Assembly (NCBI GenBank): GCA_006503475.1
Contig: RSEH01000361.1
Coordinates: 1 to 35,431 of the forward strand
Source: Stentor roeselii
Taxonomy: Eukaryota > Ciliophora > Heterotrichea > Heterotrichida > Stentoridae
Length of the DNA: 35,431 bases
Reading direction: 5' to 3'
This document shows positions 1 through 35,431 of this stretch, one piece after another. Position 1 is the stretch's first letter; every line of letters begins with the position of its first letter. Position numbers and translations under genes: made by a program. The notes under the pieces are model-generated. The model ran no database searches. It saw nothing but the letters and a program-made list of their open reading frames with translations, and was not told the DNA's origin.

Positions 1-1702
1 AGTATTCAAAAATAAATAGAGCTACTTTTGAATCTTTGAATAGTAGTTTTATATCTTTTCTTTGAATGATGCACCTTAAAAGATTATCATGTAGAATATA
101 TAGCAATTTGTTCCAAAAAGCTATCTTAACAATATTCCTAATATAAACAGCTACTAGATATTTTTCATTCCGTGTAAAGTATAAACCTATAAGTTGATTA
201 GTATCATAACTAAGCAGAAAATCTTCTCTACACTGAGATTTATTCCAAACTGAAATGCTGCCATTATTTTTGTATTCAAAAGTCAAAAATCCATCTTTCG
301 AAGACCTTTTGGTACTAGTAATTGAATCTTTATTTGGTTTCAAAGATCCTCTCAAGTTTTCGACATTAACATCAAAATTTAATTTAGAAAATTTATTCAA
401 ATTCAGATCCTCTCTTTGCGTTTTGATCTTCCAAATTAAAAATATATAGTGAGATGATCCAGTGACGAGATAATTTCCATTTTTAGTGTAAGAACAGGAA
501 TTTACTTCCAATGAATGTTTGTTCAGAGTGAACTCTTCCTTTTGCTCTTTTATATTCCAGATTTTAACTTTTGTATCTTTTGATCCAGTAGCCAGATGAT
601 TTCCATAAGGAGAGTAACAACAGCTATTTATTTCAAATGAAAAAGTGTTCATAGTGAACTCTTTTCTTTGCTCTTTTATATTCCAGATTTTAACTGTTGT
701 ATCTTTTGATCCAGTTGCCAGATGATTTCCATCAGGAGAGTAACAACAGCAAGATATCGAATCTGAATGTATATTGAGACTGAACTCTTCTCTTTGCTCT
801 TTTATATTCCAGATTTTAACTCTTTTGTCTCCTGATCCAGTTGCCAGATAATTTCCATCAGGAGAGTAAGAACAGCAAGATACCCAAGCTAAATGTCCGT
901 TCAGAATGAACTCTTCTCTTTGCTCTTTAATATTCCATATTTTAACCGTTTTGTCGTATGATCCAGTTGCCAAATAAGTTCCATAAGGAGAGTAACAACA
1001 GCAAGATACCGAATCTGAATGTCGATTGAGAGTGAACTCTTCTCTTTGCTCTTTAATATTCCATATTTTAACTCTTTTGTCTCCTGATCCAGTTGCCAAA
1101 TAATTTCCATCAGGAGAGTAACAACAGCAAGATACCAAATATGAATGTCCATTGAGAGTGAACTCTTCTCTTTGCTCTTTTATATTCCATATTTTAACCG
1201 TATTGTCTCCTGATCCAGTTGCCAAATAATTTCCATCAGGAGTGAAAGAACAGCAATTAACCCAATCTGAATGTCCATTGAGAGTGAACTCTTCTCTTTG
1301 CTCTTTTATATTCCATATTTTAACCGTATTGTCTTCTGATCCAGTTGCCAAATAACTTCCATCAGGAGAGTAAGAACAGCAATTAACCCAATCTGAATGT
1401 CCATTGAGAGTGAGCTCTTCTCTTTGCTCTTTTATATTCCATATTTTAACCGTTTTGTCGTATGATCCAGTTGCCAAATAATTTCCATCAGGAGAGTAAG
1501 AACAGCAAGATACCGAATATGAATGTCCTCCTTTTTCAAAGACATTCATCGGCCATGAATATGTTTTTTGTTTATATTCTGAATACCTTTTGTAGTACTT
1601 ATATATCTTCTTTTGAAGCTTAGTTCCTTTACTGTCCTCATTATCTCCAGGGATTTTGAGTATTTCTTCTCTCGCTACTATGCGTGAACCAGATTTCGCC
1701 AT
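1..1702 (-). CDS. WD40-repeat protein, partial (3' end outside window)
   Basis: The frame is open from the ATG at 1700-1702 to the window edge: 567 codons with no stop. A basic N-terminus of about 58 residues (MAKSGSRIVAREE...) precedes nine WD40 units of exactly 42 residues, each of the form GHS..V.CC.YSPDGNYLATGS.D..VKIW followed by NIKEQREEF. More diverged units follow, ending near ...VWNKSQCRED and IVKIAFWNK. Nine regular units plus the diverged ones are enough for at least one beta-propeller. No enzyme, NACHT or kinase domain is visible before the array, though the unseen C-terminus could hold one. Known family role: WD40 propellers are protein-binding scaffolds; the partner here is unknown. 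The start is the first in-frame ATG, in an AT-rich context. The near identity of the units is unusual and suggests recent amplification. Confidence 0.88.
   Translation of the reverse strand, partial: MAKSGSRIVAREEILKIPGDNEDSKGTKLQKKIYKYYKRYSEYKQKTYSWPMNVFEKGGHSYSVSCCSYSPDGNYLATGSYDKTVKIWNIKEQREELTLNGHSDWVNCCSYSPDGSYLATGSEDNTVKIWNIKEQREEFTLNGHSDWVNCCSFTPDGNYLATGSGDNTVKIWNIKEQREEFTLNGHSYLVSCCCYSPDGNYLATGSGDKRVKIWNIKEQREEFTLNRHSDSVSCCCYSPYGTYLATGSYDKTVKIWNIKEQREEFILNGHLAWVSCCSYSPDGNYLATGSGDKRVKIWNIKEQREEFSLNIHSDSISCCCYSPDGNHLATGSKDTTVKIWNIKEQRKEFTMNTFSFEINSCCYSPYGNHLATGSKDTKVKIWNIKEQKEEFTLNKHSLEVNSCSYTKNGNYLVTGSSHYIFLIWKIKTQREDLNLNKFSKLNFDVNVENLRGSLKPNKDSITSTKRSSKDGFLTFEYKNNGSISVWNKSQCREDFLLSYDTNQLIGLYFTRNEKYLVAVYIRNIVKIAFWNKLLYILHDNLLRCIIQRKDIKLLFKDSKVALFIFEY
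395..1528 (-). repeat. Nine tandem 126-bp WD40-encoding units
   Basis: The motif complementary to GAGCAAAGAGAAGAG recurs at an exact 126-bp spacing (anchors near 785, 911, 1037, 1163, 1289 and 1415). Each unit encodes one 42-residue WD40 repeat. The units nearest the gene start are almost identical in DNA; units 7-9 (toward 395) are progressively diverged. Differences cluster in a few codons: the residues after GHS and those around GS.D..V. Confidence 0.93.
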
Positions 1703-2521
1703 TTATAGACTTAGATTTTCAAGCCAAAATATGCCTTTAATAGTTTGTACTAAAATCTCATCAAAAGTAATAATTATCTATCCAAGATTAGGCAAACAAT
1801 ACAAAAGTTTACTAATTAACTCAGTTTTCTTTAAAATAAATATTGATTTATGAAGCAATTTTAGATTAATCTTCATTCAAATCCTCACAAAAAACTTCAA
1901 TGTCCAAATTGTCAATCATATTCTTCTAATTTAATCTAGTAGAGGATTTGATATATTAGGATCTTTTTCTGTTTAATCACCAATTATCATCTAAGTATCG
2001 ACTAGTTTACTCTGATTGATCTTTCCACCAGTATTCGAAAATCCGATGAGATACTAAGGGCAATGTCTGATCTTTGTGTTTTTTGTCTTGATACCAATAA
2101 TTGAGATTTTCCTTGCTATGAAATGGTGTGCAATTGTTACATTTTTAATTAATTAACTTAATTTTTATTGAACAGCTTCTAGATTTTAATGAGAGAATTT
2201 ATGTATTTCTACAAGTTGTAGATGAATATCTTCTGGGACTTCAATAAGAGTTCTTTGGATATTCCTAAGTGATAATTTATTTATGCGAATATTTGTTATC
2301 CCAGATTTATTTCTCAATGGCATGAACAAAATTTTTACGATTCAGAATTTGGAATTAGTTTTGTCTCGTTAAATTTCCATTCTATAATGAAACTCTATCT
2401 GAGAATTGATAAGTCCTGAGTCTTTAAACATGCTTGAAGCTTTCTTTCAAATTAAAAAAATTCCAACTTTTTTGATATGTCCAAGCCACTCAAATCATTA
2501 TCAAGACCATTTTTTATAAAA
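1703..2521. other. Intergenic, 819 bp; possible gene remnant on the minus strand
   Basis: This stretch lies between two minus-strand genes. No intact gene is visible. The minus strand between about 2330 and 2180 has a 51-codon open stretch (reading ...MPLRNKSGITNIRI..., ...RTLIEVPEDIHLQL...). A second coding-like stretch lies near 2145-2000 (...CTPFHSKENLNYWYQ...). Both are cut by TAA, TAG and TGA, and no 15- or 16-nt GT...AG intron removes the stops. It may be a decayed gene or chance in AT-rich DNA. Confidence 0.3.
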
Positions 2522-4432
2522 CTATGTTAATTCATTTTTTTCAGTCAATTGTTCAACAATAACGCTTGACAAAAATTCCTTGAATCTAAAGAAGTACTTT
2601 TTCGGAGAGATAGAACTAATGTTATTATTTTTCCTTGAAAAGCATCGTTTCCAGCATCCTTCAGCAGATTTTCTAATTCCATATTTTTGAAAAAAGTCAA
2701 TAATTGCAATCGAGTACTTTCCTTGCTTCGTATAACGATTTTCAAAAGATTGCTTATGAAACCCAACAAGTAAAGAATAGTCCATAAGCCCAGCATTTCT
2801 AAGAACTTTACAATCTTCAAAAATAGCATGAATGACTCTCTTAGAATCTTTAATAACCACTTTTTGATTGAACTTCAAAAAGTTGATATCCTTTAAAACC
2901 ACTCCATAAGGTGGGTTTTTCTTGTCAATTCCTTTAATTTTCCGATCAACAGTGCTTCCTTTCAAGTCAAAAATGACTGAATTCTCAGGTCTTCCTAAAA
3001 CATTTTCCATGATAATAAAATCTTGAGTATTCGGGTAGACCTGAAACAATCCGAGTATTCTGACGAGTCTCGACTCAGGACACTCGATAATTCTTTTCGA
3101 ATACTCAGGCAAAAAGCTTAAAAATGATTCCCTTTCACAACCTGTGATCGTTTTTATCACGATTTTTCCATCAATCGAGGAAAAAAATAATGACTCACTT
3201 TTACCTCCTGAATTGTTGATTGAAGCTAATCTTCTGATGTTTTCAAAGCAGAGAAGAGATTCAAGAAGATCATTGTTGCTGAGGTCTTGGCTTTCACGGA
3301 TAGCAGCAAATGTCCTTGGCTCGAATTCGATTATAGAGAACTTCGGGCAGAAGTAATTTTGAATGAAAGGCATGTTGAACTCAAGAGCTAAATTCGAAAA
3401 AAAAGACTTGTCAAATTTTATTTCAATTCTTTCATTTTTACTTGTTGAACTCTTCTCAAGACTTGCAGGCTCAGGTAAATTTTTAAATTTCAAAGTAAGA
3501 ACAACTAAAATTTGAACGAGAAGCCTATGTCCTAGTTTCTCAAAAGTATCAGAAATATCATCAATCGTCACTTCCTTAGGTGAACCTAAAATGCTTTTCA
3601 TCGTGTCTTCTTCGATAATTTTAATTCCTTCCAAAAGTACCCCAGTTTTTTTCCGATTCCTAGAAAAAAGTGCATAAATTTCTTTTCTTACCTTGGGATG
3701 AATAAGTCTTCCAGCCGGTACGACACTGCTGGTAAGCAATCCAAAAACCGACCCGATAACCACTTCAGTGTCAGTCGTTTGACTGTTAGTCAAATTCCTC
3801 AAAATAATAAAAAATTCTAAAATCCTGCTGATAGTTCCACAAAAAAGCACAAGAATCAAAACTTCTGAGAATTGACGAAATGTCCGAGAAGCGTAGCAGT
3901 CGATTTGCTTTCTAATCAGCAAGTAAGTGAAAAGAATGGAAAGATAAATAAAAAAGAGCAGAGCCATGTCGACCTTTTCACCGATGCTGCTCTTTGCAAT
4001 GAAGCAAGTCTCATAAGAGGAAATTCCGACTGATCCTGTTATATGGTAGCAGAGAAGGATTATTATTGAAAAGATTATGGATGAGACGATGTATATAAAG
4101 ATTCTTAATTTTGCTGATTTGTAAAGTTTTCGCCGGAATATTATACGAATTTCGCAGCATAGGAAAAGAAGTGAAAACCATCCGGTGTAGTAGCAGATTA
4201 TTGAGTAAGAACCGATTAATTTGCAGGTTTTTGGAGTGGATGAACCTGGGAATATAAAGAACCAGTGTGTGAGCAGGAGAATGTTGGAGCACATGTTTAA
4301 CACTAGAAGAGGACCTGGGTGATTTAGGAGCTTCTTTCGAAGGATGTGAAAAATGCAGACAGATAGGTTTAGAGCGAGAATAATGCAGGTAAGAAGGCAG
4401 ATGATCAGGAAGTAAATATTGTAATTTAGCAT
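2522..4432 (-). CDS. 7TM receptor fused to phosphatidylinositol phosphate kinase (GPCR-PIPK)
   Basis: The 636-residue protein has two parts. Residues 1-245 hold seven hydrophobic spans (about 5-29, 41-62, 75-98, 109-131, 154-174, 188-212, 224-243), with Cys70 and Cys143 placed for the usual extracellular disulfide. A short basic linker (HPKVRKEIYALF) follows. Residues about 290-630 form a PIP kinase catalytic domain: glycine-rich loop SGGKSESLFF with Lys427 (IVIKTI), DLKGSTVDR at 489-497, LKDINFL, MDYSLLVG at 550-557, IIDFFQKYG with Asp579, and an activation segment ending SPKKYFFRF. The key catalytic residues all appear present. Such fusions are known from Dictyostelium RpkA, oomycetes and ciliates, where they are thought to couple an external signal to phosphoinositide synthesis. 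Substrate choice (PI4P or PI5P) cannot be decided by eye. The stop is TAG. Confidence 0.95.
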   Translation of the reverse strand: MLNYNIYFLIICLLTCIILALNLSVCIFHILRKKLLNHPGPLLVLNMCSNILLLTHWFFIFPGSSTPKTCKLIGSYSIICYYTGWFSLLFLCCEIRIIFRRKLYKSAKLRIFIYIVSSIIFSIIILLCYHITGSVGISSYETCFIAKSSIGEKVDMALLFFIYLSILFTYLLIRKQIDCYASRTFRQFSEVLILVLFCGTISRILEFFIILRNLTNSQTTDTEVVIGSVFGLLTSSVVPAGRLIHPKVRKEIYALFSRNRKKTGVLLEGIKIIEEDTMKSILGSPKEVTIDDISDTFEKLGHRLLVQILVVLTLKFKNLPEPASLEKSSTSKNERIEIKFDKSFFSNLALEFNMPFIQNYFCPKFSIIEFEPRTFAAIRESQDLSNNDLLESLLCFENIRRLASINNSGGKSESLFFSSIDGKIVIKTITGCERESFLSFLPEYSKRIIECPESRLVRILGLFQVYPNTQDFIIMENVLGRPENSVIFDLKGSTVDRKIKGIDKKNPPYGVVLKDINFLKFNQKVVIKDSKRVIHAIFEDCKVLRNAGLMDYSLLVGFHKQSFENRYTKQGKYSIAIIDFFQKYGIRKSAEGCWKRCFSRKNNNISSISPKKYFFRFKEFLSSVIVEQLTEKNELT

Positions 4433-5140
4433 TTATGAGTGTTCTTATGGTTTAGTAGTACTTTTAATCATCTACTATGAGGTATGAGAGATACAAAACA
4501 CTTTAATAACTAACCCTAAACAATTGATTAGCATAATTACCTCTTAATAGTTTTTTCTTTATATTAACATAATTACCTCATAGTTTTCAATATATATTCA
4601 CATAATTACATCTTAATAGTTTTCACTTTATATTAACATAATTACCTCTTCATAGTTTTCACTTTATATTAAGATAATTACCTTTTTATAGTTTTCACTT
4701 TATAAAATCAGGTAAAGTTCATCTCAAATTGACTCTTTATGTTTGGGCATTTTTAAAATCAATGTTACGAATTTTTCGATATATCAATTGTTATAAATTA
4801 GTACTTCAGCTTAAATATGGGATAGAACAATATGATAATAAACTTATAAACAATTCTATATTTCAAAAATTCTCATCTATTAGTTCTTAAATTCATTCAA
4901 ATTCAATTAAATCCTGCAATAAATTCGATGAAGGTTTGATTTAAACTAATTACTAAAAACCGAGGCTAAATGAATTATTCAAAAAATCTATACTCAATCA
5001 TTTGAGAATCTTAGAAACAATTATAAATAATTTCAAACACTTTGATAAAACATGAAAAATTTCTGTTCAAAAATGTAGTACTTATCAGCCATTTTCCTTC
5101 ATTAGGATTAATCTATTTCTTTATAATATCTATAGAAAGA
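4433..5140. other. Intergenic between divergent genes, contains a minisatellite
   Basis: This 708-bp spacer separates the starts of the GPCR-PIPK gene (leftward) and the 176-residue unknown gene (rightward), so it should hold both promoters. It contains the approximately 36-bp tandem repeat listed separately. The frame upstream of 5141 is open back to 5042 but has no ATG. No other structure was recognised. Confidence 0.6.
4532..4708. repeat. Minisatellite, five copies of a ~36-bp unit
   Basis: Five imperfect copies begin at 4532, 4568, 4601, 4637 and 4673 (spacings 36, 33, 36, 36). The shared core is CATAATTACCTCTTAATAG followed by TTTTCACTTTATATTAA. It starts about 100 bp upstream of the GPCR-PIPK start codon and does not encode protein. 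Confidence 0.85.
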
Positions 5141-5671
5141 ATGCCAAAATTCGATGAGAAAAATAAGATTGATAAGAGAGGAAGAAAAGCAATCAAAATG
5201 ACAATTATACTTTCTCAATTCTTAAATCGGACCAGAACAGAGACTCCTCGGAAAGAATATCTTCGATGTTGCCTGTTCCGAAAAATGTTCAAGATGATCA
5301 AGTCAATCATAAAAAACAAGGCAAAAATCATTTTGCACCCGTCTTACGCAAATTTTTGCATTCTTATCAAATCTTATCCGGATACCATAACTCAAAAAAT
5401 AATGCGAGAGAAACTTCCTTTTGTGGAAAACAAGAAAAACAAATACTTTAAGTCCTACAACAATGCATTTTGCAAAAAGTTTTTCCAAGATCGGTTAATG
5501 AAGACTATTTTCGAAGTCTTTTTGGAAGTTCTTTTTTCTTCTTATGAATTCAAAGAACTTCAGACCACTATTGGGATTTACTGTTGTCAGGGCGAATGTG
5601 CTGATGAAAATAGCTGCAGACTAAGGTATGATGATTTGAAGCAAGTTATTCTTGAAGATTTTCTTCGATAG
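5141..5671 (+). CDS. Unknown basic protein, 176 residues
   Basis: I do not recognise this family. The first in-frame ATG gives MPKFDEKNKIDKRGRK... The protein is Lys/Arg-rich and highly charged in its first half, then mixed hydrophobic/charged and probably helical (KTIFEVFLEVLFSS), with a Cys cluster near the C-terminus (YCCQGECADENSC) that could bind metal or form disulfides. There is no signal peptide and no transmembrane span from this start. Codon choice is more balanced than in flanking AT-rich DNA, supporting a real gene. An upstream extension in the same frame would be hydrophobic but begins at TTG, so it is less likely. The stop is TAG. Confidence 0.6.
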   Translation: MPKFDEKNKIDKRGRKAIKMTIILSQFLNRTRTETPRKEYLRCCLFRKMFKMIKSIIKNKAKIILHPSYANFCILIKSYPDTITQKIMREKLPFVENKKNKYFKSYNNAFCKKFFQDRLMKTIFEVFLEVLFSSYEFKELQTTIGIYCCQGECADENSCRLRYDDLKQVILEDFLR

Positions 5672-7434
5672 TTAATTTTCCTAACTAATCCTATTTTTTC
5701 AAATATAATGTAGAATATATTTATACATTAAGTATTATGCATTTTTTGTTTTAGATTTATACAATATTCTTCTATTGTATATATTATGGATTTAAAGAGA
5801 TTATTAATATTGACTTGATTGCAATTTGAAGCAAGTTATGAATTGAACAAAATAATAAATGTTTACGAGAATGAAAACTTCGATTAAATTTGAAACTTTA
5901 TAAAACTTTAATTCTTAGTTATAAATCAAAACAGAAGAAAGTACTTTATTGATATATTTACATATGAGCATTCGACATCTTAAGAGTTCGATAGATGATT
6001 AGAAATGGATGAATTACTTAAATTTTAGATACTTATAAGATAAGATACTATCTATCCCTATTCAAACATATATACTAAAAAATGCTCATTTATTATTTTA
6101 AACTTTCTGGCTATAATTTTAAGAAATTTACTCTGGATTCCAAGCATCAACAACGATTTTCTTAAAACAACAAAAACACAGAAAGGACTATCTTGTGCTG
6201 AACGCAATTTGTATTATTTATATTTTTTCATGCAATGATTATATATCTAGGTTCCTTTTATCACTATGATTGATGATTAGGAACCGATTGAATTAATGAA
6301 ACTTTTTATGCAATTTTCAATAATCACTTTGTTTCGAACAAAGAAAATTATATTTCAATCGATTATCAGAATCTAAGATAATTTCTTAGGCTCTGATAAA
6401 AAATTATTCATCTGTGTTGTGGCCTTGCCTGAACTATAATCAAAGATTTGGTAAATCAAACTTCACAATTTCCTTAAACGATTGGCTATTTCTATAAATC
6501 TTTCATAATATTTAAATTTATTAAATTTTAGTTTCGATGTAATATATAATGAAATAATAAAAATTAGGACTTTTACTCTTCTCTATGCACTTTTTTAATG
6601 ATTTCATTCTTACTAAATCAAATAAATCCTTAGATTTAGAACGAAATTATTATAAGCTTTCTATTGAATTTCAAGGTATACTTACTATTTTATCATTCGA
6701 TATCCGTAAATAAATTGTTAGAAATATGATGATATTAGAAACTTTTAAAAATAATTAATTTATTACTTTGATTATTATTATGCATTTTATAATCCAAAGT
6801 TTAAGTTTCCTAAAATTTACGAATATTTTTTTTCTTTATATTTATGTCTCACACATCTCAATTCTGATTCAAACTTTGCAAATATATCATACGAGAAATT
6901 GATTTATTTTTAGAATGATTCTTAATTATTTAGATTTGAATTACTTTGATAATTATAATTGAGAACTAATATAGAAACTTTTAGCAATAAAGCTTGATAA
7001 AAGTTAAACTTTATTATTGAGAAGAAAAATATTTAGGTTTTTTTGATTAAGATTTATTATATTTAGCACTCAAACTTCATATAAGCTGATATTATTAATA
7101 TTGTATTGTCTTTGATTTCATAAAAATAAAGAGCTCATTCTAAAGATTCACTTTTTTAACCAAATAGTTAATAAATTTTACTTGTTATAAGCCTATATAA
7201 TTATATCGTGATTTTATTTAAAACGAAAGTCAAAGTAACTATCAGGCTTTGGAGCTATTATGATTAATTTAATTAATTAGAAAAAAATGGAAATTTCATG
7301 ATTTTTTATGGTTGAAACACGGTAAATTAATTGGATATCAAACTATAAAGAAAAAACATTATTTCAGACTTTTTAGAAAATTTCAGTAGTTTTTTTTTAA
7401 AAATGAATTAATATGCCTGTGTAGAGAAATATAA
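5672..7434. other. Long AT-rich intergenic region, no gene seen
   Basis: These 1.76 kb between two plus-strand genes are strongly A+T-rich with frequent stops in all frames. I saw no tRNA, no coding stretch with sensible codon use and no long tandem repeat. The one structure noted is the imperfect palindrome at 6364-6398. Confidence 0.6.
6364..6398. repeat. Imperfect inverted repeat, 15-nt arms, 5-nt loop
   Basis: Arms TATCAGAATCTAAGA and TCTTAGGCTCTGATA are separated by TAATT. Thirteen of 15 positions pair by Watson-Crick rules; one of the other two is a G-T wobble. It lies in otherwise featureless DNA. It could be a hairpin in a transcript or a chance palindrome. Confidence 0.55.
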
Positions 7435-8289
7435 ATGGATTGCAAATATGAAACAGCTGAAACTTATTCAGTCCTCATAGCGTGTTGTTTATCTTTTATT
7501 GGTAGTTTAGGAATGATAAGTGTGATTATAATCAAAAAATTGTTCAAAAGTTATTTTTTTGAGATTCTTTTCTTCGTATCAGTTAATGATTTAATCAGAG
7601 CATTCTCTGGAATACTTTGGGAGATCCTTGATAAAAACAACAGCTCTTGCATTATTTACTCCTACATATTTCATACTCTTATTCTATCAAATTCTGTGTG
7701 GGCATCTTGCATTGCATGGACAATCTATAAAATTGTAGTCCTTGAAGAAATTGACTACAAAAAAAATTTGAAATTCTGGTTGTTAATTTCATATCTAATT
7801 CCCTTGATTCTCGGCATTTTTCCAATAATCACAAACAGCTACGCTAACCAAGGATTAGGCTGCGATTTAAAAACTGATTTGATTGGAAGTATCTGGAGAT
7901 TTAGCATTTTTTATTTTCTTATTTCAGTCAATTTGGTTGGCATCTTTATCTTGTCAGTCAAGATAATTAAAAAAATCAAAACTTTCAATAATTTTTCATT
8001 AGGCTGGATAATTATAAAAAGGGGTCTAATATATTCTATTATTATTGGAATCTGTGAAGTCCCACTTCTGACTTTAAGAATTACTCAGATATTTTTAGAT
8101 GAATGTATTGTGATACTTCTCTTGATAGTTTTCCTATCGTCTTTACAGTTGCAAGGGTTTTATAATGCAGTTGTTTTCATTTTTAACAAATCGGTTAGAG
8201 AAGCTTTAAGTATGGAATCAGATATATCTCAATATAACAGTGGGTTTAATCGGAGCTTGCACATTAGCTTTGCTTCAACAATTAATTAG
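7435..8289 (+). CDS. 7TM receptor, cAMP-receptor-like (class E) family
   Basis: This 284-residue protein has seven hydrophobic spans (about 10-33, 41-60, 73-97, 112-133, 155-177, 196-215, 222-246). A Cys at the start of TM3 (SSCIIYSY) and one in the second extracellular loop (GLGCDLKTD) match the conserved GPCR disulfide. TM7 ends LQGFYNAVVFIFNKSVREAL, matching the LQGF.N..V....K.VR pattern of Dictyostelium cAMP-receptor and cAMP-receptor-like proteins. It should sit in the plasma membrane and act through heterotrimeric G proteins; the ligand is unknown. The cytoplasmic tail is short (about 30 residues, Ser-rich). The start is the first Met, just before the charged N-terminus MDCKYETAE. It is the second 7TM gene within 3 kb, but it lacks a kinase domain and is not a close duplicate of the GPCR-PIPK. 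Confidence 0.85.
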   Translation: MDCKYETAETYSVLIACCLSFIGSLGMISVIIIKKLFKSYFFEILFFVSVNDLIRAFSGILWEILDKNNSSCIIYSYIFHTLILSNSVWASCIAWTIYKIVVLEEIDYKKNLKFWLLISYLIPLILGIFPIITNSYANQGLGCDLKTDLIGSIWRFSIFYFLISVNLVGIFILSVKIIKKIKTFNNFSLGWIIIKRGLIYSIIIGICEVPLLTLRITQIFLDECIVILLLIVFLSSLQLQGFYNAVVFIFNKSVREALSMESDISQYNSGFNRSLHISFASTIN

Positions 8290-9193
8290 ATTATATAGGT
8301 AACGATAATTTATTTGAATATAAATCAATTTAATAATCTTCATTAATAATATCGATCTATTAGTTGAACTAACGATTAAACAATTTAATTATTTCTACAA
8401 ATAAATGTGAATTTACTTATCTTCTTAGTTTAAAGCTCATAAATTGCAGCGTTGATGAACCTGAGATCAAACTAAGTTTAATCCAAATCACATAAATTTT
8501 CTTCAATCATTAATGAGCCACTGATCTGAATATGAGTTCATGTAATTTTCGCTATCATTACATAGATTTAGTTCATAATACTTCCTTCAATTTTTATCAA
8601 AATATTATCTGCACTTTCACCTTGAAGTATAGTTTATTTTATTGCTGATCCTAAATTTTCTACACAAAACAATACATATTAAGTAAGGATTAGCCAGACT
8701 CAATCGAAAAACCAATACTTTATAATATCTTATATTCCACTTTTTTAATAGATATATCTGTAGAGTTTGGCTATTTGTTCCTATATCATATGGTTGAAGG
8801 GATTATTCTTTTGAGCAATTTGGTATAATTTATTAAATCTAATAAAGTAATTATTGAAAGATTTAAAAATTTGCTAAGATGATTGATACAACATTCTTCA
8901 TTTAAATTTATTAGATTAGATAAAGTAATTGATTTCGTATTCAAAACAATTAAAAAACGAATCAAGAGATAACAATGATAATTACTTGATAATCTCTTTA
9001 ATCAATACAGAAATCCTTGTAATAAAAATTTCAATTTCAAAGAAATCATGGAGTTCTTTTTTCTCTCTATGATAAATAATAAATCTCATTATAATTATTC
9101 GAATTCAATCAGTTCCTAGATATTTTCGAATGTCCTAAAGTAGGTTAAAATAGCAAACAAAAATTAATCCTATTCAAATGATCTACATTTATA
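8290..9193. other. Intergenic, 904 bp, nothing recognised
   Basis: AT-rich spacer between two plus-strand genes. A loose direct repeat (near 8828-8860 and 8905-8935, sharing a TTTATTA...AAAGTAATT core) is the only pattern seen. No RNA gene or coding stretch was identified. Confidence 0.5.
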
Positions 9194-9655
9194 ATGGAAA
9201 ACAGAATTTCTGCAGAGAAGCGATCTCTAACAATAGATCCTATTGATTAGGTGCACTTTTCTTTTACAGATAGTCTTACTAATTTTAAAGCACATTTTCT
9301 AGGGCCACTAAATTCAATATATGAAGGTAGACTCTTTGAAATAGAATGGGAACTTCCTAAAAAATATCCAAGAAAAACTCCTAAAGTTTTATTTGCAACT
9401 AAAGTTTTTCACCCTAATATAGGCGAAGCTGGTGAAATTAACTTGACTTTACTTAAAGACGAATGGAGTCCAATTTTGGGATTTTCAAAGCTTTTGCTGA
9501 GCATTTGTTCATTATTAGATGATCCTGATACAAGTTGTCCCCTTAACTCAATTGCAACTCATATGTTTGAAGAAGATCGATTAATGTATAATTCAATAGC
9601 ACGAGATTGGGTTTGTAAATATTCATTAGAAAATCATTTCGGCCTGAAATGGTGA
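9194..9655 (+). pseudogene. Ubiquitin-conjugating E2-like sequence, in-frame TAG and no catalytic Cys
   Basis: Reading from the ATG at 9194 gives MENRISAEKRSLTIDPID, a TAG at 9248-9250, then VHFSFTDSLTNFKAHFLGP and an otherwise complete E2 (UBC) fold. The E2 landmarks are present: YEG, the PKVLFATKVFHPNI segment with HPN, W in DEWSP, and LLLSICSLLDDPDTSCPLN. The match on both sides of the TAG stays in one frame and the segment before it fits the usual N-terminal helix, so the TAG interrupts a once-continuous gene. No GT occurs between the ATG and the TAG, so no GT-AG intron starting after the ATG can remove it. In E2 enzymes the Cys eight residues after HPN accepts ubiquitin; here that site reads GEINLTLL, with Asn (AAC, 9440-9442). 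It is either a pseudogene, a read-through product, or a Cys-less UEV-type variant. There is no useful ATG downstream of the TAG. Confidence 0.75.
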
Positions 9656-10285
9656 ATTACTTGTTTAAGAAACTTTTAACCTTATGAGCAAAAATTTAAT
9701 ATATAAAGTTTTTATGATTCAATTTCAATACACAAAGTAGTTTTTTATCTATTTAATGACCTGTTTATTGCAATATACCTATAAATTTATGACATGAAGA
9801 ATATTATGATATTCAATGTTTGAGTAAATTATCTTATATTAAAGTGAGCTTCGATAAAATTTAGCTACTAATATTTTAAATACTTGAAATAATTCAAATC
9901 TTTAATAATCACTAATAATTAGCCAATAATTCTCAATATAAATCTCACAACCATTTCAAAATACCTATAACAATATTCTCATCCCATCTAAACTAAACCT
10001 TCTAATTTACCTTGTCCAAGTATATTAAAACTACCCTAAATAATCATTCACTAAAAAATAAACCCTAAAATTTTCCATCTAAATCCAAACCTATTCAAAC
10101 CCTTCCTTAATCATTATAAACATATAAATTCTAAAGATAAAAATGGATCATCAATCTAAATTTAAACCTTCTTCCACATACCTTTAAAATCTTTGCCCAT
10201 CCCTAACACCTTTCCTCCTCCCCTAATCCCCTAAATCCTTCTCCAGTCCAAACCCTTCCAAACACCCTTCAAGCTAGCCATAAAA
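9656..10285. other. Intergenic, 630 bp; C-rich leader before the MORN gene
   Basis: The left half is ordinary AT-rich DNA. From about 9960 to the MORN start codon the plus strand becomes rich in C and A and nearly lacks G, with many short CCCTAAA-, CCTTC- and ACCC-type words. Similar flanks precede other genes here, so this is likely a promoter or 5' leader property. No RNA gene was seen. Confidence 0.5.
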
Positions 10286-12385
10286 ATGAATGGCCGTAGT
10301 CCAAAACACGTCCACACGAAAAGTTCTTCAATGCTGCGAGACCTAGTCGACGCTCGTCCGTCCTACTCTCGGCAAACAACAATGGACCTTCGCAACTCAG
10401 TAATAAACCAGACATCTCCTCGCCGTTCAATAAACAATTCGCCAGTTTTCAGTCCTCGTCTGTCAATCTTCGGTCACGGTGAAGACATTATAAATTCCTT
10501 AGAGTCTCAACTTCAAGACCTTCGAAGACGAATTCTTGAGATGTACAATGCGAAAATTTTGAATATTAAAGTAGAGCAGTCTTCAGTGATCTCGATAATC
10601 GACAACTATCTGAACACTTTGAACCTGAAATACGAGGAAGATTGTGTGAGTACTGACTTCGTGCACACGATCCTCACTTATTCAGAACTTCTTGAAGTCT
10701 TCGCGATTCCTCTTGAACTGCAAGATCACGAATCGCTTGAAGTCCATGTCAGAGATGCAGGGATTTACCAGGGGCGACTTCTAGACGGGAAAGAAGAAGG
10801 CCAGGGAGTGATGGTTTACCGAAACCGCAACAAGTATAAAGGAAAGTTTGTTGGTGGTTTAAGACATGGGCAGGGAAAATGTATTTACAGCAATGGAGAC
10901 GTCTTTAAAGGGAATTGGGTTAATGACAAGCCACATGGAAAAGGAATTTTCAGATACATGTCTGGAATCATTCAGGACTACGACGATAGTCCTACCCTCG
11001 AATTCGACAGCATTTCAAAAGAAGAGGAAAAATACGAAGGCGAATACGCGAATGGCTTGAAACATGGAAAAGGTGTCTGTCTTTACCCGAGTGGCGAAAG
11101 GTATGAAGGGGAATTCGCATTTGGACTTAGACATGGCAAAGGAATCAGCACCTTTCCTAATGGAGAGAAGTACGAAGGCGAGTGGGTCAACGATAAAAGA
11201 CACGGCACTGGAAAAATGTTCTTACCTGATAAAAGCATCTATGAAGGCGACTTCTCTGATGACTTGATGAACGGCACTGGAGTCATCACCCAACCTGATG
11301 GCGCTAAATACATCGGCGATATTGTCGATGGCAAAAAAAGTGGCAAGGGCGTCGAAGAACTCCCTGACGGTGAAAAATATGAAGGCTCTTTTTTTAACGG
11401 CCTTAGAAGTGGCAAAGGCTTTTTGATATCGAAAAGAGGAAACAAGTATAATGGAGAATTTTTGAACGGTAAAAAACATGGAAAAGGAAATATAAACTAT
11501 TCGAATGGAAATAAATTCGAAGGGGATTTCGAAAATGGGAATATTAATGGACTTGGAGTTTTTATTTATAAGAACGGCGACAGATATGAAGGAAATTGGG
11601 AAAATGATCAGGCTCATGGACGTGGAAGGTTCACTTGGAAAGATGGGGATAAGTATGAAGGTGATTATAAGGCGGGTATGAAAACGGGATTTGGCATTTA
11701 TACTTATAAAGATGGGTCTAAGTATGAAGGCAATTGGAAGGCTGATAAAAGACATGGACAGGGGTCTTTGTCTATTCTTCCTTCTGGAGGGTATATTGGA
11801 TTCTGGGAAAATGATAAAAAACACGGATCGGGAGTCATGACTTGGCCTGATGGCGACCGTTATGAAGGCGAGTTTAAACTCGGTTATCTTCATGGCGAAG
11901 GAGTCTATCATTTCAAAAATGGAGACAAATACTCCGGCTCCTGGAGCCAAAGCGAAATGACCGGATTCGGGGTTCTAATCAAGAAAAGCGGTGAAAAGTA
12001 CGAAGGAGACTTCGTGAAAAGTGAAAAGCACGGAAAGGGGATGCTTTTTTTTGTAAATGGTGACAAATTCAAAGGAAACTTCGAGAAAAACAAGAGAAGT
12101 GGACAAGGCGTGCTTTACGAGAAGAGCGGAAACGTGTATGACGGGCAGTGGAACGACGATTTGAGGCATGGAATCGGAACTTACAAATGGACCAATGGGA
12201 ATTATTACAGTGGTCAGTGGTTCGAAAACGAAATGCAAGGCAAAGGAGTGCTCGAGCAAAAAGGAATCGCCAAATATGAGGGAGAGTGGCGTAAGGGCAA
12301 AATGCACGGCACGATATTGAAGACTCTTGCAAATTCGCAAAAGGAAACCATAGTTTATATCAAAGGAAAGATAGTTAATGCGTGA
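10286..12385 (+). CDS. MORN-repeat protein with 22 units
   Basis: The 699-residue protein has a Ser/Arg-rich N-terminus (1-65, with several SPR-type sites), a helical section (66-145) and 22 successive MORN units from residue 160 to about 690. Each unit is close to 23 residues of the form KYEGEF.NGLRHGKG....PNGE. Unit 3 carries an acidic insertion of about 20 residues (IIQDYDDSPTLEF...). The last unit is degenerate and is followed by a short tail ending GKIVNA. MORN repeats form elongated beta-hairpin rods and are found in cortical and ciliary scaffolds and fused to PIP kinases in plants. No enzyme domain is present, so a structural or membrane-associated role is inferred. Codons are richer in G+C than in most of the window, suggesting good expression. 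The start is the first ATG after the C-rich leader; the stop is TGA. Confidence 0.93.
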   Translation: MNGRSPKHVHTKSSSMLRDLVDARPSYSRQTTMDLRNSVINQTSPRRSINNSPVFSPRLSIFGHGEDIINSLESQLQDLRRRILEMYNAKILNIKVEQSSVISIIDNYLNTLNLKYEEDCVSTDFVHTILTYSELLEVFAIPLELQDHESLEVHVRDAGIYQGRLLDGKEEGQGVMVYRNRNKYKGKFVGGLRHGQGKCIYSNGDVFKGNWVNDKPHGKGIFRYMSGIIQDYDDSPTLEFDSISKEEEKYEGEYANGLKHGKGVCLYPSGERYEGEFAFGLRHGKGISTFPNGEKYEGEWVNDKRHGTGKMFLPDKSIYEGDFSDDLMNGTGVITQPDGAKYIGDIVDGKKSGKGVEELPDGEKYEGSFFNGLRSGKGFLISKRGNKYNGEFLNGKKHGKGNINYSNGNKFEGDFENGNINGLGVFIYKNGDRYEGNWENDQAHGRGRFTWKDGDKYEGDYKAGMKTGFGIYTYKDGSKYEGNWKADKRHGQGSLSILPSGGYIGFWENDKKHGSGVMTWPDGDRYEGEFKLGYLHGEGVYHFKNGDKYSGSWSQSEMTGFGVLIKKSGEKYEGDFVKSEKHGKGMLFFVNGDKFKGNFEKNKRSGQGVLYEKSGNVYDGQWNDDLRHGIGTYKWTNGNYYSGQWFENEMQGKGVLEQKGIAKYEGEWRKGKMHGTILKTLANSQKETIVYIKGKIVNA

Positions 12386-12477
12386 TTTAGAAGACTTAGA
12401 AAGTGATAATTATAATAATTATAACATCATACAATTATATCTGTATTATCACTTTTAACTTCCACTAATTCCTAAAT

Positions 12478-14745
12478 TTAGATTAAGTCCTTGACTGCCT
12501 TGGCACAGTAGAATCCGACATTCTTATAATCCTTCATCTTATAGTCAATCATAGCCATATGCAATTCCTTTCCAAGACTCCTTCCATTAATCATCATTCC
12601 CTTCTCATGAGCATAAACAAAGCTATAAGGTTCGGTGATCTGATCCGCAACAAGATCCAAAACCTCAGCATAATCCAAGCTTTCCAACAATCCAGCCATA
12701 TCCCTATAAACCGAAGCAAGTTTCGAAAGTCCTTCCTTAGCAGAGTAAAAGTTCTTTTCCTTAAACAACCTAAAAGCTTCAGCAAGTTCAACAGAAAATT
12801 CAGGAATTTCCTTTCCTTCCAAACTGAACTCAACGTCAAGTCCCTTCATGAAACCTTGCGCGAAGGCCAGACTTTCATGGTCCTGCAGTTCTTCCAGTTC
12901 TGAGCTGGGCACGTAAATTATCTTGAAAGCCGCTTGGCCGATGTCGAAGCCGAAGCCGTACCAGTTTCCGCTCTGGTAGTCTCCCATCGCTTTGCTCACG
13001 TCGGCGAAGACTTCAGCGCCGTTGAAGATAATGTTCAGGCCAACGTGGTAGAGAAGGCTTAGGGGATGAGCCCAGGCTAAAACTGCTTTTTCGACGACTT
13101 GAGCCACTTCTACTGAGGCTGGAACGCATTTTTGGATGAAACCGGGAAGAGCTGCGAATGCGTTTGATAGGTCCATGAAACCGTCTTTTGTACCGTCGAA
13201 GGTGTGCTTTGAGAAGTCAACTACTGATTGCTCGATCCAACCGCCGAACTCTGCTGAGTTTGTCACGCATGGTGCTAGGTCTGGGGTGTTCACATCAGTT
13301 CCCATTCCAACGAAGAACCCACCGATGATGTCCATCACTTGGTTGAAATTCAGTCCTTGCAACTTCTGAGTCGGCATGAATTTCGCAATCATCGCACCTG
13401 CTGTCGTTCCCATGTCCAAAGGAGTTGTCGTGGCCTTCAGGTTCGTCAGGTCGCCTTTAATTGAAATGGTGTTCAATACCACATCTTCTGTTGTCACTGT
13501 CAGTCCGAATTTCGCTGGATTTTTGAAGTAGTTCAGAGCAGTGTCCAATCTTTTCGCTTCTAAGTCCAGTCCTTTCTTGCATGATCTCAGTTGTTTTGAG
13601 ACTTGGTTGAAAGCTGTTTGGATCTTGTTAAGTCCGGGAGTCAGTTTCTTCGCAGTTGACATGTCAAGATTTTTCACGACGCTCTTCAAGTTGTTATAAA
13701 CCTTTTGCGAGTCCTTCAAGCACAAACTAGCGATATCAGAAAGTCCTAAGCTCTTAACAAGCCCATCATAAAGTGGCTGGAATTCATCAGGCTTACTCTC
13801 TTCAACAAACTTCTTGAAAAGTGATCCAAAGCTCTGTCCAAGTGCGACATAATCCAAGTTCATAAGCGAGTTAACAATATTGACCAAGTCAGTTTTGATT
13901 GGGACTCCCTTGAGCAAAACATCAGTAGCAGAGACTTGAAGTGGGTTCAAAACATGATCCTTGAGTACTTTCAAACAACTTTCAAGTCTTTTCGCATCTC
14001 CTTCCAAGGCCTTGCTGTACTTCGACATGTCCTTAGGAGCCTTTTCAAAGGCAGAACTGATTTTCTTGAGAGCAGTTGAAACACTGTCATAAACTGTGAC
14101 GTCTAAAGAGCCGATGGCAGTTTCTGAGTCAGTCAAAATCTTGGCAGGATTGGCGATGGCCTGTTCAGCTCCAGGGTAGAAGCCAATGGTGGAAAAGGCG
14201 TTTTGAATCATTAAAATACCGTTTTTGGTCTTCACTTCATCAATGTTTGGCAAGAAGTTCTTGAACATTGAACCCATTTGCAAACCGAGAGAGTTCCAGT
14301 CCTGAAGTGCAAGAGCAGTGAGAGCAGAGTCAAGATACTGTTTTACCGAGATTCCTCCAATGACAACATCATCAGACACTATAAGATTATTCTGAGTTGG
14401 TTCTTTGAAAACCTTGATTGCGTCTCCCAGTCGAATCGCATCTGTTGACTGGCTCGGGTTGCACTTGACGATGTCCTTCGGGACTTCATTGAAGGCTTCA
14501 TGGATCTTCTTCAGCGCATGAGTCACTCTTTCACTTGAGTACTCGAATTTCTTGAAGGCTGACTGAAGACCTTCCACGATCTTGTTGGTGTGCCTTATGC
14601 AGGTCTCTGAGCCGATACCGACTCCTGCTCCTTGAACCAGACCCACTGCGACTGCTTCTGTTCCGGCTGTTGGCCCTTCAAGGCCTTTGAGACTGTTTCC
14701 GGCGAGTGCCAGGGAGATCAGAAAAGCACTAAATAACAATTTCAT
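12478..14745 (-). CDS. Large secreted helical repeat protein
   Basis: The 755-residue protein starts with a clear signal peptide (MKLLFSAFLISLALAG). The rest is predominantly helical, soluble and divided into about four degenerate domains of 150-190 residues plus a shorter C-terminal one. Each domain contains a helix like LKKI..AFE..PKD, a segment resembling V..DVVL..I.IK.DL, and ends in a short motif with two small residues four apart: LGLQMGSMF, LGQSFGSLF, TTAGAMIAKF, FGFDIGQAAF. Weaker versions are SAKEGLSKLASVY and VGFYCAKAV. Cysteines are few and partly paired per domain (ETCIRH, VKCNPS, SLCLKD, RSCKKG, APCVTN, QKCVP), consistent with disulfides outside the cytoplasm. No catalytic motif or membrane anchor is seen. 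Balanced codon use suggests high expression. I infer an extracellular, surface or vacuolar/granule protein. The gene is convergent with the MORN gene, 92 bp apart. Confidence 0.85.
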   Translation of the reverse strand: MKLLFSAFLISLALAGNSLKGLEGPTAGTEAVAVGLVQGAGVGIGSETCIRHTNKIVEGLQSAFKKFEYSSERVTHALKKIHEAFNEVPKDIVKCNPSQSTDAIRLGDAIKVFKEPTQNNLIVSDDVVIGGISVKQYLDSALTALALQDWNSLGLQMGSMFKNFLPNIDEVKTKNGILMIQNAFSTIGFYPGAEQAIANPAKILTDSETAIGSLDVTVYDSVSTALKKISSAFEKAPKDMSKYSKALEGDAKRLESCLKVLKDHVLNPLQVSATDVLLKGVPIKTDLVNIVNSLMNLDYVALGQSFGSLFKKFVEESKPDEFQPLYDGLVKSLGLSDIASLCLKDSQKVYNNLKSVVKNLDMSTAKKLTPGLNKIQTAFNQVSKQLRSCKKGLDLEAKRLDTALNYFKNPAKFGLTVTTEDVVLNTISIKGDLTNLKATTTPLDMGTTAGAMIAKFMPTQKLQGLNFNQVMDIIGGFFVGMGTDVNTPDLAPCVTNSAEFGGWIEQSVVDFSKHTFDGTKDGFMDLSNAFAALPGFIQKCVPASVEVAQVVEKAVLAWAHPLSLLYHVGLNIIFNGAEVFADVSKAMGDYQSGNWYGFGFDIGQAAFKIIYVPSSELEELQDHESLAFAQGFMKGLDVEFSLEGKEIPEFSVELAEAFRLFKEKNFYSAKEGLSKLASVYRDMAGLLESLDYAEVLDLVADQITEPYSFVYAHEKGMMINGRSLGKELHMAMIDYKMKDYKNVGFYCAKAVKDLI

Positions 14746-15546
14746 TATAATCCATCAAATTTTAGCATATTTTTCAATGGAGTTAAAATTAAGCCTTTTA
14801 GAGCTATTTCAGTTGGTTTGGATTTCTGGAATTTAGAATTTTTTTGCAAGAGGAAAGAAGATTGGAAATTATTGTTGATTTGGAAGGGTTTTAGGGAATT
14901 TTTGGAATTAGTGACGGAGGTTGGAGATGATGGAGATTTGGGGATGAGGTGATTTAGAGATTGGTGAAAGGGAGAGGGTGGATTAGGGAATGGCTTTGGA
15001 ATTGATGGGGCGACAAGAATTTATGATGATTGGTGTGGGAAGGGAGTAATATAAAGATTTTAATTATAAGTGGGAGGTTAGTCTTTGAGATTACTTGGGT
15101 TATGTTATCAGGAGATAGGTAAAAAGGGTTGGTTTAACTTTGGGTTAGGTTTTGTGCTGAATGTGGTCAAGGCTTTAGATGTAAAAATTTTCTGATAATG
15201 AAATTATTTGGACTTTATATATTCTACATAGAAACTATTAAAATATTATGGAAATCGACAGTTTATTATTTAGCGATATCTAAACAGACTGCAATTCTTT
15301 AAATTTAAAATACTAATCTTAACTATATAAGTTCGTGAATCACTCATTCAATCTCAAAACACTAACCATCATATCAATTTCAAAATTCAAATCTTTAATT
15401 AATTCTCAAATTCCACTCATTCTCAATCAAAAACTCTAAAAACTCCACTTCACCATAAATCCAGAAACCAATAAACCTTCTCAAATCCTAAAAAAACTCT
15501 AAAACTTTTTCCAAATCCAAAAGAATCCCTGATAAAAAACCTAAAA
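14746..15546. promoter_or_regulatory. Divergent intergenic region with a strand-bias switch
   Basis: The secreted-protein gene leaves to the left and the ARL1 gene to the right. From 14760 to about 15180 the plus strand is rich in G and T with almost no C (GGGGATGAGG, GGGAGAGGGTGG). From about 15310 to 15546 it is rich in C and A with almost no G (CACTCATTCAATC, AACCAATAAACC). Read on each gene's own coding strand both flanks are C/A-rich. The switch point, about 15180-15300, is plain AT-rich DNA and is a reasonable place for the shared promoter core. No named motif was identified. Confidence 0.5.
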
Positions 15547-16089
15547 ATGGGAGTACTTTTTTCACGAATATTTTCCTCTCTATTCGGTCGAGGCGAGATC
15601 CGAATCTTAATCCTCGGTCTGGACAACGCAGGGAAGACGACTCTTCTTTACAAGCTTCAGCTGAACCAAGTGATCGAAACAGTGCCGACGATCGGGTTCA
15701 ACGTGGAGACAGTGACTTACAAAAACCTTAAACTGCAAGTCTGGGACCTGGGCGGGCAAGGAACGATTCGTCCTTATTGGCGCTGTTATTATCCAAACAC
15801 CAACGCAGTCATTTATGTCGTCGACTCTGCTGATAAGGACCGCATTGATATGGCAAAGCAAGAAATGAATGCAATGCTCCACGAAAGTGATCTTAGGGGA
15901 GTACCTTTACTTGTTTTCGCCAATAAACAAGATATCGCAGGAGCTATGACTGAAGGAGAGGTCGGAGAAACTCTGGGACTTGCTGAGATTAAGAATAGAC
16001 AGTGGAGAATCGTCAAAAGTTGCACGAAAAGTGGAGATGGAATTAGTGATGGATTTGATTGGCTTGTGGATTTATTAAGAGATTCTTAG
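15547..16089 (+). CDS. ARF-family small GTPase, ARL1 type
   Basis: At 180 residues the length and alignment match ARL1. Gly2 (MGVLFSRIF) is the N-myristoylation site that precedes the amphipathic helix. GTP-binding motifs are intact: GLDNAGKT (24-31), Thr48 in PTIGFN, WDLGGQ with Gln71, NKQD (126-129) and the CTKSGDG loop. Phe51 and Tyr81, which in ARL1 contact GRIP-domain golgins, are present, as is RPYWRCYY typical of ARL1. A small change is [10 protein letters not shown] where animal ARL1 has GGQTSIRPYW. Known role of the family: recruitment of golgin tethers to the trans-Golgi. The ATG follows the C-rich leader directly and codon use is balanced, in line with a well-expressed housekeeping gene. 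The stop is TAG. Confidence 0.95.
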
Positions 16090-16100
16090 TTTTCAGTAGG

Positions 16101-16237
16101 TAGGGATTTTTTGGAAATTTTAGCGATTTTATGGAAATATTTAGGATTTCTTGATAATTTTAGGGATTTTTGGAAATATTTAGCGATTTTTTGGAAAATT
16201 TTAGGGATTTCTTGGAAAATTTTAGGGATTTCTTGGA
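16101..16237. repeat. Tandem ~21-bp G/T-rich repeat between convergent genes
   Basis: About seven imperfect copies of TTTTAGGGATTTCTTGGA plus a short A/T tail, with AGCG and AGGA variants, follow the ARL1 stop codon. The rightmost copies run into the end of the minus-strand Ser-rich gene, whose stop codon (TAA on the minus strand, 16222-16224) is the complement of a TTA in the repeat. Confidence 0.8.
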
Positions 16238-16596
16238 TTAGTTAATTTTTGGATTTTTCCAGGATTTGGGATCACTGCCAACTGGAACTTTTTTTGTTTT
16301 GAAGGAGGTTTTAATGATGGAGATAAAAGATTTTCTAGTGTCAGTATCACTGAATCGTCTTCGAACTCTTGGCTGTGGGATTTTATTAGATCTAGAGTAA
16401 GAACTTTTTCGAAGTCGCTCTCAAGAATTTCTCGGCTTCGGGAGGCTGTGATGGAAGAATTTTTAGAAGAAATTGAACTTGAAGCGTTACTACTTGTCGC
16501 TAATGTTTCTGAATTAGAATCTTGCTGTTTTAGGCAAGGACTACGAATTTTAATAGTATTCCTGGAAGATCTTGGTGAGAATATAACTCGATTCAT
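16222..16596 (-). CDS. Small Ser-rich protein, 124 residues, unknown
   Basis: I do not recognise this protein. It starts MNRVIFSPRSSRN, is rich in Ser, Thr and Asn (a run like SSNASSSISSKNSS near the middle), then has an acidic amphipathic section (LESDFEKVLTLDLIKSHSQEFEDD) and a basic Pro-containing end. It has no signal peptide or membrane span and is probably largely disordered. Its last codons lie in a G/T-rich tandem repeat shared with the ARL1 3' flank, so the C-terminal residues are likely unconserved. Mixed codon use and a non-repetitive middle favour a real gene, but the small size leaves doubt. Confidence 0.5.
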   Translation of the reverse strand: MNRVIFSPRSSRNTIKIRSPCLKQQDSNSETLATSSNASSSISSKNSSITASRSREILESDFEKVLTLDLIKSHSQEFEDDSVILTLENLLSPSLKPPSKQKKFQLAVIPNPGKIQKLTNPRNP

Positions 16597-16766
16597 ATTT
16601 ATCTAAATTGATTAACACAATAACTTCAAAGAAGTTTCATTCAAAAACACCCAACTAGAAATAAATCTTAAGACCCTCTTCAATCCGAAGTAAAATTCCC
16701 AAAATCAAGAAAACATTAAAATAATCATTGAGTACCCTAAACCCTTCTATCACCTAAGACTTAATC

Positions 16767-17711
16767 TTAAATAAAAGGCGCTTTGATAGCATCATCATTA
16801 GTCTTCCTAATAATCGACATAGCTCCAATGCCAAACGACTTATGAGTCCAGTACCCAAGATAAAGAATAGCAATATAAACCAAGAAGTTCCCAATAAACA
16901 CGACATAGCACTGATTAACCAGCAAGTTCTTCATACTTTCTCCAGGCTGCAAACTCAAAACAATGACAAAAAAGACCTTAACACCCAAAGTAAAGACCAT
17001 CAACACAAAGTAAACAATAACCCTATTAACCTTTTCCCTTGAAATCTAAATAAACCTCACCGCATAAATTCCAAGAAAACTATGCGAAACCAGTAACCCA
17101 AATCCAAAAATTCCGATGATGACTCCAGGAATAAAAAACTCTTTCCAATGAACAATGACATAAAACAAAAAATAAGCAGATTGAAGGACATAAAGCATGA
17201 AGTCCACTTTGATCATCGACATAAAAGTCTCAAAAGTCCTAACAGCGACGAGTTTTCTCTCAAAAGTCGACTCATCATGACCTCCAAGCATGTAAGTATG
17301 AAAGTGTTTGTAAGTGTAAACAGACAAAGAATAATAAATCACTTGACATAAGACGAAGAAAGTGATGCAAGAGTACTTTATAGGGTCTTCCACGTCATGT
17401 TGAAAGGCAAGATAAATCGCGATTGAGTTCAGAATCGTTGACATCAGCGAAAAAGCCACAAGTTCAAATGTGTTTTCTTTTACCACCGAGTGCCAGGCGA
17501 AGTAAATCGTCGAGATTATGATGTAAGAAACTGTTGATATGTAAAGAAGGTTGTCCATTCGGTCGGATTTGTCGTAAAGAATTATTAAAGCCACTATTCC
17601 GATCAGCTCTAGACCTAAAGAAAAGGTGATTATGAAAGGAGTGCAGTTCTGAAGAGGAGTCTTTCTTGAGAGACCTTTGCTGCTTGCTATTGAAATTGCA
17701 CCTGAAAGCAT
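16767..17711 (-). CDS. Multi-spanning membrane protein, about 8 TM, one 15-nt intron
   Basis: Two open segments on the minus strand, 17711-17061 and 17045-16767, join when the 15 nt at 17046-17060 are removed, giving 309 residues. The splice reads ...SFLGIYA / ISREKVNRVI..., turning a TAG-interrupted frame into a continuous hydrophobic protein. About eight spans are visible: FIITFSLGLELIGIVALIIL, LLYISTVSYIIISTIYFA, LVAFSLMSTILNSIAIYLA, ITFFVLCQVIYYSLSVY, FMLYVLQSAYFLFYVIV, IPGVIIGIFGFGLLVSHSF, VIVYFVLMVFTLGVKVFFVI and YVVFIGNFLVYIAILYLGY. A charged cytoplasmic-type loop (GGHDESTFERKL) separates spans four and five, and the protein ends IRKTNDDAIKAPFI. I cannot name the family. The layout does not fit a GPCR or a typical carrier. 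The start codon sits beside a G/T-rich flank (C/A-rich on the coding strand). Confidence 0.82.
17046..17060 (-). other. 15-nt spliceosomal intron
   Basis: On the minus strand the intron reads GTGAGGTTTATTTAG. It begins GT, ends AG, has A at position 10 and carries an in-frame TAG if retained. Removing it keeps the frame and joins two membrane-protein segments. An 18-nt alternative (starting three bases later, at GTTTATTT) would also keep frame, but 15 nt matches the other two introns in the window. Confidence 0.85.
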
Positions 17712-19111
17712 TTTTATTTCTTTTTGATTAAAATCCTCTCCAGATTGAAGATGATTTTAGGATTTTGTTGAAAGTTCACTTCAGGAAGAGGGTTTGTTTT
17801 ATAAGATTAGGATGGATTAGTTTTTTTAGGGATTCGGAATTTTTTAGGTTTTTGGTTGGGTGAATTGATGTGAACCATTTTAGATGAATTCTGTTGGAAA
17901 GGGTTTTAAAGTTTTATGATTTTAATTTGAAGGTTATGAGGGAATCATGTGTGAGAACTTGAAAATTTATGAGATATTCGAGAATTATTTGGTTTAAGTT
18001 GTGGATTTAGTTATGTGATTTTAAGAGTTGGTATTGAAGTTTTAGCTGGTTTGTAATATATGTAAGAGATTATCAGGATTAATTTGTTTCTTGTTTGATT
18101 TATATTAAAGTCTAGCTGGATTTATTACAGAACTTCTAGATATATTCATTGAAAAATTGTTAAGGTAGATTTAATACACCTTTTTATAAGAATATTTTAA
18201 TATTAGACTTAGTTATCTTAGGATTATGAAATATAATGGGGTAGTCAATGTTTAATTTTGGCACTTTTCTTAGTGAACAATTTATAAAGTTAGTAGAATT
18301 TAAAATAAAGTCATTACTCTAGATTTTTCATGATTTTATCTTATAAGAAATCTTTCTAATTAACTATAGAGCAAAAGTTAAATGTTGCCATTCCTTATGA
18401 AGCTTATAAAGAAAGAGAGGCTGCAAGAAAGTTCGAATTAAGGAAAGGAGAAGTCTCAAAAATATAAAATTAAACGATACTTCAAATTCTATTTAAAATT
18501 TTAATTTCTCTAATGACCACCAATAAAAATCAGAAAAAGTGAAGAAAATAATGAGATTGCTTGACTAGCTTTAAATGACTCAACAGGACCTTTACTGAAA
18601 GAAAAATTTTAAAGCACCTGATGGTTGATATGTTCATTAAAGAGACACAATTTTAGATTTCAAGCTTTTCCACCGTGAATCTAGCTCTTAAAAAAATAAC
18701 TCAAACTAATGTATTTCAAACTTGAAATTATTTGCTTGAGCTATTTTTCAACAAATATCTTTGATGAAAATTATTTATTTTAGGATTCTTGTGAAAAAGA
18801 CTTAATTTACTAAGAAATCGCCGCATGGCACAAAAGTTTGGAAGATAAAATAACTGTTCTGCTAACTACATCCATGACTTGAGAAAATTGAGACCATTAG
18901 AAATTTGATAGTAGGTAAATCTCTCTGCTTTGAGAATATCAAGCTATCTATAATTAACTTTTAAATTAATATAAGTCTTGGATTACAATCAGATTTTCAA
19001 AGGACAAATATTAACGCAAATACTTCTTTTGGTAATAAAGAATTTCTTTTGATAAATAGTTGCTAATCACATAAGATGATATGTTATAACATAAAAGAAA
19101 CTAAGTTAAGT
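17712..19111. other. Intergenic, 1.4 kb; G/T-rich leader, then AT-rich DNA with a possible HTH remnant
   Basis: The first 300 bp are rich in G and T on the plus strand, i.e. C/A-rich on the coding strand of the membrane-protein gene to the left. The rest is AT-rich. A short helix-turn-helix-like reading at 18360-18468 is listed separately, and scattered coding-like fragments follow to about 18900 on the plus strand, all broken by stops. No intact gene or RNA was seen. Confidence 0.5.
18360..18468 (+). pseudogene. Possible fossil of a helix-turn-helix (transposase-like) domain
   Basis: The 35 open codons read LTIEQKLNVAIPYEAYKERE followed by AARKFELRKGEVSKI and a TAA. The spacing LT.EQKL.VA......REAARKF......VSKI resembles the N-terminal HTH of CENP-B/pogo-type and related transposases. 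The codon before the stretch is a stop, and the downstream frame has many stops, so no functional gene is present. The match is short and by eye only; chance is a real alternative. Confidence 0.25.
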
Positions 19112-20035
19112 TTAACTAGCTTTGTCCTTTTGCTCTTTCTGTTCTTTCTGTTCTTTCTCCTTCTTCTCCTCCTTCTTATCCTTCTTCTCCTTCTTTGCAT
19201 CACTAACCCTTCTATATTTAATCAACTTCTGAAGTTTCCCATTTTCCCACAACCCTTCATCAAATTCCCAGAAGTCAGAGCTTTTAAAAGAATACTTTCC
19301 CATTCCATTCTGCCTTCCATCCTTAAACTCTCCCTGAAAGATGTCCCCATTGGCATACTTGACAATAGCATCTCCGTCCATTTTATCATTCTTGAAATTT
19401 CCAGTGTATTCAGCGCCATCACATCCAATATACCTTCCAAATCCTTCTTTCAAGCCATTAACCCAATTTCCAATGAAAAAAGATCCACTATTATAAATCA
19501 TTGCGCCATATCCTTCAAACATTTTATTGTTAATCGTTCCAACATAAGTCCTATCTTCCCTTTTCACTGTAGAAAAACCTGTAAAAGACTTCTTTTCAAA
19601 GAACCCGATAAATAACTTGTCGTTGTCTTTGATTTCTTGATAACTTGGCGGGTTTGCAGGTGGAAGGACTGAAGGAGGTTCTTTTTGAAGAAGAGTCTCA
19701 GTCATTTTTTTAAGATTCTCTAAAATCTTGAGTTTTGCAAGAAAATTTTCTTGTTGGATCTGGTCATCGAATTTCTGCTTAACGCAGGCGATTTTCATGG
19801 AAAATGAATCTAGATGGAGTTTTATTGTCTCTATGGTTCGAGTTGCTTGTCTTTTTAGATCTGCTGGCTCTAGCAGGATCACTGCTTGTTCTTCTGATTC
19901 TGGGGCTTCTATTGGGACTTTTATTTCTTCTACTTGCATTTCTGATCCGTTGAGCTCTAAGAAGCTGATGATATCGGATGACTTTACGTTGTAGGTTTGG
20001 CTTAGTCCTTTTGGGTATACGTTGAGATCTGCCAT
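19112..20035 (-). CDS. MORN-repeat protein (tandem paralogue 1)
   Basis: The 307-residue protein has a non-repetitive N-terminal half with predicted helix (IETIKLHLDSFSMKIACVKQKF, LKILENLKKMTETL) and a Pro-rich linker (PPSVLPPANPPSY). Five MORN-type units follow at about residues 143-265, including TYVGTINNKMFEGYGAM, FFIGNWVNGLKEGFGRYIG and IFQGEFKDGRQNGMGKY. It ends in a Lys/Glu-rich low-complexity tail of about 30 residues. It aligns along the MORN part with the gene immediately upstream (shared FFIGNW..G.KEGFGRYIGCDGA), so the two arose by tandem duplication. The paralogue lacks the Lys/Glu tail. A scaffold or membrane-associated role is inferred from the family only. Its start is followed upstream by a short G/T-rich flank. 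Confidence 0.88.
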   Translation of the reverse strand: MADLNVYPKGLSQTYNVKSSDIISFLELNGSEMQVEEIKVPIEAPESEEQAVILLEPADLKRQATRTIETIKLHLDSFSMKIACVKQKFDDQIQQENFLAKLKILENLKKMTETLLQKEPPSVLPPANPPSYQEIKDNDKLFIGFFEKKSFTGFSTVKREDRTYVGTINNKMFEGYGAMIYNSGSFFIGNWVNGLKEGFGRYIGCDGAEYTGNFKNDKMDGDAIVKYANGDIFQGEFKDGRQNGMGKYSFKSSDFWEFDEGLWENGKLQKLIKYRRVSDAKKEKKDKKEEKKEKEQKEQKEQKDKAS

Positions 20036-20220
20036 TTATAAAGTAGTTGTTGGGTGATTAGATAGGCGGATTTTTTAAAGTTTTGATCTTGGGTTGTTTG
20101 AGTTCTTGCTGAATATGTTAGATTAATGTTTTTTATATGTTTTTTTTTAATACAATAGGAGGATTGAAAGTATGCGATAAGTTTAGGTTTTTATTTGCGT
20201 AGATAGTTTGATTTATTTAT

Positions 20221-20357
20221 TTAGAACAGTATTCAAAGATAATCTTCTATAAATAATTTAAATAGTATTCCAAGATAATCTTCGATGAATAATTTAAATA
20301 GTACTCAAGATAATCTTCTATGAATTATTTAGAATAGTACTCCAAGATAATCTTTAT
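20221..20357. repeat. Minisatellite, four copies of a ~36-bp unit
   Basis: The core AGATAATCTTCTATGAAT recurs with copies anchored at 20237, 20273, 20308 and 20345 (spacings 36, 35, 37), separated by AATTTAAATAGTATTCCA-like sequence. It lies upstream of MORN paralogue 1 and downstream of paralogue 2. Confidence 0.85.
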
Positions 20358-20360
20358 GAA

Positions 20361-20378
20361 TATGCTTGAATAAGCATA
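20361..20378. repeat. Perfect 7-bp inverted repeat with 4-nt loop
   Basis: TATGCTT GAAT AAGCATA immediately follows the minisatellite, about 80 bp past the stop codon of MORN paralogue 2. It could be a 3'-end hairpin for that gene or simply part of the repeat junction. Confidence 0.5.
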
Positions 20379-20455
20379 CTGTATAAATCTTATTCAAAAT
20401 AAGAATAACTAGCTATCCAATAATAATTTGTAATTTATCAAACTCATTCAACTTA

Positions 20456-21274
20456 CTAATCTTTCCTTCTTAAATCGTTGATAACAGTCATTTTCCCATT
20501 TTTCCATAGTCCTCTATCATATTCATAATAATCAGACTTCGCATATCTATACTCTCCTTGTCCATTCTGAACATCATTACAGAAATTTCCATGAAAAATA
20601 TCCCCATTAGGATATTTCACAAACCCTAATCCACTCTTCTTTCCATCAACATAATTCCCTGTGAACTGAGCTCCATCACATCCAATATACCTTCCAAAGC
20701 CTTCCTTTCGTCCATCCTTCCAATTTCCAATGAAAAACGAGCCGTTTTTATGTATTAAAGCTCCATGTCCCTCATATTTCATATCAACCACTTGCCCGAT
20801 GTAGGTCACGTTTTGACTTCTAACAGCAGCGAAGCCAAAAAGGGATTTCTTGTCATAGTAACCCAAATAATGCTTTTTTTCGAAATTTGCCTCTTGAAAA
20901 GGAGAAAAATCTCTTGGGAAGTAAAATTTATCATTCACGATTTTTTTCAAAAAAATGTCGAATTTCTTTAAATTTTTTAGTTTTAGAGAAAAATCTTTTG
21001 GGTCAGATTGGGACTGGCTTGTAAGATCTTGAGTCAGGTGAATGATTAATGAGTTAAAGCTGAGCTTTAACGACTCTAGAAGACTTTTTAACTCATTTTT
21101 CGATTCTTCGTTAGAAGTTTCATGACGGTCTGTGTTGATGTCGGTAGGAATGACTTGCTTTATTTCTTCTTCTATTGTTTCGTGTTTAAAGGGTTTGTAG
21201 TTTGGTATCTTTGTTGAAATTATTCTATATTCAGTTTTGCTTAGTCTGTTAGACGTGAATTCGTTATCTTCCAT
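20456..21274 (-). CDS. MORN-repeat protein (tandem paralogue 2)
   Basis: The 272-residue protein has an acidic/charged N-terminal third, a helical segment (LKSLLESLKLSFNSLIIHL, then LKLKNLKKFDIFLKKIV), and five MORN-type units at about residues 135-260: HYLGYYDKKSLFGFAAV, TYIGQVVDMKYEGHGAL, FFIGNWKDGRKEGFGRYIG, QFTGNYVDGKKSGLGFV, IFHGNFCNDVQNGQGEY. It closely parallels the downstream neighbour, including the signature RYIGCDGA, and both genes point the same way. N-terminal halves differ much more than the MORN parts, so the duplication is not recent. The codon composition here is more AT-rich than in paralogue 1, hinting at lower expression. Confidence 0.86.
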   Translation of the reverse strand: MEDNEFTSNRLSKTEYRIISTKIPNYKPFKHETIEEEIKQVIPTDINTDRHETSNEESKNELKSLLESLKLSFNSLIIHLTQDLTSQSQSDPKDFSLKLKNLKKFDIFLKKIVNDKFYFPRDFSPFQEANFEKKHYLGYYDKKSLFGFAAVRSQNVTYIGQVVDMKYEGHGALIHKNGSFFIGNWKDGRKEGFGRYIGCDGAQFTGNYVDGKKSGLGFVKYPNGDIFHGNFCNDVQNGQGEYRYAKSDYYEYDRGLWKNGKMTVINDLRRKD

Positions 21275-21493
21275 TTATTAGATTTATCATCATAACTGTT
21301 ATGAGTAATTGAAAAATGAGAAAAATAAACTTTTCAACGAATCATTTGTAAAAGATTAGATTTGAATATGTGGATATATGAATTAATAATCAAAATTTAA
21401 CTAGTTAGAACTTTTTTATAAACTATTATTCATTTATGTCTTTAGAATTTTATTTGGTAATTATAATAACAATTACCTAATAATTCTCTAACT

Positions 21494-21510
21494 ATGCACA
21501 CCATGTGCAT
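21494..21510. repeat. Short palindrome
   Basis: ATGCACA CCA TGTGCAT, with perfect 7-bp arms, stands out as locally GC-rich in an AT-rich spacer about 220 bp upstream of the MORN paralogue 2 start. It could be a dimeric protein-binding site; there is no further evidence. Confidence 0.4.
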
Positions 21511-22620
21511 TAGCTATCACAATCAGCCATAATTTTAAGCTTAGTTAATTTACTATCTCAGTAAATTCTAAATTATTTGATGGAAAGATTTTTGATACAA
21601 GAGTTTGCTTGCAGAAAAAACAATAAAACTAGTATTATAATTTATTCATCCCAATCATTTTTTTATCAATAATTTTATCCTTCTTATATACCCTTTTAAT
21701 AATTTTTCCTTGTCCGCTCTTCACAATCATAATTATAATCACTAATTTTTTATATTTAATAAATTGTTTGAATTTTAATATCAAGAACTATCTTGAGCAT
21801 ACCCAACCCATTTCATAATTTAGGTACTTTTGATTGGCAAATAGATCGTTATTTCTCATATTAAAGTTAAAGAGCAAAGACAAATTAACGATTTCCTGAT
21901 GTTTCCAATTTTCAATAGAAAATTATTCCATATCTGAACATCACTATCTAAATTGTTGTTTTATATTTTAATATTCTTTTACTACTTCAGAAAGTTATCT
22001 TTGAAGGTATTTAAAATCAATCTCATAAGTACTCTTGTTTAAATTTATCATTAATTTGATCATAAGGACTATTTTCGAAGAAGATTTATTGAAATTTACG
22101 ATTTGTTTGAACATCAATAGTATTTTAAAGCAAATACTTTGATGAATTGATGATGGTTTTTATCGAAAAAATCTGCCTATAAATTTGAGTTTGGATTGAA
22201 ATGATATTAGAATGATTTTAACAACATTTTTAAAAGATCTAGAGTCTTTCTTCATAAAAGATATCCTTGAGGTTATTCTGAGGATTTGATTTTTCTATCT
22301 AATACATTTTAAATTTTTAATTCATATTTCTCCTCCAAGGGCGTATAAGTCACCTGATTTATGGAATAAAATTTTTGTAGAATTAAATAAAAGCTTAAAT
22401 TTAATATCTTAAATGTATTCTAGTTTCTACTGGGTTTAAATCACTTGTAAAGTCTACTTTAACCATTAGCTATAACAGATCTTGATACTCTTCGAGGATA
22501 GCAAGCCTTAATATATTTCACTTAAAATTATTATCATATATCTCATCAAATTAACCTTATCCATTTAAATATTTGAGACTTTTCTTCGGTATTAAATCTG
22601 CTATCACAATTAAACTTCAA

Positions 22621-22668
22621 TCAAGATTAAAATTAAATCAAAAAATCAAGATTAAAATTAAATCAAAA
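22621..22668 (+). repeat. Direct repeat of 23 bp in the 5' flank of the nine-unit gene
   Basis: TCAAGATTAAAATTAAATCA plus AAA occurs twice, 25 bp apart, ending about 17 bp before the start codon. It is A-rich with little G, and would lie in the 5' untranslated leader if transcription starts upstream. Confidence 0.7.
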
Positions 22669-22685
22669 CCAAAGATCAGAATAAT

Positions 22686-24272
22686 ATGCGAAAAAATCAT
22701 ATTCGCCCAGGAGTTTATCGTATCAGACTCTCCCCCACTTCAGAACAACACCCATTAGTTTTGGGCCTTGGTGCTTCGAACAAAGCTGAACCAATTCACA
22801 ACTCAGACTTTACTTTTGTAGCTGTTCATAAAGAGGACAGCTGTTCATATGACTGGCTTCTAGAGGCCGGTACCCAACCAGGTACCTTCAGAATTAAGAC
22901 AATGGGCCATATCAGCAGCAGTCACCCTACCGGCTGGGTACTGAGCACATGGCCCTCTCACGAAGCAGCACTTAATAAAGACTTAATCAGAGTTATAGTC
23001 CATTCATCCGAGCACTTTTCTTGTGACTGGCGAATTGTTCCTGGAAAAACAACTGGCAGTTATCGAATTATTTCTTGTGAAGATAGGGATAAACAACAGT
23101 TTAATGAATGGGAACTCTGGCATGATGGGCGCGATGAAGTCTTTAGCTGGGTTTTTGTTTATAAAGGAGAAAGTTGGCAGTGTGAATGGACTTTTGAAAG
23201 ACTTAAAAAGAGAATTAGACCTGGTGTTTATAGAATTAAAACTTGTGGACATACTAGAGGAGAACAACCCCCTGGATGGAGTCTTTGTGCTTGGAATGCT
23301 TTTGGAGCTGAGAGAGACTCTCAGTCTAGTTGGGTGGCTGTTCATGAAAATGAATACTGGAGTTGTTACTGGCTAATTGAACTAGGAACTCAACCTTGTA
23401 GCTTCCGAATCAAAACGATGGGTCATATTTATGGTCGTCAACCTGCAGGCTGGGGACTCAGCGCATGGCACTTAAAAGACTCAATTCGCGATGAAGTCTC
23501 AAGCAGAGTCGCCGTGCATTCAGGTGACCACTGGCCTTGTGACTGGCAAATTGTTCCTGGAAAAAAAAGTGGCAGTTATAGAATTATTACTTGTGGACAT
23601 GATGAAGGTCAACAACCTGCTGGCTGGGGACTCAGTGCCTGGCATTCAGGGACTGGACGTGATGAAGTCTCCAGCTGGGTCTTTGTTCATGAAGGTGATT
23701 GCTGGCCTTGTGACTGGAATATTGAAAGACTGAATAATAGAATAAGGCCAGGGATTTATAGAATTAAAACTTGTGGACATATTCAAGGAGAACAACCTCT
23801 TGGGTGGGGACTAAGTGCTTGGCATCGCCCTGGAGATGAAAGGGATTCTGAATCGAGTTGGGTTGCTGTTCACGAAGGAAACCACTGGCCTTGTAGCTGG
23901 CAAATTGAACCTGGAACCCTTCGTGGAACATACAGAATAAAGACGATGGGACACCCTGAAGGTAGCCAGCCCTCTGGATGGGGCCTAAGCGCATGGCACA
24001 TTAACGAAGCAGTGCGCAATGAAATATCAAGTAGAGTTGCAGTGCATTCTAATGACCACTACGCATGTGATTGGTTAATTGTGCCTGGAAAGATACCTGG
24101 CACTTATCGAATCATTACCTGCGGACATGCTGAGGGTCAACAACCTGCTGGATGGGGACTCAGCGCTTGGCATGCTCATGGAGCTGAGCGTGATGAAGTC
24201 TCCAGCTGGGTTCATGTTCATTTAGGGGATCATTGGCCTTGTGATTGGATTTTTGAGCGAATCGAGTCATAA
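22686..24272 (+). CDS. Trp/His-rich protein of nine ~58-residue units in three triads
   Basis: The 528-residue protein is built entirely of nine units of about 57-59 residues. The consensus is G.YRIKTCGH..GQQPAGWGLSAWH......RDEVSSWVAVH.GDHWPCDW.IE. Units alternate in a strict abc order set by their openings: RIRPGVYRI (a), TQPGTFRI (b), KKSGSYRI (c). The triads therefore cover about residues 6-175, 177-352 and 353-528. A 175-residue block with internal threefold symmetry suggests a beta-trefoil or similar lectin-like fold, three per protein; this is inference. The first triad is the most diverged and has lost several Trp and His. There is no signal peptide or membrane span, yet each unit keeps one or two Cys and many Trp, as carbohydrate-binding repeats often do. 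I cannot match it to a named family. The stop is TAA. Confidence 0.85.
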   Translation: MRKNHIRPGVYRIRLSPTSEQHPLVLGLGASNKAEPIHNSDFTFVAVHKEDSCSYDWLLEAGTQPGTFRIKTMGHISSSHPTGWVLSTWPSHEAALNKDLIRVIVHSSEHFSCDWRIVPGKTTGSYRIISCEDRDKQQFNEWELWHDGRDEVFSWVFVYKGESWQCEWTFERLKKRIRPGVYRIKTCGHTRGEQPPGWSLCAWNAFGAERDSQSSWVAVHENEYWSCYWLIELGTQPCSFRIKTMGHIYGRQPAGWGLSAWHLKDSIRDEVSSRVAVHSGDHWPCDWQIVPGKKSGSYRIITCGHDEGQQPAGWGLSAWHSGTGRDEVSSWVFVHEGDCWPCDWNIERLNNRIRPGIYRIKTCGHIQGEQPLGWGLSAWHRPGDERDSESSWVAVHEGNHWPCSWQIEPGTLRGTYRIKTMGHPEGSQPSGWGLSAWHINEAVRNEISSRVAVHSNDHYACDWLIVPGKIPGTYRIITCGHAEGQQPAGWGLSAWHAHGAERDEVSSWVHVHLGDHWPCDWIFERIES

Positions 24273-24558
24273 TTTAAATAAGAGATTATAGAATAGGATA
24301 TTTTATTTTAATGATCGTTCAGAAGATATATTTATAGGGTTAATGATAAGAAGGTAGTAATTTTATGTTTTTATAGTTTTCATAAGGTTCATGAGATCTT
24401 TTAAGAGAATGGAGTTTGATATTATTAGTTAATTTTAATCCTGTTTTGGATTCGACTTGGGTCTTCTGAAAGGTTGGCACAAGTAAAGTTCAAAATATTC
24501 AAAAACTTTTATCATTTTTGTTTTTAATTGATTCTACAGATTATTAAAAAATATAAAT

Positions 24559-26907
24559 ATGGGAAACTGCGCCTGCTCTTCAAGGCAAAGAATCACTTAC
24601 AAATGGGGTGCTTTCAAGATAACTGATAAAAAACCCAGATCATTTGAAGATCTAGAAGAGATTGAGGAAGGCTATCAACTTTTATGCAACAATGAGGTTT
24701 TAACTGCTGATAATTTTGATGATATTATGAATAGAGAGAAACATATAACTCTAAATTTAATACAAGTTAAGAGAAATTCAATACAATATGAGAGAAATTT
24801 AGAGGATATTTCTTTCTCTATTAATATTCTCCCTACAATCATTAAAAAAAAATTAAAATTAACTCGAGAAAATAGTTTAAAGATAAAACCGAGAAAAAAT
24901 AAATTAGAAAAACTTGTCTCAAAGCATGAACAAGCTATAGATATTTATAATTACCCAAATATTCAAGATGATCAATATACAGCTTTAATAGTAAACAAAT
25001 ATGAACGAATAGAAATAAAAATGTTAATATTTGAAGGTGGTAAACTTGTGATTCCTCAAAATTACTTGCATCTTGAAGTAAAAAATATTCACTTCAATGT
25101 GTATATTTTCAAAAATAATAAAAAAATATGTAAAAAGAAAGTTAAAATTCATTAATATAATTCAAGAAATGTGCTTATTCCAAATAGAATTTGATGAAAA
25201 CGATAATAAAACCATATTAGAAGAAATAAATAAAAATAATCAACAGTCTCAATCTCCAATAAATATTGATATAGGTGGTTCATATACATTTTTAATAGAA
25301 AATTTACAAATGAGCTTTAAATTACTCGATGATGGTTACCTAGAAATAATATTACAAGAGCAACAACAAGATATTCTTAAGTCTATAAAAACACCATCAG
25401 CAATATGTGATATATATAGAAGGATATTAGGAATAATCGTAGATATAAAACAAAACAAAATAAAAATCCTTTTCATTTCAAACATAATGTTAAATCCGGT
25501 GAGCACTAAAATAGATAGCATTCCAAGTAAAATTGAAAAAGTTTATAAAAAATACATAGTGACTCTGTTAGTAGATGGTACACCTTACTTAAAAACAATC
25601 TTAATCCATCGAGATTTAATCATTCTTCCAAGTTCCTTAAGATCTAAAAAACTTGCAATCTCAAACGAAGGTAGAATCTTCGAATTAAAATTAAAAAAAT
25701 TACCTGAAAATTTTTATAAATATTTCAAAGACATTGATTTTTCAGTATACGAGATCATTCACAATCAAATCGAAGACTTGGAATGTATCAATGAAAATAT
25801 TATCAGTGATCAAAAAAATACTGACCCAAGTGCTGAAATTTATAGCAATATAGGACCTTTGCAACTTGAAAGAGGCCATGATAGTCAAAACATGCAACTT
25901 GCAATACCAGATCAAGCAAATAACATAATTTTAGAAGATAGTATAAGAGGATGTTTTACATTTAGTCAAAACAAAGTCGCTTCAATGATTTTTAATATTC
26001 AGAACAACAAAATTCAAGTATTAAAAATAAAGGATATCCTTCATATATTAAAAATAATACTATTACCTCAAATTAATATAGGAACCCCAGGTGCCCGTCA
26101 ATTCCCAGAGTTTCCTTATCCAGTTCCTCCAGATGACAATTACAAACTTGAGCCATTAAATTATTCATATTCAGCAGCAGGAAATAATATTATCACTTAT
26201 GAGTCAAGAGATTCACTATTCAAAAAAATACCCAACTTTGAACCAAAAGAAACAATAGGAGGAACTTTCACTACTACTAATAAAGGTTTGATTTTTATCA
26301 GAGAAAAAAAAGCGATTTTAATTAATGAACAAGAAAATATTAAACTTAAAAATCTTAAAAGCAGTCATTTTCATCATTGCGCAGTTTGGCATAATTATTT
26401 CATTTATGCTATTGGGGGAAAATATACGAAAAGTGTGGAATGTTATGATTTTAATAGAAAGAGATGGAGTGAAGTTGCTCCATTACCTTTAAATATTGAA
26501 AATGCTGCTGCTTGCTCAGCTGATCGGTTTATTTATGTGTTTGGAGGGGAAATTAACACCTCAGTTCAAATAGAATTTATAAATTTGATGAGAATTGGAT
26601 TATGCTTGATGTGAACCTTCCGTTTAGCTTGAGGAATATGGGAGTTATTTATCATAAGGAAAAGTTTGTAGTGTTTGGAGGCATGGGAAATAAACTTTTT
26701 AATGGAAAATGGTTCACTCTTGATAAAGACTTAAAATTGGTTACTGAAGCTGATTTTCAAATGACGGGATTTTATAGTCATAAGGCTGTTGGAAGGATTG
26801 ATGATAAATTTTCAATCGTTATAGATGAGGATAATGCACTTGAATATGAAAATGGATTATTTATAAGAGTTTGCACCCAGACAAATCCCATTAATCATAT
26901 TAATTAA
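24559..26907 (+). pseudogene. Acyl-anchored kelch protein, copy A, two frameshifts
   Basis: Three overlapping open segments (24559-25155, 25082-26614, 26569-26907 in effect) match, in order, the two intact paralogues to the right, but two single-base shifts separate them. The first is in an A-rich run near 25125-25145: one extra A in TGTAAAAAGAAAG would explain it, since dropping it gives a frame running into LKFINIIQEMCLF. The second is at GAATTTATAAA near 26575-26585, where one missing T would explain it: on the other side the frame reads YKFDENWIMLDV, matching paralogue IFKFDEDW. No 15- or 16-nt GT-AG intron fits either site. The N-terminus MGNCACSS carries the same acylation signal (Gly2, Cys4, Cys6). 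The C-terminus is kelch-like (CYDFNRKRWSEVAPLP, FIYVFGG, FVVFGG). The codon composition is far more AT-rich than in copies B and C. It may be a decaying copy or contain homopolymer errors. Confidence 0.78.
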
Positions 26908-27080
26908 GAAATCATTCATAATTTAATCTTATATATTCAGTCTCAATCAATAATTTTTAATTTTAACTAGTATCCACTTTTGTTATAGTATGAAAAAAAT
27001 TCTATTTTTTCTCTAATAAAAACTTTCATCACCCCAAGCAAGACTTACAACCCAAACCTAATCCTAAACTAATAATCTAA

Positions 27081-29387
27081 CTAAATCTCAGCCACAACCC
27101 TCTTAAAATACCCATCACGATATTCCATCATTTCATTCTGACTAATAACAATCGAAAAGGTTCCATCAAAGACCCCAACAGCCTTGTTATTAAACTTTCC
27201 AAGAGTCTTAAGTTCTCCAGTAGTCTTCAACTCAGCCTGTTCATCAAGTAAAAAATATTTATCACAAAGACTATTTTTTCCTCTCCCTCCAAACACGACG
27301 AACTTTCCACGATCATAAAAAACTCCTTGATTTCTAAGAGACATTGGAAGACTTTGACTCAATTCTTCCCATTCCCCTCGAAACCTTAAAATACTTTTCA
27401 AGACTTTCCCTTCAAATTCTCCTCCCATCAAATAAATAAAATCTCCAGAAGAACAAATTGCGAAATTTTTTCTGTAATTTGGAAGATTTTCAATTTTTTT
27501 CCATGTCTTCAAAGAAAAGTCAAAAAATTCTACCTCTGGGTTGTTTTCACCACTGACGACAAATAAGAAATTTTGATGCCAGACTGAAGAATGAAAAAAA
27601 TGTTGAGAATTTAAAGTGGGAAGATTTTGGTCTTCTTCTTGGATGATTATTGAAAAGTCTCCTGCAACGAAGGCTAATCCATGAGGAGTCGTTGTGAAAG
27701 ACCCTCCTTTTTTTAGATTTAAATGCTTTTCGATTACTACCGGGCGGTAAAGGCAAGGACAGTATTTTATCAGTTTGTTGTTTTCAAAGAAGTACGAAAA
27801 GTTTTCAGGAGACAAGTGATGGAATCCCTCTGAATGTTCAGTGATATCCAAGTGGAACTCCCCAGCAACATTTTCATCAAGATCTGCTTCTTGGAATGAT
27901 TTTTTCTTGTTTGCTAGAATTATTTCAGATTCTTCAGAGTCTTTTTTTTTAAATTCGAATTTTTTTTCGTATGGTGGAGAATTTTTGAATGATATCGCAC
28001 TTGGAGATATCGCCGGGTAGTTCTTGTGAACTTTTGAGGGAAGTTCAGGAGAGTCTTGAAGGTCCAGCATTTTTTTACTGATTTTTATGATTTCTAGTTT
28101 TTCTCTACAAACCTGCACTGAAAGGGTAGAAACTTCATTTTCAACAATCTTTAAAATGATTCCTCCGAGTTTATTTCTTGAAAAGTAAGGAAGTCCTAAT
28201 AACTGATGATCAAGATTTTTAGAGACTTTAAAAGTAAGTTCGTCTTTTCTCTTCATGTTAAAAACTGCTTCATGGCCGTAGAAAACTTTTGATTTTTTCG
28301 AAGTACCTGAAACCAGGTCTTCATCAAAAAAAATTTCTAAAGTTTCTTCAATTCGAAAAACTGAAAAATCATGAAGTTCAAAAAAATCTTGTTTTTCATC
28401 AAGTTTCAACTTTTTCATTCCAATGACTTGAGACTGCAAATGAAGAGTCAAGTTTTCTTCAGCATTTTCCAGAAGCTCTTTAGGAATAATGATAAATTGT
28501 CTGTCAATAACGACCCAAGGCAATATAAAATTTCCATTTTTATCTTTGATTATTCCGAAGTACTGCTGAAAACTCTGCATCTCTTCAGGTAAAAAAAAAT
28601 GATCAGGTCTTAAAATAATTTCTTCAGAATTTCTTAAAAGTTCTCGACTTGTCACGACTTCCGCATGTGAAACGTCTAAAATTTTTAAAACTATTCCTTT
28701 AAACTTTCCTTCTGTGAATAAAAAGTCACCTTCTGAGTATTCTTCAAAAATTGTTTGTTTTGATGAAAAAATATTTTCAGCCTCAATAAAGAGCTGGATG
28801 AAGTTTTCATTATTTTTCAAGGAAAGTTCATCATCAGTCGAAAGAAGACTTTCAGAAAGACCTGATTTAGAATCGTTTAACATAAAATAATGAATTTTTT
28901 TGAAAGTGTTTAAAAATCGCAATTTTTGTGCAGGTTTTTTTGAACCTTGGAATGAACAAAGCAGGTTTTTTGGGATTTTTTTCAAGATTTTTTGGTGAAT
29001 ATGAAGAAAACCTCGAGAAATCAAGAAAGATTTTACCTCTTGTGAGTCATTTTTTATCTTGCAGAGGTATTTTTTTAGTGTTTCTGGAATGTTTTTTGTT
29101 GAATTCGATTCTAGCTTTGATGTAGGAGTTTTCGTTAAAGAGTCCTTGATTTTTATACGTAACGGGCGGTTTTTATTCAGATGTTCCTGGTAAGAAGTGT
29201 TATTTGAAATTCGCTGATCTTCTATGAAAACTTCGAAATCTGTGATTTTTAAAAAAGACTTGATCTCTGCTTTCAGCTCGTTGAAAGATTCAGGGATATT
29301 CGGCACTTTCGTAACTTGAGACTTGTAGATAAAAGTGTGAAAGTTTTCTGGACTTTTCGAATGTTTTACTGAGCAACAGGCTCCCAT
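27081..29387 (-). CDS. Acyl-anchored kelch protein, copy B
   Basis: The 768-residue protein begins MGACCSVKHS, a dual acylation signal: Gly2 for myristate, Cys4/Cys5 for palmitate. Residues about 22-82 look like a small ubiquitin-like or PB1 fold (FEVFIEDQRI...RPLRIKIKD). The middle, about 105-435, shows two blocks that recall degenerate trypsin-like domains: RGFLHIHQKIL...GKFKGIVLKIL, then NFILPWVVIDRQFIIIP...DFSVFRI...LLGLPYFSRNKLGGIILKI. The usual catalytic His and Ser positions are not conserved, so any such domain would be a pseudo-enzyme. Residues about 560-768 hold kelch-type repeats (FFDFSLKTWKKIENLP, FIYLMGG, KFVVFGG, then EYRDGYFKRV), likely a propeller. An inner-membrane-face scaffold is inferred. 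It is convergent with copy A (173 bp) and in tandem with copy C. Confidence 0.85.
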   Translation of the reverse strand: MGACCSVKHSKSPENFHTFIYKSQVTKVPNIPESFNELKAEIKSFLKITDFEVFIEDQRISNNTSYQEHLNKNRPLRIKIKDSLTKTPTSKLESNSTKNIPETLKKYLCKIKNDSQEVKSFLISRGFLHIHQKILKKIPKNLLCSFQGSKKPAQKLRFLNTFKKIHYFMLNDSKSGLSESLLSTDDELSLKNNENFIQLFIEAENIFSSKQTIFEEYSEGDFLFTEGKFKGIVLKILDVSHAEVVTSRELLRNSEEIILRPDHFFLPEEMQSFQQYFGIIKDKNGNFILPWVVIDRQFIIIPKELLENAEENLTLHLQSQVIGMKKLKLDEKQDFFELHDFSVFRIEETLEIFFDEDLVSGTSKKSKVFYGHEAVFNMKRKDELTFKVSKNLDHQLLGLPYFSRNKLGGIILKIVENEVSTLSVQVCREKLEIIKISKKMLDLQDSPELPSKVHKNYPAISPSAISFKNSPPYEKKFEFKKKDSEESEIILANKKKSFQEADLDENVAGEFHLDITEHSEGFHHLSPENFSYFFENNKLIKYCPCLYRPVVIEKHLNLKKGGSFTTTPHGLAFVAGDFSIIIQEEDQNLPTLNSQHFFHSSVWHQNFLFVVSGENNPEVEFFDFSLKTWKKIENLPNYRKNFAICSSGDFIYLMGGEFEGKVLKSILRFRGEWEELSQSLPMSLRNQGVFYDRGKFVVFGGRGKNSLCDKYFLLDEQAELKTTGELKTLGKFNNKAVGVFDGTFSIVISQNEMMEYRDGYFKRVVAEI

Positions 29388-29565
29388 TTATGGAAAAATT
29401 TAAATCATTGGAATGAAGAAGATATCTAATGAATCAATAACAAGAAAAGAAGGACTTAACGAAAATATTCGATTAAAAATATCTGAGTAATTACTTTAAA
29501 CATTATTTGATACAAGATTTCTAAATATTTTAACTATTTTTATCTTTCTAAATATTTTAACTATT

Positions 29566-31839
29566 CTAATTTACCCCGATATTTACTTGACTAAAAAAGC
29601 CGTCCTTATACTCAAGCGCATGTTTTTCACTAAAAACAAAAGAATAAACTCCATTCAAATATCCAAAAGCCTTCCGACTAAACTTCCCTTTAACTAAAAG
29701 TTCCCCAGTTTCCAAATGATTAAACTCAAGATCAAAAACAAAATAACGATCATTCAAAGTATTTTCACTTTCCCCAGCAAACAATATAAACCGATCCCTA
29801 TCAAAAATAACTCCCAAATTTTTCAATAAAACAGGTAAAACCACCTTAAGTTTAACCCAATCCTCATCAAACTTAAAAATATCTCTGGAAATAACTCCAT
29901 TTTTTCCCCCACCCATCAAAAACAAAGACATTCCCGAAGAACAAACAGCAGCTTCTTGTCGATCTTCAGGAAGACTTGGACAATTTATCCAAAATCTTTC
30001 TTTAAAATCGAATTTTTCGACTTTTTTATTATTTTCTCCGCTGATTACAAAAAGATTCTCTTGATGCCAAATAGAACAATGGAAAAAATGAGGAGAATTT
30101 AACTTGGGCAGGACTTCATCTTCTTCTTTAATAATCAAGGCGATTTCACCGACGATGTAAACCAATCCCGCTGGAGTCGCTGTGAAAGACCCGCCTTCTT
30201 GCATAGTTAAAAACTTTTCAACAATGACAGGGTTGTAAAGTTCTGAAGAATATTTAATGATTTTGTTGTTAATAAATGTGTAAGAATAGCACGTTGCAGG
30301 ATTTTCAGGCATTTCTAATGACATTGAAAAATTTCCTTCAATTTCCACCTCGTTTATTCCAGCTTCATGAATTTGTTTGTTGTAAACTTGAAAGTTTTCT
30401 TCAACTGGAGTTTCTCCTGGAGTTACTAAAATTTGCTTTTCAGGGACTTGAGGAGGGTTTTTGAATTGAATTTCACGAATACTGACCCTGTACTGAGGTT
30501 GAGAGTTTTTTTCTCGGGCAGAGGCGATTTTATTCATCAAGGTGATGATAGTGAAAATATCTAGAAAAGTCACTTGAAAGCCTAAGACCCGGGTGACTAT
30601 TCCTGCAAGTTTTGAATGAGAAAAAAGCATATACCCGAAAAACAAATGATTTATTTTTTCATTTATAATCAGTTCATTTTCATTGAATTTCTTCAGGTCA
30701 AAAGTCTTCCCGTCGCCATATGGAAGTTTAGCTCTTTTCTTGATTTTACCTGAAAATGACTCGGGTAAGGAAAAATCAAGATTTTTTTCGAATTTATAAA
30801 CAGAAAATTCTAGTTTTGAGAAGTTTTTATCAGGAGTGTCTATTTTTGTTATGGTTAATTTGTGTAACTTGCCTCGGAGTGATAATTGAAGGACTTCAGA
30901 ACTGGAGATTTCTTGAGGGATTAATACGAAGTACTCGCTTATCACGAACCATGGGAATAGAAATGAACCGTTTTCGTCGAGGACTGAGCCGAGATAATCA
31001 TTTATTTGATTTTCGGGCTGGTCTGGAAGGTTGTAAGTTGAAGAAGGATTTTTTATTTCACTTGAAATTTCAACAAGTAAACTCTGAAAAACGATTTCTG
31101 CTGAAAAAGGGTCAAAAATCTTGATTAAAACACCTAAAAATACTCCTTGTCCAAATAAATAATCTCCAATTTTCAGCCTGTCAAATGTTTTAACCTTAGA
31201 ATTCAACACATTTGGGTTATTTTCGCTTCTTTCAACAGAAACCAACTCATGATCCACCCAAATTTTTAAATTATTTTCTTTTTGTAAAGCTTTTTCAATG
31301 AACAATTTTTTAAGATCTGATGATTTTTTTGTAATTATCTTGAAAAAACAGATTTCTTGAAAAGTGTTGAGATAAGAAAGGCTTCTGATGATTTTCTTTC
31401 TGGACATGAACTCACATTGCAAGTCTTTTGGAATTCCTCGGCTGAAGTAGGAAAGACTTATGAAGATGAAACCTTCACCGATTATTAATGCTCTTAACTC
31501 TAAGAATTTTGCTGTCACTTTGCAGAGGTTTTGATGGTACTCTGGGCAGATGTTCTTGCAAAAATCGGTCTCGGGCTCGAAGGTTTTTAGAGATTTGGAA
31601 GGATTTTGGAGCTCTGTTATTGTGAAATGAGCTCGGCGTTTTAAAACTTTTGAGTATGTTTCTTGGTTGTTTATTGGAATGCCGTTGGCGGAGAGGGTGA
31701 AATCTTTAATTTGATATTCGGATTTAATTAATGCTAAGACTTTTCGATACTCACTCGGAAGTTGTTTTCTATCGATATTCTTAACAGTTCCATTGTAAAT
31801 AAGTTGATCTTTTCCACTCCCACAGAAGCAAGCACCCAT
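29566..31839 (-). CDS. Acyl-anchored kelch protein, copy C
   Basis: The 757-residue protein starts MGACFCGSGK (Gly2, Cys4, Cys6) and aligns with copy B throughout. It has an N-terminal small domain (DFTLSANGIPINNQ...HFTITEL); a first middle block opening with GEGFIFISLSYF and closing with YLFGQGVFLGVLIKI; a second block with SFLFPWFVISEYFVLIP, EFSVYKF and FGYMLFSHSKLAGIVTRV; and a C-terminal kelch region (KFDFKERFWINCPSLP, LFLMGGG, RFILFAG). GEGFIFI resembles the G.GF.IS strand of trypsin-like proteases, but the His, Asp and Ser positions are replaced (Glu in EFSV, Phe at the Ser site), so no activity is expected. The number of differences from copy B shows an old duplication. The codon use is AT-rich but the frame is intact over 2.3 kb, so it is under selection. 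Confidence 0.85.
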   Translation of the reverse strand: MGACFCGSGKDQLIYNGTVKNIDRKQLPSEYRKVLALIKSEYQIKDFTLSANGIPINNQETYSKVLKRRAHFTITELQNPSKSLKTFEPETDFCKNICPEYHQNLCKVTAKFLELRALIIGEGFIFISLSYFSRGIPKDLQCEFMSRKKIIRSLSYLNTFQEICFFKIITKKSSDLKKLFIEKALQKENNLKIWVDHELVSVERSENNPNVLNSKVKTFDRLKIGDYLFGQGVFLGVLIKIFDPFSAEIVFQSLLVEISSEIKNPSSTYNLPDQPENQINDYLGSVLDENGSFLFPWFVISEYFVLIPQEISSSEVLQLSLRGKLHKLTITKIDTPDKNFSKLEFSVYKFEKNLDFSLPESFSGKIKKRAKLPYGDGKTFDLKKFNENELIINEKINHLFFGYMLFSHSKLAGIVTRVLGFQVTFLDIFTIITLMNKIASAREKNSQPQYRVSIREIQFKNPPQVPEKQILVTPGETPVEENFQVYNKQIHEAGINEVEIEGNFSMSLEMPENPATCYSYTFINNKIIKYSSELYNPVIVEKFLTMQEGGSFTATPAGLVYIVGEIALIIKEEDEVLPKLNSPHFFHCSIWHQENLFVISGENNKKVEKFDFKERFWINCPSLPEDRQEAAVCSSGMSLFLMGGGKNGVISRDIFKFDEDWVKLKVVLPVLLKNLGVIFDRDRFILFAGESENTLNDRYFVFDLEFNHLETGELLVKGKFSRKAFGYLNGVYSFVFSEKHALEYKDGFFSQVNIGVN

Positions 31840-32230
31840 ATTTATAAAGCTTCACTCAATGACAACTTTGGAAATCAAAGTTCTAAAATTCAAATAACTA
31901 TCAATAATTCCTAATCAGATCCTTTATTACCCAAATCAACTTGTAGGTCATGGTGAAGCTGAAAAAAAATCCATGGCATCAACACGGTGAACGCCTTGAG
32001 CACACTTCTGAACAACCCGAATATATGAGCCGTTTCTCCTAAGCAAGACTTGAAGTAATTCTTGACTTCTTGGAAAATGTTCAGGTTTTTATAGCAAGTA
32101 AAAATACAGAACAAAGGGATTTTACTGGGATTAAATGAGACTCAAGAATTATTGAAGAAGGTCATTCAATTATTTAAATTGCTCTCTGGAGAACACCTTG
32201 AAGTGAAAGTCTGGATGGTTATAATAATTG
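31840..32230. other. Spacer with broken coding-like sequence, strand uncertain
   Basis: Both strands look partly coding but neither gives an intact gene. Minus strand, about 32140-31911: ...NIFQEVKNYFKSCLGETAHI, then FGLFRSVLKAFTVLMPWIFF, with codon use like that of well-expressed genes here, but no ATG start and an in-frame TGA upstream. Plus strand, from an ATG at 31950: MVKLKKNPWHQHGE..., a TAA, then ARLEVILDFLENVQVFIASK, and after a one-base shift NETQELLKKVIQLFKLL. It may be a gene remnant or a gene with sequence errors. Confidence 0.3.
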
Positions 32231-32635
32231 ATGAGTAAAGTTAATGAACTGTCCCCTCGAGATAAAAAACTTCTCGATTCTTTTGATATCTCCATGTTCA
32301 AATCCGCTGTCGCTTATATTCAGAATCACAGATACAACTCTTCTCAGCCTACTTGGAATTCTGAGGGAAAATCACCACCTCAGCAAAAAAAAATTAAGGA
32401 CAAAGAACCTCCTCTCTTGCCAATGGAATCCAGAATCGCGATTCTATCCAAGAAGTATGGAAGCGACTCTTTTGCTGTCAAAACCAAGAAAAGCAATGAA
32501 AATCGAGCGAAAATCGTTGAAATTTTTCATTATAAGGCTAAGTCCATTGAAAGCAACACTCAGGAGCCTAGTCTTGATGAAAACGCGATAATTAAAAAGA
32601 AGGTTCGAAGGTCAAGTCATGTTTTTCAAAGATAA
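32231..32635 (+). CDS. Small basic protein, 134 residues, unknown
   Basis: I do not recognise this protein. It starts MSKVNELSPRDKKLLDSFD, has a short helix (ISMFKSAVAYIQNH), a Pro/Lys-rich middle (SPPQQKKIKDKEPPLLPMES), a second helix (SRIAILSKKYGSDSFAVKT) and a basic tail (KKKVRRSSHVFQR). It has no signal peptide or membrane span and is probably largely disordered and nucleic-acid- or cytoskeleton-associated, which is only a guess. It converges on the spastin-like gene, whose stop lies 18 bp beyond its own. Reasonable codon use and a complete ATG-to-TAA frame support a real gene. Confidence 0.55.
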   Translation: MSKVNELSPRDKKLLDSFDISMFKSAVAYIQNHRYNSSQPTWNSEGKSPPQQKKIKDKEPPLLPMESRIAILSKKYGSDSFAVKTKKSNENRAKIVEIFHYKAKSIESNTQEPSLDENAIIKKKVRRSSHVFQR

Positions 32636-32653
32636 CAGATTATTATGTAAATT

Positions 32654-33865
32654 CTATCTTACCCCGAACTCCTCATTCCATCTCAAATAAAACTCAATCG
32701 AATTCTTCTGAACACTAGGCCTAATAGCCCTTAACGCATTTTCAAAGTTTTTTTTCCCAATATGAAAAGTTTTCCCACTTTTCAATTCCTTATCACTAAG
32801 CCCCCTAACCGAGTCAAGAGCTGCTTCCTTACACAAGTTGCTCAAGTCACTTCCAGAGTACCCATCAGTAGCTTTAACAACATCTCTAAGTTCCTTACTA
32901 GTAAGCTTTGAGTTGTTATCCAGCAAGTTCTGAATAAGTAAAGTCCTAGTTTCACTATCAGGCAAAGGAATATAAATCCTTTTCGTCAATCTCCTTCTAA
33001 CAGCCTCGTCAAGTTCCTGAGGCCTGTTAGTAGCGGCGATGACCAAAACACGATCATCGCCGTTTGACCCGACGCCATCCATTTGAACTAAAAATTCAGT
33101 TTCCAGTCTTCTCGAAGCCTCATGTTGCCCTTCGCCTCGAGCCCCGAGTATCGAGTCGACTTCATCAATGAAAATGACGGAAGGTTGAAATTTCCGAGAA
33201 ACTGAAAAAAGTGCTCTAACAAGTTTTTCAGCATCTCCGTAGTTTTTAGAAGTAAGAGTCGCGGAACTGACACTTAAAAATGTTGCTTGACATTCAGAGG
33301 CCACTGCCTTGGCTAGCATTGTTTTACCTGTGCCAGGAGGACCGAAAAGCAAGATGCCCTTGGGAGGGGCTCGGAGGCCAGTGTAGATATGTGGGTAGAG
33401 AGTTGGGCGAATTATTGCTTCTTGTAGGATTTCTTTTGCTGTTGATAGACCTGAGATACTTTCCCAGGAGACTTTTGGAGACCTTTCGATTATTTCTTGC
33501 TCGATCATTGCTTCGTAGGAGTTGGAAGACTCGCGTTGGGGTGGGCGGCTTGAGACTCGAGTACTTGATCGGTTGTTGACTTTTAAGGATGATGGTGGAG
33601 AGATTAGGTTGCTTACTTGTTTTACCTCTTCTTCGTAAAAGTTGTCGCGTCTTGTTTGACAGTCTTCTGCCTTTTTTAGAAGGTTCTCGATTATTGCTTC
33701 TATTTGCACACGATATGCTCCGGTCTGTTGACTTCGAAGGATAAATAACTGGTTTAGGGCACTTTTGTAGTACTCTAGGGCGTTTGTATACCTCTTGCCA
33801 TCTGACTTTTAAATACCATACAAAAGGTTGGCAGATCTGATAAGTTCGTTCAGACTTTGATCCAT
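32654..33865 (-). CDS. Spastin-like MIT-AAA ATPase (microtubule severing), one 15-nt intron
   Basis: Exons 33865-33817 and 33801-32654 join across a 15-nt intron to give 398 residues. The short first exon plus the start of exon 2 complete an MIT domain (MDQSLNELIRSANLLYDGKR, then ALEYYKSALNQL, ending near residue 70). After a Ser/Arg-rich linker comes a spastin-type AAA module: SWESISGL, GLRAPPKGILLFGPPGTGKT (Walker A at 170-177), VIFIDEVDS (Walker B), ASRRLETEFLVQMDG, AATNRPQELDEAVRRRL (sensor 1 and arginine fingers) and TDGYSGSDL. The C-terminus FYLRWNEEFG matches the spastin end AYIRWNKDFG. Such ATPases form hexamers that pull tubulin tails through a central pore. Odd point: pore loop 1 reads LTSKNYGDAEK where spastin and fidgetin have K-Y/W-V-G, so the aromatic residue has moved by one. 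There is no membrane hairpin before the MIT domain. Confidence 0.93.
33802..33816 (-). other. 15-nt spliceosomal intron in the spastin-like gene
   Basis: On the minus strand it reads GTATTTAAAAGTCAG: GT start, AG end, A at position 10. If retained it gives an in-frame TAA after LLYGI. Removal restores NLLYDGKRYTNALEYY, a typical MIT helix pair. A 16-nt alternative ending at AAAAG shifts into a frame that soon stops. Confidence 0.93.
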
Positions 33866-33923
33866 TTAAAGTTACTACTCTTCAAAATCCACAATAACTT
33901 GAAATTAAAGTTTTATTAATTCA

Positions 33924-35015
33924 TTACAAGATCACTCTCTTTTTCCCCTTCCCTCGACTCACTGATCTCCTTGCCTGTTCAATTTTTCTATCAGCAATAG
34001 ACTGAGACAAATCAAGACACTTTTTTTTCCACTTCTCTTCAAGTTCTTGAGCCTCTTTCTTATTCTTCAAATCAACTTCTTCAAGTTGAATTCTAAGACT
34101 TTCTCTTCTTTTCTCAGCATCTTCAACAAGTAACTTGACTTTTTCAATATAAGTAAAATTTTCACAACAGTCCTGATGAGTAGTTTGAACACATTTACTT
34201 GGAAACTCATAAGAAAGTTTAAAGGACCTTGGAGTCGTCACATTTCTGTAAGTCGAAACAGAGGTTTCTTGATGAGTGAAGTGAAAACTCTTGTTTATTG
34301 ACCTGGCAGTGACAGGTCTTGAAGGCGGTTTAGCAGCAGGAATATTTCCTGAAACGCATCTTGAGATCCTTTTACCAGCAAGCATGACTCCTTCAGTCAC
34401 ATTTAAAATATCAATTAAATAATACCCCAAGTCATCTTCTAAGAACTCAAAAGCACAAGACAAGATAGATCCTTGAGTTGCATTCAAAAACTTTAAAATC
34501 TCTTCACTTAAACTTTTTAAAACTGTTGAAGAAAAAGAGACTTCTTTTGTATCGATTTCTTCATTTAAGTATTTTCCGTTTATCAAGTATTTTGAACTTA
34601 AAGGCTGAGAAGAGATGGAAAAGTCAGGCTTTGAATAAGAGCAAATGTGAAGAAATGGCTTCGTGTTTGATTGGATCTTTTGAAGGATCAGGTCTTTTGT
34701 TAGGGTTTTAGAAGTTAACTGGAAAATTAAGAGGTCGAAATGAGAGAGGTAAAGAAGTTTGCTTGTTTCTAGGCAGGGGTCTCTTGAGATTGCTATTAGA
34801 TTTTTAGAGTGACGGTCTGGGGTGAATTTATGAATTATTTTTCCGAGAGATGTTGAGTCTGACTTGTGTCTCATTATTAGACCTGAGGATGAGGTGTAGT
34901 ACCATGAGACTACTTCGTTGTTCTTGATTACTATTGTGTCCTAGGTTTTTTTTACGGTTATTCGGGATTTTAAATGTACCCGGCTTTTGCCCCATAATAA
35001 AGGTATTCCAGACAT
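33924..35015 (-). CDS. Unknown protein with C-terminal coiled coil, one 15-nt intron, 358 residues
   Basis: Exon 1 (35015-34956) encodes MSGIPLLWGKSRVHLKSRIT. After a 15-nt intron, exon 2 (34940-33924) continues DTIVIKNNEVVSWYYTSSSG and runs to the stop. The first ~180 residues look like a mixed alpha/beta domain (VVSWYYTSSSGLIMRH, KLLYLSHFDLLIFQLTS, FLHICSYSKPDF, ILSCAFEFLEDDLGYYLIDI). Then come a Ser/Thr/Pro-rich linker (PAAKPPSRPVTARS) and a charged coiled coil (about residues 285-340: KLLVEDAEKRRESLRIQLEE, ELEEKWKKKCLDLSQ), with a basic tail (SRGKGKKRVIL). The composition suggests a cytoskeletal or ciliary protein, but I cannot name it. It lies head-to-tail with the spastin-like gene, 58 bp upstream of that gene's start codon, the tightest same-strand pair here. 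Confidence 0.8.
34941..34955 (-). other. 15-nt spliceosomal intron near the 5' end of the coiled-coil gene
   Basis: On the minus strand it reads GTAAAAAAAACCTAG: GT start, AG end, A at position 10, with an in-frame TAG if retained. Removing it links a 20-codon first exon to a 22-codon extension upstream of the next internal Met (MRHKSDS), keeping frame. Confidence 0.87.
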
Positions 35016-35371
35016 TTTTACAATAAAGTTGGAATTGTTTAATATTAGCAACTTTAGGAGATTTAGATGGATTTGATGCATTTTTAGATACATCTTGAAT
35101 TGGGTGTTGTTTTATTATCAATATTATTCAATCAATAGAATTTAATGAGATCATCATCATCTATCAAAACCATCATTTAATCTAAAACTAAAAAATTCCC
35201 TTCTATTGATAAATCTAAAAAACTTAAAACCTTACATCAAAATTATTTTCATTACAATTATTTCAGATACCATTGAACCCTTTATTCCAATTCATAAAAA
35301 TCCTAATAAACCATCATCCTCACTAAATTCTTCTACCATCCTAATTATCCATCACATCTATTCCACTCATA
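35016..35371. promoter_or_regulatory. Divergent intergenic region, C-rich on the right side
   Basis: This spacer lies between the start of the coiled-coil gene (leftward) and the partial gene at the right edge. From about 35150 the plus strand is C/A-rich and G-poor (CCATCATCCTCAC, TACCATCCTAATTATCC), as seen before other plus-strand genes. It presumably contains both promoters; no specific motif was identified. Confidence 0.45.
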
Positions 35372-35431
35372 ATGGTGACATATTCTCCGATCCGTGTCGG
35401 TATATTCACAGCGATTCTAGTTCTGCTAATC
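35372..35431 (+). CDS. 5' end of a gene leaving the window (membrane or secreted protein)
   Basis: An ATG directly after a C-rich, G-poor flank opens 20 codons to the window edge: MVTYSPIRVGIFTAILVLLI. After a short basic-containing start comes a hydrophobic stretch fitting a signal peptide or signal anchor. Codon use (ATC, GTC, TTC, CTG) resembles the better-expressed genes here. The flank, codon bias and hydrophobic start agree, but the segment is short. Confidence 0.5.
   Translation, partial: MVTYSPIRVGIFTAILVLLI

Follow-up and report, generated by a model that had tools for sequence, protein, structure and literature searches.

Three related genes and their relatives in Stentor roeselii

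The window analyzed here, the 35,431 nucleotides of contig RSEH01000361.1 of the ciliate Stentor roeselii (assembly GCA_006503475.1), contains between positions 24559 and 31839 three related genes, denoted copies A, B and C, in the places where an earlier note made from the sequence had put a paralogous trio. Copy B (27081..29387) encodes a protein of 768 amino acids that starts with MGACCSVK, and copy C (29566..31839) a protein of 757 amino acids that starts with MGACFCGS; both genes, with all the features described for them below, are on the minus strand, and the two proteins share 35% identity in the alignment.

Copy A, on the plus strand (24559..26907), is similar to B. Its reading frame is split over three frames into the pieces 24559-25128, 25130-26569 and 26569-26904, with a stop codon at 26905-26907. 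The earlier note did not record this split, which means that the copy is broken or misassembled or that unusual introns interrupt it. The pieces include an acylation-type start, MGNCACS (24559..24579; extended, MGNCACSS), a PB1-like domain identified by profile comparison (24586..24774), a pseudo-trypsin-like block 2 recognized by profile search and by its triad positions (25544..26053), and a kelch region similar to that of B (26141..26877) in which the frame changes at about 26569. Tiny introns were rejected as the source of the frame changes: GT..AG stretches of 15 or 16 bases are absent from 25040-25190 and from 26500-26640. Longer GT..AG stretches occur near both frame changes, so that an unusual intron, a broken gene and an assembly error all remain candidate explanations; probably, the copy is decaying or contains assembly errors.

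The trio is part of a radiation in this ciliate. At least 10 loci of the anchored type were found in the genome, two of them broken (copy A and one other), together with 6 additional, unanchored genes for pseudo-trypsin-kelch proteins in which the trypsin kinship is clearer. Among the paralogs, the order of anchor, PB1-like domain, middle region and kelch region is constant and the middle comprises one or two blocks, with a single block only in the relatives on contigs C402, C190, C15 and C340.

Predicted anchor, PB1-like domain and kelch propeller

A glycine at position 2 with a cysteine at position 3 or 4 is the rule for N-myristoylated and palmitoylated proteins. This combination is present in A, B, C and five others among the nine loci of the family at which the start is readable, that is, eight of the nine start with MGxC or MGC, and the remaining one with MSC. 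The motifs originally quoted are accurate: MG.C.C matches A and C, and MG.CC matches B, residue 6 being Cys in the former two and Ser in B. Such a start was found in 10 of 89 open reading frames of at least 250 amino acids at the examined loci, of which 7 are family members; this leaves 3 of the 82 others, a set drawn from loci chosen by similarity rather than at random, in which the MSC member and one piece of copy A may still be counted. On these counts, the MGxC start in the family exceeds chance, and the motif alone predicts a lipid anchor: Gly2 would be myristoylated and the nearby Cys palmitoylated, holding the protein at the membrane.

Next to the start, where a ubiquitin-like domain had been surmised, profile comparison narrows the assignment to a PB1-like domain (residues 16-80 of B, 29148..29342, by hhalign profile and model; residues 11-80 of C, 31600..31809, by hhalign profile). 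The N-terminal domain matches, at 7.9e-6 over 59 columns in hhalign, a set of 12 proteins of this genome, 11 of which are above the PF00564 cut-off, and the predicted order of strands and helices agrees with PB1; a direct Pfam search of B and C for PF00564 gave no match at E up to 1. PB1 domains carry the acidic OPCA motif or the conserved lysine; the acidic loop is reduced in both B (EDQRISNN) and C (NGIPINNQ). The PB1-like domain, itself assigned by profile, may pair with other PB1 proteins; a profile search detected at least 14 PB1 matches above the Pfam cut-off in this genome.

At the C-terminus, kelch motifs and a propeller are present. In B, the propeller (residues 526-768, 27084..27812) is identified by Pfam and by fold search, the matches listed for the full-length model being kelch proteins; in C, the region (residues ~515-755, 29575..30297) is below the Pfam cut-off and was delimited by alignment with B. 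The propeller fold is well supported, and a putative role would be the binding of a cargo or target.

The middle region: a dead trypsin domain, probably in tandem

The middle regions of B and C had been proposed to contain two blocks of trypsin-like strands. In block 2 (residues 273-439 of B, 28071..28571, from profile comparisons and the PDB profile; residues 270-444 of C, 30508..31032, from the chymotrypsin-fold model, Foldseek and triad comparison), the quoted strands DFSVFRI of B and EFSVYKF of C exist, and the pattern G.P.F....L.GI corresponds to GLPYFSRNKLGGI in B and GYMLFSHSKLAGI in C, with the P in B only. The strand GEGFIFIS, attributed to both copies, is found in block 1 of C, and B has SRGFLHIH instead.

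A confident structure other than a chymotrypsin-type double beta-barrel was to count against this proposal, and for block 2 the outcome favors it: in the low-confidence model of the middle of C, block 2 is such a double barrel and thus has the trypsin fold at the model level. The Foldseek rows shown for this model are trypsin-like, with target TM-scores of 0.34-0.54 and rmsd of 4.6-6.7. The two models have mean pLDDT of 45 and 50 and pTM of 0.32 and 0.39, and were built from 4 and 3 sequences.

When block 2 is set directly against active trypsins or the unanchored set in hhalign, the result is null (0.13-0.92), hence the link to trypsins passes via the single-block relatives. Pfam detects Trypsin_2 in relatives, below the cut-off of 27.6 where the score is shown (12.9 bits for C190 and 19.7 bits for C34); for PF13365 and PF00089 it gives no match in either B or C up to an E of 1. 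By plain HMM search, the profile of block 2 retrieves the C190 domain at 0.015 whereas a shuffled protein reaches 0.15, and the single-block profile retrieves block 2 of B at 0.013 versus 0.13 for a reversed protein; the hhalign controls that came near were, against the single-block set, its reversed version at 0.0069 and kelch at 0.019, and a reversed set against the C274 middle at 0.027. The PDB profile list of the single-block set is topped by interferon gamma (0.009), and 6 of the 60 rows listed, including interferon gamma and CBS proteins, are non-protease, so that these E-values taken alone are near noise; the PDB sequence-profile search with block 2 alone yielded nothing. Comparison by hhalign of the P0004 blocks and the P0007 middle with block 2 and trypsins gave no clear link apart from P0004 block 1 with block 2 (0.0031). 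The low pLDDT, the null direct comparison, the lack of a PDB sequence match for block 2 alone and the proximity of the HMM scores to those of shuffled proteins could all mean that the middle is another beta-rich fold unrelated to proteases, with weak links and a low-confidence model misleading us. We consider this quite unlikely in view of the agreement among transitive profiles, PDB profile matches and Trypsin_2 matches in the relatives, and of the trypsin-like rows of the fold search.

Comparison of the triad positions bore out the predicted loss of the catalytic His and Ser in block 2. In all seven domains compared (block 2 of B, C and A, followed by C402, C190, C340 and C15), the His57 position lacks His and the nucleophile position lacks Ser, Cys and Thr, being occupied, in the same order, by L, F, R, L, V, P and V; such variation is expected once selection for catalysis is gone. 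The Asp102 position is acidic in five domains, as D in A, B and C340 and as E in C and C402; it is ambiguous by one residue in C190 and lost in C15. The acidic residue retained in these five domains is what might be expected of an active, atypical protease whose catalytic residues have moved or are unusual, a highly improbable reading that was rejected in view of the missing nucleophile and His, with varying residues in their place, in 7 of 7 domains. All three copies have an incomplete His-Asp-Ser triad in block 2, which, deprived of its His and Ser, is a dead homolog rather than a peptidase, a conclusion that, like the fold, holds at the level of model and sequence.

Block 1 (residues 105-250 in both copies; 28638..29075 in B and 31090..31527 in C) is a probable diverged pseudo-trypsin according to hhalign, the models and shuffles, making a double pseudo-protease core likely. 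Six strands are predicted in its first half, as in the first half of block 2, and the hhalign score between the two blocks was reached by 0 of 200 shuffles. The block 2 profile aligns colinearly with block 1 of B (residues 105-238 to positions 2-143, E 0.12) and C (115-243 to 17-143, E 0.88), yet a shuffled protein reaches 0.15, and plain HMM similarity is at the noise level. In favor of the tandem dead protease originally suggested, block 1 has the strand count and a degree of profile similarity to block 2; no fold match was obtained for it. It is also conceivable, if rather doubtful, that block 2 alone is a dead trypsin domain and block 1 an unrelated small beta domain, an extra spacer: the hhalign match between the blocks covers a short stretch of 31 columns (E 3.3e-4 and 1.7e-3), pLDDT in the second half of block 1 is below 37 almost throughout in both models, and the four relatives named above have one block only.

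Proposed function and comparison with known systems

In our judgment, with a probability of roughly 60%, the trio belongs to a family of ciliate adaptors that are tethered to the membrane and have no enzymatic role. Their trypsin-fold domains, one or two in number and deprived of His and Ser, would no longer cleave but would persist to bind peptides or act as spacers, and the proteins may function as membrane-tethered, peptide-binding scaffolds. Because the number of blocks varies while the domain order stays, the family could comprise related membrane adaptors whose middle region can change. More tentatively, single or tandem dead trypsin domains might serve as peptide readers between the lipid anchor with the PB1 docking domain and the kelch propeller in an expanded adaptor set, so far seen in this ciliate only, which together with a second, soluble branch would form a combinatorial intracellular recognition system derived from pseudoproteases. 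Dead trypsin-fold proteases are known mostly from secreted or bacterial proteins; a family that has lost the triad in every copy examined and joins such domains to PB1, a lipid anchor and kelch would show, as a natural experiment, how a protease can become a binding module inside the cell. The host belongs to the heterotrich ciliates, which are studied for cortical patterning and regeneration, and about 16 genes (ten anchored-type loci, 2 of them broken, and six unanchored) are candidates for tagging or knock-down.

The component parts are of known kinds and their combination appears new. The suggestion of an undescribed layout withstood limited searches of the literature, judged by titles and abstract beginnings, and of prokaryote and viral contigs, in which no relevant account of lipid anchor, PB1, dead protease and kelch together came up. 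Origins in prokaryotes and viruses were considered and rejected, in that a single-protein query with B, sensitive to close relatives only, gave 27 pattern matches in prokaryote genome contigs and 4 in viral contigs, of which none was confirmed.

FAM111A/B, with the architecture UBL-UBL-Trypsin_2 (mostly two UBLs), resemble the trio in placing domains of the ubiquitin-type fold before a trypsin-like domain in one intracellular protein, but keep the catalytic triad, and the excerpt of the source mentions neither kelch nor an acylation start (PMC9798293). With one PB1-like domain, a lost triad and kelch, the trio falls outside a family defined by UBLs and an intact Trypsin_2 triad; FAM111A chains are weak entries (E 0.66) among the PDB profile matches of the unanchored set. 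Kelch adaptors of the KLHL/KEAP1 type differ in their BTB and BACK domains, neither of which Pfam found in B or C up to an E of 1. Within the same genome, five genes share PB1 followed by kelch (L071 and L079 above the PF00564 cut-off, L080 just below, L028 and L034 by eye), but a protease module and an MGxC start were not seen in them. The six unanchored genes (C34, C514, C429, C85, C213 and C189) share a dead trypsin domain followed by kelch and differ in their clearer trypsin similarity and in that the MGxC start and PB1 were not seen by eye. MamO is a bacterial, metal-binding biomineralization factor that, to our knowledge, has neither PB1 nor kelch. MamO structures are among the fold search rows for the C model, and MamO, as described in the excerpt of its source, is a repurposed serine protease that resembles block 2 in retaining the trypsin fold for another job (PMC4794232).

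The trio and its relatives in the genome

The earlier note had claimed a paralogous trio of kelch genes, and three related genes are indeed present at this place. Copies B (27081-29387) and C (29566-31839) adjoin each other on the reverse strand, are each a single open frame and share 35% identity, and copy A (24559-26907) lies on the opposite, forward strand and is split over three frames, with frame changes near 25129 and 26569. Copy A could be a decaying gene, an assembly error or a gene with unusual introns; its lower G+C content (GC3 0.20-0.26, vs 0.29 in B and 0.32 in C) is compatible with decay and proves nothing.

Similarity searches of the genome (44.4 Mb, 522 contigs) with B as the query place B, C, C402, C86, two parts of A, C190, C15, C340, C274 and C435 first, and these are the ten loci of the putatively anchored family that the searches show. 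One of them, C435 (L011, L089), is related to C86 but broken by in-frame stops. With C435 (L089) left out, eight of the nine loci whose start was read begin with MGxC or MGC, the exception being C15 with MSC. Starts of this type were found in at least 10 of the 89 ORFs of 250 or more amino acids in the extracted loci, and seven of these are family members, leaving 3 of 82; these counts are lower bounds, the C15 gene and part of A may still be among the 82, and this background is not a random genome sample because the loci were chosen by similarity. Two short kelch ORFs, L030 (C235) and L032 (C83), start with MGNCC and MGSSSS, so that putative acylation-type starts occur also on kelch proteins that lack the protease module.

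Domains of the putatively anchored family

The N-terminal domains of eight members, aligned and compared with 12 PB1-type proteins encoded in this genome, 11 of them above the PF00564 cut-off, gave an hhalign match of 7.9e-6 over 59 columns; reversed profiles scored at least 0.3 and unrelated ones at least 0.17, and 200 column shuffles all fell short of the real score. The predicted order in residues 16-80 of B, strand-strand-helix-strand-strand-helix-strand, fits PB1, with a model pLDDT of about 63-75 from residue 31 onward and 42-49 in the first hairpin. The Pfam PB1 model alone matched neither B nor C. We assign this domain to PB1 with low confidence.

The key to reading the middle region, which in B and C holds two successive blocks, is provided by the single-block relatives C402, C190, C15 and C340. 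C190 and C340 resemble trypsin domains: their early part contains GTGFLI or ATGFML and their late part GSPLISSDNKLLGVY or GSPLFSDSGHLIGVY, but the nucleophile is missing. In profile comparisons, block 2 (B, C, A and C402) matched the C190/C340/C15 domain (2.6e-5, 129 columns) and block 1 (3.3e-4, 31 columns), and the C190/C340/C15 domain matched each of two five-member sets of trypsin-like proteases from the same genome (2.6e-4 over 23 columns and 1.6e-3 over 21 columns); at least one of these short alignments sits at the nucleophile loop. Block 2 compared directly with the active trypsin-like sets or with the unanchored genes described below gave no match (0.13-0.92). Reversed or unrelated controls were mostly at 0.06 or above, but three came closer, at 0.0069 for the reversed single-block set, 0.019 for kelch and 0.027 for one of the reversed active sets, and in each of eight profile comparisons the observed score was reached by none of 200 column shuffles. 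Plain HMM search was weaker: E-values with the block 2 profile were 0.015 for the C190 domain, 0.12 for block 1 in B and 0.88 for block 1 in C, while a shuffled protein scored 0.15. Seven domains combined in a single profile, searched against 177,635 PDB sequences (E up to 10), returned one match, a serine protease (E 0.021), spanning positions 10-139 of 164; the block 2 profile alone found no match among these sequences. We place block 2 in the trypsin fold, again at low confidence.

Six further genes (C34, C514, C429, C85, C213 and C189) encode a trypsin-like domain followed by kelch, without the anchor. Three of the six match Trypsin_2 weakly (best 5.4e-4), and in the PDB their profile retrieves chiefly serine proteases of staphylococcal type (Spl, exfoliative or glutamyl-type in 16 of 19 rows, E 0.017-1.4).

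The seven domains of the anchored family were aligned with 15 trypsin-like domains of the same genome. Of these 15, 14 carry both His and Ser, whereas all seven family domains lack His as well as Ser at the matching positions; in the unanchored set, Ser is kept in one of six and His in none. At the Asp position, read by eye from this alignment, B, A and C340 have D and C and C402 have E; C190 is ambiguous there, and C15 has lost the acid. Retention of the acid, the absence of His and Ser and the variety of residues in the nucleophile's place point to domains that have lost catalysis and retained the fold. The exception among the 15, L059 (C247), is a trypsin-like ORF above the Trypsin_2 cut-off that lacks His, Ser and kelch, and is, judging from its sequence, another dead protease in the genome.

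Other genes of the window

ORFs in the window end on all three standard stop codons. The AAA ATPase gene next to the trio (32654-33709 plus about 210 bases upstream, reverse strand) has GTG as its listed start and two candidate GT..AG stretches, of 15 and 17 bases. Removal of the 15-base stretch gains an upstream ATG, and the ORF then begins MDQSLNELIRSANLLY, apparently MIT-like. A 15-base intron is probable here; introns of Stentor coeruleus, according to PMC9505925, are typically of 15 (92.8%) or 16 bases. Stop codon use and the short intron together suggest a heterotrich ciliate as the source of this DNA.

A forward-strand gene (22686-24272) encodes a protein in which a unit some 58 residues long, with the pattern RIKTCGHxxGxQPxGWGLSAW...VHxGDHWPCDW, occurs nine times; no Pfam family scores above its cut-off. 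At 2522-4432, on the reverse strand, a PIP5 kinase domain (Pfam) follows an apparent seven-helix receptor (by eye), and a separate forward-strand gene (7435-8289) encodes a cAMP-receptor-like seven-helix protein. MORN-repeat proteins are encoded at 10286-12385 and 20456-21274 (both by Pfam) and at 19112-20035 (by eye); the latter two genes adjoin and look paralogous.

Proposed role and known systems

The analysis shows the order of the domains, the disappearance of His and Ser, and the kelch fold. The most economical reading is that these proteins would be tethered to a membrane and serve there as scaffold or receptor, with peptides or partly cleaved proteins as what they bind; in them the N terminus may be acylated, PB1 domains may pair, the dead trypsin domains could bind peptides and the kelch propeller could bind a ligand.

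A literature search that took in few subscription journals and no ciliate protein databases found no paper on PB1 with kelch in a ciliate or on a trypsin-like domain with kelch repeats in a protist. The papers that it gave on kelch in Stentor or Tetrahymena, and on kelch with pseudoprotease or trypsin, look unrelated judging from titles and abstracts; within this scope the layout is provisionally undescribed. All modules are of known kinds, and it is the layout that is new to us. The FAM111 proteins join ubiquitin-like domains to a trypsin domain, which in FAM111, according to PMC9798293, is active.
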